63,951 bases of DNA from Pseudohongiella sp. (GTDB taxonomy: Bacteria > Pseudomonadota > Gammaproteobacteria > Pseudomonadales > Pseudohongiellaceae): contig JAUYSM010000003.1 of NCBI GenBank assembly GCA_030696315.1, positions 1 through 63,951 of the forward strand, in the 5' to 3' direction. The position numbers and the translations under genes are program-made. Position 1 is the first letter of the stretch, and each line of letters opens with the position of its first letter. The notes under the pieces were generated by a model. The model had not been told where the DNA came from. It saw only the letters and a program-made list of their open reading frames with translations, and ran no database searches. Below are positions 1 through 63,951 of the stretch, in pieces.

Positions 1-285
1 TTCGCTGTCGCCATAAATGTTGTCGCCCAGAAACACAAACACATCAGGTTTTGCCGTATTAACGACGTCCCAGATGGGTTGTGGTTTGTCCTGATGAACG
101 CAGGAACCAAAGGCGATGCGTGAGACGGGGCCGTTGCGTGAAGCGCGTTGTGCCAGCGTTTGAGAGGCGGCCTGCGCGTGAGCGCCAACAGGCAATCGCA
201 GCACTGCGGCACCGGCGATCAGCGTGCCCAACACCCGGGTAAACACACGCCGGGAAAACGGCTTTCGCAACAGATCAGTGATCAT
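1..285 (-). CDS. PhoD-like alkaline phosphatase/phosphodiesterase, N-terminal part (runs off the window)
   Basis: Only the first 95 codons are present; the gene continues beyond base 1. The reading begins [15 protein letters not shown], and the S-R-R-V-F stretch followed by a hydrophobic run and an A-H-A-Q end looks like a twin-arginine export signal, as is usual for PhoD enzymes. After it come an IAFGSC motif and then [10 protein letters not shown], the first metal-binding Asp/Asn motif of the PhoD metallophosphatase fold. The start ATG overlaps the TGA of the upstream gene (ATGA), so the two are probably co-transcribed and both act on periplasmic phosphoesters. The family is clear; substrate cannot be judged from the fragment. 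Confidence 0.8.
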
Positions 286-1409
286 CGTGGCAGAAACTCC
301 GTCATCGGTTTGCCCATGGCTGGATTGTATTGTGTGTAGTCTTCACCCATCCATTGCAGCAGTGTCGCAGCGATTTGATTCGCACCCAGGCACTCGCTGG
401 TAGGTAGCAGACCATTAGCTGGGACACCCGGCCCCATGGCGGCCATCCAGATATTTTCAGAACCGATAATACCCTCCGGGTAATCTGCGGCCAGCCCACT
501 CATGTAGTTTTCAACTGCGCGTTTGCTGGCATGGTGCAACCAGCTCTCCAGTGGCTGTTCGCCACGGCCATGATCCACGGTAACAAAGATGGCGGTGTTG
601 TCCTTGTAGTAGTCCAGACTCTGTAATGTGTTCCAGACATCCTCGATAAACCCATCCACACGGCGCGTGGCAACCACATATTCGTCGTAGTCGCCTTCGT
701 GCGCAAAGTCGTCCGGCTCGCCATAGGCAATATGCACCAGGCGGCTTTCGGTGCGTTTTAACCAAGACAGTGCATAGTGATGGGTAAAGGCATCGTGGCG
801 CACAGTTGGCCAGTGCGGCGACACATCGGCGTGCAACGTGTTTAACATCTCCTCAAACGCATTGGCCGGCTGATCACTTAATCCAATATTGACCGGAATA
901 CCGCTGCGCTCAACGTTATAAATTGCCGGGAATACATTCCATGACGCGAACGCCGCCATGCGCCCGGCAAACGCAGGATTTGCACTCAACAACTCGAGCA
1001 CGGTCTTCTCCGGATTGGGCACGGCGGCGTTGGAGTTGATGGCGTCATTGATCACGCCACTCAGAATTTCGTTGTAACCGGGATACGAAAAATTCCAGTC
1101 ATTGGTTAACACCGCACAAGAACCCTTGTTGTGATCACCAACCACCGTCCCCTGCGTCATCAGCGTATTGTGCAGAAACGGCATCAGCTTCTGCGCGCGC
1201 TGAGCAGGATCATCATGCCAGAACTCAGCCATCAACTGCTCTGCCACGTCCGAGTATTCTTCATGAGTCGCCAGCGCCGCGCTGATGCCCGAAAACGCCT
1301 CTTGCCAACGCACGCCATCAATGGTGATCAACACCACATTGTCGGCGGCAAACACGGATTGTGCGGACAACAGCGTCAACAGGGCTGCGCCTGACAGATA
1401 ATTCTTCAT
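282..1409 (-). CDS. exported alkaline phosphatase superfamily protein (type I phosphodiesterase/sulfatase fold)
   Basis: 375 aa from ATG 1409, preceded by AGGAGAG at good spacing; a longer reading to 1595 exists but runs through palindromic repeats, and the short start gives a clean signal peptide (MKNYLSG...SVFAAD). Metal and nucleophile motifs of the alkaline phosphatase superfamily are visible: D31 in [11 protein letters not shown]108 in FSYPGY (nucleophile position), [10 protein letters not shown] (D233/D234, H237), TVDHGRG (D279, H280) and the LHHAS histidines near 292. This suggests a periplasmic metal-dependent phosphodi- or monoesterase. It overlaps the PhoD-like gene by 4 bp in one operon. 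A palindrome (1442-1468) sits 33 bp upstream of the start, in the presumed leader. Substrate unknown. Confidence 0.82.
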
Positions 1410-1441
1410 GGTGCTCTCTCCTGATAAACGTTTCTCCCGTA

Positions 1442-1468
1442 GGGACGGAGGTCGCAGAGCTCCGTCCC
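1442..1468 (-). repeat. REP-like palindrome, copy 1
   Basis: Perfect inverted arms GGGACGGAG and CTCCGTCCC around a 9-nt loop, which reads CTCTGCGAC on the minus strand. It lies just upstream of the start codon at 1409 (minus). The same sequence recurs at 1711, 8014 and 9784, with a diverged copy at 1525. Confidence 0.85.
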
Positions 1469-1524
1469 CGATTCTTTTGTCAGCGGATGGGCCGGCTGGC
1501 CAGCTAGCCCTTACGCTACAAGGT

Positions 1525-1552
1525 GGGGACAGATCTCTTCGACCACCGTCCC
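1525..1552 (+). repeat. diverged copy of the REP-like palindrome
   Basis: Aligns to the other copies without gaps, with four mismatches over about 30 positions counting the flanking bases. It is in the opposite orientation to copy 1. The pair 1442-1552 therefore forms an inverted doublet of about 110 bp, the arrangement typical of REPINs. Arm pairing is weakened by the substitutions. Confidence 0.6.
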
Positions 1553-1612
1553 TGACGCATGATCCTATGACTGTTTGATGGCGGCACTGTGACAACGGAG
1601 GCGATTGGGAAG

Positions 1613-1688
1613 GATGGGTAGCCGGAGGAGAGCGAAGGGCAATAAAGACGCCAAAGGCGTCGCCCTGAGGAACCTCCGGCTATCCAGC
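1613..1688. repeat. 76-nt composite hairpin with three nested stems
   Basis: Outer arms TAGCCGGAGG (1619-1628) and CCTCCGGCTA (1673-1682) pair perfectly and extend outward with few mismatches to 1613/1688. A middle stem pairs AGGGC (1636-1640) with GCCCT (1662-1666). An inner stem pairs GACGCC (1647-1652) with GGCGTC (1656-1661) around an AAA loop. It sits in the spacer between divergent genes. It could be a mobile palindromic element or a structured RNA; no coding content is seen. Confidence 0.65.
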
Positions 1689-1710
1689 TGGCACATGAGC
1701 TGAAAGATGA

Positions 1711-1736
1711 GGACGGAGCTCTGCGACCTCCGTCCC
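1711..1736 (+). repeat. REP-like palindrome, copy 2
   Basis: Arms GGACGGAG and CTCCGTCC with loop CTCTGCGAC on the plus strand. It ends 18 bp before the start codon at 1755, just before the AGGAG ribosome-binding site, so it would lie in that gene's leader RNA in the sense orientation. Confidence 0.85.
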
Positions 1737-1754
1737 TGCAGGAGACTAAGGTAC

Positions 1755-2267
1755 ATGAAGTTACACGGCGACATCACCATCAACGGCAAACTTTATCCTG
1801 CCGGCAGCGACATATCCGCCTGGAAAATCTACCCGTTTTTCCTCTTTCACATGGGCATTTTCGGCAGTAGCGGCTTTTTCCTCGCATACGCCGACACAGA
1901 GGTCCCCACGCTGTTCCTCTACGCCCATGGCGGCTTTGCGCTGCTGATTTATCTGATGTTTTACAACATCCTGTTCGGCCGCGATGAGGTACGCTGGATG
2001 TTCATCAATGCTGCACTGGGCGGCTTCGGGATTTACGCCGAGCTCAGATGGATACTTGCTCTGCAGGATTTGAACATCGCAGATTTCCCCCCGACGGTAC
2101 ACGTGATCCCGTTTATGTACTACATCATGTACACATTTCTGTTGCGGCAGATGGCGCTCGACCTGAGCGGTTCGCGCGAGAATCCTCAACGGCGACGTAT
2201 CGCCGAGAGGGTCTATATCGTGGTTTCGATACTGGTGTATGTGGTGATTTTTTGGGTGGGGCGGTAG
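1755..2267 (+). CDS. small polytopic membrane protein of unknown function
   Basis: 170 aa from ATG 1755, with AGGAG about 10 nt upstream. The N-terminus (MKLHGDITINGKLYPAG) is hydrophilic. Hydrophobic segments follow at roughly residues 24-43, 52-70, 76-96, 110-128 and 148-167, broken by short charged loops such as FGRDEVRW and SGSRENPQRRR. I do not recognise a catalytic motif or a named family; it resembles short conserved inner-membrane proteins of gammaproteobacteria. It is divergent from the phosphatase gene, and palindrome copy 2 sits directly in front of it. It appears to be a single-gene unit, followed by an AT-rich spacer. Confidence 0.7.
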   Translation: MKLHGDITINGKLYPAGSDISAWKIYPFFLFHMGIFGSSGFFLAYADTEVPTLFLYAHGGFALLIYLMFYNILFGRDEVRWMFINAALGGFGIYAELRWILALQDLNIADFPPTVHVIPFMYYIMYTFLLRQMALDLSGSRENPQRRRIAERVYIVVSILVYVVIFWVGR

Positions 2268-2532
2268 GTGGGTATCTTTAACTCGATCAAGACCAGAGGT
2301 TTTTCAGCAGTGCGGGTTTAGTCGAAGGGCTCTACCAAATTGCGATCTAAAAATAAAAATAGCCGTCATAACATATTGTTTATTAAAATATTATATTGCT
2401 AATCAAAACTCTCACGAGCATGGAATATCATTTTATCTCATTGTTTTTTAAAATAATTATTACAACATTGCCCCGCATCACTTATCGTGTATTATAGGCA
2501 TCAGTTAAACCAACTTTTTAGGAGCAATTGCG
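2268..2532. other. AT-rich intergenic region ahead of the RiPP operon
   Basis: No gene seen. From about 2330 onward the sequence is dominated by A/T tracts, in contrast to the GC-rich upstream genes. It carries the likely RiPP promoter at its right end and A-tracts that could act as UP elements. No terminator hairpin is evident after the 2267 stop. Confidence 0.6.
2468..2495 (+). promoter_or_regulatory. putative sigma-70 promoter of the RiPP operon
   Basis: TTGCCC at 2468-2473 and TATTAT at 2490-2495 are separated by 16 bp. This predicts transcription starting near 2502, about 30 nt before the precursor start codon. It is embedded in AT-rich DNA. This is the best match in the spacer, but it is a pattern call only. 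Confidence 0.45.
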
Positions 2533-2715
2533 ATGCAAGACTTAGCCCGGCAAGGAGCACACGCAGAGAATCTCGACAGTCGCTGTAACTTGGATGTTGA
2601 TCTCTCTACAATCTCCAGCCCAGCATTGGCTAGAATTATCAATGAAATCAAGAATAACGACCTGTCAGATACTCACTCAGCATACGATCGCGTCCACAAT
2701 CGCCACAACAGATAA
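2533..2715 (+). CDS. yhhA: YhhA-type cyclophane RiPP precursor peptide
   Basis: 60 aa from ATG 2533 behind a strong AGGAGC site 7 nt upstream. The leader carries a hydrophobic helix-like stretch, LSTISSPALARIINEIK (residues 24-40). The C-terminal core is THSAYDRVHNRHNR (47-60). The core contains Y51-D-R53, H55-N-R57 and H58-N-R60, each an aromatic/His residue followed two positions later by Arg, the spacing used by radical SAM enzymes that join a ring carbon to a beta-carbon (three-residue cyclophanes). The Y..H..H pattern and the neighbouring genes match what I recall as the YhhA family. The next gene, encoding the maturase, starts 8 bp after the stop. There is no cysteine or double-glycine cleavage motif in the core; the only Cys (C18) is in the leader. 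Symbol recalled from family naming, not checked. Confidence 0.75.
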   Translation: MQDLARQGAHAENLDSRCNLDVDLSTISSPALARIINEIKNNDLSDTHSAYDRVHNRHNR

Positions 2716-2723
2716 TACAATGC

Positions 2724-3845
2724 ATGCTGATTCATACAGTACTGCTTAAAGTTGCGAGCCGCTGCAATATTAATTGCAGTTACTGCTATGTCTACAATAT
2801 GGGTGATGAAGGTTGGCGTGATATGCCGCACCTCATTACATCTGATAAATCCGAACTGCTATTTTTCCGACTCGAGGAGTTGTCCAACGAGCAGTCTCCA
2901 CCCTTCGCAGTAGTACTTCACGGTGGAGAACCCCTAATGATGGGCGCTCGCCGCTTAGAGCACCTATTTCGGGGGCTTCGCGAATCGCTCTCTGACAAAT
3001 ACCCGATAAGCATGCAGACAAATGGCATGCTTCTCAATTCCCAGATTCTTGATTTATGCTCGGACTACAGAATTTCAATTTCAGTGAGCCTGGATGGTCC
3101 ACAACACGTTAATGACAAATTTAGAGTAGATCACAAGGAACTGGGCACTTTTGATCGCGTTGTCGCTGGCATTCAACTATTGAGTAACCACCCGGATGCC
3201 AATTTTCTGTTTGCGGGAACGTTGTCGGTAATTGAACCTAATTCGGATCCAAGAGAAATCTACGCCTTCCTGAAAGATTTGCGGTCGCCTTCTCTGGATT
3301 TTCTGTATCGCGATGGTAACCACACTAATTTGCCTTATGGGAAACAGGATTTTAACTCAACGGAGTATGGCGATTGGTTGTCAGCGCTACTAAACATATA
3401 TTGCGCAGACCCATCGCCTCCTAGGATCAGATTCCTTGATGATCTTGTCAGGCTTGCACTTGGGCAAACTGGTATTAAAGAAGGATTGGGCGACAACAAC
3501 TACGGCATACTGATTATCGAAACTGATGGAAGCATCACAAAAAATGACACATTAAAGAGCGCGTTTAATGGTGCAGACAAATTCGATAACAAGTGGCACC
3601 TCAAATCTGATGCACTAAGCTCAGTCATTTCATCCGATGAATTCAAAAATTACCACTCAATGCAAAGACCCTCATCGACCATCTGCAATCAATGCTCGTT
3701 TTTGCCTATTTGCGGCGGTGGTATGCCTCTTCATCGGTGGAAGGCTGGCACTAACTTCGACAACCCATCAGTATATTGCAACGACCAGAAGAAAATAATT
3801 TCAGCTGTAGTAGCAAAACTGCAAGAATCAGGACTTGCAAATTGA
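2724..3845 (+). CDS. yhhB: radical SAM/SPASM peptide maturase, cyclophane-forming (YhhB-like)
   Basis: 373 aa. The radical SAM cluster motif CNINCSYC gives C14, C18 and C21 close to the N-terminus, followed by a conserved YVYN-type continuation and the HGGEPL stretch (family GGEP motif) in the first half. Toward the C-terminus, C321, C324, C330 (in LPICGGG) and C352 (SVYC) form a SPASM-like auxiliary cluster region. This is the layout of enzymes that install C-C cyclophane rings on ribosomal peptides. The precursor lies immediately upstream and two oxygenase genes overlap downstream. No clear ribosome-binding site precedes ATG 2724, so translation may be coupled to the precursor stop 8 bp upstream. 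Codon and base composition are AT-richer than the flanking genome. The exact substrate rings are inferred. Confidence 0.88.
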   Translation: MLIHTVLLKVASRCNINCSYCYVYNMGDEGWRDMPHLITSDKSELLFFRLEELSNEQSPPFAVVLHGGEPLMMGARRLEHLFRGLRESLSDKYPISMQTNGMLLNSQILDLCSDYRISISVSLDGPQHVNDKFRVDHKELGTFDRVVAGIQLLSNHPDANFLFAGTLSVIEPNSDPREIYAFLKDLRSPSLDFLYRDGNHTNLPYGKQDFNSTEYGDWLSALLNIYCADPSPPRIRFLDDLVRLALGQTGIKEGLGDNNYGILIIETDGSITKNDTLKSAFNGADKFDNKWHLKSDALSSVISSDEFKNYHSMQRPSSTICNQCSFLPICGGGMPLHRWKAGTNFDNPSVYCNDQKKIISAVVAKLQESGLAN

Positions 3846-4435
3846 TCTCAAAGCAAATATCGGACGGCACATATACCGAGACCCCGTTCCCATACTACAT
3901 TTGCCACACATCATTTGATCCAGAGTTCAGCTACACGCTCCTCAACTGGCTCCAAACGGAAGCTCCATGGTCGCTTACAGTAGCGGATTTCTATGAACAG
4001 TATGAGTTCAGTTTTTTTGACGTTGATCTCCCGGCATCTCTTTCTTGCATTAAGTTGCAGAATTATTCCGATACCATAAAACATTTGGTGGCTTCAAAAT
4101 TTAACACCCGACTAGCGGAAAACTTTGATTTGACCGCTCACAAACTGACGGCTGGTCAAACAATTAGGTTACATAATGACTATATCGAAGGTCAGGAAAC
4201 ACATCGGGTCATAATCCAACTAAATAACGGCTGGGAGATGAACCAAGGCGGTCTATTGATGCTGTTTAACAGCAAAGACCCAGCGGATATTCACAGGGCT
4301 TTGCTGCCTGTTCATAATAGTTGCCTTGCATTCGAAATTAGCCAAAAATCAAATCATGCAGTCTCTACAATACTTAGTGGAGAACGCTATACAATGGTCT
4401 ATTCCTTCTACAGGCTACCTGAAGAAAAGCAGTGA
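3842..4435 (+). CDS. yhhC: 2OG-Fe(II) oxygenase of the RiPP operon (YhhC-like)
   Basis: 197 aa if read from TTG 3842, which overlaps the maturase TGA (TTGA) and has AGGA 8-9 nt upstream. An ATG at 3776 would extend it 22 codons into the maturase gene and is less likely. The iron ligands of the double-stranded beta-helix fold are visible: H111-x-D113 in RLHNDY, H172 in QKSNHAV, and R182 in SGERYTMVYSFYR as the 2-oxoglutarate-binding Arg. Such enzymes hydroxylate an amino-acid side chain. Placed between the cyclophane maturase and an HExxH-type hydroxylase, it most likely modifies the YhhA core. The stop overlaps the next start (GTGA). Confidence 0.82.
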   Translation: MISKQISDGTYTETPFPYYICHTSFDPEFSYTLLNWLQTEAPWSLTVADFYEQYEFSFFDVDLPASLSCIKLQNYSDTIKHLVASKFNTRLAENFDLTAHKLTAGQTIRLHNDYIEGQETHRVIIQLNNGWEMNQGGLLMLFNSKDPADIHRALLPVHNSCLAFEISQKSNHAVSTILSGERYTMVYSFYRLPEEKQ

Positions 4436-5274
4436 ATATAACCGAGACTGTTATACGCGAAATTAACAGCGATCCATTTTTGCCGTGGTTGCCAAACCTG
4501 ACAGAAATGTTGGTATTGGCCGCATCAAAGCAGATGCTCACTAAGACACAACTGGAATTGCTTGAATACTCAAGCAGCATGTTTTTATATAATACAGCTC
4601 CGACTCTTCGGATACCTCTCAGTACTATTATTAAAAAAAATCACTACCTCAGCGTTGCGTTGGAGAGCATCCCGGACTCATATCTACTTGAATTGAGCTC
4701 TATCGGAATAGATCCGGTTGATTTAGACAAAGCGCACACAATTGCGATTATCGACGCCATCAATATGGCTTACTCATATATAGCAACAGATCCTAGTCTA
4801 TTCGACACAATCAACTGGTTAATTCGGTCAGTGCACATTATTGGCACTGCAGACCCTGATACTGACATCAGCTACAGCAACCCAGCTATACCGTTCTCAA
4901 TATTCGTTTCAGTTCCAGACATGAAATTTCCGAATGCCGTTGAACGGCTAGCCGAGTCAATTATCCATGAAGCCATGCATTTGCAGCTTACACTTATCGA
5001 AAATTTCTTACCCTTGGTATCAAACGAGAGGACTGAGTTTTTTTCACCCTGGAAAGGTTCCAATCGCAGCGCACGTGGGATACTACATGCAATCTATGTT
5101 TTTTGCTCAATTAGGGCCGGATTGAGCCGACTAACAACGGAACGTAATGCATACATCAAGTCGCGCACTTCCCAGATTACGAAAGAGATGATTCTCGTGA
5201 AAGACTTCCCATTTGAGCAATCGCTGACACCTGAAGGGCAACTGCTGCTAAGAAAACTGATAGCTGCCGCATGA
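4432..5274 (+). CDS. HExxH-motif putative peptide beta-hydroxylase of the RiPP operon
   Basis: 280 aa from GTG 4432, overlapping the previous stop by 4 bp. The diagnostic motif is HEAMH (H179, E180, H183) in ESIIHEAMHLQ, followed about 35 residues later by RGILHAIYVF, whose His (about 219) could be the third metal ligand. This arrangement resembles the HExxH proteins found in RiPP clusters that I recall as 2-oxoglutarate/iron beta-hydroxylases rather than peptidases. The rest is mostly helical and lacks a signal peptide, consistent with a cytoplasmic tailoring enzyme. Its presence beside a second, unrelated oxygenase suggests two hydroxylations of one peptide. It ends 2 bp before the stop of a convergent gene. 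Function inferred from motif and context. Confidence 0.75.
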   Translation: MNITETVIREINSDPFLPWLPNLTEMLVLAASKQMLTKTQLELLEYSSSMFLYNTAPTLRIPLSTIIKKNHYLSVALESIPDSYLLELSSIGIDPVDLDKAHTIAIIDAINMAYSYIATDPSLFDTINWLIRSVHIIGTADPDTDISYSNPAIPFSIFVSVPDMKFPNAVERLAESIIHEAMHLQLTLIENFLPLVSNERTEFFSPWKGSNRSARGILHAIYVFCSIRAGLSRLTTERNAYIKSRTSQITKEMILVKDFPFEQSLTPEGQLLLRKLIAAA

Positions 5275-5276
5275 TC

Positions 5277-7394
5277 TTAGCGATAGCGTGTATTTGAATA
5301 TTCTACCTTGCAAGTTTGACCAAGTCGAAGCACAGCCAACCGATGTTCCAACTCAATTTTTATCGCAACCCTGTCCTTAACTTTTGGTCCAATTACTATT
5401 TTGGATCCAGCTTCTTCAAAGAAAACTGGAGTTGTTTCAATAAACACTCGGGATCCAAACTTAAAGTCCTTCCTTTTAATCCCGGGATTGGATGGGGTTC
5501 TTGCAGCGACGACTCTTAGTTCTTTTTCAGTTCGGTACTCATCTCCTTTGTACAAGTAAAGTAATTCACTCATTATGTCGCGAACCAATCTTTTCATCGT
5601 ATCTTGGCTTTTAACAGAAATGCCTTTGTCTGTCATGAATGCATTAATACGTTCAAGAATTGGCAAGATTTTTTCCATGACGGTTTTCACAGACTCATCA
5701 TCGTACTTCACACGGTATAAAACTGGTCTTACCGGGTCTGAATTCACTTCTACGGAATCTCTTTTTTTCCAACCACCGCTCATTATGGGAGCTTCGTGAG
5801 CACCATCAAAAACAGATACAGGTGTGACTATGCAAAAGCCAGATCCATCGTTTCCGTACGCGCGCCATAGGTCCAGTCGATCTTTATCCTCTGAGAACGA
5901 CCCTATGTGAACGGAGAAATCATAGTCTTTCCACTGATTCGGGCCTTCATCAGCATTCTCGTTGAAGAAGGATTCCAAATAATTTACTTTGCCATGACTG
6001 GGTCTGAACCTAATTAGCCGCTGTCCTTCATCAGGGTCATTGAAGTACGCAATATGATTCAATCTAAGTACATTAGACATACCTGATTTATTGTCAGGAA
6101 GCATACTCCTAATCGTTTCGACACTCTTCGTGTAGTGTGCAACAAACTCGATTTCGTTACTTTCGCTAGTTACCTTATGATCAGACTTAATATCATCAAC
6201 AATTTTGTAGAGTTCCAAAAATGAATCTACGATCTGCTTAAACTTGTTGTCTCCAGTCAGTCCGATCAAATTGAAATATATATAGGAAGGCATTGAGCCT
6301 TGATCCATAGACTTACGAAACAACTCCAACTTCTCACCCATTGCGGCGTCAACTGCAAGATCATGTTGTGCATCCCGAGAACCCAAGTTTGCTGCATCCT
6401 CAAGACGCTTTTTTAGTTGCTCCTGATCAACTGAATTTTGTACTTTTGAGAATTCATACACTATCCGTGAGAACTCACTTCTTGATGCCTCTGAACCATG
6501 AAATTTTTGTAAGATTTCATTTGACAACCAAGCAAGAATTTCCTGCCAGCCCTGATCTTCCTCTCCCTGCTGCATCTTCAACTCATCGACATATCTAACA
6601 ACGATCAGCAAAAGCTCATCGGAAACCTGGCGCTGCTTTTTCTTTGCATCCTCTATCGCTTCAGAAGCTGCCTGCGAAGCCTCCTTCAATTCAAGTAAAA
6701 GGAATTGCCCCAAGGTCAGTTTTGATAGAACGGCTTTGTAAAACAGGGATAGGGGATAGTCCTCTATTGAGTAGTCTTCGTTCGCTGTCTTGGCTTTTGC
6801 TTCCTTGGCAGATTTTATTGCCAATTCCGCATACTCAAGAGACTTTTTCGTATCTTGCACTACACCTTTACCACTGTAGAACACCTTGGCTAGTTCAAGT
6901 TGGGCTCCGGCACCACCAAGCTCCGCCATCCTGAATTTCCAGTTGTATGCCTCCTCGGGGGATATATCCAAGTGATATTCTGCCAACTGAAACATCGCCT
7001 CGGTTGGATTGTCTTCAGCCCCAGCTGCGCGTTTTATCCACTCAAGGAATAACTCGACATTCTGCGCAGTACCTACTCCCTCTTTATAGGCCATCGCCAA
7101 ATCGAAATAGGCCCAAGACAAATTATGCTGTTCTGCCGCCAGCTTTAACCATTCGAAGGCTTTGCGACTGTCAGGCTCTGCGCCAATCCCTTTTTGATAG
7201 CTATTGACAACTTCCTGCATGGAGTCAGAAGCGCGTTGCTTTGCCTGTTCACCGTCAGAATCCGCAAAGGAAACTGCTCGCTTCAAATGTTGTTGAAATT
7301 TTGACAGTGCACTTTGCTTTTTGGACTTACCCCAGTACCCTGGACACTTCCGGTTTTTATTGTGCTTATTTCTAAACTTCACGTTACCAACCAT
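5277..7394 (-). CDS. Sel1-like repeat protein with C-terminal DUF2971-like domain
   Basis: 705 aa from ATG 7394, preceded by AGGAGAG. The N-terminus (about 10-60) is Lys-rich. Residues about 65-250 contain Sel1/TPR-like helical repeats with repeated A-F-E-W-L-K-L-A-A, A-M-A-Y-K-E-G-V-G-T and Y-S-G-K-G-V signatures. A helical linker follows. The last part (about 420-650) carries LRLNHIAYFNDPDEGQRLI and LWRAYGNDGSGFCIV, features of DUF2971 proteins, which are uncharacterised and often found in accessory regions. No signal peptide. It converges tail-to-tail on the RiPP operon with 2 bp between stops and shares its AT-rich composition. Whether it belongs to the RiPP system or is separate cargo cannot be told from sequence. 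Confidence 0.78.
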   Translation of the reverse strand: MVGNVKFRNKHNKNRKCPGYWGKSKKQSALSKFQQHLKRAVSFADSDGEQAKQRASDSMQEVVNSYQKGIGAEPDSRKAFEWLKLAAEQHNLSWAYFDLAMAYKEGVGTAQNVELFLEWIKRAAGAEDNPTEAMFQLAEYHLDISPEEAYNWKFRMAELGGAGAQLELAKVFYSGKGVVQDTKKSLEYAELAIKSAKEAKAKTANEDYSIEDYPLSLFYKAVLSKLTLGQFLLLELKEASQAASEAIEDAKKKQRQVSDELLLIVVRYVDELKMQQGEEDQGWQEILAWLSNEILQKFHGSEASRSEFSRIVYEFSKVQNSVDQEQLKKRLEDAANLGSRDAQHDLAVDAAMGEKLELFRKSMDQGSMPSYIYFNLIGLTGDNKFKQIVDSFLELYKIVDDIKSDHKVTSESNEIEFVAHYTKSVETIRSMLPDNKSGMSNVLRLNHIAYFNDPDEGQRLIRFRPSHGKVNYLESFFNENADEGPNQWKDYDFSVHIGSFSEDKDRLDLWRAYGNDGSGFCIVTPVSVFDGAHEAPIMSGGWKKRDSVEVNSDPVRPVLYRVKYDDESVKTVMEKILPILERINAFMTDKGISVKSQDTMKRLVRDIMSELLYLYKGDEYRTEKELRVVAARTPSNPGIKRKDFKFGSRVFIETTPVFFEEAGSKIVIGPKVKDRVAIKIELEHRLAVLRLGQTCKVEYSNTRYR

Positions 7395-7502
7395 TCTAAG
7401 CTTCTCTCCTGAAACTCATTTGCAGACAACTGCTATTTGGAAAACGGGTTTAAATCGAAGTCGATACATGCAACCGGGCTGTTCACTCAATCAGCAGTCT
7501 AC

Positions 7503-7718
7503 ATGACCATCAAGAGTAAAATGCAACTACTTGCGCAATCCTCCTTTGATTTAATAGCATATTTTTTTACTTTAGGCGCAGGTTATTTCCACGAATCATT
7601 GGCCTTCCCAGATTTTGATACAGCGTTGCAAACTGAGTTAGTAGCAGCATTGCATATAACGAAGCCGATCTACTTTGATCAACTATTGCATACAAAGCTT
7701 ACCGCGGAGGTAATTTAG
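7503..7718 (+). CDS. possible small protein, unknown (may be a remnant)
   Basis: 71 aa from ATG 7503, beginning MTIKSKMQLLAQSS and containing FDTALQTELVAALHITKP. The composition looks protein-like, but there is no good ribosome-binding site and no recognisable motif. It could equally be the decayed end of a gene lost at the edge of the AT-rich segment. It is divergent from the Sel1/DUF2971 gene. Confidence 0.25.
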   Translation: MTIKSKMQLLAQSSFDLIAYFFTLGAGYFHESLAFPDFDTALQTELVAALHITKPIYFDQLLHTKLTAEVI

Positions 7719-8013
7719 TCGGGGTTTTAAAACGATTTCATTGCAGGCAATCAGGCAAGAATTAGCCGCGTTTCATATGCTCCCTGATTTATGCCATCAA
7801 CCTCCAGATTCTGAAATTGCTCCGGAAAATCCGACAATGTGGGTCCAAAGCAAACTACCACCCTGCAAGAGTGTACAATTTATGTAACTCCAAGCACTGT
7901 GGACCTGCTTCGGTTTCACGTGCAGACTCCTCACACTGCCTGAGTAACTGCTCGAAACTGGTTGGCTGCAAGAGTTGAAACTCATGCTTTGCAATTTACG
8001 GGGCAGATGAGGA

Positions 8014-8039
8014 GACGGAGCTCTGCGACCTCCGTCCCC
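8014..8039 (+). repeat. REP-like palindrome, copy 3
   Basis: Arms GACGGAG and CTCCGTC around loop CTCTGCGAC, in the same orientation as copies 2 and 4 and preceded by the shared AGATGAG flank. It lies 42 bp beyond the stop of the minus-strand peptidase gene. Confidence 0.85.
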
Positions 8040-8080
8040 GATACTTACCTGCCCCCGATGCTTACCTCCGTCCCCGTGCC

Positions 8081-9715
8081 TCACTCCCAGACACGCTCCA
8101 CCGGCAAGGGCTTGCGGGGCAAGGGCTCAGCCCGCATCGCGGCGTTATACAAAAACGACGCAATCACCACCGAGGCCTGCATCAGGTCTTCACGACGCGC
8201 ATAGTCGTAGGTATCCAGGTGTGAATGGTGCGTACGTGTGTTGTAGTCCAGGCGATCCTGCACAAACTGGAATCCCGGAATGCCGACATCATCAAACGGA
8301 ATGTGATCCGTTGAGCCGGTATTGCGCAGCGTGACTGTGTCCGCACCCAGATCATTAAACGGCTTTAACCAGGCTTCAAAAATCGGTTGTACCGCAGAAT
8401 TTTCCTGCGCGTAGACACCACGAATCTTGCCGCTGCCGTTATCCATGTTTAAATAAGTGACATGGCGCGCATGGCCGGGCAACAGCTGAATCGGCCAGGT
8501 CACATCACGCACACGCGCGGGAATAGACAACTGCTCGGGATCGGTGGATTCGGGACGCGTGGCAATGTGCTGCGCAACATAGGCGCGACTGCCGATCAAA
8601 CCCTGTTCTTCACCGGACCACAACGCAATACGGATGGTACGCTCAGGCTGCACACCAATAGCTTTCAGAATACGTACCGCTTCCATGATGGCGGCGACGC
8701 TGCCAGCGTTATCGGTTGCACCCGTGCCAGCGTGCCAGGAATCGAGATGCGCGCCGACCAGCACAATTTCATCCGCACGGCGGCCACGGCCTGGAATTTC
8801 AGCGATGGTGTTATAGGCGTTGAGATCTTCTTCATGAAAGCGCGCTTCCACTTCCAGTGACACCGATACCGGACGCTCATCGTCGAGCAGCCGCGTCAAC
8901 ATGTTGTAGTGCTCGGCTGCCATCTGCAGTGACGGTACGCCGGGATTGGCGTCGGCGTCCTGCGCGGCACCCGCGCCGAGGCGCACGATGCCGTAGTCGC
9001 GCGAGCTGATGTAGAGTGTTGCCACTACCCCTTCATCCTGCAAATAAGCATTAAGCTTTTCGCGGAAGTGATGCGTTCTGGCACGCGCGCCGGCCACCGG
9101 GGGTGTGGCATCGGAGGGGATAGGAAAATTGATCAAATTTTCCAGGGTGTCGTCGTCATGACGGTGCACCATGGACGTTTCACCTTCGGCAATCACGCGC
9201 GGGGCTTCCATCATCAGAATCTTTCCAGCCAGTTTGCCGCGATGTGTTTCCAGATCGTCATCGTCTTCCAGCGTGATGCGCATCACCTCACCCTGCACAA
9301 TCCCGTTGGTGCCCGGCGTCCAAGCGCGCGGATAAGCAATCAATGGCTCCTTGCGTGGGGACTCCATGTGCAAGGATACGCGGTCAAACGACCAGCCTTT
9401 GCCAAAGTGGAAGGGTTCCAGTCGTGCGTCACTCAAACCCCACGCCGCCAGTTTATCGCGCGTCCAGGCATTGGCTTCGTCCATACCGGGCGAGCCGGTC
9501 AGTCGCGATCCAATGACATCAGTGAGCTGCCAGAGTGTATCCATGACCTGTGAGCGGTGCAGCCCCTCCTGGCGGATGCGGGTGACAACGTCGAGGTCCA
9601 CGTGCTCTGCAGGCGATGCGGCCGTCTGGGCAAACACACTATTACTGATGGGGGTATAAGAACTGAACAGGACCACAGCGGTGGCCACCATGGCGGGTTT
9701 AAGCAACTTGAGCAT
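8081..9715 (-). CDS. exported M28-family zinc metallopeptidase
   Basis: 544 aa from ATG 9715, with AAGGAGAA about 8 nt upstream. Longer readings upstream run through a palindrome and are rejected. The N-terminal signal peptide (MLKLLKPAM...NSVFAQ) predicts a periplasmic or secreted enzyme. The M28 two-zinc site is complete: H323 and D325 in GAHLDSWHAG, D335 in TDNAGSV, E369-E370 in SGEEQG, D425 in LNMDNG, and a late His in HHSHLDTYD. The region at about 120-240 likely forms a PA-type insert domain, common in carboxypeptidase Q-like members. Such enzymes act as aminopeptidases or dipeptidases. It stands alone, with palindromes on both sides (9784 and 8014). Confidence 0.9.
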   Translation of the reverse strand: MLKLLKPAMVATAVVLFSSYTPISNSVFAQTAASPAEHVDLDVVTRIRQEGLHRSQVMDTLWQLTDVIGSRLTGSPGMDEANAWTRDKLAAWGLSDARLEPFHFGKGWSFDRVSLHMESPRKEPLIAYPRAWTPGTNGIVQGEVMRITLEDDDDLETHRGKLAGKILMMEAPRVIAEGETSMVHRHDDDTLENLINFPIPSDATPPVAGARARTHHFREKLNAYLQDEGVVATLYISSRDYGIVRLGAGAAQDADANPGVPSLQMAAEHYNMLTRLLDDERPVSVSLEVEARFHEEDLNAYNTIAEIPGRGRRADEIVLVGAHLDSWHAGTGATDNAGSVAAIMEAVRILKAIGVQPERTIRIALWSGEEQGLIGSRAYVAQHIATRPESTDPEQLSIPARVRDVTWPIQLLPGHARHVTYLNMDNGSGKIRGVYAQENSAVQPIFEAWLKPFNDLGADTVTLRNTGSTDHIPFDDVGIPGFQFVQDRLDYNTRTHHSHLDTYDYARREDLMQASVVIASFLYNAAMRAEPLPRKPLPVERVWE

Positions 9716-9783
9716 TGTTGGGGTTCTCCTTGGATTCAGCCGGAGAGTAAACCGTTTGCCGCAAACCAGACAAGAGAAAGATG

Positions 9784-9810
9784 GGGACGGAGCTCTGCGA
9801 CCTCCGTCCC
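9784..9810 (+). repeat. REP-like palindrome, copy 4
   Basis: Perfect arms GGGACGGAG and CTCCGTCCC with loop CTCTGCGAC on the plus strand, preceded by AGATG as in copies 2 and 3. It lies between the divergent peptidase and methyltransferase genes, 62 bp before the latter's upstream ATG. Confidence 0.85.
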
Positions 9811-9872
9811 TATAGTCCCCCGCCCCCATAGGCAACGGTCAAGACTCAGGGTATGATCCACCCTCGGCAGAA

Positions 9873-10484
9873 ATGATGCCGTGTATTTTGCCAACTGGAG
9901 TTGCTCAAAACACCACTATGCTGATCCGGATTTACCGCAATCTCAAGCGAAATATCACAGAAGACGGGCTGATTATCAGCAGTTCCGGCTTCCTGGTGAA
10001 CAACATGGTGGGCAAAATCGACTTTTCGCGCCCCTTACGCATCCTTGAGATTGGCAGCGGCCGCGGCGCATTTACGCGGGAACTCATCAGCCGTATGTCG
10101 CCGGATTCGCAACTGGACATCTGCGAGATCAAAACTGAATACAACCCGTGGATTGAACAGCTGATCAAAGCAACCCCAGGCAAACTCGTCAACCTGCATA
10201 ACTGTTGCGTCACGCATCTGCTGGTGGAAGCCGAACGATACGATGTCATCCTCTCGTCCTTACCCTTAAAGAACTTTGAAGATCCAGACAGTCAGCATGC
10301 GTTTTTGTATCAGGTAATTCACGCCATGCGCCACGGACTAAAAGAAGGCGGCATCTACCTGCAGTACCAGTACTTCAAGAGCAACAAATCCGATATCGAA
10401 CAGGTGTTTGGTAAAAAGATGGACGATGTCAGTTTTGTGCCGCTCAACATCTTGCCCGCCTTTGTTTACAGCATGTCCAAGTAA
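9873..10484 (+). CDS. class I SAM-dependent methyltransferase (phospholipid N-methyltransferase-like)
   Basis: 203 aa from ATG 9873; an internal ATG at 9918 (MLIRIYRNLKRNITEDG) would give 188 aa, and neither has a strong ribosome-binding site. Motif I, LRILEIGSGRGAFTREL, marks the Rossmann SAM-binding site near residue 60, and an acidic residue follows strand 2 (ICEIK). The later YDVILSSLPLKNF stretch resembles the VISxLPL motif of PmtA-type phosphatidylethanolamine methyltransferases. It is therefore a candidate membrane-lipid methylase, though a generic small-molecule methyltransferase cannot be excluded. The gene stands alone, convergent with the thioesterase downstream, with palindrome copy 4 in its presumed leader. 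Confidence 0.75.
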   Translation: MMPCILPTGVAQNTTMLIRIYRNLKRNITEDGLIISSSGFLVNNMVGKIDFSRPLRILEIGSGRGAFTRELISRMSPDSQLDICEIKTEYNPWIEQLIKATPGKLVNLHNCCVTHLLVEAERYDVILSSLPLKNFEDPDSQHAFLYQVIHAMRHGLKEGGIYLQYQYFKSNKSDIEQVFGKKMDDVSFVPLNILPAFVYSMSK

Positions 10485-10497
10485 GCCAGCCCCCCGG

Positions 10498-11331
10498 TCA
10501 CTCCTTGAAGTACACCATCTGATGCGTTGTCGCCAACAACTTGCCATCGGCTGACCAGATTTCTGCACTCTGATCAAAAAAGCCATTCTGATACACCTGC
10601 GCCCGCGCACAGCCCAGTACGTGCGCACTGCCGATCTGCGCCAGCGTCTGGCTATCGGCGTGAAAGTACGAAGTCATGGTTACAGTGCCTATCGGCGTCC
10701 AGCGCTGACGGCGCACAAACACGCGCGGGAAAAACACATCACACAATGACGCCAGCGAGGCAAAGTCCAGCGCACGCGGCGGCTCATCACGCACCCACAA
10801 ACTCGACTCCGCATGCGGCTGCTCCTGTGGCCCGTCGCGCATGGCCTGATCCAGCGACACCATGCCACTGATATAACGCAGGTCGTAACAGTGCGTGAAC
10901 GGTGGCTGTTTGCTCCATTGCAAAGGCGACAGCTGATCGGGTGGCGGCAGGTTACCGGGAAAACGCGCATCAACCGCTGACCAGGTGTCACGACGCACGG
11001 CAAACACAGCCGTGCACATAGCAACCAGAAGTCCGTGCTGGAATGCCTGCACTATCCAATGTTGTGTGGAGCGGTTGGTGCGTACGGGATTAGCATCAAT
11101 CTGCAGGGGCTCATCGGTCATCGGTGCGGCAAAATGCACGGTCTGCGAAATCGGTTCGCCCAACGCTTGTGGGTGCTTGAGCGCAGCATTAAGCAATAGG
11201 GCCGCCGTAACGCCGCCAAACGGTCCAACTGCATTGGCATACGCCGGATGGGTGCGCGCGGTATAACGACCGGGCGCGGTTTCAGCCAAGGCAATGGCCT
11301 CATCCAGCGCATGCGTGGTAGTGGCGGACAT
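10498..11331 (-). CDS. acyl-CoA thioesterase, double-hotdog family
   Basis: 277 aa from ATG 11331, with AGGAGAG 8 nt upstream. The sequence has two hotdog-like halves: an N-terminal half with VGPFGGVTAALLLNAAL (the usual helix entry with GG) and a C-terminal half with DVFFPRVF and GCARAQVYQNGFFDQSAEIWSADGKLLATT, typical of TesB-like or acyl-CoA thioesterase-like proteins. It probably hydrolyses acyl-CoA in the cytoplasm. It lies 21 bp downstream of the SRPBCC gene on the same strand, suggesting a two-gene operon. The physiological acyl chain is unknown. Confidence 0.8.
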   Translation of the reverse strand: MSATTTHALDEAIALAETAPGRYTARTHPAYANAVGPFGGVTAALLLNAALKHPQALGEPISQTVHFAAPMTDEPLQIDANPVRTNRSTQHWIVQAFQHGLLVAMCTAVFAVRRDTWSAVDARFPGNLPPPDQLSPLQWSKQPPFTHCYDLRYISGMVSLDQAMRDGPQEQPHAESSLWVRDEPPRALDFASLASLCDVFFPRVFVRRQRWTPIGTVTMTSYFHADSQTLAQIGSAHVLGCARAQVYQNGFFDQSAEIWSADGKLLATTHQMVYFKE

Positions 11332-11352
11332 GGTGTGAACTCTCCTGCGGGG

Positions 11353-11838
11353 TTAACTGTGCGGGTGCAACCAGCCTTCGGCGAGCATCTCAAGCAGACG
11401 ATTCATCGCTTCGCGGTCATTTTGTACATAAGCGGATTTCAGAAATTCATCTGCGTTTAAACCACCGTGTTCAGAAATTGAGTCCCGTCGATAGCTGAAG
11501 CGCACGGCAAATTGTCCCGGTGTTGGCTCTTCGATCACCACTTTGCACTCAGCGTGCATGGGCTGGTGACGTCCATCCACAATCGAGTAGATGTGCTCGT
11601 GGGGTGTCAGGGTCACTTCGTCACGCAACTGGGTGTCTGCAAAGCTGATAATACGCACAAAACGGGTGTCGTCGACGGGCTGCAGCGTGCACTCCAGCCC
11701 CGGCGTAAAATAGCCGGGATAACGGGCACGGAACACCAGCGCCTTCCACAAATCAGCGCGATTGATGACGGATCTGCCCGCCGCGCTTGGGGGCGCGATC
11801 GCAATGACATGATCAAAATGCAGCAGCGGTCGGGTCAA
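11353..11838 (-). CDS. SRPBCC/AtaL-like protein (DUF1857 type)
   Basis: 161 aa starting at TTG 11838, chosen because AAGGTGA sits about 6 nt upstream and no ATG gives the full domain. The sequence NRADLWKALVFRARYPGYFTPGLEC is the N-terminal signature of DUF1857/AtaL-like START-fold proteins, and the remainder alternates beta strands before a C-terminal helix. These proteins bind small hydrophobic ligands; their function is unsettled. It is followed by the thioesterase gene on the same strand, so a role in acyl or aromatic ester metabolism is possible but inferred. Confidence 0.78.
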   Translation of the reverse strand: MTRPLLHFDHVIAIAPPSAAGRSVINRADLWKALVFRARYPGYFTPGLECTLQPVDDTRFVRIISFADTQLRDEVTLTPHEHIYSIVDGRHQPMHAECKVVIEEPTPGQFAVRFSYRRDSISEHGGLNADEFLKSAYVQNDREAMNRLLEMLAEGWLHPHS

Positions 11839-11975
11839 GCGCAGTCACCTTGTTACGAGATGGATTCAGCCTGCAAGTCTAACCGGCACAACGGGAAGCT
11901 GTACACCCGCGCTTGCCTTCCGCAAGACTTCGTGTAAGTTTTGCGTTTTTAAATTCAGGGATTACCCAACTGATC

Positions 11976-12404
11976 ATGCCTATCTGGACACGCCAGCCCA
12001 ACCTGCAACAAATCGCCGAACACGCCAACAACACCGCAGCAAGTGCCCTGGGCATCGAATACATTGAAGCAGGCGATGATTTTTTACGCGGACGCATGCC
12101 CGTTGACCACCGCACTGTACAACCATTTGGCATTCTGCATGGTGGGGCCTCGGTGCTGTTTGCTGAAACACTGGGCAGCATTGCTGCCAATCACTGCCTG
12201 CATCAGGAAAACAAAGTTGCAGTGGGGCTGGATATCAATGCCAACCATATACGACCGGTATCCAAAGGCTGGGTGATTGGCACCGCTACCGCCCTTCATA
12301 TTGGCGCCACAACACAGGTATGGGAAATCCGTATCACAACTGAACAGGGCAAAACCGTGTGTATTTCACGCTTGACCATGGCGGTTGTTAACCGCAGCGC
12401 GTGA
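11976..12404 (+). CDS. PaaI/YdiI-type hotdog thioesterase
   Basis: 142 aa from ATG 11976; upstream extension to 11913 is not supported by a ribosome-binding site. The single hotdog domain carries VQPFGILHGGASVLFAETLGSIAA, matching the HGG helix and catalytic acidic residue of YdiI/MenI and PaaI-like thioesterases, and ends with the typical strand TVCISRLTMAVV. It likely hydrolyses aromatic or acyl-CoA thioesters in the cytoplasm; menaquinone-pathway hydrolysis (MenI) is one possibility. It is divergent from the DUF1857/thioesterase pair, making three thioester-related genes in about 2 kb. Confidence 0.85.
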   Translation: MPIWTRQPNLQQIAEHANNTAASALGIEYIEAGDDFLRGRMPVDHRTVQPFGILHGGASVLFAETLGSIAANHCLHQENKVAVGLDINANHIRPVSKGWVIGTATALHIGATTQVWEIRITTEQGKTVCISRLTMAVVNRSA

Positions 12405-12514
12405 TGTTTTGCGCGGGGAAATGCTGGCCTCGTTAAACCCCTTATTGAAAGCATTTCCCCCCTCGGTTATTGTTCAGCCTGATCTCGCGAGTAATAACAA
12501 CACAGGAACTCTTC

Positions 12515-14056
12515 ATGGAAGCTTTCGTCACCACCATCAACAATATTATCTGGAGTCCGGCGCTGGTTTTCCTGTGTCTGGGTGCCGGTCTGTTTTATTC
12601 CATTCAGACCCGTTTTGCCCAGGTAAGGCTCGTGCGCGAAATGTGGCGCCTGCTGTTCCGCAAAAACTCATCGACTGAAGGCATCTCATCCTTTCAGGCA
12701 CTGGCAGTATCACTGTCTGGCCGCGTAGGCGTGGGAAACATCGCAGGTGTGGCAGCAGCAATTGGATTTGGGGGACCCGGCGCGGTGTTCTGGATGTGGG
12801 TAGTTGCTTTCCTTGGGGCCAGCACTGCATATGCAGAATCCACACTCGGTCAACTCTATAAAGTCGAGGAGGACGGCCAGTATCGTGGCGGTCCGGCCTA
12901 CTATTTTGAGCGCTGCCTTGGGCAACGCTGGCTGGCGGTGCTGTTTGCGCTGTCCGCCATGATAGCCTGCGGTATGTTCCTGCCGGGTGTTCAAGCCAAT
13001 GCCGTCGGTAATGCCGTCACCCAGATTTTTGGTGACGGCAATATTGTGTCCACCCAGTTCGGCGATGTGGGTACCAATAAACTGGTGGCACTGGCCGTTA
13101 TCCTGATGGTGCTGGCATTTATCATTTTTGGTGGCATCAAACGCATCGCCAACTTTACCCAGATTGTGGTGCCGTTTATGGCCATCGGCTACATCATTAT
13201 GGCGCTGATTGTGGTGTTCCTGAACTACGACCAGGTGCCCGCCATGCTCGGCATGATCATCGGGGATGCATTTACCGCGCAGGCCGGTTTTGGTGCGGCG
13301 ATTGGCTGGGGCGTGCGTCGAGGCATCTACTCCAATGAAGCCGGTCAAGGTACCGGACCACATGCAGCCGCTGCCGCTGAAGTGGACCACCCGGCACAAC
13401 AAGGTCTGGTGCAGGCGTTTTCGATTTATGTAGATACCTTGTTTGTGTGTACGGCCACGGCGTTTATGATTCTGATCACCCAACAGTACAATGTGCAGGG
13501 CACCTTGCCAGTGGGTGAATTTATTATTCAGAACGTACCTGGCGATACCGTCATCAGCTCGGCTGCCTTTACGCAACTGGCGCTGCAAAGTGTGTTTGGC
13601 GGATTCGGCCCAGTGTTTGTGGGCATTGCCCTGTTCTTTTTTGCCTTCACGACCATTCTGGCGTACTACTACATTGCAGAAACCAACATCGCTTACCTGA
13701 ACCGCTACTTCAAAGCACGTATCCCGATGTCATCGCTAAAGGTTGTCCTGATGACCATGGTGGCCTACGGCATGGTGAACAGTGCCGGTTATATCTGGAC
13801 CATTGGCGACATTGGTGTTGGCCTGATGGCGTGGATCAACATCCTTGGCATCCTGATGATCTTTTTTGTCGCCAAACCCGCCATTCTTTGTCTGCGTGAT
13901 TATGAGGCCCAGATGAAAGCTGGTGGCCCCATCGGGTTTGACCCCAAAAGCCTGGGCATCAAAAATGCCACCTTCTGGGAGAAGCGTCTGGAGAAGCAGG
14001 TTGATTCTGCAATAGCGGTCGCAGAAGTTCAGTCTAATTCACATACCAAGCACTGA
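12515..14056 (+). CDS. AGCS-family sodium:alanine/glycine symporter
   Basis: 513 aa from ATG 12515 with AGGA 8 nt upstream. It begins with a membrane entry (VTTINNIIWSPALVFLCLGAGLFYSIQTRF). The AGCS signatures SLSGRVGVGNIAGVAAAIGFGG (first part, near residue 75) and GRVGVGNIAG, and later WGVRRGIYSNEAGQGTGPHA, are clear. About ten transmembrane helices are visible. It imports alanine or glycine with sodium, consistent with a marine or brackish lifestyle. Its last 23 bp overlap the 3' end of the convergent marC-like gene. The hydrophilic C-terminus ends SNSHTKH. Confidence 0.93.
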   Translation: MEAFVTTINNIIWSPALVFLCLGAGLFYSIQTRFAQVRLVREMWRLLFRKNSSTEGISSFQALAVSLSGRVGVGNIAGVAAAIGFGGPGAVFWMWVVAFLGASTAYAESTLGQLYKVEEDGQYRGGPAYYFERCLGQRWLAVLFALSAMIACGMFLPGVQANAVGNAVTQIFGDGNIVSTQFGDVGTNKLVALAVILMVLAFIIFGGIKRIANFTQIVVPFMAIGYIIMALIVVFLNYDQVPAMLGMIIGDAFTAQAGFGAAIGWGVRRGIYSNEAGQGTGPHAAAAAEVDHPAQQGLVQAFSIYVDTLFVCTATAFMILITQQYNVQGTLPVGEFIIQNVPGDTVISSAAFTQLALQSVFGGFGPVFVGIALFFFAFTTILAYYYIAETNIAYLNRYFKARIPMSSLKVVLMTMVAYGMVNSAGYIWTIGDIGVGLMAWINILGILMIFFVAKPAILCLRDYEAQMKAGGPIGFDPKSLGIKNATFWEKRLEKQVDSAIAVAEVQSNSHTKH

Positions 14057-14624
14057 AACCATTCAGCAACATTTGCACTGAAACGGTCACCAGTATCATG
14101 CCCATGAGGCGCTCGATGGCTTTTAAGCCGCGGGCGCCCAGCACCTTGTAGAGTTTTTGGGACGACAGCAGGATCACTGCCGTCACGCCCCACGCGCCCA
14201 TCAATGCCAGCAACCAATCGCCGCTGCGATCAGGACCGGTCTCTGCCAACAGCACCAAGGTTGCCAGTACTGACGGTCCCGCGATTAACGGCATGGCCAA
14301 GGGCACAATTAAAGGTTCGCCTTCGGCATCGTCGTCGCCCATCACGCCGCCGCGCGATGGGAAAATCATGCGGATGGCAATGATCATCAACACCAATCCT
14401 CCACCGATGGAAATTGCTTCGCGCGACAATCCCAACAATTTGAGAATGCCTGGACCGGCAAATAAAAACAGCAGCATCAATGCCAGCGCAATCAACAGCT
14501 CCCGAATCAAAATACGGCGCCGGCGCTCGGGCACCACACGCGACAACACACTCAGAAAAATCGGGATATTCCCCAGCGGATCCATGATCAGGAATAAAGT
14601 GACGGCGGCGGCAAAAGTTTCCAT
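14034..14624 (-). CDS. MarC family integral membrane protein (YhgN-like)
   Basis: 196 aa from ATG 14624. The start METFAAAVTLFLIMDPLGNIPIFLSVL has the MarC hallmark D-P-x-G-N-x-P-x-F in the first helix. Six hydrophobic helices follow, with the charged PERRRRILIRE loop after the first and a central GDDDAEGEPLIVPLAMPLIAGPS segment that is also conserved. Inner-membrane location. The family was once linked to antibiotic resistance, but its transport role is unproven. The 3' end overlaps the symporter gene tail-to-tail by 23 bp. Only a weak AGAGA precedes the start. Confidence 0.9.
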   Translation of the reverse strand: METFAAAVTLFLIMDPLGNIPIFLSVLSRVVPERRRRILIRELLIALALMLLFLFAGPGILKLLGLSREAISIGGGLVLMIIAIRMIFPSRGGVMGDDDAEGEPLIVPLAMPLIAGPSVLATLVLLAETGPDRSGDWLLALMGAWGVTAVILLSSQKLYKVLGARGLKAIERLMGMILVTVSVQMLLNGFSAWYVN

Positions 14625-14816
14625 GTTATTTCTCTGAATTTCCGGGTTACGAGGCAAGCCTGACAACGTTGCTTGTTTAAACGAGCGTTATGCTAACACT
14701 TTGAACAGGGCGGGCTACAGCTCCAGCGCCAGGGGTCGATAACAGCATGGATTGATGTATGATGGCACGGTAATAAATCCAGAAAAATAGCTTCATAAAA
14801 TAAGCACGGTACACAC

Positions 14817-17705
14817 TTGCGTAGCGCGACATTGCTCACAAGATTTACTCGACAAGTCCACCAATGCGTCTTGACGCTTGTGCTGGCCAGCTGCTTTTCA
14901 CACGCGGTTTTTGGCGCCCCTGCCCCCCTGAACGGAACCCCATCGCTGCGCAGCATACCCATGCCTCCGGACCATGTGGGCAACAATTACACCTTTGCCT
15001 ACTCACCCGACGGCCGTTTACATGTGGGTGGCACACGCGGCATTTTCACCTTTGACGGCCGGGCGTGGCAGCGTTTTGACATGCCAAACGGGCAATTGGT
15101 GCGGCAATTACTGATCAGTGATAACAACAGAATGTATGTGGGCGGGTATGACCAGTTTGGTTATATCGAGTGGGATGCGCGCAATCAGCCGGAGTTTACC
15201 GATCTCTCCGGGTTGTTTCAGGATGAGCTGGCCGGTCAGGCATACGCTGATATCTGGCAAATTGTTAAGTTGGGGAACCACGTGTACTTTCGTGGTGTGC
15301 GGCATATGTTTGCCGTTGATATCAGCAACAACACTGGCATGCTTTGGCAACACGATGCGCGTTTTGGAGACATGTATAGCAGCGACGGCGAGCTGTTTAT
15401 GCAGTTTCGAGGCGAAGGCCTAAAAAAACTGCAAGGCCGCGAATTTGTGATGGTGCCTGGCACACAATCATTGACCGAGCAGGTCATGGGTACTCTGGCC
15501 GTCAACAATAACGAACGTGTCATTCTGGAGAGACCAGGGCGTTGGCTGCGCTTGGCAGCCGGTGAACTTTCCCCACTCACCGTTCCCGCCAGTTTGCCGG
15601 CCTCAAACGAGTTTAGCGCCTGGGTCACCCTTGATCAGCACACACTCGCCCTGGGCGACAATCGCGGGGCAATACACATTGTTGATATTGCCCGTCAGAG
15701 CCACCGGGTTTTCCAGATTGCCAATGACTACATCAATGAGCTGATTGTGCTGGACGCCGGAGGCTTGCTGGCACTGACCGATCAGGAAACGGTTTACATC
15801 CCCTGGCCATCGCCATGGCTAAAGACCAGTGCAGAGTCAGGACTACGCGGCAGTATTCAACGGCTGGTCAACTATGGTGATCATTGGCTGACGCTGGGCA
15901 ACGCCGGTGTTATGCAGTCCACGGCTGCGGGTGGTTTTGTGCCGCGCGATTGGACCAATGCTGAGGCCTGGGACTGGTTGGAAATAGCGCCTGATCGGGC
16001 ATTACTGGCCGAGTCCTACGAATTAAAAGAAATCACAGGCGACAGCGCGCGCACAATTTCACGTAACGACTTCTACCCACGTCTTCTCAAGCTCAGCCGC
16101 TTTGACCCTTCTATTGTCTACATCGGTACCGAACTGGGTATTGCCGCCATGCAACGCGTCGACGACGATTGGATAACGCTTTTTATACAAGAAAATCTCA
16201 TCGGACGCGTGCGTGATATCCACGAAACAGCTCGAGGTGAATTGTTGTTGTCTGTCGCGGATCACGGCCTGGTGCGCGCTCAGTTTGCCGAGGATCACCG
16301 CAGCCTGACAACATGGTCGGTACTGGATCAGAGCGTTGGTTTAACCGGCAACAATGTGCTTACCAGTCGACTCGGTACCTACAACAACACCCTGATAGCA
16401 TCTGTGTCGGACGGCTTTTTTATTTGGAACAACGGACAGTTTCAAGCCACTGATCTTGATGGCTTGGCCGGCATGCGCCAGCCTGACGAGATATTCTCCA
16501 TTGAACAGTTCAGTGACAATACGGCATGGGCCTATTCGGACCGGCGCGTGTTATCGCGCCAGCCCAACAGTCCCTGGCAAGAACATGTGGTCCAGCCCAT
16601 GAATCCCGGGCGCATCAACTCGCTGGGCGAACTGGCAGACGGCTCCGTCTATCTGGGCGGCATCGGTAGTGTCTTGCGCCTGGACACCTTGCAACCATCG
16701 GTGGCCAGCACGCCGGTTAGCGGAGTCGCCATGCGCCATATCATTCTGCGTTCGGATGACGGGCAGGAAAGCAGTCTGCCTGTGGATGGGCGACACTTCA
16801 TCATTCCTGATCGCACCGACAGCCTGGCGTTTGAATACGCACCCAACCGCTTACCGTCTCCTTTGGCCATGCAATACCAGACCACACTTTCTGGGCCGCT
16901 GAACTTTGACAATGACTGGGATCCTTCAACACGTCTGAGTTATACCGATTTACCACCCGGCAGTTACCGCCTGCAGATCCGTGGGCGCAGTGGCAACGGC
17001 GCCGGCAGTGAAGCCTTGGTATTCACCTTTGATGTTCAGCCACAATGGTATGAAACCTCGTGGGCAAAACTGCTCTGGTTATTGCTGGCGCTGGGGCTTC
17101 TGATTGCAGCTGGTGCGGGTTTTACCCGGTGGCGACTGGCGCGCCTGCACGCGGAACGCAAACGCCTGCAACACTTGATTCAAGAGCAGACCGCCGAACT
17201 TGCCACTGCCAACCGCAAGCTGGAAAATATGGCGCATATTGACGCACTGACGGGCATTGCCAACCGTCGGCAGCTCGATCGCTACCTGCCGGATGCCGCC
17301 GAGCGCTGTATCGCTACACAGAAACCACTAGGCCTGATCCTGATCGACGTTGACCACTTCAAACAATTTAATGATCGCTTTGGACACCAGCGCGGTGATG
17401 AACTGTTGCGCCTGCTTGCAGATCAACTCATCCACTGTCTGCGTCGTAGCGACGACATCCTGGCCCGATATGGTGGCGAGGAATTTATTGCTGTGCTGCC
17501 CGGTGCTGATGCTGATATGGTGGCTGACATTGCCGAGCGCATGCGCAGCAGTGTTGAACATTCAAGCCTTGGCATTACCATTTCGGCCGGGATCGTCAGC
17601 AAACAACCTGATAACGTGGAACAGGTACATGCATTGATTGGCGAGGCCGATAAACGGCTGTACAAAGCAAAACAACTTGGCCGGAACCAGGTGGTGAGTC
17701 AGTAG
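14817..17705 (+). CDS. periplasmic propeller-sensor diguanylate cyclase
   Basis: 962 aa from TTG 14817, with no better start before the signal peptide (TLVLASCFSHAVFG). A long periplasmic part (about 50-640) has repeated short beta motifs such as GTRGIFTFDGRAWQRFD, as in two-component regulator propellers. A Y-Y-Y-type beta-sandwich follows (LAFEYAPNRLP...LPPGSYRLQIRG). One transmembrane helix lies near 750-772, then a short coiled coil, then the GGDEF domain. The catalytic motif is GGEEF at 886-890. The RSDD sequence nine residues upstream fits an intact RxxD inhibitory site, so the enzyme should make c-di-GMP and be feedback-regulated. Monocistronic. Ligand unknown. Confidence 0.9.
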   Translation: MRSATLLTRFTRQVHQCVLTLVLASCFSHAVFGAPAPLNGTPSLRSIPMPPDHVGNNYTFAYSPDGRLHVGGTRGIFTFDGRAWQRFDMPNGQLVRQLLISDNNRMYVGGYDQFGYIEWDARNQPEFTDLSGLFQDELAGQAYADIWQIVKLGNHVYFRGVRHMFAVDISNNTGMLWQHDARFGDMYSSDGELFMQFRGEGLKKLQGREFVMVPGTQSLTEQVMGTLAVNNNERVILERPGRWLRLAAGELSPLTVPASLPASNEFSAWVTLDQHTLALGDNRGAIHIVDIARQSHRVFQIANDYINELIVLDAGGLLALTDQETVYIPWPSPWLKTSAESGLRGSIQRLVNYGDHWLTLGNAGVMQSTAAGGFVPRDWTNAEAWDWLEIAPDRALLAESYELKEITGDSARTISRNDFYPRLLKLSRFDPSIVYIGTELGIAAMQRVDDDWITLFIQENLIGRVRDIHETARGELLLSVADHGLVRAQFAEDHRSLTTWSVLDQSVGLTGNNVLTSRLGTYNNTLIASVSDGFFIWNNGQFQATDLDGLAGMRQPDEIFSIEQFSDNTAWAYSDRRVLSRQPNSPWQEHVVQPMNPGRINSLGELADGSVYLGGIGSVLRLDTLQPSVASTPVSGVAMRHIILRSDDGQESSLPVDGRHFIIPDRTDSLAFEYAPNRLPSPLAMQYQTTLSGPLNFDNDWDPSTRLSYTDLPPGSYRLQIRGRSGNGAGSEALVFTFDVQPQWYETSWAKLLWLLLALGLLIAAGAGFTRWRLARLHAERKRLQHLIQEQTAELATANRKLENMAHIDALTGIANRRQLDRYLPDAAERCIATQKPLGLILIDVDHFKQFNDRFGHQRGDELLRLLADQLIHCLRRSDDILARYGGEEFIAVLPGADADMVADIAERMRSSVEHSSLGITISAGIVSKQPDNVEQVHALIGEADKRLYKAKQLGRNQVVSQ

Positions 17706-17810
17706 CTTGCGCACCTGTACAAATTTCCCACGCAAAGCAAAGACTGCTACCATACCCTCCGTTTCACAACTGACTCACCCGTTATTTTGCTGACAGTAAG
17801 GACCTTGCGC

Positions 17811-19241
17811 GTGCATACACCACTGGTGGTAGATCTGGATGGCACACTGATTCATACGGACATGCTCCATGAATCAGCGCTGAAAGTGCTGCGTGATCAT
17901 CCATTGAGTACCTTGCTGATTCCGCTGTGGTTAATGCGCGGCAAAGCCGTGCTCAAAGAGCAACTGGCCAGTCGCCTTAAATTTGATGCCAGTATTCTGC
18001 CCTACAACGAACAATTGCTGCCGTGGTTGCGCGCGCAGAAGTCAGCTGGCCGCCAACTGATTTTATGTACCGCTTCCGACCAGAAAATTGCAGAAGCGGT
18101 GGCAAACCATCTGAATTTATTTGATGAAGTCATGGCCAGTGACGGTCAAACCAATTTATCGGGCATCCATAAAGCCACTGCTTTGTCCGAACGCTTTTAT
18201 CCAACAGGTTTTGATTATGTGGGCAACTCGCATAAAGACCTGCCGGTCTGGCAGCATGCCAATCGCGCAATTGTTGTGAATGGGGCGCCGGGTCTCGCTG
18301 ATAAAGCACGACAGGTGTGCCAGGTAGACCATGAGTTTCCAGCCCCAAAAACCAGCCCCTTGACCTGGCTTAAAATGATCAGGGCGCATCAGTGGCTGAA
18401 GAACCTGCTGTTATTTGTGCCCATGCTGGCCGCCCACGAATTTGACAATCCCGCATTACTGCCGGTCATGATCATGGCGTTTTTTGCGTTCAGCTTTTGT
18501 GCTTCGGCGGTCTATATCACCAATGACCTGCTTGATCTGGAAAGTGATCGCCTGCACCCGCGCAAACGTCGACGCCCGTTTGCCTCGGGCTTGTTACCTG
18601 CCTGGCAAGGGGTGTTGTTGATGCCGGCGTTGCTGCTGGCCAGCGTCGCATTGGCGGTACAAGTGGGCACCGAGTTTTTACAATGGCTGGTGCTCTATTT
18701 TGTGCTGACCTGCGCGTATTCGTTTGGACTGAAACGTCTTGTGCTGGTCGACTGTATGGCGCTGGCCATGTTGTATACCTTGCGAATTATTGCAGGTGCA
18801 GCGGCGGCCGGCACAGCCATCACGTTCTGGTTATTGGCTGAATCGGTATTTTTATTCTTGTCACTGGCCTTTGTGAAGCGATATGCCGAATTACAAATGT
18901 CGGTTCAAACCGGGGCCTTAAAAGCCCACGGTCGTGGTTACTACACCAGTGATGCGCCCATGATTCAGACCTTAGGGATAATCTCTGGTTATATCGCAGT
19001 GCTGGTGCTGGCCTTATATCTGAATACCGAAGCGGTGATGCAACTGTATCAATACCCGGCCTTTGTGTGGGCTGCTATCCCGTTTATGTTGTTCTGGATC
19101 AGCTGGATGTGGATGCAGGCCAACCGCGGCAACATGCATGATGACCCGCTGGTATTTGCGGTCAAAGACAAAGCCAGTCTGTTTGCAGGACTGGGTTTTG
19201 CCTTGGTGCTGGTGATCGGCACGGTGGGCTGGCCGTGGTGA
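17811..19241 (+). CDS. HAD-UbiA fusion: putative polyprenyl-phosphate phosphoribosyltransferase with phosphatase domain
   Basis: 476 aa from GTG 17811, chosen because AAGGA lies 8 nt upstream. Residues about 1-175 form a HAD phosphatase-like domain starting VVDLDGTLIHTD (D8, D10). Residues about 180-476 form a UbiA prenyltransferase with the diphosphate-binding motif NDLLDLESD at 238-246, followed by HPRKRRRPFASG, very like the DPPR synthase of mycobacteria (Rv3806c type), with eight or nine helices. In that pathway polyprenyl phosphate and PRPP give polyprenyl-phosphoryl-5-phosphoribose, which must then be dephosphorylated; the fused HAD domain could do that second step. The next two genes match DprE1 and DprE2, which supports this role. 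First gene of a seven-gene operon. Confidence 0.82.
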   Translation: MHTPLVVDLDGTLIHTDMLHESALKVLRDHPLSTLLIPLWLMRGKAVLKEQLASRLKFDASILPYNEQLLPWLRAQKSAGRQLILCTASDQKIAEAVANHLNLFDEVMASDGQTNLSGIHKATALSERFYPTGFDYVGNSHKDLPVWQHANRAIVVNGAPGLADKARQVCQVDHEFPAPKTSPLTWLKMIRAHQWLKNLLLFVPMLAAHEFDNPALLPVMIMAFFAFSFCASAVYITNDLLDLESDRLHPRKRRRPFASGLLPAWQGVLLMPALLLASVALAVQVGTEFLQWLVLYFVLTCAYSFGLKRLVLVDCMALAMLYTLRIIAGAAAAGTAITFWLLAESVFLFLSLAFVKRYAELQMSVQTGALKAHGRGYYTSDAPMIQTLGIISGYIAVLVLALYLNTEAVMQLYQYPAFVWAAIPFMLFWISWMWMQANRGNMHDDPLVFAVKDKASLFAGLGFALVLVIGTVGWPW

Positions 19242-20533
19242 AAGTTTCTTCCTGGGGCAGGCTCAGCCAAGATAAGCATCACGTGATCAGCTTGTCTGAC
19301 CGCCATCAAGCAGCAGGTCAGATTCAACAATCCAACCCTGGCATTTGTTTTGGCAATGGTCGCAGTTATGGCGATGTCTGTCTGAACCCCAACGGCACAC
19401 TCTGGCAGACATCCTCACTGAATCGTTTTATCCACTTTGATGAACAAACCGGGCGTTTGCGCTGCGAAGCAGGTGTATTGCTGCGTGACATTCAACGCAC
19501 GCTGGTGCCGCGGGGCTGGATGTTGCCGGTCACACCAGGCACCCAGCTGATTACGATCGGCGGCGCCATCGCCAATGATGTCCATGGCAAGAACCACCAT
19601 GTTCTCGGCTCCTTTGGGGATCATGTGCACGCGTTTCGTTTGTTAAAAACCGATGGCACACTGCTGGATTGTTTGCCACACACCGATCTGTTCAAGGCCA
19701 CCATCGGTGGCATGGGTTTAACCGGCATTATTCTGGACGCAGAGCTTCAGTTACGCGCAATCAAAAGTCCGTGGCTGACCACCGATACCATACCCTACCA
19801 TTCGCTCGATGAGTTTTTTGAACTGGCCGATGCATCTGAACAGGCCTGGGAACACACGGTGTCGTGGATAGACTGTTTATCCGGCAGCCAGGCGCGCGGT
19901 ATTTTCCTGCGCGCCAATCACGCCGATGCCGCGCCAGCGGGTAAAAAAGCACCGTCCGCAAAGCAGCTCAACATGCCGCTGACACCGCCACTGTCACTGG
20001 TAAATGGCCTGAGTCTGCGCCCTTTTAATGAGTTGTACTACCGCTTGCAGGCGCGCAAGGCCGGCGCGGGCGTTGCGCACTACGAACCGTTTTCGTATCC
20101 ACTGGATGCCTTGCAGCACTGGAACCGTATGTATGGCCCGCGCGGTTTTTATCAGTATCAGTGCGTGGTGCCACGCACCAACGCGCGCGATGCGATTGCG
20201 GCACTGCTGGACAGCATTCGTCATGCGGGCGCAGGTTCCTTTCTGGCGGTGTTAAAAACCTTTGGTGAACGACCAGGGCCTGGATTGCTGAGCTTCCCAA
20301 TGCCGGGCGCCACTCTGGCACTGGATTTCCCCAACAAGGGCAGTAAGACTTTGCAGCTATTTTCTGTGCTCGACAATATCGTACGCGAGGCCGGCGGCCG
20401 CCTGTATGCCGCCAAGGACGCACGCATGCCGGCAGACATGTTCGCGGCGGGTTATCCGAATGTGCCCGAATTTTTAACACACCGCGATCCCGGCATCAGC
20501 TCAGCCATGTCACGCCGCCTGTTTGGCAGTTAA
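19235..20533 (+). CDS. dprE1: DprE1-like FAD-dependent polyprenylphosphoryl-ribose 2-oxidase
   Basis: About 432 aa from GTG 19235, or from GTG 19238, which overlaps the previous TGA. The FAD-binding motifs GNGRSYGD (42-47 for GRSYGD), PGTQLITIGGAIANDVHGKNHH (H117 at HGKNHH) and GSFGDHV align by eye with mycobacterial DprE1. The later WNRMYGPRGFYQYQ, LLSFPMPG and AAKDAR (K394) also match. In mycobacteria DprE1 oxidises the 2'-hydroxyl of decaprenylphosphoryl-ribose, the first half of epimerisation to arabinose. The position of the mycobacterial benzothiazinone-target Cys387 (sequence G-W-N-I-C-V-D-F-P, from memory) is Ala362 here (GATLALDFP). It is sandwiched between the UbiA and DprE2-like genes. 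No signal peptide. Confidence 0.88.
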   Translation: MVKVSSWGRLSQDKHHVISLSDRHQAAGQIQQSNPGICFGNGRSYGDVCLNPNGTLWQTSSLNRFIHFDEQTGRLRCEAGVLLRDIQRTLVPRGWMLPVTPGTQLITIGGAIANDVHGKNHHVLGSFGDHVHAFRLLKTDGTLLDCLPHTDLFKATIGGMGLTGIILDAELQLRAIKSPWLTTDTIPYHSLDEFFELADASEQAWEHTVSWIDCLSGSQARGIFLRANHADAAPAGKKAPSAKQLNMPLTPPLSLVNGLSLRPFNELYYRLQARKAGAGVAHYEPFSYPLDALQHWNRMYGPRGFYQYQCVVPRTNARDAIAALLDSIRHAGAGSFLAVLKTFGERPGPGLLSFPMPGATLALDFPNKGSKTLQLFSVLDNIVREAGGRLYAAKDARMPADMFAAGYPNVPEFLTHRDPGISSAMSRRLFGS

Positions 20534-20563
20534 ACACTAAAACCGGAATTCAGAGAGATCAAC

Positions 20564-21328
20564 ATGGCCACAGCCTCCAACACCCCACAACGTATCGTGA
20601 TTATCGGTGCCACCTCTGGCATCGCCGAACACTGCGCCCGATTGTGGGCTCAACAAGGGGCCAGTCATCTGGTGCTGGTCGCCCGCAATCAGGAAAAACT
20701 GGCGTTGATCGAACAGGACCTGCAGGTACGCAACCCGGCGCTGCATATCCGCTGCCAGACAGGTAACTTTACCGACCCGGCCTCCATTCAACAGCTGGTT
20801 GACAGCATTGCAAACGAAGCGTGCCCGGACATTGTGCTGATTGCGCATGGCACCTTGCCTGATCAGTCCCAGTGCCAGCAGGATCTGGCTGTCAACGCTG
20901 AAGCCTTGGTAATTAATGGGCTGTCGCCGGTCTGGTTTGCGGAAGCATTTGTCACTCGGATGGTCGCCGCCGGACGCGGCACGGTGGCAGTGATTGGTTC
21001 GGTGGCGGGTGACCGTGGTCGCAAATCCAATTATGTCTACGGCGCGGCCAAAGGTCTGGTGACGCGTTATGTGCAAGGTCTTCAGCACCGACTCGCAGGT
21101 AGTCCTGTCAAAGTAGTGCTGGTCAAACCCGGCCCTACTGACACAGCCATGACCGCGCACCTGAAACATCAAGGCGCCAAACTGGCCAGTGTTGAAGAGG
21201 TTGCCAACAGCATTGTGCAAGGCATCGGCAAAGGAAAACCGACTGTATATGCCCCGGCAAAATGGGAATTGATCATGATGATCATTCGTCACCTGCCGCG
21301 CTTTGTGTTTAACCGCATGAATATCTGA
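20564..21328 (+). CDS. dprE2: DprE2-like short-chain reductase
   Basis: 254 aa from ATG 20564, with AGAGAGA upstream. The SDR fold is clear: nucleotide-binding IIGATSGIAE near residue 12, and the catalytic pair Y159-x3-K163 in YGAAKG with a preceding Ser in VIGSVAGDRG. The PGPTDTAMT segment after it is normal for SDRs. In the DprE1/E2 pathway this enzyme reduces the 2-keto intermediate with NADH to give polyprenylphosphoryl-arabinose. It lies 30 bp after the DprE1-like gene and its stop overlaps the next start by one base (TGATG). The C-terminus (MMIIRHLPRFVFNRMNI) is amphipathic and may dock on the membrane, as in the mycobacterial enzyme. Confidence 0.85.
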   Translation: MATASNTPQRIVIIGATSGIAEHCARLWAQQGASHLVLVARNQEKLALIEQDLQVRNPALHIRCQTGNFTDPASIQQLVDSIANEACPDIVLIAHGTLPDQSQCQQDLAVNAEALVINGLSPVWFAEAFVTRMVAAGRGTVAVIGSVAGDRGRKSNYVYGAAKGLVTRYVQGLQHRLAGSPVKVVLVKPGPTDTAMTAHLKHQGAKLASVEEVANSIVQGIGKGKPTVYAPAKWELIMMIIRHLPRFVFNRMNI

Positions 21329-23148
21329 TGAAAAATCTGACGAGAACGCTTATGGAATCTGCAAACAGGGACGAATGGCTGGGCAAGGCGCTGCTGCTGT
21401 CAGCCATCGGTGTCGCAGCATATTTTGTGCTGACCACTGTGTTCGCCATGATCAACACTTACACACCGGTGCCGTACTGGGATATGTGGGGCGGGACGCT
21501 TGGGTTTTACATTGCGCATCGTGACGGCGATACCAGTATCTGGTGGTCGCAGCATAATGAACACCGCATCATCCTGTCGCGCATGCTGTTCTGGCTGGAC
21601 TATGAATTGTTTGCCGGGCGCTCCGTTTTCCTGTTCGTCATGAATGCGGTGCTGGCTGGCTTGTCGACCGCCCTGTTTTATCTGTTCAGCCGCGACTTGC
21701 TGACGGCGCATTTTCCCGGGGAACAAGCGCGTTTGCGCCTGGTGTTGTGGTTGTTCACGGCGCTGCTGTGTGCATGGCTGTTTCAATGGATGCAGGACGA
21801 AAATTTTGGCTGGGCATTTCAGAGCCAGTTTTTCCTCGCGCAATCAATGCCCTTGCTGGCGTTTTATTTGCTCGCACGTTCGGCCAGAACTGCAGCCATC
21901 GCCGGTGCTGATCGATCAGGCAACCTATGGTTTGTGGCCGCCTGTGTGGCAGGTGTCGCCTGCGCAGGCACCATGGCTAATGGCATTCTGGCGCTGCCCC
22001 TGATGACGGTGTTTGTTTTTGCCAGCCGCCAATCGCGCATTCGCCTTGGCATCCTGGCCACTATTTCGCTGGCCACGCTGCTGCTGTACTTTGCGGACTA
22101 TAACTCACCCGGCAGTCACGGTGCGGGTGAACAATCTGTGCTTGCCCAACCGCTGCTACTGATTCAATACGTATTTCTTTATCTGGGCACACCGTTTTAT
22201 TGGCTGTTTGGTGAGGCGAATACCGGCAGGGCAGCCGCGCTAATGGGCACCAGTGTCATTGCCGTGGTGTCGATCAGTTTTCTGATTGTGAGCCTGCGTA
22301 ATCTATGGGCGCGCAATCAAACTCTGAATGCAGTGCAGGTGCTAACACTGGCACTGGTGTTTTACATCATTTATCTGGTGGGAACGGCATTTGGTACTGG
22401 CAGTGGCCGCTTAATCTTTGGCGTCAATCAGGCGCTCTCACATCGCTACACAACCCCGGCGCTAATGGCATGGTCTGCAGTGTTTGTGTTGTTGCTGCCT
22501 CTGGCGTATCGGCACTGGCGGTCAGTGCGCTGGGCGCTGATACCCGGCGGGTTGTTTTTACTTGTGTTGATGATCATGCTACAGCTCAAAGCGCTGGAAG
22601 CGCGCGATGATCAGGTGTTCGGGCATCGCATGGCGGGGTTGGCGCTGGAGTTGGATATTCGCGACGAAGCCCAGATCAATGCCATCTTCGAAATGTCAGA
22701 CGGTCTTATTAATGTGGCAAACATTGCCTCACAGTACGATCTGTCCATGTTTGGCATGTCGCCGTGGCAGAATCTGCGTCAAGTACCGGGAAGCAACCGC
22801 GCCAGCGACAGACCCGACCCGGAATCCTTGCCGGCATGTCAGGGACACGTGGATATTGTGTCGCGCATTCCCGGTGAACCCCGCTTTATTTCCATTGCAG
22901 GCTGGCTGGTTGACCCTGCCACTCAGTTAACGCCGGAATTGATCGAAGTACACACTGTAAACGGCATCGTGTCGGGTTTTGGCCTGAGTGGATACTCACG
23001 CCCCGATGTGGCACAGGCCATCGGTATCAACACCATCACAACAGGCTTTAAAGCCTATCTGCGCACAGAAGATGGCGGACAGGCGGTCTGGTTGATCGAT
23101 GCGAATGGCGGTTGTGCCCTGCAAGTCAACACACCGATACCGGAATAA
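21328..23148 (+). CDS. polytopic membrane protein, candidate GT-C glycosyltransferase
   Basis: 606 aa with about ten to eleven transmembrane helices across residues 20-440 and a soluble C-terminal domain (about 450-606). The first extracytoplasmic loop contains PYWDMWGGTLGFY, DGDTSIWW and SQHNEHRIILSR, i.e. conserved acidic residues where GT-C enzymes keep their catalytic Asp. I do not recognise a named family. Being translationally coupled to the DprE2-like gene, it is the natural candidate for the transferase that uses the lipid-linked arabinose on the periplasmic side. A comparison with TfpW, the pilin arabinosyltransferase of some Pseudomonas, would be informative. The role is inferred. 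Confidence 0.6.
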   Translation: MKNLTRTLMESANRDEWLGKALLLSAIGVAAYFVLTTVFAMINTYTPVPYWDMWGGTLGFYIAHRDGDTSIWWSQHNEHRIILSRMLFWLDYELFAGRSVFLFVMNAVLAGLSTALFYLFSRDLLTAHFPGEQARLRLVLWLFTALLCAWLFQWMQDENFGWAFQSQFFLAQSMPLLAFYLLARSARTAAIAGADRSGNLWFVAACVAGVACAGTMANGILALPLMTVFVFASRQSRIRLGILATISLATLLLYFADYNSPGSHGAGEQSVLAQPLLLIQYVFLYLGTPFYWLFGEANTGRAAALMGTSVIAVVSISFLIVSLRNLWARNQTLNAVQVLTLALVFYIIYLVGTAFGTGSGRLIFGVNQALSHRYTTPALMAWSAVFVLLLPLAYRHWRSVRWALIPGGLFLLVLMIMLQLKALEARDDQVFGHRMAGLALELDIRDEAQINAIFEMSDGLINVANIASQYDLSMFGMSPWQNLRQVPGSNRASDRPDPESLPACQGHVDIVSRIPGEPRFISIAGWLVDPATQLTPELIEVHTVNGIVSGFGLSGYSRPDVAQAIGINTITTGFKAYLRTEDGGQAVWLIDANGGCALQVNTPIPE

Positions 23149-23185
23149 CGTCAGCCCGCATGAGAAACATTTTTGAGGAATACCT

Positions 23186-24139
23186 GTGATACCCCTGCAC
23201 AAAGACTGCAAAATTGTACTGCCTGGCGGTGCCGGCCTGGTTGGCCAGAATCTGGTGGCGCGCTTGAAAGATCGTGGGTATCACGACATCGTGGTGCTGG
23301 ACAAACATCGCGACAATCTGGCGATGTTGCAGCAGGTGCAGCCTGACATAGTGTGTGAGTTTGCCGATCTGGCCGAACCCGGCGCCTGGCAGGACCATAT
23401 CCGCTGCGCCGATGTGGTCGTGATGCTGCAGGCACAAATCGGCGGCATCCACTACGAAGAATTTGTGCGCAATAACGTGGACGCCAGTCGCCTGATTCTG
23501 GACGCGGTTAAATCCGCCGAGGTGCAGCCTTATCTTATACACATCAGCTCCTCGGTGGTGGTGTCAGTGGCCGATGACTTCTACACCCGCAGCAAAATTG
23601 CTCAGGAACAACTGGTGCTCGACAGCGGCATTGCCTGCCCTATCCTCAGGCCCACCCTGATGTTTGGCTGGTTTGACCGTAAACACCTCGGTTGGCTGTC
23701 GCGCTTTATGAAAAAGGTGCCGGTGTTCCCTATCCCCGGTCATGGCCGTTATATGCGCCAGCCGCTGTATGCCGGCGACTTCAGCGACATCATTATCAGC
23801 TGTATACAGAACCGGCCTGGTCATGGCATTTACAACATTTCCGGGCATGAAAAAATCGATTACATCGATATGATCCGCGAGATCAAACGCGCCACCCGGG
23901 CCAACACCCTGATTCTGCGTATTCCTTATTCACTGTTTTATGTGTTGCTGTGGACATGGTCGCTGTTTGACCGTAATCCGCCGTTTACGACACAGCAACT
24001 GGCGGCACTGAGCGCCAAAGATGAGTTTGAAGTGATAGACTGGCCCGGTATTTTTGGTGTGCCGTACACACCGTTTACCAAGGCGCTGCACGAGACATTT
24101 AACGATGCTCGCTACAGCCACATCATCATGAAGTTTTGA
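23186..24139 (+). CDS. NAD-dependent epimerase/dehydratase family protein
   Basis: 317 aa from GTG 23186, with GAGGA 6 nt upstream. The Rossmann motif GGAGLVGQ lies at residues 14-21, with an extended-SDR catalytic Y133-x3-K137 in FYTRSK following the Ser-rich ISSSVVVS. The C-terminal part contains a hydrophobic [18 protein letters not shown] stretch that may associate with the membrane. It likely acts on a nucleotide sugar or lipid-linked sugar; the reaction is not evident. It lies within the arabinose-type operon, 37 bp after the polytopic protein and 28 bp before the FAD oxidoreductase. Confidence 0.8.
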
Positions 24140-24167
24140 GTCGCAGGCAAAAAGGGAGTTTTCTACA

Positions 24168-25454
24168 GTGAAAGTAGCTGTACTGGGCGCAGGCCCAATG
24201 GGATTGGCGGCGGCCTACCAACTGGTGCGCGATGGCCATCAGGTGGTGGTATTCGAGGCAGATGACCGGCTGGGCGGGATGACCGCCAGCTTTGATTTTA
24301 ATGGCTTGACCATCGAACGGTTTTATCACTTTCACTGCGTGTCTGATCGCGCCTTTCTGCAAATTCTGGATGAACTTGGCATTGCGGACAAACTGCATTG
24401 GACTGAAACGCGCATGGGCTATTGGTACCAGCAGCGGCTGCAGGCCTGGGGCAATCCGCTGGCATTGCTGAACTTTAAAGGTCTCAGCCTGATAGCCAAA
24501 ATTCGCTATGGTATGCATGCCTTTATGTCGACCAAACGCAGCAACTGGCGCGTACTGGATAACGTTGAAGCCAGTGGCTGGATCAAGCGCTGGGTAGGCG
24601 CAGAAGCCTGGCGGGTGCTGTGGCAACCACTGTTCGATTACAAGTTTTATCACTTCAGTAGCAATTTATCGGCCGCCTGGATCTGGTGCCGGATACACCG
24701 CATCGGTCGCTCACGCTACAGCCTGATGCGTGAAAAGCTCGGTTATCTGGAAGGTGGTTCAGAAACCTTGCTGCAGGCGCTGTCAGCAGCCATCAAAAAC
24801 GCAGGCGGTGACATACGACTGTCCATGCCGGTGGAACGAGTGGTGATTGAACATGGCAAACTGAAAGGCGTCAGCATTGCCGGCCAAGCCACAACCGAGG
24901 CATTTGACCGGGTAATCAGCACCATACCGTTGCCTTTTGTACCCAGAATAATTCCAGATTTGCCTGACGCGGTGCTGGCTCAATACCGCTCTCAAGCCAA
25001 TATTGCCGTGGTCTGTGTGATCGCAAAATTGCGTAAAGCAGTGACGCCCAATTTCTGGCTGAACATCAATGACAAAGAAATGGACATACCGGGACTGGTG
25101 GAATACAGCAACCTGCGCCCGCTTGAACACAACATAGTGTATGTGCCGTTTTATCTGCCAGCCGATCACCCGACCTATGCTGAGTCAGACGCCGCATTTA
25201 TCCAGAAAGTACGTCGCTATATCCAGCGCATTAACCCAGAGGTGAGTGACGATGACTTTATCGACATTCACGCCAGTCGATATCGCTATGCCCAGCCCAT
25301 CTGTCCGCCGGGATTTTTGGAACAGCTGCCGCCCTATCAGACCGATATCAACGGTCTTTGGGTGGCGGATACCTCGTATTATTATCCGCAGGATCGCGGC
25401 ATCTCGGAGAGCGTGGAGTTTGGGCGCCGGCTGGCGCGCGAGGCCTGCCAGTGA
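24168..25454 (+). CDS. FAD/NAD(P)-binding oxidoreductase (amine oxidase/UGM-like)
   Basis: 428 aa from GTG 24168 with GGGAG upstream. The N-terminal dinucleotide motif GAGPMG (7-12), followed by [16 protein letters not shown], is the classical FAD-binding start of the amine oxidase/protoporphyrinogen oxidase/UDP-galactopyranose mutase group. A conserved [10 protein letters not shown] and a C-terminal [19 protein letters not shown] (FAD-closing motif) complete it. Such proteins occur in polysaccharide loci, and a sugar-ring or lipid-sugar redox role is possible. Its stop overlaps the gtrA start (GTGA), so it belongs to the same operon. Exact reaction unknown. Confidence 0.78.
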
Positions 25455-25852
25455 TCCGCGCCTTCCTGTCACGTCAGTTTCTGATGTTTCTGCTGACTGG
25501 CGGGACCGCTGCCGTCGTGAACTTTGTTACCCGTTTGATCTATAACCAGTGGATGAGTTTTTCATCGGCCGTGGTGTTGTCCTATATCACCGGCATGATC
25601 ACTGCATTTGTATTAGCCAGGCTGTTTGTATTTAAGGCAAGTACACAGACACTGTCGCGTTCAGCGGCATTCTTCATATTGGTCAATGGTCTGGCTATTT
25701 TGCAAACATGGGCCATCAGCATGTTGATGGCTTATTACGTCTTGCCCGCACTGGATGTGCAACGCTACACCCTTGAGCTGGCGCACGCTGTTGGCATTGT
25801 TGTACCGGTATTTACCAGTTTCATTGGACACAAGTACTGGTCTTTCCGCTGA
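25451..25852 (+). CDS. GtrA-family membrane protein (polyprenyl-phosphate-sugar flippase-like)
   Basis: 133 aa from GTG 25451, overlapping the previous stop; longer upstream readings lie inside the FAD gene. Four transmembrane helices, starting [24 protein letters not shown], match GtrA (F-x-x-x-G-x-x-x-x-x-x-N), and the protein ends in GHKYWSFR, the conserved R-K/H-x-W-x-F tail of the family. GtrA proteins are thought to flip lipid-phosphate sugars; Rv3789 in the mycobacterial arabinan locus is a GtrA-like protein. Placement at the end of the DprE operon fits export of polyprenylphosphoryl-arabinose to the periplasm. Confidence 0.85.
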
Positions 25853-25935
25853 ATTCGCTCAGTTTGCAGCTGACAAAGGGGTATGGCTACGCATACACTT
25901 GGCGACTCGTGATTTCCAGCAGGATCGATTGACCT

Positions 25936-26922
25936 ATGCTTTATCCCATGCTCGCGATTGTTGTCGGACTGGTCGTACTGGTCTGGAGTGCCGATCGCTT
26001 TGTTGATGGTGCCGCGTGCACGGCCAAACATTTCTGCATCCCCCCGCTGCTGATCGGTATTGTCATTATTGGTTTTGGCACCTCTGCCCCCGAGTTGGTG
26101 GTGTCGGCGTTTGCCTCTCTGGAAGGCAACCCAGGCATTGCCTTGGGTAATGCCTATGGTTCCAACATCACCAATATTGCGTTGATTCTGGGTATTACGG
26201 CGCTGGTAGCCCCTATTGCAGTGGACTCGCAGGTACTCAGACACACCCTGCCCTTGCTGACTCTGGTCTCTTTTATTGCTGCTTTCCTGCTAGTGGATGA
26301 TTTCCTGAGCCGCTTTGACGCTGTTGTCCTGTTGCTGGTGTTTTCGGCATTGATGGGCTGGACCATTTATCAAGGCATGCGTGATCAGCGCAATATCATC
26401 CCAGACACACTCTCTCAAGAAATTGAACTGGATCTGGCCAATCCAATGCCGCTGCGTTTTGCAGTTATCTGGCTGATCATCGGTCTGGTGCTTTTGATTG
26501 TCAGTTCTCGTCTATTGGTATGGGGCGCCGTTGAAGTTGCCCAGAGCCTTGGCGTCAGCGACCTGATCATTGGCCTCACTATCATTGCCATAGGCACCTC
26601 GCTGCCCGAACTCGCGTCATCTGTGATCGCTGCGCGCAAAGGCGAGCATGACATGGTGGTGGGCAACATTCTGGGTTCAAATATTTTTAATACCTTGGCG
26701 GTGGTCGGTATTGCCGGCGCGATTCATCCCCTTGCGGTGGGTCACGAGGTACTGACACGAGACGTCGCCGTTATGCTGGCATTGACCGTGTCTTTGTTTG
26801 TGATCGGTTATGGCCGTGGCGGTAAACATGGCCTGATCACACGCAGAAAAGGCATATTTTTGTTGAGCTGTTATGTGCTTTACACCTTATGGTTGGTGCG
26901 CAGCGTGTTTCTAACTGCGTAA
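25936..26922 (+). CDS. calcium/sodium antiporter, YrbG-like
   Basis: 328 aa from ATG 25936. Two inverted alpha-repeats are plain: GFGTSAPELVVSAFASLEGNPG followed by GNAYGSNITNIALILG in the first half, and AIGTSLPELASSVIAARKGEHD followed by GNILGSNIFNTLAVVG in the second. About ten helices are present. It exchanges Na+ for Ca2+ (K+-independent, YrbG type) at the inner membrane. It follows the arabinose-type operon by 83 bp and may be transcribed with it or separately; function unrelated. Confidence 0.92.
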   Translation: MLYPMLAIVVGLVVLVWSADRFVDGAACTAKHFCIPPLLIGIVIIGFGTSAPELVVSAFASLEGNPGIALGNAYGSNITNIALILGITALVAPIAVDSQVLRHTLPLLTLVSFIAAFLLVDDFLSRFDAVVLLLVFSALMGWTIYQGMRDQRNIIPDTLSQEIELDLANPMPLRFAVIWLIIGLVLLIVSSRLLVWGAVEVAQSLGVSDLIIGLTIIAIGTSLPELASSVIAARKGEHDMVVGNILGSNIFNTLAVVGIAGAIHPLAVGHEVLTRDVAVMLALTVSLFVIGYGRGGKHGLITRRKGIFLLSCYVLYTLWLVRSVFLTA

Positions 26923-26955
26923 GTCAGCCTGGCGTTTAAGGAAATAATAATAATT

Positions 26956-28941
26956 ATGCAAGTCAGGTCATTCAGGGCATCCGCATGGCGTGCCAACAAA
27001 ACTGTGTTATGGGCGCTGTTTTTGCCTGTCATCCTGTTGTATTTGGCGCTCTTTCAAACAGCACAGGCTCAAACACCCTTTAACCGGAATGTCACGCCCG
27101 AGCTGCTGAAGCAGTTGATGCCAAACGCCACAAGTTTCAGCGAAAAGGCCGGCGAACCACCGGTGTTTACGGCCTATGGCCCGCTGGGCGACACCGGCGA
27201 AACCGGGATTATTGGTTACCTGTTTCAGACCTCTGACTTCCCCCCGCTGGAAATTGGATTCAGCGCGCCCATCGAAGTGCTGGTTGCACTGGATACCCAA
27301 GCGACTGTCACCGCCATCAAAGTACTCGACTACAATGAATCATTCCGCGGAAGTCGCGGCGACTTTTTGTCTTCACGCGGATTTCAGGAACAGTTCCGCC
27401 GTAAGGCCCTGACGGATGAATTCCGCGTGGGTCGTGATGTTGACGGTGTTTCACGAGCCACCATTACCAGCTGGGCAACCACACGCGGCATCTACAATGC
27501 GGCACGGCGCGTAGCGCAGTTCTATCTGCCAGACAGCGGCATCGCCGCCGGGCAAGATTCCAGTGCCAATCTGCGCCTGCATTTGGAACCTCTGAGCTGG
27601 GACGATTTAAAAGCACAAAAGCATGTGCTTGAGCTGGACGTCAATCTGCCCGATGCCACCGTTCTGGCACTGTCGTTTGCCTATATGGGCAACAATGAAA
27701 CCCTGGGGCAATTGTTGTTGGGCACCGAAGATTTTTCGCGGGCAGAACGTGATGCCAGTAATCGGTTTGATGCTGGCCAACTGGTGCTGGTGGGTATTGG
27801 CGGCGATGCCTCGGACCCCTTCCGGCAGGAACGACTTGCGTTACGGCAGGATGGCATTGACTTTGAAATGCCACGCCGACGCTTCGTATACGCAGGCAGC
27901 GCACTGGAAGGCAAAATCGCCAAGCAGGCCGCCTACGCTGGCGCCATAGTTTTGCCGGTTGAAATTGATGTCACCCGGCCATTTACGATTTTGTATGATC
28001 CTCGCAATGGTCAACCACCAGCGGCACTGGAATTCAGTATCAACGGCCTGATGATGGATGTTGCCATGGGCAATGAAATTTATGCGCCAGGCGCCGAACC
28101 GCAGGCTGCCCAGTCAGGCAGCGATATCAGCTGGCCAAAAATAGTGGCGCTGTTGGTGATTTTTGCACTGGTGATGGCCAGCTTCCTGACTAAAAACGCG
28201 CGATTGCGATGGGTCACCCTCAGCATCACGCTGGTGTATCTGGGTTTTATCAATGGGGGTTTCCTGTCGGTATCTCACATTACCAATACCATCAATCTTG
28301 GCCCCTCCATGATCTTGGGTGATGTGCCCCTGCTGATGATTGTGGTGTTTACACTGGTCACCACATTCATCTGGGGTCGGGTATTCTGCTCAAGCTTATG
28401 CCCGTTTGGTGCGGTGCAGGATCTGCTCAGCAAGTTTGTTCCACGCCGCTGGCAGAGGACAGTACCTGCACGCATACATGACAAAGCACTTTATTTGAAA
28501 TATGTGTTCCTGGCATTGATTCTGGTAATGGCGGTGGTGCAAGGCGGCGTCAGCATTTTTCAATACTTTGAACCCTTCGGCACCTTGTTTTTCTACAGCA
28601 CGTCCATCGTCATGTGGGCGATTCTGCTGCTGATACTGCTGGCATCAGCCGTGGTCAAACGCTTTTACTGCCGCTATGTTTGCCCGCTCGGCGCGGCGTT
28701 GGGTGTGTTGTCATTTTTTAGTCTGAGCCGCATCAAACGTGTTCAGCAATGCACTGCCTGCAGCGTTTGTGAACACGTTTGCCCAACTGGCGCCATCCGC
28801 AAACACACCATCGATTTTAAAGAATGTGTGCGCTGCGATATCTGTGAAAGCAAACTGATACATAAGGCGGGGGTTTGCAAACACACGGTTGAGTCACTCA
28901 CCGCGCGTGGTGTGGTACTGTTGCCTTTAAAGCCGGTTTGA
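26956..28941 (+). CDS. NosR/NirI-like FMN-binding, 4Fe-4S membrane protein
   Basis: 661 aa. An N-terminal membrane helix (about 15-38) leads into a periplasmic FMN-binding domain with DGVSRATIT, T169 being the likely covalent FMN site. Several transmembrane helices follow (about 392-580), with cytoplasm-facing Cys-Pro motifs CSSLCPFG (C478, C482) and CRYVCPLG (C572, C576). The C-terminal ferredoxin domain has CTACSVCEHVCPTG (from C599) and a second Cys cluster, CVRCDICES. This is the full NosR/NirI domain order. No nosZ or nir gene lies nearby, so it may pass electrons for another periplasmic flavin or cupredoxin system. It follows the exchanger by 33 bp. Confidence 0.87.
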   Translation: MQVRSFRASAWRANKTVLWALFLPVILLYLALFQTAQAQTPFNRNVTPELLKQLMPNATSFSEKAGEPPVFTAYGPLGDTGETGIIGYLFQTSDFPPLEIGFSAPIEVLVALDTQATVTAIKVLDYNESFRGSRGDFLSSRGFQEQFRRKALTDEFRVGRDVDGVSRATITSWATTRGIYNAARRVAQFYLPDSGIAAGQDSSANLRLHLEPLSWDDLKAQKHVLELDVNLPDATVLALSFAYMGNNETLGQLLLGTEDFSRAERDASNRFDAGQLVLVGIGGDASDPFRQERLALRQDGIDFEMPRRRFVYAGSALEGKIAKQAAYAGAIVLPVEIDVTRPFTILYDPRNGQPPAALEFSINGLMMDVAMGNEIYAPGAEPQAAQSGSDISWPKIVALLVIFALVMASFLTKNARLRWVTLSITLVYLGFINGGFLSVSHITNTINLGPSMILGDVPLLMIVVFTLVTTFIWGRVFCSSLCPFGAVQDLLSKFVPRRWQRTVPARIHDKALYLKYVFLALILVMAVVQGGVSIFQYFEPFGTLFFYSTSIVMWAILLLILLASAVVKRFYCRYVCPLGAALGVLSFFSLSRIKRVQQCTACSVCEHVCPTGAIRKHTIDFKECVRCDICESKLIHKAGVCKHTVESLTARGVVLLPLKPV

Positions 28942-29020
28942 CTGCTCGCCAATGACTTGGCAGCCCCAACCGGCAACAGGCGTCAGCTGACAGGGGTATT
29001 GCTCTCACCGTCTGCAAAAA

Positions 29021-29040
29021 CCGGCACTTCATCGTGCCGG
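29021..29040 (-). terminator. hairpin with T-run on the minus strand
   Basis: Arms CCGGCAC (29021-29027) and GTGCCGG (29034-29040). On the minus strand the stem is followed by TTTTT, like an intrinsic terminator; on the plus strand it lacks a T-run. It may block antisense transcription or act weakly after the NosR-like gene. Confidence 0.4.
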
Positions 29041-29122
29041 TACGACGGAAACTTTTTAACTGCCCGTATAGTCAGCTGAATAAAGGCCATTTGGCTCAAC
29101 AGATACTGACTGTCGGCGCACC

Positions 29123-30988
29123 ATGCAAGCATCTTTATATTTTTCTGACACTCTGAAAACGGGCGCTTTGCTCAAGCCGCTATGTCTCAAACACGTGGGT
29201 CTTAAACGCGTGGGTCTCAACCGCGTGGGCCTCAAACGCGTGGCCTTAAAACACGCGAGTTTGCTTGTTGCCATCAGTCTGCTCAGTGGTTGCACGGCCG
29301 CGTGGAATCAACAGGCCGCAGACAAGGCCAGTTATGCGCTGATCGAAGAAAAATCCAGCCTTGTGCCGGGCATGAGCACCAATGACATCATTGTGGACAG
29401 CCCGCGTCTGATGACGCTGGATCAATATCCCAGCAATTCCGCAACATTTGATTTTCTGGGCAACCTCGCCAACAGCGAAAACGGTGCCCACATCATCAAT
29501 CTGGAACAGGCATTGGATCTGGCCTTTGCCCTTAACAAAGACTACCAGTTGCAGCGCGAACGCCTATACCTGCAGGCCCTGTCGTTAACAGCAGATCGTT
29601 ACCGCTATACCCCGATATTTTCCGCATCAGTCGACAGCAGCTATGCATGGGACACACGCTTGTCTGAGGACACAACCGACACCTTTGCCCAGGATGCCGA
29701 CGCGCTGATCAGTCTGCCCGCCAGTGCCGTCGCTACCGATGAGCGCCTGCGCACGGATACCACACTGGGGACACGCTTGTTGCTGCGCGGGGGTGGTCAG
29801 ATTGCGCTCAACCTCACGTCTAACTTTCTCAAATTTGTGACGGGCGATCTGGACAGCACCGCCTCGTCTGCCTTGGTCGGATCTTTTACGCAACCCTTAC
29901 TGCGCGGCGCCGGTTCAGATATCGCCGCCGAAACCCTGATGCAAGCCGAACGTGATCTGTTGTATCAGCTGCGCGAGTTTACGCGTTACCGGCAAACACT
30001 GGCGGTCCGTATTGCCACGCAGTACTACACGGTGCTGGAAGCGCGCGACACCGTGCGCAACAACTTTGCCGGCTTGAGTGCCACACTGAGCAGCCTTGAG
30101 CGAGAACGTGCATTTCAGGCCGAAGGGCTGCGTACACCGGGGCAGGTAGGCCGACTGGAGCAGTCGTCGCTGCAGCGTGATCGCGCCTGGGCGCTGGCCA
30201 TCACCCGCTACGCCAATGCACTGGATTCGTTCAAAATCTTGTTAGGCCTGCGCGCTGACGCCCGTTTAATGCTGGATGATCAGGAAATGCTGCGCATGTC
30301 TGAAGGCAATCTGGTACCACCAGACATTACGCTGGAACAGGCGCTGGAACTCACCGTCAATAATCGCCTGGATCTGTTTACCCAGGCTGATCGGATTGCC
30401 GATCGTGCGCGCAAGCTGGACGTTGCCGCCAATGCATTTAAACCCGGACTGGCCATGGTGTTGCGCGCATCGGTGCCCGCCAATAGTAAAAACAGCGCCA
30501 CACTGAGCGATCTGGACTTCCGCTTGACGGACTACAGCGCAGGACTGGAACTCGATATACCCGTTGATCAGATGAGTGAGCGCACCGCTTATCGCCGTGC
30601 GCTTATCGACTATGAAGTCGCGGTACGCGCCTATGAGTCTGCTGTCGACAACGCCAAACTGGGTGTTCTGGATGCCTGGCGCGCGCTGGAGCAAGCCGAG
30701 CGCAATTATGAGATCAGTATGGCCAGCGTACGTATCAACGAACGTCGTGTAGAAGAGGCTGAACTGCGCGCAGAGCTGGGCACTGGCAACATTCAGGACA
30801 CTGTGGATGCGCAGAATGACTTGATCAACTCGCGCACACAGTTAACATCGGCGATTATTGACCATAACGTTGCAAAACTCGCGCTGTGGCGCGATGCAGG
30901 ACTGTTAAGTGTCAGCGACAACGGTCGTTGGCAAGAAGGCGCTGTTGAGCAACCCGATCCATCAAACAACAATCCGACACCACTATAA
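29123..30988 (+). CDS. TolC-family outer-membrane efflux lipoprotein
   Basis: 621 aa as read from ATG 29123. A lipobox LLSGC places the lipidated Cys at 57, unusually far in, because residues 21-45 are five near-identical five-residue repeats (G-L-K-R-V type) encoded by a 15-nt tandem repeat. An internal GTG within or after the repeats may be the true start; no ribosome-binding site is clear. The mature part is TolC-like: long helical pairs, beta segments such as SVDSSYAWDTRLS and TTLGTRLLLRGGGQIALNLTSNF, and the RRVEEAELRAELGTGNIQDTVDAQNDLINSRTQL-type helix near the end. It forms the outer-membrane channel for the adaptor and ABC genes that follow, 15 bp downstream. Confidence 0.86.
   Translation: MQASLYFSDTLKTGALLKPLCLKHVGLKRVGLNRVGLKRVALKHASLLVAISLLSGCTAAWNQQAADKASYALIEEKSSLVPGMSTNDIIVDSPRLMTLDQYPSNSATFDFLGNLANSENGAHIINLEQALDLAFALNKDYQLQRERLYLQALSLTADRYRYTPIFSASVDSSYAWDTRLSEDTTDTFAQDADALISLPASAVATDERLRTDTTLGTRLLLRGGGQIALNLTSNFLKFVTGDLDSTASSALVGSFTQPLLRGAGSDIAAETLMQAERDLLYQLREFTRYRQTLAVRIATQYYTVLEARDTVRNNFAGLSATLSSLERERAFQAEGLRTPGQVGRLEQSSLQRDRAWALAITRYANALDSFKILLGLRADARLMLDDQEMLRMSEGNLVPPDITLEQALELTVNNRLDLFTQADRIADRARKLDVAANAFKPGLAMVLRASVPANSKNSATLSDLDFRLTDYSAGLELDIPVDQMSERTAYRRALIDYEVAVRAYESAVDNAKLGVLDAWRALEQAERNYEISMASVRINERRVEEAELRAELGTGNIQDTVDAQNDLINSRTQLTSAIIDHNVAKLALWRDAGLLSVSDNGRWQEGAVEQPDPSNNNPTPL
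29183..29257 (+). repeat. 15-nt tandem repeat, five units
   Basis: Five units of the type GGTCTCAAACGCGTG lie in frame at the 5' end of the TolC-like gene, encoding C-L-K-H-V, G-L-K-R-V, G-L-N-R-V, G-L-K-R-V and A-L-K-H-A. Changes in unit number would keep the frame. Confidence 0.8.
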
Positions 30989-31003
30989 AACAGGCAAACG
31001 CGC

Positions 31004-33133
31004 ATGAAGATACCCGGCACAATCCAGACCGGCATAGAGCGGTTCAAACAAGCGTCGCGCCCCATGCAGGCAGGTGTTGCAAGTGCGGCAGTTGTTGGCT
31101 TGTTTGTACTGTTTAACCTGCTGGGCGGCGGCGCAGACAACAGTTTCAGCGGACCTACCTTTACTGCGCGCGAAGGCAAACTGGATATTGTGGTACGTGA
31201 AGGTGGCAATATCGAAGCGCTGCAATCTCAGCAGATTCGTTCGGCCATCCGCGGCGGCAGTGGCGTAAAAATTCTTTCCATTGTTGAAGAAGGTTATCGT
31301 GTCACCGCTGAAGATGTGACCACCGGCAAAATTCTGGTTGAGCTGGACTCATCACAACTGAATGAACAAAAACTCAATCAACAGATCGCTTATGAAACCG
31401 CAGATGCCACCTTTATTGAACGTAAGGCTCAGCTGGAAATCCGCATCAATCAGAACGTTGCCAATCTGAATGCCGCGTCACAACGCATGCGCTTTGCCCG
31501 ACTTGATCTTGAAAAATTCCTGGGCGCCAATGTGGTATTGGATCTGGTGAATCGCCTGGGTATCGAGGAGCGTCTCGCGCGCACTCAAGCTGCACAGGCT
31601 GCCGCCACCGGCAATGCGCCCACCCGTGACAGCCGGGTTGATCAGATACAGCAAAATCGCGAAACCACCCGTCAACAGGGTCGCACCGGCGGCGCGCGTG
31701 GCGGTTTTGATCCTGCCAGTTTTGACCCATCAGATTTAAGCGCTTTACCGGCACCCATGCGCGAACGTATCGAACAAATGATGGCACAAAACAATGGCGA
31801 GATTCCGGCTGAATTTCTGGAGCGAATGCGTTCCGGCGGCGGTCGCCCGCCAGGTGGGGCAGGCGCTGCACCTGGTGCCAATGCTGGCGCAGGCGGGGCA
31901 GGCAGTGACGGCGACGCAAGCACACTGATTCGCGTTGAAGACAGCAGTGACGGGCCGTCAGACACCGAACCAGAAGTGATTGGGCTGGCTGGCACCGCTG
32001 CGATTGCATTGCCACCCGCCACAGAAATGCTGATGGACAACGAGTATCTGGCACTACGCCAAGCCATTGATTTTCGAATTTACGCCAGTGAAAACCGCCT
32101 GGAAGACGGCATGGCCAAACAACAACTGCGCACCTTGCAGGAAGCGGTGCGAGTGGCTGAAGAAAACAGTCTGCAGGCGCAGGCACGATACGCCGGCCAG
32201 GAGCGTCTGGCGGCGCGCGACTTTATTACCCCTAACGAACTGGAAGCTGAACGCTCACGACTGCTGCAAGCCGAATCCCGCCTCGAGCAGGCAATCACCG
32301 ATCTGAATCTGTATACCCAGTACACATTTATCAAAGATGCAGACCAGCAACTGGCCAACTACGAAGACGCCATCATGAGCTACCAGCGCACGCAGGCAGA
32401 AGCAGCCGCAGAGTTGGCGCAGGCTGAGGCGCGATACAAGTCAGCGGTTCAGCGCCTTGAACTGGAAGCGCAACGATTGGCGGATCTGAATGAGCAACTG
32501 GCCATGACGGTGATTCGCGCGCAGCGTCCCGGCCTGGTGGTTTACGGCTCTGCCGATACTGGCCAGCCCTTTCGCGGTGGCAATCAGGAGCCCATTCAGG
32601 AGGGCGCAACCGTGCGCGAACGTCAGGCCATTCTGACCATTCCTGATCTGACTGAAATGGCGGTACGGGTTAACATTCACGAGTCCTCGGTGCAACGTGT
32701 TGCCGAAGGCCAGACCGTGTCCGTCCGTATCGACGCCTTCCCGGACATGCGCTTGACCGGACAGGTCATCAAAGTGGCGGTGGTGGCAGATTCCGGCAAC
32801 GCGTTTATGAATCCTGATCTGAAAGTGTACCCAACAATTGTTCGCATTGATGGCGAACACGATTGGTTGCGTCCGGGCATGACCGCCGAGGTCGAGATTC
32901 TGGTCGCCTCGCTCGACAATGCGGTGTATGTACCCATACAGGCAGTGACCTACCTGGAAGACAAACAAGTGGTATACGTCAGTCGTGCGGGTCGCCGTGA
33001 AGCACGTGAAGTTCAGACCGGCAACTACTCTGAGCAATTTATTGAAATCACCGGCGGCTTGCGCGCGGGTGAAGAAGTCATGCTGCTGCCGCCCCGGCAA
33101 TCGAGTCAAAGCACCGATCAGGTCGCGACCTGA
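31004..33133 (+). CDS. HlyD/MacA-like periplasmic adaptor with long low-complexity insert
   Basis: 709 aa, nearly twice the usual MacA length. A membrane anchor lies near residues 25-45, then a barrel-sandwich half (ALQSQQIRSAIRGGSGVKI...). Coiled-coil helices are split by an insert at about 212-322 rich in Gly, Ala, Pro and acidic residues (GGARGGFDPASFDPSD, then RPPGGAGAAPGANAGAGG). A second long coiled coil and the second barrel half (RAQRPGLVVYGS, VRVNIHESSVQRVAEGQTV) follow. It links the inner-membrane ABC pump to the TolC-like channel. Its stop overlaps the ATPase start. The insert's role is unknown. Confidence 0.87.
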   Translation: MKIPGTIQTGIERFKQASRPMQAGVASAAVVGLFVLFNLLGGGADNSFSGPTFTAREGKLDIVVREGGNIEALQSQQIRSAIRGGSGVKILSIVEEGYRVTAEDVTTGKILVELDSSQLNEQKLNQQIAYETADATFIERKAQLEIRINQNVANLNAASQRMRFARLDLEKFLGANVVLDLVNRLGIEERLARTQAAQAAATGNAPTRDSRVDQIQQNRETTRQQGRTGGARGGFDPASFDPSDLSALPAPMRERIEQMMAQNNGEIPAEFLERMRSGGGRPPGGAGAAPGANAGAGGAGSDGDASTLIRVEDSSDGPSDTEPEVIGLAGTAAIALPPATEMLMDNEYLALRQAIDFRIYASENRLEDGMAKQQLRTLQEAVRVAEENSLQAQARYAGQERLAARDFITPNELEAERSRLLQAESRLEQAITDLNLYTQYTFIKDADQQLANYEDAIMSYQRTQAEAAAELAQAEARYKSAVQRLELEAQRLADLNEQLAMTVIRAQRPGLVVYGSADTGQPFRGGNQEPIQEGATVRERQAILTIPDLTEMAVRVNIHESSVQRVAEGQTVSVRIDAFPDMRLTGQVIKVAVVADSGNAFMNPDLKVYPTIVRIDGEHDWLRPGMTAEVEILVASLDNAVYVPIQAVTYLEDKQVVYVSRAGRREAREVQTGNYSEQFIEITGGLRAGEEVMLLPPRQSSQSTDQVAT

Positions 33134-33876
33134 TGAGCATGCAGACTCTCAGTATGGGAAACGATCGCCTTGTGCAAGCCGTCGTTGCGCGACAAACCGT
33201 AGCTAGCGTGCAGGACATCACCAAAACCTATCATATGGGCGAACTGGCGGTGCAAGTGCTGCATGGCATCAGTCTTGATTTTTATCATGGTGACTACATC
33301 AGCATCATGGGGCCGTCAGGCTGCGGAAAATCAACCTTGATGAATATTCTGGGCTGTCTGGATCAGCCCACCTCAGGCCGGTATTTTCTGGGCGACAAAG
33401 ACACCTCACAAATGAACGACAACGAACTCTCGGCTATCCGGGGCGCGCGGCTGGGGTTTATTTTTCAATCTTATAATCTGATTCCACAACTGACCGTGTT
33501 GGAGAACATCGAACTGCCGTTGTTTTATCAGGGACATCCTGCCGAAGAAAGCCGTCACATCGCCACCGAACTGGCGGCGCGTGTTGGTCTTGGAGATCGA
33601 CTGGAACACCGGCCGTTTGAGCTCTCCGGAGGCCAACAACAGCGGGTTGCGATTGCCAGAGCACTGTCCAATGATCCGCTGATCATTCTGGCAGATGAAC
33701 CTACCGGCAACCTTGATTCAAAATCCGGCGCGGAAATTCTGAATCTGTTTGACGAACTGCATCAACAAGGTAAAACCCTGATTATGGTGACGCACTCCGA
33801 TGAACTGGCCGAACGCTCTCAGCGGCAAATCAGGCTGCGTGACGGCAGGGTGGAATCTGATGAACGAAGCCATTAA
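33133..33876 (+). CDS. ABC transporter ATP-binding protein (MacB/LolD type)
   Basis: 247 aa from ATG 33133, one base over the adaptor stop. All nucleotide-binding motifs are intact: Walker [11 protein letters not shown]-loop FIFQSYNL, signature LSGGQQQR, Walker [14 protein letters not shown] and H-loop MVTHSDE. The FQSYNLIP and TGNLDSKSG sequences are those of the LolD/MacB/FtsE group. It energises the FtsX-type permease encoded next, whose gene overlaps its 3' end by 17 bp. Cytoplasmic face of the inner membrane. The exported substrate is unknown. Confidence 0.93.
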
Positions 33877-35215
33877 ACACCCCGCCGTACTGGCGGTTTT
33901 TCAGCGCATCAAGCTACATTTGCAGCCCGTGTACTGGACGCGTTTTAGAAAGACGGCCGAGGTAGGCATCAAGAGCATCCATGCTCATGGATTACGCTCG
34001 CTGCTCACTGTGCTGGGCATTGTGATCGGTGTCGCCGCGGTGATTTCCATGCTCGCGGTCAGCGAAGGCGCCAGCTTCGAAGCCCAGCAGCAGTTTCGGG
34101 CGCTAGGCAGTAACAACATTATCGTGAAAAGTGTCAAACCCGCGAGTCTGGAAGCCAGCGGTGGCAACAACATGCGCCCGCAGTCTATTTCTTACGGGTT
34201 GACCTACGAAGATATTCTGACCATACAGCAGACTATCCCAGGCATCAGCAATGTGATTCCCTCACGCATCATCAAAAAAGATGTCAGGCACCTTGGCCGC
34301 GATATCAGCACTGACGTGGTAGGCACGACCATCGATTACCCCATCTCGCGTAATTACAGTTTGCGCGCAGGGCGTTTTTTTTCTGAGGAAGAAATGTTGG
34401 CGCAACGCAATGTCGCGGTGATTAGTGACGAAGTCGCCCGTGCTTTGTTTCCAATGACCGACCCGTTGGGTGAAAGCATCCGCATCGATGGCAATTACTA
34501 CAACATCATTGGTGTGATGGAACCCGAGGCTTACTCTAACTTAGGGCGTAGCCAGGCCGGCAGCTCCAACGCGGCACCTACCCGGATATTTATACCGCTA
34601 TCCGCTGCACGTTATCGTTTTGGAGAAACCCTGGTGCGTCAGGCATCCAGTGGTGTTGAGATGGAAACGGTTGAATTGCACGAAGCCATTATTCAGGTGC
34701 AGGATCAGGAGCAGGTTGAAGCGGTTGGTCAAATTATCGAGCAGATTCTCGAACGACGACATCGCCGCGTGGACTACGCGGTAGAAGTGCCTTTGGCGCT
34801 GATCCGCCAGGCTGAAGAAAGCGCATTGCGCGATCAGATTGTGGCTGGCGCCATTGCCGGCATTTCCTTGTTGGTTGGTGGCATTGGCATCATGAATATC
34901 ATGTTGGCCAGTGTCACTGAACGCACCCGCGAAATTGGTATCCGCCGCGCATTGGGCGCACGCAAAAAAGACATTGTTCAGCAATTTTTGATCGAGGCGG
35001 TGATTTTGTCAGGGGTCGGCGGTTTGATCGGGGTGGTGATCGGTATACTCATCCCCGTCATCATTTCCATTTTCTGGGGAATGACCACCATTGTGACAGT
35101 GACAGCGCCGTTACTGGCTTTTTCCATATCTGCATTGATTGGTGTTGTGTTTGGAATCTATCCATCTATCAGCGCCGCCAACATGGATCCGGTAGAAGCG
35201 CTGCGGCATGCATGA
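33860..35215 (+). CDS. ABC transporter permease, MacB/FtsX type
   Basis: 451 aa from ATG 33860, with AGGGTGGA upstream; a longer reading from 33800 would lie further inside the ATPase gene. A first transmembrane helix (LLTVLGIVIGVAAVISML) is followed by a large periplasmic domain (about 70-325) and three C-terminal helices with the FtsX signature GIGIMNIMLASVTERTREIGIRRALGARKKDI. This is the mechanotransmission architecture of MacB, split from its ATPase. It completes the tripartite exporter with the adaptor and TolC-like protein. The operon ends at the terminator 35251-35282. Confidence 0.92.
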   Translation: MNEAIKHPAVLAVFQRIKLHLQPVYWTRFRKTAEVGIKSIHAHGLRSLLTVLGIVIGVAAVISMLAVSEGASFEAQQQFRALGSNNIIVKSVKPASLEASGGNNMRPQSISYGLTYEDILTIQQTIPGISNVIPSRIIKKDVRHLGRDISTDVVGTTIDYPISRNYSLRAGRFFSEEEMLAQRNVAVISDEVARALFPMTDPLGESIRIDGNYYNIIGVMEPEAYSNLGRSQAGSSNAAPTRIFIPLSAARYRFGETLVRQASSGVEMETVELHEAIIQVQDQEQVEAVGQIIEQILERRHRRVDYAVEVPLALIRQAEESALRDQIVAGAIAGISLLVGGIGIMNIMLASVTERTREIGIRRALGARKKDIVQQFLIEAVILSGVGGLIGVVIGILIPVIISIFWGMTTIVTVTAPLLAFSISALIGVVFGIYPSISAANMDPVEALRHA

Positions 35216-35250
35216 ATGGTGCTAATGAATTTACAAAAAGTAAGTCAAAT

Positions 35251-35282
35251 AAAAAGCCCCGATCCTGTCGGGGCTTTTTTTT
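35251..35282. terminator. strong bidirectional intrinsic terminator
   Basis: Stem GCCCCGA (35256-35262) with TCGGGGC (35268-35274), loop TCCTG, flanked by an A-run on the left and an eight-T run on the right. It separates the convergent exporter operon and the TonB-receptor gene and can serve both. Confidence 0.92.
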
Positions 35283-35298
35283 GCTAAACCAGTACAGT

Positions 35299-37509
35299 TT
35301 AGAACGTGCCGTTAATCTTGATTGACATGACACGATGCGCAATTGAGCAGAAGTTTTCAATTTCTGTAATTGCACTGTTGGCAATGGTGTTGGCATAGCG
35401 TGTGCGTTCACGGCATTGGTTATTATTGGTGGCACTGCGCGCGTCAAAACGAATACGAATGCTATTTGAAGTCACATATTCCGCATACAAACTGACGTTT
35501 GGTTCGCCCGACATGCGTTCAATATTGTTGATGTCGTAGCGCTTCATGTTGCCATCAAACCGGTTATTCCAGTTTGCACCATAGGTGATACGCTGCGACG
35601 GAATATCGTGTCTGAAACCAAGCTGGAAGCGACCACGATCAAAATTCTGGAATCGACGATTGATACCCAAAAATGGATCTGTTACTTCGGAGTCTCTAAT
35701 TTCCAGACTGCTGATCAACATCAGGTTAGGCATGTTGAACTGTGTCAGACGCACACTTGCGTTGCCACGGAACACCAGCATGGTGCCATCACCAATATTG
35801 CCGTTTGCTGACTGCGGACTGCCGCCCGGCCGGGTGACATCAATGCGCTCGATAACGTCAATGTGTTTCATCCATGACAGGGTTGCATCCACAACACCCA
35901 TATCTTGCGGCAGCCGATACTCGGTACTGAAATCGGCATACAGCACCTGCTCCTGCACCAGGTTGGTATTGCCCGCCATGGTCTCAGCATCGTTGTCACG
36001 GTCATCACTGGACGCCACAAAATCTGAGAAGCTCAATTGACGGACAGTTTTATACACCGTGCCGCGCAATTGCAAACCCGGACGCAACTCAAACCGAAGA
36101 TCAAGCTTGGGCTTCAAAAAGCTGAAATCGCGTTTATTGTAAACATCACCGGTCTGCGTAATTTCAGACAACTCATAGAGCATCGAGCTTTCCAGTGACA
36201 GACGTGGGTTGAATTGCCAGTTGTGCACGACAAAAGGCTCATAACGCACTTCTTCAACAGTAGACGTGCCATTGCTCACGACCTGCGGCGTCAGGCCTCC
36301 GTGATTATTGGACACAACACCCGTGCTGCTGCGCAGCCCAAGGCGCAAGGCTGAATCCAGGGTTGTCACCGCGCGTTCTGCACCAAACTCGATACCCTGA
36401 CCGGCAGACAACGGCATCGAATACGACGAGCGCACAATTTCTTCGGACGTGATGGAGTGCGAATTCAGGAACAGATCCTTGCTCCAGTTGCCACTGTTAT
36501 CGGTGTCAAAACGCTCCCGTGTGTTGTTGTCATCACGTTCATTCAGAATGAATAGCGCTTTGAACAGGTGGTTGTTGGCAAGACGCAACTCGTAGTCACC
36601 ACCGACTTCCCAATTGCTGCTTCGGCCGGGATTATCCTCACGCTCACGGTCAACGAGGTTGGGCGTCACGCGTAGATTTGTGATGTCGCGGAACACTTCG
36701 TTTTCGTTATCGGAATTACCATACAGCAGATTCAGTCTCACGCTGCTGTTCAGATTGATTTCATAACCCAGATTGGCTGCTGTCGCGTAGGTGTACTGAT
36801 CACGCGTGCGCTCTTCACTGATAGTGTCGTTGGCGGAAAAATCGCCCAACACACTGCTTTCGAAGCTGGATTGGTAACTATTGCGCGGCTCCATTTCTCC
36901 GCTCAACAAATAACTCAAACCGCCATACTGACCATTGACCGCTATTTTGCCGCCAGGCTGCAAACGACCATCATCGTTCAGGTCAGTATTGGCTTCGTAG
37001 GAATACGAGCGACTGGACAGTGCCTCAGACAACACAATGTTGATAATCTGATCACCGCGCACATCGAGATCGGTTGATGTGCCACGGATCAATTCGATGC
37101 GTAGTACTTTGTCTGCAGAAATGCGGGCGAGTTGGGCGTTGGCCTCATTACTTTTGCCGGCAACTCGCTTGCCATCAATCAGGATCTGGTTACCGCCGCC
37201 GCCACCCAGGCCACGACCGCCACCACCGCCACCGGGGCCGCCACCGCCGCCAAATCCGCCACCACCACCACCACCACCACCGGCCGAGCTCACGCCGGGA
37301 ATACGGTTCATCATGTCCTGCGCTGTAACAGGTGACCATTGTGAAAAATAGGCTGCTGGATATACAACCGTAGAACTATCGTCAGACACTTCCTGTGCTT
37401 GTAACCTGCTGGACTCCGACAACAGGGCAATCGATAACAGCGGGCCGAGCAAAAGTGCTCGCCGGACCGCAGCGGATAGGGTAATGCGAGTCATTATTGG
37501 AATTCTCAT
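35299..37509 (-). CDS. TonB-dependent outer-membrane receptor with polyglycine plug insert
   Basis: 736 aa from ATG 37509 (or ATG 37494, which has GAGAA upstream). The signal peptide ends near SSRLQAQ. A plug domain is recognisable from VTAQDMMNRIPGV and then ILIDGKRVAGKS and LRIELIRGTSTDLDVRGDQIINIVL. Between these two, residues about 77-106 are almost all glycine with a few F, P, R and L, an unusual low-complexity loop. The rest is a beta-barrel with alternating aromatic strands, ending in MSIKINGTF with a terminal Phe as in outer-membrane proteins. Substrate unknown. It is transcribed towards the exporter operon and shares its terminator. Confidence 0.85.
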   Translation of the reverse strand: MRIPIMTRITLSAAVRRALLLGPLLSIALLSESSRLQAQEVSDDSSTVVYPAAYFSQWSPVTAQDMMNRIPGVSSAGGGGGGGGGFGGGGGPGGGGGGRGLGGGGGNQILIDGKRVAGKSNEANAQLARISADKVLRIELIRGTSTDLDVRGDQIINIVLSEALSSRSYSYEANTDLNDDGRLQPGGKIAVNGQYGGLSYLLSGEMEPRNSYQSSFESSVLGDFSANDTISEERTRDQYTYATAANLGYEINLNSSVRLNLLYGNSDNENEVFRDITNLRVTPNLVDREREDNPGRSSNWEVGGDYELRLANNHLFKALFILNERDDNNTRERFDTDNSGNWSKDLFLNSHSITSEEIVRSSYSMPLSAGQGIEFGAERAVTTLDSALRLGLRSSTGVVSNNHGGLTPQVVSNGTSTVEEVRYEPFVVHNWQFNPRLSLESSMLYELSEITQTGDVYNKRDFSFLKPKLDLRFELRPGLQLRGTVYKTVRQLSFSDFVASSDDRDNDAETMAGNTNLVQEQVLYADFSTEYRLPQDMGVVDATLSWMKHIDVIERIDVTRPGGSPQSANGNIGDGTMLVFRGNASVRLTQFNMPNLMLISSLEIRDSEVTDPFLGINRRFQNFDRGRFQLGFRHDIPSQRITYGANWNNRFDGNMKRYDINNIERMSGEPNVSLYAEYVTSNSIRIRFDARSATNNNQCRERTRYANTIANSAITEIENFCSIAHRVMSIKINGTF

Positions 37510-37878
37510 GCGTTTTTTAAAAAGTTGAGCCGGTAACTTACTTAAAAACCGCCTCCTCTGGCAATGGCTTTGTGCTCGCTTTGGCGTATTGTTGCTGTCC
37601 AGTCAGCTGATCCTGTGGTAAAGTGCCTGCCTTTGACGAATCGCCTGCCTGGGTTGCACCTGTTCAAGCCCCTGTTATTGGGCAACAGGTTTCTGTTTAC
37701 CGAGGCATGTCGTAATGACTGCAATCGCTGCAATACATGATTCTGCAAATAAGGCCCCGGAACCTGTAACAGGTTCTCTCGGGCATTCGCTGTACCACTG
37801 GCCCGAGTCCAGAACCAATGATGGATCTGTGATAGAGGCTACCCGATCAGGTGCACTGTGCACCCTTCAAGGATATCA
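37510..37878. other. 369-bp divergent spacer with rhlE leader hairpins
   Basis: No gene seen. Toward rhlE it holds three inverted repeats: CCTGTT (37671-37676)/AACAGG (37684-37689), GAACCTG (37760-37766)/CAGGTTC (37770-37776), and CTCGGGC (37778-37784)/GCCCGAG (37800-37806). If transcribed, they would form a structured 5' leader for the helicase mRNA. No confident promoter boxes were identified. Confidence 0.5.
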
Positions 37879-39513
37879 ATGAGTTTTGCAAATCTGGGCT
37901 TGTCAGAAGCCCTGCTTAAAGCTGTTGCCGAGCAACAATACACCGAAGCCACCCCTATTCAAGCCCAAGCCATCCCTGCCATTCTGGCCGGTGGCGATCT
38001 GATGGCATCAGCCCAGACGGGCACCGGCAAAACCGCCGGATTTACCTTGCCTTTGCTGCAAAAACTGGAAGGCGGCGAGCGCACCAGTAATGGCCAGATT
38101 CGCGCCTTGATACTGACCCCGACCCGCGAACTGGCGGCTCAGGTACATGACAGCATCAAGACCTATGGCAAATTTATGAAAATCCGCTCTGCCGTTGTTT
38201 TCGGCGGCGTGAAGATCAACCCACAGATGATGATTCTGCGCGGCGGTCTCGACATTCTGGTGGCAACACCGGGCCGCCTGCTGGATTTGCACCAGCAAAA
38301 CGCGGTGAAGTTCGACAAAGTTGAAATTCTGATTCTCGATGAAGCCGACCGCATGCTCGACATGGGTTTTATCAAAGACATCAAGAAAGTACTGGCGATG
38401 CTGCCGAAAAAGCGTCAGAACCTGCTGTTCTCTGCGACCTTCTCTGGCGAAATACAGGAACTGGCGCGCGGTTTATTGCAGAATCCGGTGCAGATCAGTG
38501 TCGCGCCGATGAATACAACAGCCGAGCGCGTCACGCAAACGCTGCACCCGGTGGACAAATCCCGCAAAACTGAATTGCTCAGTCATCTGATCAGCAGCAA
38601 TAACTGGTATCAGGTGCTGGTGTTCAGCCGCACCAAACATGGTGCCAACAAACTGGTGATGATGCTGGAAAAAGATGGCATTCAAGCGGCAGCGATTCAT
38701 GGCAACAAGAGCCAGGCACAACGCACCAAGGTGCTGCACCAGTTTAAAAACGGCGAGCTTCAGGTGCTGGTAGCCACTGACATTGCCGCGCGTGGCATTG
38801 ATATTGATCAGTTGCCCCACGTTATTAACTTCGATCTGCCCGACGTCCCGGAAGACTACGTACACCGCATTGGTCGTACCGCCCGCGCAGGCTCGGAAGG
38901 CCAGGCCATTTCATTGGTCAGCGCTGACCAGACCAAACAACTGAAGCAGATTGAAAAGGTGTTAAAAACCCGCTTGCTGCTGGAGGTTGTTCCCGGTTTT
39001 GAGCAGCGTGAACGTGCTCAGGATGAAAAAGAAGGCCTTGAAGCGCCACGTCGTGCCATGGCGGAGCGACAAGCTCGCAGTCAGAGCCGCAGTGACAATG
39101 GTCGCAGCAGCCCGCGCACCAGCAGCACATCCGCGCGTACCAGCAACGGCCCCGCACGCACCAGCAGCACGACCACTGCACGCACAAGCACTCCGCGCAG
39201 CACCGAGCCAGGTCAGCAGCGCACGCCACAGCGTGGCAACTTTGATGCTGACAAACCGTTCAGCCGTGGCCCGCGTCGCGATTCCGCTGCAACAGCCCGT
39301 CCTGCCCAAACCCGTCATGTTGGCATTCGCCCGACACCCGACAGTGTAGACCAGGAACGTCTGTATCAATCGCGTGGAAATCAGGCGGCTCCTGCTGCAG
39401 CTGATACCCGCGGCGAGCGCAGCGACCGGCGTGCACCTGCGCGCAACGACAATGCGCCACGCAAAGCCAGCCCGCAACGCAAGGACAGCTCAAGAGTAGT
39501 GTCAGTCTGGTAA
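37879..39513 (+). CDS. rhlE: ATP-dependent DEAD-box RNA helicase RhlE
   Basis: 544 aa from ATG 37879, with AAGGA 5 nt upstream; a start at 37858 is less likely. All helicase motifs are present: Q motif ([12 protein letters not shown]), motif [22 protein letters not shown] ([13 protein letters not shown]), SAT, and HRIGRTAR. The core ends near residue 370. The C-terminal tail of about 165 residues is basic and disordered, rich in R, S, T and A ([14 protein letters not shown]), as in RhlE proteins, and should bind RNA or RNase E. It unwinds structured RNA during ribosome assembly or at low temperature. It converges on the response-regulator gene 4 bp away. Confidence 0.93.
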
Positions 39514-39516
39514 CAA

Positions 39517-40170
39517 TCAGTCGACATCAATCAATCCGAGGCGTATCGCTTCAAGCGTTACCTCGGATCGATTGGACACGCCCAACTTGTTATAGATGGT
39601 TTTGACATAACCTTTCACGGTGTCGGTGGACAACTGCAGCATGCCTGCAGCATCCTCCACACTAAAGCCCTTACCAATCAAGCACAGTACTTCGACTTCG
39701 CGCGGTGTGAGTTTGGCCTGCGCCAGCGCATCCGCTTTGTTGTTGAAGTGGTTGATCAGGCGTTGTGACGAGGCCGCCGACATTGCCGGCTGATCCTTCT
39801 TGATGCCCTGCAGATAACTGACAATCCTGCCGCGATCCTGATCTTTGAGAATGTAACCTTTGGCGCCCGACTTGAGCGCAGCAAACAAATTGCGGTCATC
39901 GTCGTAAATCGTCGCAACCACAACATGACATTGCGCCTGCGCGCTGTGTAAGGCCCGGATGACGTCCATGCCGCTACCGTCGGGCAACCCCAGATCCACC
40001 AGCGCCAGGTCAAACTGCATCCCGCCCAACAAACTCATGGCCTCAGCCAGATTGGCAGCTGCGTGAACAGTCAGCCCCGGAAAAGCCGAAACCACACACG
40101 AGCATAACCACACCCGGGTTTCCGGGTTATCCTCCACTACCAGCGCACTTCCCTGCTCTTCGACCCACAT
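39517..40170 (-). CDS. NarL/LuxR-family response regulator
   Basis: 217 aa from ATG 40170, with AGGGGA 6 nt upstream. The receiver domain has acidic pocket E13/D14, phospho-acceptor D59 in LVDLGLPDGSG, a T in VVATIYDDD and K in YILKDQD. The C-terminal LuxR helix-turn-helix (LTPREVEVLCLIGKGFSVEDAAGMLQLSTDTVKGYVKTIYNKLGVSNRSE, in parts) is complete. It is divergent from the sensor kinase gene that begins just across the start codon region, so the two form a two-component pair. Targets are unknown. Confidence 0.92.
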   Translation of the reverse strand: MWVEEQGSALVVEDNPETRVWLCSCVVSAFPGLTVHAAANLAEAMSLLGGMQFDLALVDLGLPDGSGMDVIRALHSAQAQCHVVVATIYDDDRNLFAALKSGAKGYILKDQDRGRIVSYLQGIKKDQPAMSAASSQRLINHFNNKADALAQAKLTPREVEVLCLIGKGFSVEDAAGMLQLSTDTVKGYVKTIYNKLGVSNRSEVTLEAIRLGLIDVD

Positions 40171-40230
40171 GTGACTTCCCCTGGCCAGGCCTGCCGCAAA
40201 CAAAGCTCATTAAATACAAAATCACACTTC

Positions 40231-42189
40231 TTGAAATTTCCAGCTGACTGTAGACAATGGGATATTCTTTGTATACCCCCTCTGCGGGGGCTATATGTCA
40301 ACATTGCACGCCGGAGTTCTGACATCAGAATTTTATTATTCAGTTTTTTCTGTCTGGTTTCCGGGTTGGGCTTCGCCCAAACTGCACAGACACAGAGCGA
40401 CAAGGCTGGTTCGGCAGCAAACATGCAGCCCTACGAACTGAAGCAGATTGATTACACCGTGTGGCCAGCTGACGGTTTCCCGGACGACAGCGCTCCATGG
40501 ATCGCTACAACCCTACCGTTCTACGGCACCACGCAAGGATTAATGACTGACGAAAGCTTTCCTGCCAATGAAACGGTGTGGTTTCGTTTTTATCTGGACA
40601 AACCAGCCGATGTTGATTTTCTCAGCTTGCTGTTCTGGCGCTACAACCTGTCTTTAACCATCTATTTTAACGGTGAAGAAATTGTGTCAAATGGCAGCCG
40701 TCCCAATCGCCTGACAACCGGATGGAATCGACCGTTGTTGGCGAACATCCGCACGAGTCAATGGCTTGCCAATCGCAATGAGGTTTTAGTCAAGTTACAC
40801 ATCACGCGATGGGGCGGCAATCTCGCGCCGATTTTGATTGGACCGCGTGCTGAGCTTGAAGTTATTCAGTCTGACCGGGAATTCCGGCAGGTGGAGATCA
40901 ACCGCATTCTGCTAGCGTTTGCGCTCAGCATCGGCTTGTTCACCTTCGGATTGTGGTTGATTCGTCGTCAGGATGATGTGTATTTGTGGTTCAGCGTCAT
41001 GTGCGCAAGCTGGGCTGTGGCCACCAGCCACATGGTGATTTATTACAACCCATTAACCTATGATGTCTGGCTGCCGTTGGTACACATGGCTATCGATCTG
41101 TGCACATTCAGCATCTATTGTTTTATTGGGCGTCTGGCACATGCGCGCAAACCCGAGCGCGAGCGTCTGTTTTTGATCTGGACCATCATGGCCGCGATCA
41201 TCAATCTCAGTATTCCCCCACAATGGTTCTGGCAGGTTACCTATTCCATGCACTTAATTGGCATGGCTGTGCTGGGAACCATTGTAGTCAGAGTTGCGTT
41301 GATTGCTCTGCGCAAACGTCAAACTGAAGCGGTCATCATTACTCTCGCAATCCTCGGCCAGATAATGCTGTTTATTGTGAATGCCTTTCAGATGTTTTTC
41401 AGCACGGGTGAAGCCTGGGATAGCTCGCTGGTGTTTGCGCACCTCGGCCTGCCGGTGCTGCTGATGATCTTTGCTGCGGTACTGCTAAAACGTTTTACAA
41501 ATGCACTTCAGACTGCCGAAACGCTGAACAGGGAGTTGGAGGAAAAAGTCGAACACAGCCGACTGATCATTGAACGCGGTTTTGAAGAGCGCCGTATTCT
41601 TGAAATGAAACAAGCGGCAGAGCAGGAACGCATAAAAATCTATCGCGATCTGCACGACGACGTTGGATCACGATTGTTGTCCATCATCCACGCTGATACT
41701 GACAACCGTTTGGGCACCATGGCACGTGCCGCGCTCGAGAGCCTGCGACAGGCAGTATCCAAAGCCAACACGCGCGACCAGGCATTAAATGAACTACTCG
41801 ACGGCATGCGGGAAGAGACCGAATTACGTCTGCACGGATCAGGTCACACGGTGACATGGACTCAAACCGCAATGCCTGAGGTCAACCTGCCATCTGATGT
41901 CGTCTTTAATCTGAACCGGATTATGAAAGAGTTGGTCAGTAATATCATCCGTCATGCTAACGCCAGCGTAGTTGAATTAGACATCGCTTGCCACGCTGCG
42001 CAGCTGACAATAACGGTCAGCGACAATGGCTGTGGCATGCAAAGCAAATCCGGTATGCACGATGGCAATGGTCTCAACAATATTTTCAGTCGCGCACAAG
42101 AAATCAATGCGGTGGTCGATATCAGCAGTAACCTGATCAGCGGAACACGAACACAGTTGACACTGCCGCTGTCAACCGACAAAACGTGA
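40231..42189 (+). CDS. 7TM-DISM sensor histidine kinase (HisKA_3 type)
   Basis: About 652 aa from TTG 40231. The start is uncertain: GTG 40171 would abut the divergent regulator's start codon, and an ATT at 40303 would give the tidiest signal peptide (ARRSSDIRILLFSFFCLVSGLGFA). A periplasmic beta-sandwich of the 7TMR-DISM extracellular type is followed by seven helices, then a coiled coil and the dimerisation box IYRDLHDDVGSRLL (phospho-His codon at 41653). The ATPase domain has NRIMKELVSNIIRHA, VSDNGCGM and GNGLNNI. It should phosphorylate the divergent NarL-type regulator. The signal may be a carbohydrate-like ligand; unknown. Confidence 0.87.
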   Translation: MKFPADCRQWDILCIPPLRGLYVNIARRSSDIRILLFSFFCLVSGLGFAQTAQTQSDKAGSAANMQPYELKQIDYTVWPADGFPDDSAPWIATTLPFYGTTQGLMTDESFPANETVWFRFYLDKPADVDFLSLLFWRYNLSLTIYFNGEEIVSNGSRPNRLTTGWNRPLLANIRTSQWLANRNEVLVKLHITRWGGNLAPILIGPRAELEVIQSDREFRQVEINRILLAFALSIGLFTFGLWLIRRQDDVYLWFSVMCASWAVATSHMVIYYNPLTYDVWLPLVHMAIDLCTFSIYCFIGRLAHARKPERERLFLIWTIMAAIINLSIPPQWFWQVTYSMHLIGMAVLGTIVVRVALIALRKRQTEAVIITLAILGQIMLFIVNAFQMFFSTGEAWDSSLVFAHLGLPVLLMIFAAVLLKRFTNALQTAETLNRELEEKVEHSRLIIERGFEERRILEMKQAAEQERIKIYRDLHDDVGSRLLSIIHADTDNRLGTMARAALESLRQAVSKANTRDQALNELLDGMREETELRLHGSGHTVTWTQTAMPEVNLPSDVVFNLNRIMKELVSNIIRHANASVVELDIACHAAQLTITVSDNGCGMQSKSGMHDGNGLNNIFSRAQEINAVVDISSNLISGTRTQLTLPLSTDKT

Positions 42190-42273
42190 CGGTAGTTGAC
42201 TTGTTCCTGACCAATGTCATGATGGCAGGCGAAGGATAAATCTAACACTGCAATGTAAACGAGACCTCCGGCA

Positions 42274-44427
42274 ATGAAATCGCCTGCCCGCCTGCTGATT
42301 CTGGATGATGATCCGTTAACCGGACAAACCATCTCCAATATTGCGGTACTTGCCGGTGTTGACGCGCTGTATACCGACGATCCACGCGAATTTTTCCGGC
42401 TGTGCAAAGACTGGGCCCCGGACTTTATAGCCCTGGACCTGATAATGCCGCACATGGATGGCGTGCAGGTCATGGTCGAACTCGCGCGCCTGGGCTGTCA
42501 GGCAGATATCATCATTTCCAGTGGCGTCGGTGGGCGCGTGCTCGATGCTGCAGCACGCTCGGCTGCCGAACATGGACTAAAAATTTCTGGAGTGTTGCCC
42601 AAGCCGTTTTCGCCCGCACGCTTGCGCGAATTGCTCAACCGGCAATCGCCCAGAACAACCAGCCTTATCCGCAATGTCACAAGTTCTGCTCAATCTGCTG
42701 ACATCATCCCGGCCCACGAATTAGCGGATGCGATCAGCCTTGAGCACATCAAAGTGGTATACCAGCCTAAAATCAACTGCCGCACCGGCCTGCTTGCCGG
42801 ATTTGAAGTATTGGCACGCTGGTACCATCCAAGCCGGGGAACAATTGCGCCAGACGATTTTATACCGTTGGCGGAAAAATCCGGCCTTATCAATGCACTC
42901 ACCGAGTCAGTGATGCTGCAGTCTTTGCGTTGGTTTGCCAGCTTGCCGGACGCCATCGGCCCTGAGCCTGGTTTTGATTACCTGAAACGTCGCTTGAATG
43001 ATGTCACCATGTCAGTAAACATCTCCGCCATCTCGCTGAGCCATCTGGATTTGTTTGAGCGCATCGAAAGTCATTGCCGTAACATGAATATCTTGCCGGA
43101 ACGCATCATTTTTGAGCTAACCGAAACCTGCGCCATGGAAGATCCCGTCAGCTCACTGGACATCCTTACGCGCTTGAGAATGAAAGGGTTTCACTTATCC
43201 ATTGATGATTTTGGCACGGGCTACTCGTCCATGTTGCAATTGGCACGCCTGCCTTTTTCAGAAATCAAGATCGACAAATCATTTGTAATGACCGCATCCG
43301 AGTCCAAAGAGTCTTGTACGGTCATCAAAACCATCAACGATCTGGGACATGGACTGGGTCTGTACACGTCGGCAGAAGGTATTGAAAGCCTTGAAACGCT
43401 GGAGTATCTGCGCAGCATTGGCTGTGATCTGGCACAGGGTTACGCCATCGCACGTCCGATGAGCGGTCCGGCCGTTATTGAGTGGCTCATCAACCGTAAC
43501 AACAACGATGAAATCCGCCGCCTGGACGTGCTGCACTCACTTAACATCCTGGACACACCCAAAGACGAACGGTTTGACCGCATTACCCGGCTGGCGGCAC
43601 GCCTGTTTCAGGTGCCAATCGCGCTGTTCAGTCTGGTGGATACTAACCGGCAATGGTTCAAGTCATCCGTAGGACTGGATGTGCCGGAAACTCCCAGAGG
43701 GGTATCGTTTTGCCATCACGCCATTCTGGATGATCAGATACTGGTTATCCCGGATGCCATTAAAAACGAGTTGTTTTTTGATAATCTGCTGGTCACTGGC
43801 GCGCCGTTTATCCGCTTCTACGCAGGCTGCCCTGTTCACGCAGACACCGGCATTCGCCTCGGCACCCTGTGCCTGATCGACAGCCAGCCGCGCAACTTCA
43901 GCAGTCATGAGCAACTGCTGCTCAAACATGCCGCGCAAATGATTGAAAATGAGTTGATAGCAGATTATGTGGCGCACAGCGATCCATTGACCGGCATGCT
44001 GAATCGCCGGGGATTTGATGCGCGTGCCGCCGAATCGATTGACTTGTGTCATGATGCCGGCATGCATGCCTGTCTGTTCCTGTTTGATTTACTGGAGTTC
44101 AAGGCATTTAACGAAACCTGGGGGCGTGCAGCTGGCGACCGCGCGCTCATTGAGTTCGGGCGCGTCCTGAAAGAAACATTCCGAGGTTCAGATCTGATTG
44201 CCCGATACGGTGATGACGACTTTGTTGTGCTGATGACCGGCATCGATCCGCATGCATCGGAAAGTGCTTTAACACGACTGGATGATTTCATCGCTCATTC
44301 AGCGCCTGAGCATCCGGTAACGCATGTGTCTGGCTGGGCGCTTCTGCAGCGCAAAGACAACATACAACAGTTAATTTTAAGGGCCAGTCAGAACATGCTG
44401 ATGTCCCGATCTCCCCGGGGCAATTGA
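42274..44427 (+). CDS. REC-EAL-GAF-GGDEF protein, probable c-di-GMP phosphodiesterase
   Basis: 717 aa from ATG 42274. Residues 1-125 are a receiver domain (D11-D13 acidic pocket, D55 in ALDLIMPHMDG). Residues about 145-390 are an EAL domain with catalytic residues intact (E178 in FEVLARW, SVNIS, FELTE, IDDFGTG, IKIDKSF, AEGIES, QGYAIARP), so it should hydrolyse c-di-GMP. Then comes a GAF domain (about 395-550, LDTPKDERFDRITRLAARLF) and a GGDEF-like domain whose signature is degenerate, GDDDF at 646-650. The domain order, EAL before GGDEF, is unusual. Its stop codon lies inside the FNR box of the cbb3 promoter. It could report phosphorylation from the neighbouring histidine kinase. Confidence 0.88.
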   Translation: MKSPARLLILDDDPLTGQTISNIAVLAGVDALYTDDPREFFRLCKDWAPDFIALDLIMPHMDGVQVMVELARLGCQADIIISSGVGGRVLDAAARSAAEHGLKISGVLPKPFSPARLRELLNRQSPRTTSLIRNVTSSAQSADIIPAHELADAISLEHIKVVYQPKINCRTGLLAGFEVLARWYHPSRGTIAPDDFIPLAEKSGLINALTESVMLQSLRWFASLPDAIGPEPGFDYLKRRLNDVTMSVNISAISLSHLDLFERIESHCRNMNILPERIIFELTETCAMEDPVSSLDILTRLRMKGFHLSIDDFGTGYSSMLQLARLPFSEIKIDKSFVMTASESKESCTVIKTINDLGHGLGLYTSAEGIESLETLEYLRSIGCDLAQGYAIARPMSGPAVIEWLINRNNNDEIRRLDVLHSLNILDTPKDERFDRITRLAARLFQVPIALFSLVDTNRQWFKSSVGLDVPETPRGVSFCHHAILDDQILVIPDAIKNELFFDNLLVTGAPFIRFYAGCPVHADTGIRLGTLCLIDSQPRNFSSHEQLLLKHAAQMIENELIADYVAHSDPLTGMLNRRGFDARAAESIDLCHDAGMHACLFLFDLLEFKAFNETWGRAAGDRALIEFGRVLKETFRGSDLIARYGDDDFVVLMTGIDPHASESALTRLDDFIAHSAPEHPVTHVSGWALLQRKDNIQQLILRASQNMLMSRSPRGN

Positions 44428-44437
44428 TCCAGATCAA
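44424..44437. promoter_or_regulatory. FNR/Anr box
   Basis: TTGATCCAGATCAA is a perfect match to TTGAT-N4-ATCAA. It overlaps the stop codon of the upstream gene. Its centre is about 40.5 bp before the transcription start predicted from the -10 box at 44459-44464, the class II activator position, so ccoNOQP is expected to be induced at low oxygen. Confidence 0.85.
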
Positions 44438-44458
44438 CACCCTCAAAGCCCCAAGGTT

Positions 44459-44464
44459 TACAAT
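44459..44464 (+). promoter_or_regulatory. -10 box of the cbb3 oxidase promoter
   Basis: TACAAT, five of six matches to TATAAT, placed correctly downstream of the FNR box for a class II FNR promoter. The predicted start near 44471 leaves a leader of about 170 nt before ccoN. Confidence 0.65.
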
Positions 44465-44642
44465 ACCTCCGCTTGAATACGTGCCGAATTTGAAACGCTA
44501 ATAACAATTCTTTCTGCAAGCCGGCATACGGTCCTGTTTTTCACAGGATTCACATCGCAATCCTGACGTAGTAGAGTCCCATTGAACGCAATCCAAAGCC
44601 GATTGCCACACGCGTCAAAACAACAAAATGGATGGTTTTACA

Positions 44643-46091
44643 ATGACCAGCAATCAACTCAGCCAACCTGTTTATAACTACAAGGTGGTTCATCAATTTG
44701 CCCTCGCCACCGTATTCTGGGGCATCATCGGCATGGCGGTCGGCGTATTGATCGCCGCCCAGCTCGCCTGGCCGGTGCTGAACTTTGACACGGCTTGGCT
44801 CAGCTACGGGCGATTGCGTCCTTTGCATACAAACGGTGTCATTTTTGCGTTTGGTGGCAGTGCGCTGATGGCGTGCTCCCTGTTTATTGTGCAACGCACC
44901 TGTGGTGCTCGCCTGATCAGTGATCGCCTGGCTTCGTTTGTATTCTGGGGCTGGCAAACCATCATTGTGCTGGCGGTTATCACGCTGCCCATGGGCATGA
45001 CAACGTCCAAAGAATACGCTGAGCTGGAATGGCCAATTTCCATCCTGATTGCGGTGGTCTGGGTTGCGTACGCAATTCTGTTTTTTGGCACCATCATGAA
45101 ACGCCAGCAAAAACACATTTACGTTGCCAACTGGTTTTTTGCTGCGTTTATCATTGCAGTCGCCATCCTGCACATTGTGAATAATCTTGCCGTCCCCGTG
45201 ACACTGACCAAGTCCTACTCAATATACGCCGGCACCGTTGACGCCATGGTGCAATGGTGGTGGGGACACAACGCGGTGGGCTTTTTCCTGACGGCTGGTT
45301 TTTTGGGCATCATGTACTACTTTGTACCCAAACAGGCTGGACGCCCGATTTACTCCTACCGATTGTCTGTTGTGCACTTCTGGGCGCTGATTGCCATCTA
45401 CGTGTGGGCAGGTCCACACCATCTGCATTACAGCGCTCTGCCAGACTGGACGCAGAATCTGGGCATGGCCATGTCACTGATTCTGTTGGCGCCGTCCTGG
45501 GGCGGCATGATCAACGGCATCATGACGCTGTCAGGTGCATGGGACAAACTGCGCACCGACCCCATCCTGAAATTCCTGGTGGTATCTCTGTCGTTTTACG
45601 GTATGTCCACCTTTGAAGGCCCGATGCTGTCCATCAAATCTGTTAACGCGCTGTCACACATGACCGACTGGACTGTTGGCCACGTACATGCCGGCGCGCT
45701 GGGCTGGGTGGCGATGATTTCCATTGGCGCCACTTATCACCTGATCCCGTTGTTGTACGGACGCAAGCCGGGCGAGATGTTCAGTATCAAACTGATCGAC
45801 CTGCACTTCTGGCTGGCAACCATCGGCACCGTGCTGTACATCGTTTCCATGTGGGTCAATGGTCTGATGCAAGGCCTGATGTGGCGCGCCGTGAACAACG
45901 ACGGCACCTTGACCTACAGTTTTGTGGAAACGGTGATAGCCAGTTATCCCGGTTATGTTGTGCGCTTTATTGGTGGCGGCATCTTCCTGTCCGGCATGCT
46001 GATCATGGCATGGAATATCTGGAAAACCTGGCAGATTACCCGTGAGGAATTGGCCTCAGGCAAAATAACTCAACAGGAGGCACTGGCATGA
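44643..46091 (+). CDS. ccoN: cbb3-type cytochrome c oxidase subunit I
   Basis: 482 aa from ATG 44643, with GGATGG 7 nt upstream; ATG 44628 would add five residues. Twelve helices are expected. Heme-copper oxidase histidines are visible, e.g. [14 protein letters not shown] early, [10 protein letters not shown] (CuB side), [13 protein letters not shown] and [12 protein letters not shown] (heme ligands). This is the catalytic subunit that reduces oxygen at high affinity. It leads the operon ccoNOQP; its stop overlaps the ccoO start (ATGA). The FNR box at 44424 predicts microaerobic induction. Confidence 0.96.
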
Positions 46092-46693
46092 ACGATCTGA
46101 TCGAAAAGAATCTCGGCTTGTTGATTGCCCTTGCCGTCGTTGCTATCAGTTTTGGTGGCGCCGTGGAAATTATCCCGCTGATGTCGCAGCGAGATGTGCA
46201 GGAGCCTATGGAAGGTTTGAAACCGTACTCGCCCTTAGTGTTGGAAGGGCGTGACATTTACATCCGCGAAGGTTGTAACAACTGTCATTCCCAGAAAATT
46301 CGACCCCTGCGCGCAGAGGTTGAGCGTTATGGTCACTATTCAGTTTCTGGTGAAATGACCTATGACCATCCGCACCTGTGGGGCTCCAAACGCACCGGTC
46401 CGGATCTGATGCGTGTGGGCGGTCTGTACAGTGATGACTGGCACTTTGCTCATTTGATGGATCCGCGCTCGGTGGTTCCCGGCTCCAATATGCCCGCGTA
46501 CCCCTGGCTGTTCTCTACTGAACTCAATCTCGATGTGACACCGCGCAAACTGCGGGCACTCCAGCGTATCGGTGTACCTTACAGCGACGAAGACATCGCT
46601 AATGCCACACAAGGCCTGGAAGGCGTAACCGAAGCACAAGCGCTGGTTGCCTACCTGCAGGAACTGGGCACTTTGATTACCGAGAGGCGCTGA
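46088..46693 (+). CDS. ccoO: cbb3-type cytochrome c oxidase subunit II (mono-heme cytochrome c)
   Basis: 201 aa. One N-terminal helix ([24 protein letters not shown]) anchors a periplasmic cytochrome domain. The heme site is CNNCH (C63, C66, H67) in [11 protein letters not shown], with a distal Met in GSNMPAYPW. The sequence is typical of FixO/CcoO in length and motifs. It passes electrons from CcoP to CcoN. The start overlaps the ccoN stop, and ccoQ follows immediately after 46693. Confidence 0.96.
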
Positions 46694-46694
46694 A

Positions 46695-46877
46695 ATGGAT
46701 ATTAATGACTTCCGAACCCTATCCACCGTGCTGGTTTTCCTGACCTTTATGGGCGTTGCATGGTGGGCTTATGGCCCTAGCCGAAAACACTATTTTGATG
46801 AAGCTGCGCAGCTGCCTTTTCAGGATGACGACGCTGAACCCGCAAACACTCAACATAAAAAAGGAGAACAGGCATGA
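46695..46877 (+). CDS. ccoQ: cbb3-type oxidase subunit CcoQ/FixQ
   Basis: 60 aa. A single transmembrane helix (TVLVFLTFMGVAWWAYG) is followed by a short acidic, hydrophilic tail, as in CcoQ, which stabilises CcoP binding. The start is one base after the ccoO stop, and its stop overlaps the ccoP start. Small but certain from position. Confidence 0.92.
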   Translation: MDINDFRTLSTVLVFLTFMGVAWWAYGPSRKHYFDEAAQLPFQDDDAEPANTQHKKGEQA

Positions 46878-47752
46878 TGAGTAATGCGTTCAGTCTGTTT
46901 GTTATCATTGGGACACTCGGGTCGCTGGTGGTTTTTACGCTGCTGTTGCTGATGAACAGAAAGGTCAGTAATCCCGGGCAAACAACCGGCCATGAATACG
47001 ACGGCATCGAAGAGTACGATAACCCCCTGCCGGCCTGGTGGTTCTGGGGATTTTTGCTCAGCATTGTGTTTGCGTTGGGTTACCTGATTTATTACCCCGG
47101 TCTCGGCAACTTTAAAGGCTTGTCAGGCTGGACATCTGCAGGGCAACTGGCTCAGCAACAAGCCGACGCCGATGAGCGCTTTGGTCCAATTTTTGCCCAG
47201 TATCGAGCGATCCCGGTTGAGGAACTGGCAACCGTCCCCGCTGCATTGCGCATGGGGCAGCGCCTGTTTGCCACCAATTGCGCACAATGCCATGGCAGCG
47301 CAGGCACGGGCTCATACGGTTTCCCCAATCTGACTGACGGTGAATGGCAATGGGGAAAGTCTGTTGAGCAGGTGCAGGCAACCCTTCAAAACGGGCGAGT
47401 TGCGGTGATGCCAGCCTGGGCAGGCGTGCTGGATGCCTACGGCATTCGGGATGTCACCGAGTACGTCATGCAGTTGTCGGGTCGTGATGCAATTGCGGAA
47501 CAGGCACTTGCAGGTCAGACTCAATTTAATCAGCTGTGCGCAGCCTGTCACGGCGCCGATGGCAAAGGTCAGCCCATGCTGGGCGCGCCGGATCTGACCA
47601 ATGACCGCTGGTTGTATGGTGGTAGCCGCGAGCAGATTTCCGATGTGCTGCGTAACGGCCGAAACGGCCGGATGCCGGGATTCTCTGACCGACTCGATGA
47701 AGATCGCATACATATACTCAACGCCTATGTGAGAAGTCTTTCATCTCAATAA
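46874..47752 (+). CDS. ccoP: cbb3-type cytochrome c oxidase subunit III (di-heme)
   Basis: 292 aa. Two N-terminal helices flank the conserved EYDNPLPAWWFWGF linker. Two cytochrome c domains follow with heme sites CAQCH (C136, C139, H140) and CAACH (C222, C225, H226). It accepts electrons from soluble cytochrome c and feeds CcoO. It closes the structural operon; a hairpin at 47772-47794 lies between it and ccoG. The first helix arrangement is that of fused CcoQ-less CcoP types plus a separate ccoQ, which is common. Confidence 0.95.
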   Translation: MMSNAFSLFVIIGTLGSLVVFTLLLLMNRKVSNPGQTTGHEYDGIEEYDNPLPAWWFWGFLLSIVFALGYLIYYPGLGNFKGLSGWTSAGQLAQQQADADERFGPIFAQYRAIPVEELATVPAALRMGQRLFATNCAQCHGSAGTGSYGFPNLTDGEWQWGKSVEQVQATLQNGRVAVMPAWAGVLDAYGIRDVTEYVMQLSGRDAIAEQALAGQTQFNQLCAACHGADGKGQPMLGAPDLTNDRWLYGGSREQISDVLRNGRNGRMPGFSDRLDEDRIHILNAYVRSLSSQ

Positions 47753-47771
47753 CTTGCGCTGTTGAGCCGTT

Positions 47772-47794
47772 CTGCCAGTCGCCTTTGCTGGCAG
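47772..47794. terminator. intergenic hairpin between ccoP and ccoG
   Basis: Arms CTGCCAG (47772-47778) and CTGGCAG (47788-47794), 9-nt loop, no strong T-run. It may act as a weak attenuator or mRNA-processing element separating structural from assembly genes. Confidence 0.4.
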
Positions 47795-47832
47795 GCCATA
47801 CTGTAGTTTTGGGGTAACCCGGGATAGATAAG

Positions 47833-49284
47833 ATGCAGAAAATTCCGGTTCAACAACTGAGTTCTGAAGACGTTGATTCTCGCGTCTACAATCTCTATGA
47901 GAAACGGGAAAAGATTTTTACCCGCAGTGTTGAGGGGTTTTTCCAGCGCATCCGTTTGTACACCGGCTGGCCCTTGCTGCTCGGCTACTTCCTGCTGCCC
48001 TGGTTAAATCTTGATGGCCGCCAGGCCGTGTTGTTTGATCTGCCCGCCCGCAAATTTTATGTGTTGTGGATGACATTCTGGCCGCAGGATTTTGTGCTGC
48101 TCGGTTGGCTGCTGGCGATTGCGGCTTTTGGTCTGTTTTTTGTGACCACCTTGTGGGGCCGGGTCTGGTGCGGTTACACCTGTCCACAAACCGTGTGGAC
48201 CGCGGTGTTCATGTGGGCCGAACAGATGGCTGAAGGCGAGCGCAACCAACGCATCAAGCTCGACAAAGTGCCGTCAATACTGACTCCCAAAGGCTGGAAC
48301 AAAGCCGGCATAAACAAAACCTGGCGACGCATGTTCAAACATGGCATGTGGCTGGGTTTTGCTGCGCTCACAGGCATCACGTTTATAGGGTATTTTTACG
48401 GCATACGCGATCTGGTGAGTGATGCGCTGCTGTGGCAGTTGCCGCTGGTTGCGGTGGCTTGGACAGTATTTTTTACACTGGCCACTTACATCAACGCGGG
48501 CTGGATGCGTGAACAGGTGTGCATTTATATGTGCCCGTATGCGCGCTTCCAGTCAGTGATGTTTGATCGCGACACGTTGGTGATTTCGTATGATGCTGCG
48601 CGTGGGGAACAACGCGGCGCACGCAAACGCAGCACGGATTACAAGGCACAAGGCTTAGGCGATTGCATTGATTGCACCATGTGTGTTCAGGTGTGCCCAA
48701 CGGGCATCGACATCCGAAACGGCCTGCAATATCAGTGTATCGGCTGTGCGGCATGCGTAGACGCCTGCGACGACATCATGGAAAAGATGGGGTACGCGAG
48801 CGGACTGATTTCCTACACCACCGAAAATAAACTGGCCGGTGGCAGTTGGACATGGAAGCGCCCCAAACTGATCGCCTATGGCGTTGCGATGCTAGTGATG
48901 AGCCTGTTGTTTGTGCTGGTGCTGTGGAATCGGGTACCCATGTCCATAGAAGTGATGCGCGATCGCGGCGCATTATTCCAGGAGTTGTCTGACGGTCGCA
49001 TCGAAAACATTTTCAGACTGCGAATCATCAACATGGATAATCAGGCACACGAGTTTGATATCGCCATCAACGGCCTGGAAGGCGCCAGCATGGTGCCTGA
49101 CCAAGCTGTGCTGGTCAGCTCTGGTGAAATTCATGATCTGTTGTTGCGTGTACAGGTAGACCCCGCTCAGCTGAGCAACTTCAATCAAGGGTTTAGTTTT
49201 AGTGTCAGCAGTCGCGATGGCGTACTGAACGATGAAACTGAAAGCCGGTTTATTGGCCCATCCACGCCCATACCAAGGCCATAA
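47833..49284 (+). CDS. ccoG: cbb3 oxidase assembly ferredoxin-like copper protein CcoG
   Basis: 483 aa from ATG 47833. N-terminal helices and the Cys motif CGYTCPQTVW, then CMCP-type YMCPYARFQ, and a ferredoxin region CIDCTMCVQVCPTG followed by CIGCAACVDACD bind two 4Fe-4S clusters. A C-terminal immunoglobulin-like domain (about 375-480) faces the periplasm. CcoG (RdxA/FixG) is thought to reduce Cu(II) for cbb3 assembly. It begins the ccoGHIS assembly block directly downstream of ccoNOQP and probably shares transcripts with it. Confidence 0.94.
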   Translation: MQKIPVQQLSSEDVDSRVYNLYEKREKIFTRSVEGFFQRIRLYTGWPLLLGYFLLPWLNLDGRQAVLFDLPARKFYVLWMTFWPQDFVLLGWLLAIAAFGLFFVTTLWGRVWCGYTCPQTVWTAVFMWAEQMAEGERNQRIKLDKVPSILTPKGWNKAGINKTWRRMFKHGMWLGFAALTGITFIGYFYGIRDLVSDALLWQLPLVAVAWTVFFTLATYINAGWMREQVCIYMCPYARFQSVMFDRDTLVISYDAARGEQRGARKRSTDYKAQGLGDCIDCTMCVQVCPTGIDIRNGLQYQCIGCAACVDACDDIMEKMGYASGLISYTTENKLAGGSWTWKRPKLIAYGVAMLVMSLLFVLVLWNRVPMSIEVMRDRGALFQELSDGRIENIFRLRIINMDNQAHEFDIAINGLEGASMVPDQAVLVSSGEIHDLLLRVQVDPAQLSNFNQGFSFSVSSRDGVLNDETESRFIGPSTPIPRP

Positions 49285-49303
49285 AAATTATGAGTACGCA
49301 ACG

Positions 49304-49849
49304 ATGAACACTCAACGAACCACCAACGCTGCTGACACGGATACTCGCCCCTGGTATCAGTACCGCTGGCCATGGATTCTGATATCAATTCCGGCATTCT
49401 CGATGGTGCTGGGCGTCATACTGATTACCACTGCTATCAAGAACCCTGCCATTCTGGTGGTTGATAACTACTACGCGGAAGGCCGCGGCATTAATCGATC
49501 CATGGCACTGGATGACGCAGCGCTTGCCTTGCAATTGACTACAACACTGTCTGTTGAAAACGGCGCAGTTACCCTGCAATTGCTCAAGAACGGCGTCGCT
49601 GATACCGGCGAAGACGCCTTACGGCTGTTCGTCTATCACGTGACCGACAATCATCGCGACCATGAATTTTTGATGCTGCCCGCAATCGATCAGGCCGGGG
49701 TTTTTGAATTGCTTGATCCAGAAGAGCAGGCGCTGCTGGCTGGCATTCTTGCCAGTGATACCAGCTGGTATCTGGAAGTACGAGGCAGCAATAACGATTG
49801 GCGCCTGCGTGAACGCATCACCACCCCGTTGGCGGAGGCACGTTTTTAA
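49304..49849 (+). CDS. ccoH: FixH family cbb3 assembly protein CcoH
   Basis: 181 aa from ATG 49304. A short N-terminus with RPWYQYRWPWILISIPAFSMVLGVILI gives one membrane helix, followed by VVDNYYAEGRGINR, the FixH signature, and a periplasmic beta domain. It stabilises assembly of the oxidase with CcoI. Its TAA overlaps the ccoI ATG (TAATG). An in-frame upstream extension inside ccoG is not needed. Confidence 0.9.
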   Translation: MNTQRTTNAADTDTRPWYQYRWPWILISIPAFSMVLGVILITTAIKNPAILVVDNYYAEGRGINRSMALDDAALALQLTTTLSVENGAVTLQLLKNGVADTGEDALRLFVYHVTDNHRDHEFLMLPAIDQAGVFELLDPEEQALLAGILASDTSWYLEVRGSNNDWRLRERITTPLAEARF

Positions 49850-52362
49850 TGGCAAGCGTTTTGACCGGCACTTCAGGCATGATCGCAGACGATGCAGCGC
49901 AACGTCTGTGCTTCCATTGCCAATCCCCTGTGCCGTCAAAACTTGAATTATCGGTCACCATTGAAGGGGTTGCACGCCCGCTGTGCTGCACCTCCTGTCA
50001 GGCAGCCGTGCAGTTTATCCATGACCTGAAACTGGAGTCCTACTATCAGTACCGGGAACAATGTGGTGTGACCAGTGCGGCCGACAAAAACACCAGCAAT
50101 CCCGAGCACAGTCGTTTACTGAAAGCACTCACCACGCTGCCTGATGGCCGTCAGCAGTTGACTTTGTTGATTCCCGATCTGCGCTGCGTGGCCTGTGTCT
50201 GGCTGCTTGAACAGGTGCTGGGGCGCGAGCCGGGTGTCAGTGAAGTCAGCGTGAACTATGCCACCCGACGCCTGCGCGTGATTTTTGACAGTTCACAAAG
50301 TCCCGCCGGATTGGCTGATCTGATCAGTGGTCTTGGTTACAGTGTGCGCCCTGACGTACCTGATGCCGCGCGTGCAGCCTTTACGGAGTCACGCCGAAGT
50401 CTGCTGTTGAAAATGGGGATTGCCGGCATTGGCATGATGCAAGTCATGATGTTTGCTTTTGGGGATTACTTCTCTGGCGGCGAGATGGATATTGAGTTTC
50501 AGGCATTATTGCGCTGGGCCAGTATGGCTTTGACCACGCCCGTCGTACTATACAGTGCCTGGCCTTTCCATCGCGCAGCGTTTTATGCACTCAAACATCG
50601 CAGTCTCACCATGGATGTGCCGGTGTCGCTGGCCATTCTGTCCGCCTGGCTGTTGAGCATATTTAATACCCTGAACAACGCGCCCGAGGTTTTTTATGAC
50701 ACGGCCTGTATGTTCACATTTTTCCTGCTGATTGGACGATACGCGGAATTGTTGTCGCGCTTCCATTTTCAACAAAGCCAGGATTTGCTGGAACATCTGT
50801 TGCCGGATACTGTTTTACGGCTACCGTCGCACACGGCCGATCGTGCATTGGCTTCGGCAAGTATGGTTGAAACCGAGCGTGTTGCGCTCGACACATTGTC
50901 GGCTGGCGACATCTTGCTGGTGTTACCCGGCGACACCATTCCCGCAGACGGCATTGTGCTGCGCGGGCAAAGCGGTGTCAGTGAAGCGGCGTTTACCGGC
51001 GAAGCAATTCCTCAACCCAAACAACCCGGTGCCCGTGTGCTGGCGGGTTCAGTCAATCATGACGGCGAACTGATTATTCGTGTGAAGTGCAGCCCGGGCG
51101 AATTTGTCATTCGCCAGATCGCCCGCCTTCATGAACAGGCCGTGGCCTATCGCCCGCGCTGGGCGCAACTGGCGGATCGCACCGCTAGCTGGTTTGTGGC
51201 TGCGGTGCTGTTGATTGCTGCGGGTGCGGGTCTGTATTGGTATCAGGCTGGCAGCGCGGATTATCTGGTGATCATGTTAACGGTGCTGGTAGTGTCTTGC
51301 CCTTGCGCACTGTCCCTGGCCACACCGGTTGCTTACAGTGTTGCCACAACAACTTTGCGCAATCATGGTGTTGTCATCAAGCACGGCGCTTTTCTGGAAC
51401 GTGCCGCCGAGACCAATACAGTGGTATTTGATAAAACCGGCACCTTGACCGAAGCCAATCTTAAAGTCACCGACATTGTACTGGCTGAGGCGTTTGGCGC
51501 AGCGGAGCCCTCAGCGCGAGAGGAGCCCTCAGCACAAAAGGAGCCCTCAGCGCAGAAACAGCGTTGTATGGAACTGGCCAGCGCGCTGGAAGCCGGCAGT
51601 GAACACCCCATCGCACACGCGTTTAATGTGCCGCATGCGTTGTTTGTGAACAACAGTCAGGTGGTGCCGGGCTGCGGCGTGATGGGCGACATTGAAGACC
51701 AGCATTACCGATTGGGGCTGTTTGAGTTTGCACTGGACGCCCAAAACGCCGCATGCACGCAGCCACCTGGTAGCGGACACTGGATATTGCTGAGCAAAAA
51801 CAGGCAGCCACTGGCCTGGTTTTGCCTGCAGGACAATCCTCGCGCCGAATCGAGTGCGGTGGTCAACAAAATGCATCAGCAAGGCATTCGCACTGCGGTG
51901 TTTACCGGCGACCGATCCATGAGTGTCGAGAGCATACACGAATTGTTTGCTGTGCTGGATATCCGCACCGGCATGAGCCCACAGGACAAAGTGGAAGCTT
52001 TACGAGAATTGCAACAGACTGCGCGCGTGATGATGGTGGGTGATGGTATCAACGACACGGCGGCCATGGCTGCCGCCGACACCTCGCTTGCCGTTACACC
52101 GCGCGACAGTTTTGTACAGAACAGCGCGGATGCCACGCTGCTCAACGGCTCGCTGATGATACTGCCTGCCATTCTGGTGTTTGCCCGTAAATGCCGCGCC
52201 ATTATCCGTCAGAACGTGGCCTGGTCAGTCGTTTACAATTTTACGGTGATCCCGTTCACCCTGATGGGGCTGGTACCGCCATGGCTGGCAGCACTGGGTA
52301 TGAGTCTGTCGTCGGTGTTGGTGGTCAGCAACGCCGGGCGCTTGCGATGGATGGAGCGCTGA
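49849..52362 (+). CDS. ccoI: copper-translocating P1B-type ATPase CcoI
   Basis: 837 aa. An N-terminal Cys-rich metal-handling part (CFHCQSPVP, CCTSC) precedes an HMA-like domain with C113-V-A-C116. The membrane site is C484-P-C486. The phosphorylation site is D528 in DKTGTLT, the nucleotide-domain motif is SEHPIA and the hinge is GDGINDTAAM. The actuator motif reads TGEA (383-386) rather than TGES. An insert at 553-570 consists of three six-residue repeats (EPSARE/EPSAQK) from an 18-nt tandem repeat. CcoI loads copper for the oxidase. Coupled to ccoH and followed by ccoS. Confidence 0.94.
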   Translation: MASVLTGTSGMIADDAAQRLCFHCQSPVPSKLELSVTIEGVARPLCCTSCQAAVQFIHDLKLESYYQYREQCGVTSAADKNTSNPEHSRLLKALTTLPDGRQQLTLLIPDLRCVACVWLLEQVLGREPGVSEVSVNYATRRLRVIFDSSQSPAGLADLISGLGYSVRPDVPDAARAAFTESRRSLLLKMGIAGIGMMQVMMFAFGDYFSGGEMDIEFQALLRWASMALTTPVVLYSAWPFHRAAFYALKHRSLTMDVPVSLAILSAWLLSIFNTLNNAPEVFYDTACMFTFFLLIGRYAELLSRFHFQQSQDLLEHLLPDTVLRLPSHTADRALASASMVETERVALDTLSAGDILLVLPGDTIPADGIVLRGQSGVSEAAFTGEAIPQPKQPGARVLAGSVNHDGELIIRVKCSPGEFVIRQIARLHEQAVAYRPRWAQLADRTASWFVAAVLLIAAGAGLYWYQAGSADYLVIMLTVLVVSCPCALSLATPVAYSVATTTLRNHGVVIKHGAFLERAAETNTVVFDKTGTLTEANLKVTDIVLAEAFGAAEPSAREEPSAQKEPSAQKQRCMELASALEAGSEHPIAHAFNVPHALFVNNSQVVPGCGVMGDIEDQHYRLGLFEFALDAQNAACTQPPGSGHWILLSKNRQPLAWFCLQDNPRAESSAVVNKMHQQGIRTAVFTGDRSMSVESIHELFAVLDIRTGMSPQDKVEALRELQQTARVMMVGDGINDTAAMAAADTSLAVTPRDSFVQNSADATLLNGSLMILPAILVFARKCRAIIRQNVAWSVVYNFTVIPFTLMGLVPPWLAALGMSLSSVLVVSNAGRLRWMER
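51505..51558 (+). repeat. 18-nt tandem repeat, three units, in ccoI
   Basis: Three units beginning GAGCCCTCAGC, at 51505, 51523 and 51541, encode EPSARE, EPSAQK and EPSAQK in the loop just after DKTGTLT. The repeat is in frame; unit-number changes would lengthen or shorten the loop only. Confidence 0.8.
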
Positions 52363-52363
52363 G

Positions 52364-52567
52364 ATGGACGTGCTGTTTGTCATGATTCCGTTAGGGTTGG
52401 TGTTGGTTGTGGCCGCCATCTGGAGTTTTGTCTGGTCAGTGAAACATGATCAGTTTGAAGATCTTGAACGCCAGGGCTGGTCGATTCTGTTTGAAGATGA
52501 GAAACCGGCAAAAATCATCAGTGCCACAAGCAAGGCTGATTCTGACGGCGAGGGCGACAAACCATGA
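52364..52567 (+). CDS. ccoS: cbb3-type oxidase assembly protein CcoS
   Basis: 67 aa. A single helix (VMIPLGLVLVVAAIWSFVWSV) is followed by KHDQFEDLERQGWSILFED, the conserved CcoS signature (Q-F-D/E-D-L-E). Needed for cofactor insertion into CcoN. It lies one base after the ccoI stop, and its stop overlaps the next start (ATGA). Confidence 0.93.
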   Translation: MDVLFVMIPLGLVLVVAAIWSFVWSVKHDQFEDLERQGWSILFEDEKPAKIISATSKADSDGEGDKP

Positions 52568-53352
52568 ACGCCGCTTTAGTTGGATCAGGCGGGGCATTAA
52601 CCGGCGAATTGATATCCGCGTTTGCGCTGGGCCTTTTCAGCGCGCCGCACTGCCTTGCCATGTGCGGGGGCATCGCAAGCGCGCTACTGATGAGTGGCCG
52701 AACAGAGTTAATCGCTACCAGGCAAAAACCAACGCGCGCGCTGGCCAGCACGCCAGGACTGATTGCCAGTTCTGCCGCACCTGCACCGCTGCCAGCACCC
52801 GGCTTGACACGACCGCTTGTGGGTGATGCGCTGGTGTATGGCAGCGGCAAAATTTTAGGGTATATGGCGCTGGGCTTGATCGCCGGCGCAGGTGGATTTC
52901 TGCTTGGCGGGATGAATTCAGCGGCATTTGTCATGCTGCGCGCTCTGTCTGGCATTTTGCTAATTGCGCTGGGCTTGTACATGGCCGGGTGGTGGCTGGG
53001 TGTTCTGTCGCTGGAACGCTGGGCTTACCGACTCTGGCAACCGGTTCTGCGCCGTGTTCAGCATTTATCGCTGCGGCACACATCGAACAAACTGCTGGCC
53101 GGAATTGCATGGGGCTTGCTGCCATGCGGCATCGTGTACAGCGTTTTGAGTCTGGCATTGGCCAGTGGCAGCGCTATCAATGGTCTTTTGATCATGATGG
53201 TTTTTGGATTGGGCACCTTGCCTTTTGTATTGCTCAGCGGGGGCTTGCTGCAGTTTATGCTGCCGCTGCTGAAAATGACCTGGATCAGACAAAGCGCTGG
53301 ACTGGGCATGATAGGGTTAGGCGCCTGGACCCTGGTCAACAACCTGGGATAA
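52564..53352 (+). CDS. TauE/SafE-like membrane protein linked to cbb3 assembly
   Basis: 262 aa from ATG 52564. It carries SAPHCLAMCGGIASALL at the N-terminus and LPCGIVYSVLSLALASG later, the paired H-C-x-x-M-C-G-G and L-P-C-G motifs of the cytochrome biogenesis/UreH-type TauE-SafE group. Six or seven helices; a hydrophilic loop (about 45-85) separates the first two. Genes of this type regularly follow ccoS, and copper or thiol transport for oxidase maturation is assumed. Translationally coupled to ccoS. Confidence 0.85.
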   Translation: MNAALVGSGGALTGELISAFALGLFSAPHCLAMCGGIASALLMSGRTELIATRQKPTRALASTPGLIASSAAPAPLPAPGLTRPLVGDALVYGSGKILGYMALGLIAGAGGFLLGGMNSAAFVMLRALSGILLIALGLYMAGWWLGVLSLERWAYRLWQPVLRRVQHLSLRHTSNKLLAGIAWGLLPCGIVYSVLSLALASGSAINGLLIMMVFGLGTLPFVLLSGGLLQFMLPLLKMTWIRQSAGLGMIGLGAWTLVNNLG

Positions 53353-53409
53353 CAACAACAGACCGGTGGCCATTAAGCGCTGCCGGTGTCATAAAAAGGA
53401 GACAAGGTC

Positions 53410-54006
53410 ATGAACCACATATTGGGCATGTTGACCAAGCCACAACAAGAGTGGGCGCGAATACGCGACCGTAATGATTCGGTATTAACCACCTACCTTA
53501 AGTATCTGATCTGGATTGCAATACTCCCGCCGGTCGCGTGGTGGTACGGCGCTTCGCAGATAGGCTGGGAGTTATCCGGTCGGTCCATCCGCCTGACGTC
53601 TGAGTCGGCAGCGCTGATCATGGGGCTGTTTTACCTGACCATTCTGGCGTCAGTTGCCTTTCTGGGCATGATGATTCACTGGATGGCCAAAACCTATGAT
53701 GCGCGCAATGACGATGTTGCGCATGGCATTGGCGTCGCTGCTTACATGTGTGTGCCGATGTTTGTGGTTGGCCTGACCGGCTTTTTCCCCAACCTGTGGC
53801 TGGACATGCTGCTGGGCACACTTGCGGCGGCTTATACGATTTATTTGCTCTATATTGGCATTCCCATCGTATATGACATGCCAAAGGAGCGTGGTTTTCT
53901 GTTTGCGAGTGCGACGGTTGCGGTAGGGCTGGTATTGATGGTCTCGCTGATGGGTCTCACCGTGTTCCTTTGGGAAATAGGATTTTCACCCATTTTTACT
54001 GATTGA
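53410..54006 (+). CDS. Yip1-family membrane protein
   Basis: 198 aa from ATG 53410, with AAAAGGAGA upstream. Five helices are visible. The start HILGMLTKPQQEWARIRD is typical of bacterial YIP1-domain proteins (W-x-x-I), and the central HWMAKTYDARNDDVAHGIGVAAYMCVPMFV is part of the family core. Function unknown in bacteria. It follows the cco operon by 57 bp and overlaps the next reading by a few bases if that gene starts at TTG 54003. Confidence 0.8.
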   Translation: MNHILGMLTKPQQEWARIRDRNDSVLTTYLKYLIWIAILPPVAWWYGASQIGWELSGRSIRLTSESAALIMGLFYLTILASVAFLGMMIHWMAKTYDARNDDVAHGIGVAAYMCVPMFVVGLTGFFPNLWLDMLLGTLAAAYTIYLLYIGIPIVYDMPKERGFLFASATVAVGLVLMVSLMGLTVFLWEIGFSPIFTD

Positions 54007-54011
54007 GCCGA

Positions 54012-54698
54012 ATGCAGCGACCAAATGTACTTCGCATAAGCTTTTATATGCTGTTGCTGGGGGTCACGCCATTAATGGCGCAACCCCCGGCACCGCCCTC
54101 CTTGGATGTCAGTGACTTCCGGATATGGGAGTCACGCTCGTTCAGCGGTGAAACTCTGTATCTGCCAACGCTTGAGAATGGTGATCCCATCTTGAACGCT
54201 ACCGCCGCCGGCACCGCCAGCGCGTTCTACCGTCAAGGCAAAATCAACCTGCAACAGACACCCTGTCTGCACTGGCGCTGGAGAATCAATGCCACTGCCC
54301 CTGTGCAACTTGATGAACAAACAAAAACCGGTGATGACTACGCCGCGCGCATTTATGTCGTGCGCAGCGGTGGTTTGATGTTCTGGCGCGCCAAGACCAT
54401 CAACTACGTCTGGTCGGCAAACCAGCCTTTGGGTACGCGTTGGCCCAACGCCTATGCGGGCAGCAACGCCCAGATGTGGGCGATTGATACTGGCAACCAA
54501 TTCGCAGACCAATGGCAATGGCATAGCCGCGATATTCAGCAAGATTGGCAACAGGCATTTGGCGAGCCCATTCGCGAGCTTGACGGTATCGCCATCATGA
54601 CGGACGGTGATGACAGCGGTAGCCAGCTCAGCGCGGCCTATGCGACACTCCGCTTTACATCGCGCAACCAGTCCGGGCAGTGTGAGCTTGTCCATTGA
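54012..54698 (+). CDS. DUF3047 exported protein
   Basis: 228 aa from ATG 54012; an alternative TTG at 54003 overlaps the previous stop. A signal peptide (LRISFYMLLLGVTPLMAQ) is followed by a beta-rich domain with CLHWRWRINA, DDYAARIYVVRSG and NYVWSANQPLGTRWPNAYAG, the core of DUF3047. Probably periplasmic; role unknown. It may be co-transcribed with the Yip1 gene. Confidence 0.82.
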   Translation: MQRPNVLRISFYMLLLGVTPLMAQPPAPPSLDVSDFRIWESRSFSGETLYLPTLENGDPILNATAAGTASAFYRQGKINLQQTPCLHWRWRINATAPVQLDEQTKTGDDYAARIYVVRSGGLMFWRAKTINYVWSANQPLGTRWPNAYAGSNAQMWAIDTGNQFADQWQWHSRDIQQDWQQAFGEPIRELDGIAIMTDGDDSGSQLSAAYATLRFTSRNQSGQCELVH

Positions 54699-54731
54699 TC
54701 TGCGCGCCAACTTATTCCGGAGCCCTTCAGC

Positions 54732-55349
54732 ATGAAATTGTTTGAAACCAAAACCGCACCCAATCCACGTCGAGTCAGGATTTTTCTGGCCGAAAAAGGC
54801 TTGCTTGATCAGGTTGAAATGATCCAGATGGATCTGCAGAAAGGCGATAACCTGACACCGGAATATGTGGCCAAAAACCCGATGAAAAAAGTGCCGATGC
54901 TGGAACTGGACAGCGGTGACTGCGTGTCAGAGACCATGGCCATCTGTCGGTATTTTGAAGAGGAGTTTCCGGACAGTCCACCTATGCTTGGACGAACACC
55001 GCTGGAAAAAGCGCAGATCGACCAGTGGCTGCGGTGGATCGATTTTTATTTTATGGGTCCAACCGGCATGGGTTTTCAGCACACCACCGGATACTTCAAG
55101 GACAGAATGACGCCGTTCCCGGAATGGGGCGAAGAATGCAAAAAGCAGGCTGCGCGTTTTTTTGATTTTCTTGATCAGCACCTGGCAGACAAGCAGTTCA
55201 TCATGGGCGACCAGTTCACCGCAGCTGACATCAACGCGCTGTGTACCGTCGACTTTAACCGCGTGATTCGCCAACGCATCAAGCCAGAACAGGTGAATCT
55301 GCAAGCTTGGTATGACCGGGTTTCAGCGCGGCCATCGGCTGCTGCCTGA
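54732..55349 (+). CDS. glutathione S-transferase
   Basis: 205 aa from ATG 54732. The N-terminal thioredoxin-like domain has MKLFETKTAPNPRRVRIFLAEKG, with the cis-Pro loop KKVPMLEL and the glutathione-binding ESETMAI-type sequence (VSETMAICRYFEEEF). The C-terminal helical domain ends with the N-capping box FTAADINALCTVDF. A soluble detoxification enzyme. It converges on the large unknown gene 11 bp away. Confidence 0.92.
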   Translation: MKLFETKTAPNPRRVRIFLAEKGLLDQVEMIQMDLQKGDNLTPEYVAKNPMKKVPMLELDSGDCVSETMAICRYFEEEFPDSPPMLGRTPLEKAQIDQWLRWIDFYFMGPTGMGFQHTTGYFKDRMTPFPEWGEECKKQAARFFDFLDQHLADKQFIMGDQFTAADINALCTVDFNRVIRQRIKPEQVNLQAWYDRVSARPSAAA

Positions 55350-55359
55350 ACGCAGATTG

Positions 55360-57273
55360 CTAATCGCGTAGCTCAGTCACCAGACGCCGGGCCAGCACCA
55401 CACTGCGATACCAGCGCCGCTGTGCTGGCGGCACCATGGCCGGACGCGCAGCGAGCGGACTTTGTGCCGCCGCTTCACCGTTTTGCTGCTCACTCAACAC
55501 CGCCAATACGGACTGACGCGCACCGTAGGTGTTGTGCAGAAACTGGCAAGCGTCCTGATTCAGGTTAACGCGGTAGTGACGCACCAGGGCGGATGCAAGA
55601 TGCTCGGCGGCTTCGCTCATATCCTCTTCGACATCCTGCGCAACCGCTTCCGCAATCGTACGTTTTTCGCGGGCACTCATGCCGGGTTCAAGATCACCAA
55701 GATAACTGGCATACGTGGCACCTATGCCGCGCTGTATCTCCGGGTACGACAAATGTACATGTGGTTCAAGTGCCAGGGCGACCTCAATGGCCAGACGCCG
55801 GGCACTCTCAAAGGTCAACGGATAATCACGATCGCTGCGCCGCTCAAACAGCCCCTTGGTTTCGTGAGATTCCAGATGCTGGGAGCGCAAATAGCGCGCA
55901 ATGTGCTCACACACTTCCATGCGCTCATCGTCGCTGAGTTGCACTACTTTTTCCAGAATGTGCACACCACGCCCGCGCGGCCCCACTTGCAACTGTTCTG
56001 TGGGCTGCTGGCTTTGATCGAGCAATTTGTTCCAACTGGCCGCCGCTTGCAGGAAGTCGGCATGCAGTTCACCCGTGCGCAAAAAAGACTCATGTGCATA
56101 ACGATACAGGCGCAGGGCATTAATCATTTTTTCTGCCAGCTGACGCAAGTCATCGTAGCGCTCGGTGGCGCCAGCATCCACCGTGTGCGCCAGTTGCTGC
56201 AGTTGTTCAGCCAGCCGGTCAAGTGCGCTACACACCCGTTCAATCAACAGGCTGGACGAAATGCCTTCGGGGGCCTCGTCGTACAACATCAGATCGACTT
56301 CAACCAGCCAGGACGCAAGACTGCGCACACGGTTGCTGCCAGCCGCCTGCGCGATGCGATAACGGCTGCGCCGACGCTCCATACGATCGAGCGCAGCCGC
56401 AAGTCGCCATTGCCCACGGTAGTCAAAAATCAGCATCGGTATTTCGCGGCCATTGATCAGTTCAAAGGCCAGAATCAGCATGGACTCAACATCCTGCATT
56501 GTGATCAACAGCAGATTATCTTGTTCGATGGCTGCCAATACCCGCGCAATAAAATGTTCCGCTCTGGGCATGCCATGACGCAGCAGGGCAATGTCACCGC
56601 TATAACGCAAACGTAAAATATCGGCGGCTACCGGGGACAAGGTGCGCAGCGCGTCAATGTGGCTGTCCGGTTTTATGCCACTGCGCTCATGCAAATCGCG
56701 GATGCGGGTGGTCAACCCCGCCCGGCGATAGTTATCAACCTGTGCCAACAACTCTGCCAGGGATGGGTCGCCGGTCAACTGCTCAACGGCATGGCGAATG
56801 CCTGACGGTGACAGGTCGACGCGCTGTAACAACTGCGTGGCAGACTCGCGCTGGCGCGCCTCACCGTCCAGACTGTGAACAATCAGATTGCGCACGGAAA
56901 GAATCAGATCGCCGAGCTTGTCAGTGACCTCCACTACATAACGCTGTGATCTTTCATTACGATAACCCCAGGTGCCGTCGTACAGCACTTTGGCTGCCAG
57001 CGCGATGAGGCCGCTGAGCACCGTAAAACTCACAAAATACACGAGCTGCTGGTTGCTCGGCAGCTGCCCGTAACCGATGTAATAACCACCATACAGACCC
57101 AGCGCGGTCACCGGGCCCGCAGTCCACGCCAAACCGAGCAGACTGCGCGACATGCGTACCCGACGTACGCTGCGCGCTAACTGGTCCAGACGTTCGGTAT
57201 CCTCACGGTTCAGGGAAATGCCCTGCCGTTCAGATGCACCATCACGCCAGCGCTGAAATCTGGACCACAACAT
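55360..57273 (-). CDS. large membrane-anchored protein of unknown function
   Basis: 637 aa from ATG 57273, with GGGAGAG upstream; a longer start reaching 57363 is less likely. After about 40 basic residues come two helices (about 46-68 and 78-99). The remaining 540 residues are soluble and largely helical, rich in R, L, E and Q, e.g. RRSRYRIAQAAGSNRVRSLASWLVEVDLMLYDE, here split by short turns. No catalytic motif is recognised. The protein may be a scaffold or sensor facing the cytoplasm. It is divergent from the btuB riboswitch region and convergent with the GST gene. Confidence 0.7.
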   Translation of the reverse strand: MLWSRFQRWRDGASERQGISLNREDTERLDQLARSVRRVRMSRSLLGLAWTAGPVTALGLYGGYYIGYGQLPSNQQLVYFVSFTVLSGLIALAAKVLYDGTWGYRNERSQRYVVEVTDKLGDLILSVRNLIVHSLDGEARQRESATQLLQRVDLSPSGIRHAVEQLTGDPSLAELLAQVDNYRRAGLTTRIRDLHERSGIKPDSHIDALRTLSPVAADILRLRYSGDIALLRHGMPRAEHFIARVLAAIEQDNLLLITMQDVESMLILAFELINGREIPMLIFDYRGQWRLAAALDRMERRRSRYRIAQAAGSNRVRSLASWLVEVDLMLYDEAPEGISSSLLIERVCSALDRLAEQLQQLAHTVDAGATERYDDLRQLAEKMINALRLYRYAHESFLRTGELHADFLQAAASWNKLLDQSQQPTEQLQVGPRGRGVHILEKVVQLSDDERMEVCEHIARYLRSQHLESHETKGLFERRSDRDYPLTFESARRLAIEVALALEPHVHLSYPEIQRGIGATYASYLGDLEPGMSAREKRTIAEAVAQDVEEDMSEAAEHLASALVRHYRVNLNQDACQFLHNTYGARQSVLAVLSEQQNGEAAAQSPLAARPAMVPPAQRRWYRSVVLARRLVTELRD

Positions 57274-57404
57274 AAAACTCGACTCTCCCTGCCTGCTTAG
57301 CGTTCTTTCTTGAATGGAAGCAACGTGGCCGCAAGTATAGCCTGATTGTTCAGACACTTGCATGACCGGCCTTGCATAAAACCGGCCGTTCGCCTAAGGT
57401 AGCC

Positions 57405-57640
57405 ACGCTTCAGGTGTTCGACGCTGTGCAGGAAGGCATAGCAGAGAATGAAACGGGAAGCCGGTGCGGTATGGAGACTTGTCTCAAGAATACTGCCAAC
57501 GCCGGCGCTGCCCCCGCAACGGTAAACAAGTCTGATCTGCCAGATGCCACTGTCATTCATGTGATGGGAAGGCGGCAGATCCACGGTCGAGGGACATCAT
57601 GCCCTCACCAACTTGTAAGCCCGGAGACCGGCCTGCTGCA
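57405..57640 (+). promoter_or_regulatory. cobalamin (B12) riboswitch
   Basis: The conserved elements appear in order: a GAAACGGGAAGCCGGTG stem near 57450, GCCACTG at 57546-57552, GATGGGAAGGCGG near 57563, and the B12 box AAGCCCGGAGACCGGCC at 57617-57633. It precedes btuB by about 170 nt. Cobalamin binding would shut off expression of the receptor, probably by blocking translation initiation. Confidence 0.92.
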
Positions 57641-57807
57641 CCAGAACGCGCTGCGGCGGGCAGTTGATGCGATTCAGTTGAATGTTGTTTTAGCAGCATG
57701 ACTTCCCCTTCAGGGCCAGGCATGTTGCTGTGTTGTATTCGACTGCCGTCGTGGCGCATACCATCTATTTTTTATGCTCGGGTGAGAGCATAAATGGAGT
57801 TATGCGC

Positions 57808-59697
57808 ATGACAAACAAAACATCAAGAATCTCTACCAGCCGCGTGCTGTTGAGCTGCTCACTTATAGGCTGCACATCGGCAGCGTTGTTACCCATGGGC
57901 GTCAGCGCCCAGCAGCCGGCATCGGCTGCCGATCCGCAGGTCCAGGAATTGCTGGTCACTGCCAATCGCTTGTCACAATTTTCAAACGACACACTCAATG
58001 CACATACTCTGCTGGATCGCGACTTTATTGCACAAAGCGCAGCCGGCAGCCTGTTTGATCTGTTGCGCTCAGTACCGGGCGTGCAAATGGCGCGCACCGG
58101 TGTGGACGGCGCTCAGACCAGCCTGTTTATGCGCGGTAGCAATTCCAACCACACGCTGATTCTGCTCGACGGCGTACGCCTGAATACGGCCAGCGAAGGC
58201 GCAGCTCGACTGGAACATATTCCTGTCAGTCACATCGAGCGTATTGAAGTCATCCGGGGTCCTCAGTCCAGTCTTTATGGCGCCGATGCCATTGGTGGGG
58301 TAATCCAGATTTTTACCCGCAGTGGTTTGCCACCGAGTGACGATGCCCCCGATCAGCGCCTTTCCGGCCGACTTGAGGCGGGTATTGGCACAGAACAATC
58401 GCGCAATTACCACGGCGGCCTGCGTTTTGCCGGCAATCAGACAACGGTTGATCTGAATGTGTCACACCGCGAGACCGACGGCATTCCCGCACAAAACGCA
58501 CCCACACCCGGTACGCTCAACGCAGCGTGGGAGAATCAGTCATTGTCACTCGGTGTTCAGCACACTCTGAATAGTGACTGGCAACTGTGGGGCCGCTGGC
58601 AACACACGGATTCAGAAAAAATATTTCAGGGTGGTGATAGCGAGGCCACTCAAAAAACCGGTAGCGTGGGCGTGCGCGCCCAGATTTCTGAACGTTGGCG
58701 CACACAGCTGCAACTCAGCCAGTTCAAGGACAATAATCTGACCCGGCAATGGGGCTTATCCCACAGCACCACTGACCGCAACAGTCTGCAGTGGCAGAAT
58801 GAACTGAGCTTCAGCAGCAACAGCAACACGCTGCTGGGTGTTGATGTCGATGATGAAGACCTGTACTACCTCAGTTCCGGGGCGGTGCAAAATGTCAGTA
58901 CCCGTCGCAATGATGCACTGTTTGCGGTGCACCAACATAATCTCGGACAGTTTGATGTCACCGCCTCTGTGCGTGTGGATGACAACGAACAGTTTGGTGC
59001 ACACACCACCGGGCGCCTGGCCCTTGGTACAGATATAGGCAGCAATAGCAAACTCTGGCTCGCCGCCTCAACGGCGTTCAAGGCACCAACCCTGGTTGAT
59101 CTGTATGTGGATTTTCCTGCGTTCGGCTTTTTTGCCAATCCCTTGTTAAAACCCGAGCACGCCAGCAATCTGGAAGCAGGCTTACGTACACAAATCGCGG
59201 GCTCTGATGTGGATGTCAGCGTATTCCGCAACAATATCCGTAATCTGATCGGCACAGACAGCAGCTACAGCAGTCTGGATAACGTCAGTCGCGCACAGAT
59301 AAACGGCGTGGAGATCAGTGCCAGCCGTGCCGTACTGGGCTGGCAGAATCGCTTGTCGCTGACGCTGCTGGATCACAAGAACCGCGAGACCGGACTCGCT
59401 TTGCTGCGCCGCCCGGATCAGCAATTGAGCCTGAGCACGTCAAAACGTTTTGAGCAGTTCTCGTTGTTATTGGACTGGCAAGTGCGCAGCCATCAGGCCG
59501 ATCTTGACCCGGTTAGCTTCGGGCGCTCACGTGTTGCCGGCTACGGGGTGTTGGACACAGTGGTTGAATGGCATCTGATGCCGGCACTGAACCTGCAGTT
59601 CAAAGTCGGCAATCTGCTGGACAAAAACTACGAGGTGGTGGATGGTTACAATACCTTGGGGCGCCATGTCATGCTAAGCGCACGGCACCCGTTCTAA
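57808..59697 (+). CDS. btuB: TonB-dependent vitamin B12 receptor BtuB
   Basis: 629 aa from ATG 57808, with GGAG 8 nt upstream; ATG 57802 is too close to that site. The signal peptide ends at GVSAQQ. The TonB box and plug read VQELLVTANR, LLRSVPGVQMARTG, LFMRGSNSNHTLILLDGVRLN and ERIEVIRGPQSSLYGADAIGGVIQIFTR, the classic BtuB plug. A barrel of about 22 strands follows, ending in LSARHPF with a terminal Phe. The upstream cobalamin riboswitch supports the substrate. No other cobalamin genes follow in the window. Confidence 0.93.
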   Translation: MTNKTSRISTSRVLLSCSLIGCTSAALLPMGVSAQQPASAADPQVQELLVTANRLSQFSNDTLNAHTLLDRDFIAQSAAGSLFDLLRSVPGVQMARTGVDGAQTSLFMRGSNSNHTLILLDGVRLNTASEGAARLEHIPVSHIERIEVIRGPQSSLYGADAIGGVIQIFTRSGLPPSDDAPDQRLSGRLEAGIGTEQSRNYHGGLRFAGNQTTVDLNVSHRETDGIPAQNAPTPGTLNAAWENQSLSLGVQHTLNSDWQLWGRWQHTDSEKIFQGGDSEATQKTGSVGVRAQISERWRTQLQLSQFKDNNLTRQWGLSHSTTDRNSLQWQNELSFSSNSNTLLGVDVDDEDLYYLSSGAVQNVSTRRNDALFAVHQHNLGQFDVTASVRVDDNEQFGAHTTGRLALGTDIGSNSKLWLAASTAFKAPTLVDLYVDFPAFGFFANPLLKPEHASNLEAGLRTQIAGSDVDVSVFRNNIRNLIGTDSSYSSLDNVSRAQINGVEISASRAVLGWQNRLSLTLLDHKNRETGLALLRRPDQQLSLSTSKRFEQFSLLLDWQVRSHQADLDPVSFGRSRVAGYGVLDTVVEWHLMPALNLQFKVGNLLDKNYEVVDGYNTLGRHVMLSARHPF

Positions 59698-59729
59698 AAA
59701 TTTGTTAAGTGACGCGCGCCGGACTCATC

Positions 59730-60227
59730 ATGGCAATCGAGATTGAACGTAAATTTCTGGTTGATGTTGACGTGTTGACACAATCCGGCGCGCTTGTCGA
59801 CGCAAAACGCATTGCGATCAGTCAGGCGTGGTTGAGCCGCAGCGACGATGCGGATGGCAACAAAGGCAACACGGTGCGCGTGCGCATCGCGGGTAACGAT
59901 GCGTTTCTGACGATCAAGGGCAAGACCACTGGCATCAGCCGGTCTGAGTTCGAATACCCAATACCGCTGAGTGACGCACAGCAATTGATGCAAATGTGTG
60001 TTGGCCACACCATCACTAAAACCCGCTATGTCATCCCTGTTGAAAATCACCTGTGGGAAGTCGATGAATTTCACGGCGCCCATCAGGGATTATGGCTGGC
60101 TGAGATTGAACTGAGGGAAGAACACGAGCACTTCAACAAGCCGCCATGGCTGGGAAAAGAGGTCTCGCATGACGCCCGCTACCGCAACTCAGTACTCGCG
60201 CTGCAGACCATGCCCGCAGATGACTGA
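59730..60227 (+). CDS. CYTH-domain protein (inorganic triphosphatase-like)
   Basis: 165 aa from ATG 59730. The N-terminal EIERKF (E4, E6, R7, K8) is the ExExK signature of the tunnel-fold CYTH/TTM family. Later motifs are RVRI, LTIKGKT, EFEYPIP, KTRYVIP, WEVDEFHGAHQGLWLAEIEL and ARYRNS, all standard. Single-domain bacterial members hydrolyse inorganic triphosphate with Mg. It follows btuB by 32 bp. Cytoplasmic. Confidence 0.93.
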   Translation: MAIEIERKFLVDVDVLTQSGALVDAKRIAISQAWLSRSDDADGNKGNTVRVRIAGNDAFLTIKGKTTGISRSEFEYPIPLSDAQQLMQMCVGHTITKTRYVIPVENHLWEVDEFHGAHQGLWLAEIELREEHEHFNKPPWLGKEVSHDARYRNSVLALQTMPADD

Positions 60228-60304
60228 AGTGTGGCTAAGTGGCTGGTATTAGGCAAGTACTTCGCCTATGCTTGGGTCAATCCCGCGACAAACAAGGATG
60301 TCTG

Positions 60305-63300
60305 ATGATCAATTGGCTGGCCGACAATCTGTTTCTGGTGTACCAGTTTTATGGTGCGGCGTTTGTAGTGCTGGGCGCGATTGCACTGGCATTGCCCCGC
60401 AACAGCCGATTGGCATTTTCCAGCAATCTGTGGCTTTTAGGATGTTTTGGCATCCTGCATGGCAGTCTGGAATTTGTGTTGGCAACTCTGCTGATAAAAC
60501 CCAGTGCAGGGCTCACGGTTTTTGGCAATTTTTTAACGTTGCTGTCATTTGTTGCCTTATTTGAATTCGGCCGCAGGGCTTTTATCAAAGCCGTTCCCGC
60601 CTATGCCATTGTGCTGCCACTGTCACTGCTCATACTGATATCGCTTGACCTGAATTCCGACACACTCAATGTGATTGGTCGTTATCTGTTTGGTGTGCCC
60701 GGTGCAGTGATGTCGGGATTGATATTTTTGCAGGCACGTTTCACCTCCACGTCCAGCTTGACCACCATTGATAACAGAGAGCAAAAAAAACGCGCGGACA
60801 TCTGGTTCTCAATCGCGGGTGTGACCTTGTTTGTATATGCCGGGCTCAGCATCTTTAATGGCGGGCCGGACGTGCTTCCGCTGTTTCCCACCACGCAGGA
60901 TTTCCTGCAACTGAGCGGAATGCCGGTTGCAGTCCCTCGTGCTTTGTGTGCGATTGTGCTGGTAATCGCACTAATGGCAATTGCGTACAAAACCACCTTC
61001 AGCATTGTGAATGACGTGGAAAATATGCTGCAAGGCATCGATGGTTTTGTGTATCGCTGCCGCAATGACCGTGAATGGTCGCTGATTTATATGGCCGGCA
61101 ACATCCATGAATTGTCAGGTTACACCATTAACGATTTTCGTCACCCGTCGGTCATCACCCTTGATCGTATGACCCACCCGGACGATCGCGATCGCGCGTG
61201 GAAAATAGTACAGGACGCGCTGGCCAGACGCTGTTCATATGACATTTCTTTTCGCATTATTACCCGTAGCGGTCGCAGCAACTGGGTCAGCGAACGTGGC
61301 GAAGGCATCTACGACGAGCTTGGCAATCTGTTGTACCTGCAAGGCCATGTGTTTGACGCGGACGAACTGGTGGAATCACGCAATCGCCTGGAGCGGGCAG
61401 AGCAACTGGGGGGGCTCGGGCACTGGGAACTTGATCCAGGCACCGGGCGTGGGCACTGGTCCAATCAGATGTTCCGGATGTTCAACCTGGATCTGGCAAA
61501 CGAACCACCAGACATCGAAACTTATCTGAAACTGGTACATCCGGATGATCGTGCTCAAGTGCTTGCAGCGATGAGTACCATGAACGAGAACAAGGCGCCA
61601 GACGCCAGTATCTACCGCACAAATCCCGAGGTTGGCCCCGCGCGCAGCTTAAAACCCAGCTGGCAGGCAATCCCTGACGCACAAGGCCGCATCCAACGCT
61701 TTTCCGGAACTGTGCTGGATGTCACAGAACAACAAACCACACTGGTAGCACTGCGTGAATCCGCGCAACAGCAACAACAATTATTGAACCTGGCACAACG
61801 TGAACAAGGACGCATGGCGGCGCTGCTGTCTGCCATGAGTATCGGCATTTTGTTTGAAGATAGGGCAGGCTGCGTGGAATATGTAAACCCGGCATTCCGG
61901 CGTATGTGGGCGGTTGATGAAAAAGCTGAACTGGTCGGCGTGACCACCCGCACCGTACTTGAACATTCTACGCACCGTTTTGCGCGGCCCGATCATGCGT
62001 CAAAACATGTCCTGCATGTACTCGACACCCATGAAATCAGTGAACGATTTGAGGTTGATCTGTATGACGGGCGCATACTGACACAATTGTCTTACCCGGT
62101 ATGCGATCCCGACGGTCGTGTCATGGGCCGGCTGTGGATCTACGAAGATGTGACCCATGAACGTCAGACAGCCCAGCAACTGGTGTATCTGGCAGAACAC
62201 GATCCATTGACCGGACTGCACAACCGCCATCGGTTCCAGCAGCAAATGGAATGGATGATCCTCAGTGCCAGACGCAACAATACCCACTTTGCGTTGTTGT
62301 ACTTTGATCTGGACGACTTTAAATATATCAACGACACCTTTGGTCATCGCGCAGGTGATACGGTGCTGGTGCGAACCGCTGGCGAGGTATCCAGCCTGGT
62401 CAGACAAGGTGAAATGTTCTCGCGCCTGGGAGGTGACGAATTTGCCATTCTCACCGAACTGGGCCCGAATGACTCACCTATCCCGCTGGCCGAACGTGTC
62501 CGCCATGCCATTGCGGCACTGCCCTTCCGATTCCGCGGCAGCAACTTACGCCTGACCACCAGCATTGGCATCACCATTTTCCCGCAACATGGTGACAATA
62601 CCGAGGACCTGATCGCGCACGCCGACAGCGCTATGTATCAGGCCAAAAATGCCGGCAAAAACAACTGGTCAATATATGACCCGGACAAAGATCTCAGCGA
62701 ACTGATGATCGCGCGCATGAATTGGGTCAGCCGCATTGCGACCTGCCTCGAGCAAGACTTACTGGAGCTGCACTTCCAGGGCATTTACAAAACCAGCGAT
62801 GGCACGATAAGCCATCTGGAAGCACTGGTGCGCATGCGCGACCCGGTGCATCCGGACTCCATCATCATGCCAGGGCAATTTATTCCGATTGCTGAAAAAA
62901 GCGGGCAGATTCTGGAGATAGACCGATGGGTGTTACGCGAAAGCATACGCACACTGGCCAGCCACCCGACACTGCCAGCGCTGGCGGTCAATATATCCGG
63001 TCGCAGCTTTGATGAGCCGGGTTTACCCAAAACCATCCACGCGCTGCTGCAGGAAATGAACGTGGCACCCGAGCGGCTGATCATTGAGTTGACCGAAACA
63101 GCCGCTGTCTCCGAGATGCAGGATGCTCAACGTTTTATCGAGGCACTGCAACAAACCGGCTGCCTGGTGTGCCTTGACGACTTTGGCACCGGGTTTTCAA
63201 CCTTTGCGTATCTGAAATACCTGGGCGTACAGGTGTTAAAAATCGACGGTCTGTTTATTCGTGACTTACCCAACAATCAGGACAACCAGGCCTTTGTCAA

Positions 63301-63460
63301 AGCCATGATTGATGTTGGGCGCGGTCTGCGCAAATTGATTGTCGCTGAGTTTGTAGAAGATCGCGCAACCTACGAGATGTTGTGCGCGCTGGGTGTGGAT
63401 ATGGTGCAGGGATACTATCTGGATCGCCCGATCGCGGAGCATCCGGCCCTCACATCATGA
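60305..63460 (+). CDS. membrane PAS-PAS-GGDEF-EAL c-di-GMP turnover protein
   Basis: 1051 aa from ATG 60305, with AAGGA 7 nt upstream. The N-terminal part (about 1-235) has six to seven helices, a MASE-like membrane sensor. Three PAS regions are likely: around 245-345 (IDGFVYRCRNDREWS), around 365-470 (LGGLGHWELDPGTGRGHW), and around 500-620 (LLSAMSIGILFEDRAGCVEYVNPAF). The GGDEF domain has intact GGDEF (709-713). The EAL domain has E839-A-L, VNIS, IELTET, DDFGTG, KIDGLF, AEFVED and QGYYLDRP, so both activities are possible. Which dominates is unknown. Confidence 0.92.
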   Translation: MINWLADNLFLVYQFYGAAFVVLGAIALALPRNSRLAFSSNLWLLGCFGILHGSLEFVLATLLIKPSAGLTVFGNFLTLLSFVALFEFGRRAFIKAVPAYAIVLPLSLLILISLDLNSDTLNVIGRYLFGVPGAVMSGLIFLQARFTSTSSLTTIDNREQKKRADIWFSIAGVTLFVYAGLSIFNGGPDVLPLFPTTQDFLQLSGMPVAVPRALCAIVLVIALMAIAYKTTFSIVNDVENMLQGIDGFVYRCRNDREWSLIYMAGNIHELSGYTINDFRHPSVITLDRMTHPDDRDRAWKIVQDALARRCSYDISFRIITRSGRSNWVSERGEGIYDELGNLLYLQGHVFDADELVESRNRLERAEQLGGLGHWELDPGTGRGHWSNQMFRMFNLDLANEPPDIETYLKLVHPDDRAQVLAAMSTMNENKAPDASIYRTNPEVGPARSLKPSWQAIPDAQGRIQRFSGTVLDVTEQQTTLVALRESAQQQQQLLNLAQREQGRMAALLSAMSIGILFEDRAGCVEYVNPAFRRMWAVDEKAELVGVTTRTVLEHSTHRFARPDHASKHVLHVLDTHEISERFEVDLYDGRILTQLSYPVCDPDGRVMGRLWIYEDVTHERQTAQQLVYLAEHDPLTGLHNRHRFQQQMEWMILSARRNNTHFALLYFDLDDFKYINDTFGHRAGDTVLVRTAGEVSSLVRQGEMFSRLGGDEFAILTELGPNDSPIPLAERVRHAIAALPFRFRGSNLRLTTSIGITIFPQHGDNTEDLIAHADSAMYQAKNAGKNNWSIYDPDKDLSELMIARMNWVSRIATCLEQDLLELHFQGIYKTSDGTISHLEALVRMRDPVHPDSIIMPGQFIPIAEKSGQILEIDRWVLRESIRTLASHPTLPALAVNISGRSFDEPGLPKTIHALLQEMNVAPERLIIELTETAAVSEMQDAQRFIEALQQTGCLVCLDDFGTGFSTFAYLKYLGVQVLKIDGLFIRDLPNNQDNQAFVKAMIDVGRGLRKLIVAEFVEDRATYEMLCALGVDMVQGYYLDRPIAEHPALTS

Positions 63461-63534
63461 CCATCGGCAGCTTGCAAATCACTGGGCTGCGCGTTAGTTT
63501 TGAATACATTCATAAAAACAACGAGGAGCACGTC

Positions 63535-63951
63535 ATGCCGCAGAAGAATACCCGGTTTAAATCCTGTTCCAGAGCTGCTACCCCAGGCTTGCTGGCATTG
63601 GCGGTGCTGGCAGCCTGCTCCCCAGCGATGGAAGACCACACAGAGCACGCCAGTGCATCACGACAAATTGATGTTGCCAATCCGGCCACAGACTTGCAGC
63701 TGGCTCTTCTGGAAGCCCAACCCGGTGACACCATCAGCCTGCCGGCAGGAACTTTCAATTTTGAACGCGGCCTGACCCTGAACGTCGACAATATCACGCT
63801 GCGTGGCGCTGGCATGGACAGCACGGTGCTGTCCTTCAAAAACCAGGTAGCCGGCGGAGAAGGTCTGCTGGTTAACGGCAACGGCTTTACTATCGAAGAC
63901 ATTGGCATCGAAGACAGTCGGGGCGACGCACTCAAAATAGCCCGTGGCGAT
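63535..63951 (+). CDS. parallel beta-helix lipoprotein, N-terminal part (runs off the window)
   Basis: 139 codons are present from ATG 63535, with GAGGAG 6 nt upstream. A lipoprotein signal with lipobox LAAC (C28) is followed by a linker and a right-handed beta-helix start: ALLEAQPGDTISLPAGTFNF, DNITLRGAGMDSTVLSF and IEDSRGDALKIARGD. This matches TIGR03805-type proteins with repeated helix turns, often exported and sugar-related. The 3' part lies beyond the window, so function and length are unknown. Confidence 0.85.
   Translation, partial: MPQKNTRFKSCSRAATPGLLALAVLAACSPAMEDHTEHASASRQIDVANPATDLQLALLEAQPGDTISLPAGTFNFERGLTLNVDNITLRGAGMDSTVLSFKNQVAGGEGLLVNGNGFTIEDIGIEDSRGDALKIARGD

Follow-up and report, generated by a model that had tools for sequence, protein, structure and literature searches.

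The window, by which we mean the whole stretch of 63,951 nucleotides of the Pseudohongiella sp. contig JAUYSM010000003.1 that was analyzed, carries at positions 2533-5274 four genes that we interpret, with a probability of about 0.7, as a YhhABC-type (triceptide) RiPP operon, probably acquired horizontally, with a free-standing aKG-HExxH beta-hydroxylase. In this operon, the maturase YhhB would form rings in the precursor YhhA, and two oxygenases, YhhC and the HExxH protein, would both hydroxylate the precursor's core. The distinctive feature is the occurrence of both oxygenases with one precursor, with the HExxH enzyme free-standing, in ten intact loci.

The four open reading frames lie on the plus strand and are tightly packed. 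The first encodes a YhhA-type precursor of 60 amino acids (positions 2533-2715; NF041705, E = 1e-14, 54.4 bits, cut-off 36) and is separated by 8 bp from the gene encoding YhhB, a cyclophane-forming radical SAM/SPASM maturase of 373 amino acids (2724-3845; NF041707, 509.5 bits, cut-off 445). The yhhB gene overlaps, by TTGA, the gene encoding the 2OG-Fe(II) oxygenase YhhC (197 amino acids, TTG start, 3842-4435; NF041706, 244.2 bits, cut-off 150), which itself overlaps, by GTGA, a GTG-initiated gene encoding a free-standing aKG-HExxH-type peptide beta-hydroxylase of 280 amino acids (4432-5274; TIGR04267, 80.9 bits, cut-off 40). YhhC was taken from the TTG at position 3842; the program's list of open reading frames starts the same frame at an upstream TTG at position 3776. 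An earlier, sequence-only reading of the window had described this compact cluster, and its frames, gap and both overlaps were all reproduced. The same reading had named the YhhABC family and proposed an HMM search of the four proteins. The search confirmed this assignment, as all four proteins passed the curated cut-offs of NCBIfam equivalog or domain models for RiPP families, the equivalog models of YhhA, YhhB and YhhC included. By model cut-offs and motifs together, the precursor, the maturase and the 2OG oxygenase fall within the YhhABC family. Judged by these matches, the four-gene set is far more than a chance assembly.

The promoter that had been said to be visible did not withstand analysis. 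A scan for sigma-70-like promoters across positions 2260-5320 on both strands returned 8 sites versus 7.0 (standard deviation 2.7) in shuffled sequences, a number not above chance, and none of the sites is supported. By eye, an AGGAG ribosome-binding-like site is located 8 bp upstream of the first ATG. Gene calls, NCBIfam and Pfam revealed neither a transporter or export gene nor a leader-cleaving protease within the operon.

The YhhB maturase and the YhhABC type are reportedly to be credited to Sugiyama et al. 2022. In YhhB of the window, the cysteines C14, C18 and C21 of a CxxxCxxC motif and four further (SPASM) cysteines are all invariant in the 10 intact operons, and a sequence search of the PDB identified the radical SAM domain of ChlB (9gm3, E = 1.7e-58) as a solved relative. 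The 60-amino-acid frame, whose conservation the precursor assignment had presupposed, is indeed conserved: it matches the YhhA model and aligns with other precursors. Its leader contains a conserved SPALARIINEI segment, and its C-terminal core reads S-A-Y51-D-R53-V-H55-N-R57-H58-N-R60, where A50 precedes Y51. Across an alignment of nine precursors, R34 of the leader and Y51, R53, H55, R57, H58, N59 and R60 are invariant. At the Y51 position, the relative L154 has Phe in place of Tyr, a change that an aromatic ring partner should tolerate. In 13 of the 18 YhhA sequences compared, the core forms the very C-terminus, and the end of YhhA holds three likely ring motifs, YDR, HNR and HNR. The characterized YhhB (WP_013448981.1) of the YhhABC triceptide type makes C3(Tyr)-Cb(Arg) and C2(His)-Cb(Arg) joins (excerpts of PMC11002830), a chemistry that fits the YxR and HxR motifs in the core of the window. 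By analogy, three rings, Y51-R53, H55-R57 and H58-R60, are probably formed in YhhA. In the copy on a Vibrio plasmid (L002), which has no HExxH gene, the core is GAYDRTHNRHNRGQ, practically unchanged. As the core is nearly identical with and without the HExxH gene, comparing core sequences with gene content for covariation gave no assignment of hydroxylation sites.

The oxygenase YhhC is above the Pfam cut-offs for both PF13661 and PF13640, and its residues H111-x-D113, H172 and R182 do not vary among the 10 intact operons. The solved sequences closest to it are OGFOD1 and 9blq (PolD), and the first fold matches of its predicted model, whose confidence is modest (mean pLDDT 69.1), are OGFOD1, Tpa1, PolD and PasI. 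We take the fold of YhhC to be that of a double-stranded beta-helix oxygenase, unlike the fold of the HExxH protein.

The best solved sequence relative of the HExxH protein is ChlH (8s5f, E = 2.3e-12), with which it has in common, over the aligned region, the HExxH motif, SPW, R212 and H219. These residues, including H179-E180-x-x-H183, are invariant in all 10 intact operons. In a fold search with an AlphaFold2 model built from six sequences (mean pLDDT 84.6), five PDB matches fell below E = 0.001, namely four chains of 8s5f (E = 1.7e-9) and 22ob, which is SjiH (E = 1.7e-7), and the next match had an E-value of 0.58. The model superimposes on 8s5f with a TM-score of 0.58-0.62 by query length and an rmsd of 12-13 Å, and on 22ob with an rmsd of 4.2 Å; given the large rmsd to 8s5f, the match to ChlH concerns the fold and not the position of every domain. 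These results place the protein in the aKG-HExxH peptide hydroxylase family (TIGR04267) with a predicted ChlH fold and predicted catalysis, and indicate that it is a stand-alone relative of the hydroxylase present as a fused domain in ChlB-type enzymes. According to excerpts of PMC12636437, ChlH installs beta-hydroxyls at Asp and His of a peptide whose cyclophanes are already in place, and other aKG-HExxH enzymes carry out Gln hydroxylation with oxidative backbone cleavage. Hydroxylation of Pro is another activity of the family (excerpts of PMC13060819).

The operon recurs outside the window. We compared 16 loci with a close YhhB: the window, one Vibrio plasmid, five loci from a scan of genome contigs (L006-L010) and nine from other genomes. 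The five scan loci, in which the best segment of YhhB is 53-61% identical, come from the best 80 of 479 relatives in that scan. For the other 75 of these 80, with identities of at most 37%, a tblastn comparison with the proteins of the window gave YhhC and HExxH matches at L019 and HExxH-like matches at L013, L035 and L046; further analysis of these four covered L019. Among plasmids, 142 records gave a YhhB-like match, and four of these were examined. The order YhhA-YhhB-YhhC-HExxH is intact in 10 of the 16 close loci, i.e., in the window and nine others: L006 (Paucibacter), L007 (Methylomicrobium), L008 (uncultured Pseudomonadales), L009 (a Hymenobacter metagenome-assembled genome), L131, L147, L148, L149 and L150. 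YhhB is identical in L149 and L150, so that the 10 intact operons amount to about nine independent copies. The Hymenobacter genome may be mis-binned.

Gene content differs at the remaining loci. L152 has all four genes, with the YhhB and HExxH genes interrupted and YhhC perhaps shortened, and is a decaying copy. Three loci are cut by contig ends (L010, where YhhB is also in two frames, L151 and L154), the Vibrio plasmid has YhhA, YhhB and YhhC without the HExxH gene, and the more distant L153 has YhhB only. At the distant loci L019 (order YhhB, HExxH, YhhC) and L146 (YhhB, YhhC), no YhhA was found by the YhhA profile. On plasmids of Rhizobium and Novosphingobium (L003, L005), the HExxH domain is fused to the maturase, and at these loci YhhC is neither annotated nor found by profile. 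At L004, an IS21 pair separates the maturase and HExxH parts.

Among the 10 intact operons, the mean identities are 64% for YhhB, 55% for YhhC and 40% for the HExxH protein, and the pairwise distances of the three proteins are strongly correlated (YhhB-YhhC, 0.963; YhhB-HExxH, 0.968; YhhC-HExxH, 0.958), and for each pair all 5,000 label permutations stayed below the observed correlation. The catalytic motifs that the sequence-only reading had pointed out in the radical SAM enzyme, the HxD...H...R oxygenase and the HExxH protein are present and invariant in all 10 (residues checked: 7 cysteines in YhhB, 4 in YhhC and 8 in the HExxH protein). Six pairs were compared for the HExxH gene; five have a dN/dS of 0.11-0.25, and dS is saturated in the sixth, so that this gene is under purifying selection. 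Against the trend, dN/dS is 1.03 for YhhC of the pair L149/L150, which differ hardly at all in this gene (pN and pS of 0.008). Because of the co-divergence, the invariant residues and the selection, we conclude that the fourth gene is inherited together with the other three and maintained by selection, rather than being an accident of the window. Alternatively, one of the two oxygenases could be a passenger that acts elsewhere or decays, while the other alone acts on YhhA. The locus without the HExxH gene (L002) and the fused loci in which no YhhC was found (L003, L005) show that either oxygenase suffices somewhere, and L152 is broken in the YhhB and HExxH genes; however, both oxygenases are intact, complete in their catalytic residues and co-diverging in 10 loci, and the HExxH gene is under purifying selection, so that we consider a passenger unlikely.

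The operon of two oxygenases is rare among the relatives of its host. YhhB was detected in one of 15 genomes of the genus (E ≤ 1e-60), in one of 194 genomes of the order and in one of 398 genomes of a phylum sample (both E ≤ 1e-70), and YhhC above its cut-off in one of 369 genomes of a class sample; each time the genome is that of the window. Around other members, the corresponding counts for YhhB are 2 of 200, 8 of 261, 1 of 217 and 2 of 293 genomes, each including the starting genome. A likely insertion of 5.8 kb (positions 2259-8082) holds the yhh operon together with a single Sel1/DUF2971 gene in convergent orientation; its GC content is 43.5% versus 54.2% in the rest of the window. In one congener (G006), the flanking genes adjoin, 43 bp apart and with only a palindrome between them, and the right-hand gene is broken. 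Counting the window's genome, the left-hand flanking gene occurs in 2 and the right-hand one in 6 of the 15 genomes of the genus, and because congeners with the flanking genes are few, the evidence for an empty site comes from a single congener. The operon may possibly have been lost from this congener; gain is favored over loss by the presence of the operon in just one of the 15 genomes and by the low GC content, and the operon was probably acquired horizontally.

Two possible vehicles or targets of this transfer were rejected. No confirmed relative was found in viral contigs, and in a phage collection all of the matches listed (20 of 25 records) have less than 29% identity; four of them are annotated, two as sulfatase maturases and two as radical SAM domain proteins. 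A phage origin was discarded on these results. A tRNA-targeted island was discarded because there is no tRNA within the window. As a side observation, several copies, some of them of the fused type, adjoin Septu, Argonaute, CBASS or DUF2971 genes. This association with defense genes comes from PADLOC runs on 10 hand-picked neighbors with no proper control, and a home-made DUF2971 profile gave a weak signal, with matches solely at the loci used to build it.

Each part of the operon belongs to a named family, and versions with a single oxygenase, either YhhA-YhhB-YhhC or YhhB fused to HExxH, already exist. In its YhhA, YhhB and YhhC models and its YxR and HxR ring motifs, the operon is like the YhhABC triceptide type. 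A second related system comprises ChlA, ChlB and ChlH of Chlorogloeopsis (9gm3, 9gmc, 8s5f), which are said to stem from Morishita et al. 2024. It has a related core and related radical SAM and HExxH domains, but ChlB-type enzymes have both domains in one chain, whereas the window encodes them in separate genes (2724-3845 and 4432-5274), and ring 2 of the core is HHR in ChlA and HNR in YhhA of the window. The structure 9gmc contains an R3A mutant of the ChlA peptide, which can be aligned with YhhA of Novosphingobium and has the same core save for the engineered residue. SjiH (22nu, 22ob), which we know by its PDB titles alone, resembles the HExxH protein in fold at the E-value given above. Unlike the YhhABC triceptide type as represented by the models and by excerpts of PMC11002830, the window has a fourth, overlapping aKG-HExxH gene. 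BpmH, PflC/PosC and PesO are of the same aKG-HExxH family (excerpts of PMC12636437 and PMC13060819) but work with MNIO enzymes on other peptides (excerpts of PMC12636437, PMC13060819 and PMC12257519). Among the matches listed in the open-licence literature, we found no paper on the four-gene combination, which does not establish its novelty.

We propose that the leader of YhhA would be recognized by YhhB, which, by analogy with its characterized relative, would join aromatic side chains to those of arginines two residues on and so form up to three small cyclophanes, Tyr51-Arg53, His55-Arg57 and His58-Arg60. YhhC, an Fe/2OG enzyme of the beta-helix fold, would then hydroxylate residues of the ringed core, and the HExxH protein, an Fe/aKG enzyme of a zincin-like fold, would hydroxylate it as well. 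The likeliest targets would be the middle residues Asp52, Asn56 and Asn59, and for the HExxH enzyme we favor Asp52, given that the related ChlA is reportedly hydroxylated at Asp and His by ChlH (excerpts of PMC12636437). That the two oxygenases act on the same peptide is something that we infer, together with their sites, order and number.

It is also conceivable, if improbable, that YhhC alone hydroxylates and that the HExxH protein serves as a release step, freeing the ringed core from the leader through an oxidative cut of the backbone. The operon has no protease gene, and two members of the HExxH enzyme family, PflC and PosC, carry out oxidative backbone cleavage, but ChlH, the nearest characterized relative, which acts on a near-identical core, is reported as a beta-hydroxylase (both in excerpts of PMC12636437). 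Moreover, with a core that reaches the last residue in most precursors, the cut must fall on the leader side, where no ARMD motif is seen by eye in the alignment of nine precursors, and the Vibrio copy does without the HExxH gene; the HExxH step is dispensable there, with practically the same core. Finally, we rejected as barely credible a zinc metallopeptidase that removes the leader, to which the HExxH motif and the lack of another protease in the operon might point, because the protein matches TIGR04267, and ChlH by sequence and fold, its ChlH-shared SPW, R212 and H219 are invariant, Pfam gives no peptidase family match, and entries with peptidase domains begin in the fold search with BlaR1 (which we take to be a protein with a zinc peptidase domain; E = 0.58) and Wss1 (E = 2.9), followed by worse ones, with no peptidase below E = 0.5; the earlier description of the protein as an oxygenase is thereby upheld.

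Returning to the operon with two hydroxylases, we tentatively suggest, at less than even odds, that two structurally unrelated Fe/aKG oxygenases share one tri-cyclophane peptide, each acting on different ring residues, and that the product represents a new class of multiply hydroxylated triceptides. Given the defense genes next to several copies, the cluster, which is transferable, may have a role in competition or phage defense. In this compact and repeatedly conserved set, a single small ringed substrate seems to be acted on by oxygenases of two unrelated folds, and the rules by which they choose residues would be directly comparable. The ChlA maturase has been solved with its peptide (9gmc) and the hydroxylase domain has been solved as well (8s5f), and these would provide structural guides for the core of the window, which is close to that of ChlA.

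The 23-base palindrome-like repeat occurs in four exact copies in the window (1444-1466, 1712-1734, 8014-8036 and 9786-9808), whereas none would be expected from shuffled sequences. One copy falls within the likely insertion that carries the yhh operon, approximately 46 bp from the right-hand boundary, and the empty site in the congener G006 carries a palindrome unlike this repeat.

Two yhh operons have a convergent DUF2971 gene, and a third has one less than 4 kb away; these genes are on the minus strand of the window (5277-7394, with Sel1 repeats), the Paucibacter locus L006 (8511-9533), and the Vibrio plasmid L002 (9203-11064). Among the hand-picked neighbors searched with PADLOC, the window protein weakly matched PDC-S31 (E = 1.9e-5), and the L006 protein had no match. 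In a locus-by-locus inspection of neighborhoods, two other yhh operons, from an uncultured Pseudomonadales bacterium (L008) and a Hymenobacter MAG (L009), face convergent Septu PtuB/PtuA genes (8652-10866 and 8555-10826, respectively, both minus strand). The 5′ neighbors of three fused-type or split relatives (L005, 1190-4098, minus strand; L004, 2-4381; L003, 2281-3825, minus strand) include an Argonaute–partner pair and CBASS genes, as well as a Fic protein that matched PDC-S24 in the same PADLOC search.

In the five intact Methylomicrobium-order copies, a HEAT-repeat gene is convergent to the HExxH gene, 11 to 13 bp from its stop codon (L007, 8579-9952; L147, 3134-4594; L148, 8569-10053; L149, 5017-6510; L150, 8564-9940). 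The N-terminus of the encoded protein is signal-like, as judged by eye. At locus L152 (987-3834), all four yhh genes are identifiable, with interruptions in the maturase and HExxH genes, and this copy is apparently in decay.

Synonymous divergence climbs from the front to the back of the operon both between L007 and L147 (maturase, 0.14; YhhC oxygenase, 0.50; HExxH hydroxylase, 0.71) and between L149 and L150 (0, 0.008, and 0.34, respectively). Judging from these sequence comparisons, it looks as if the front part of the operon had recently been exchanged by recombination in both pairs.
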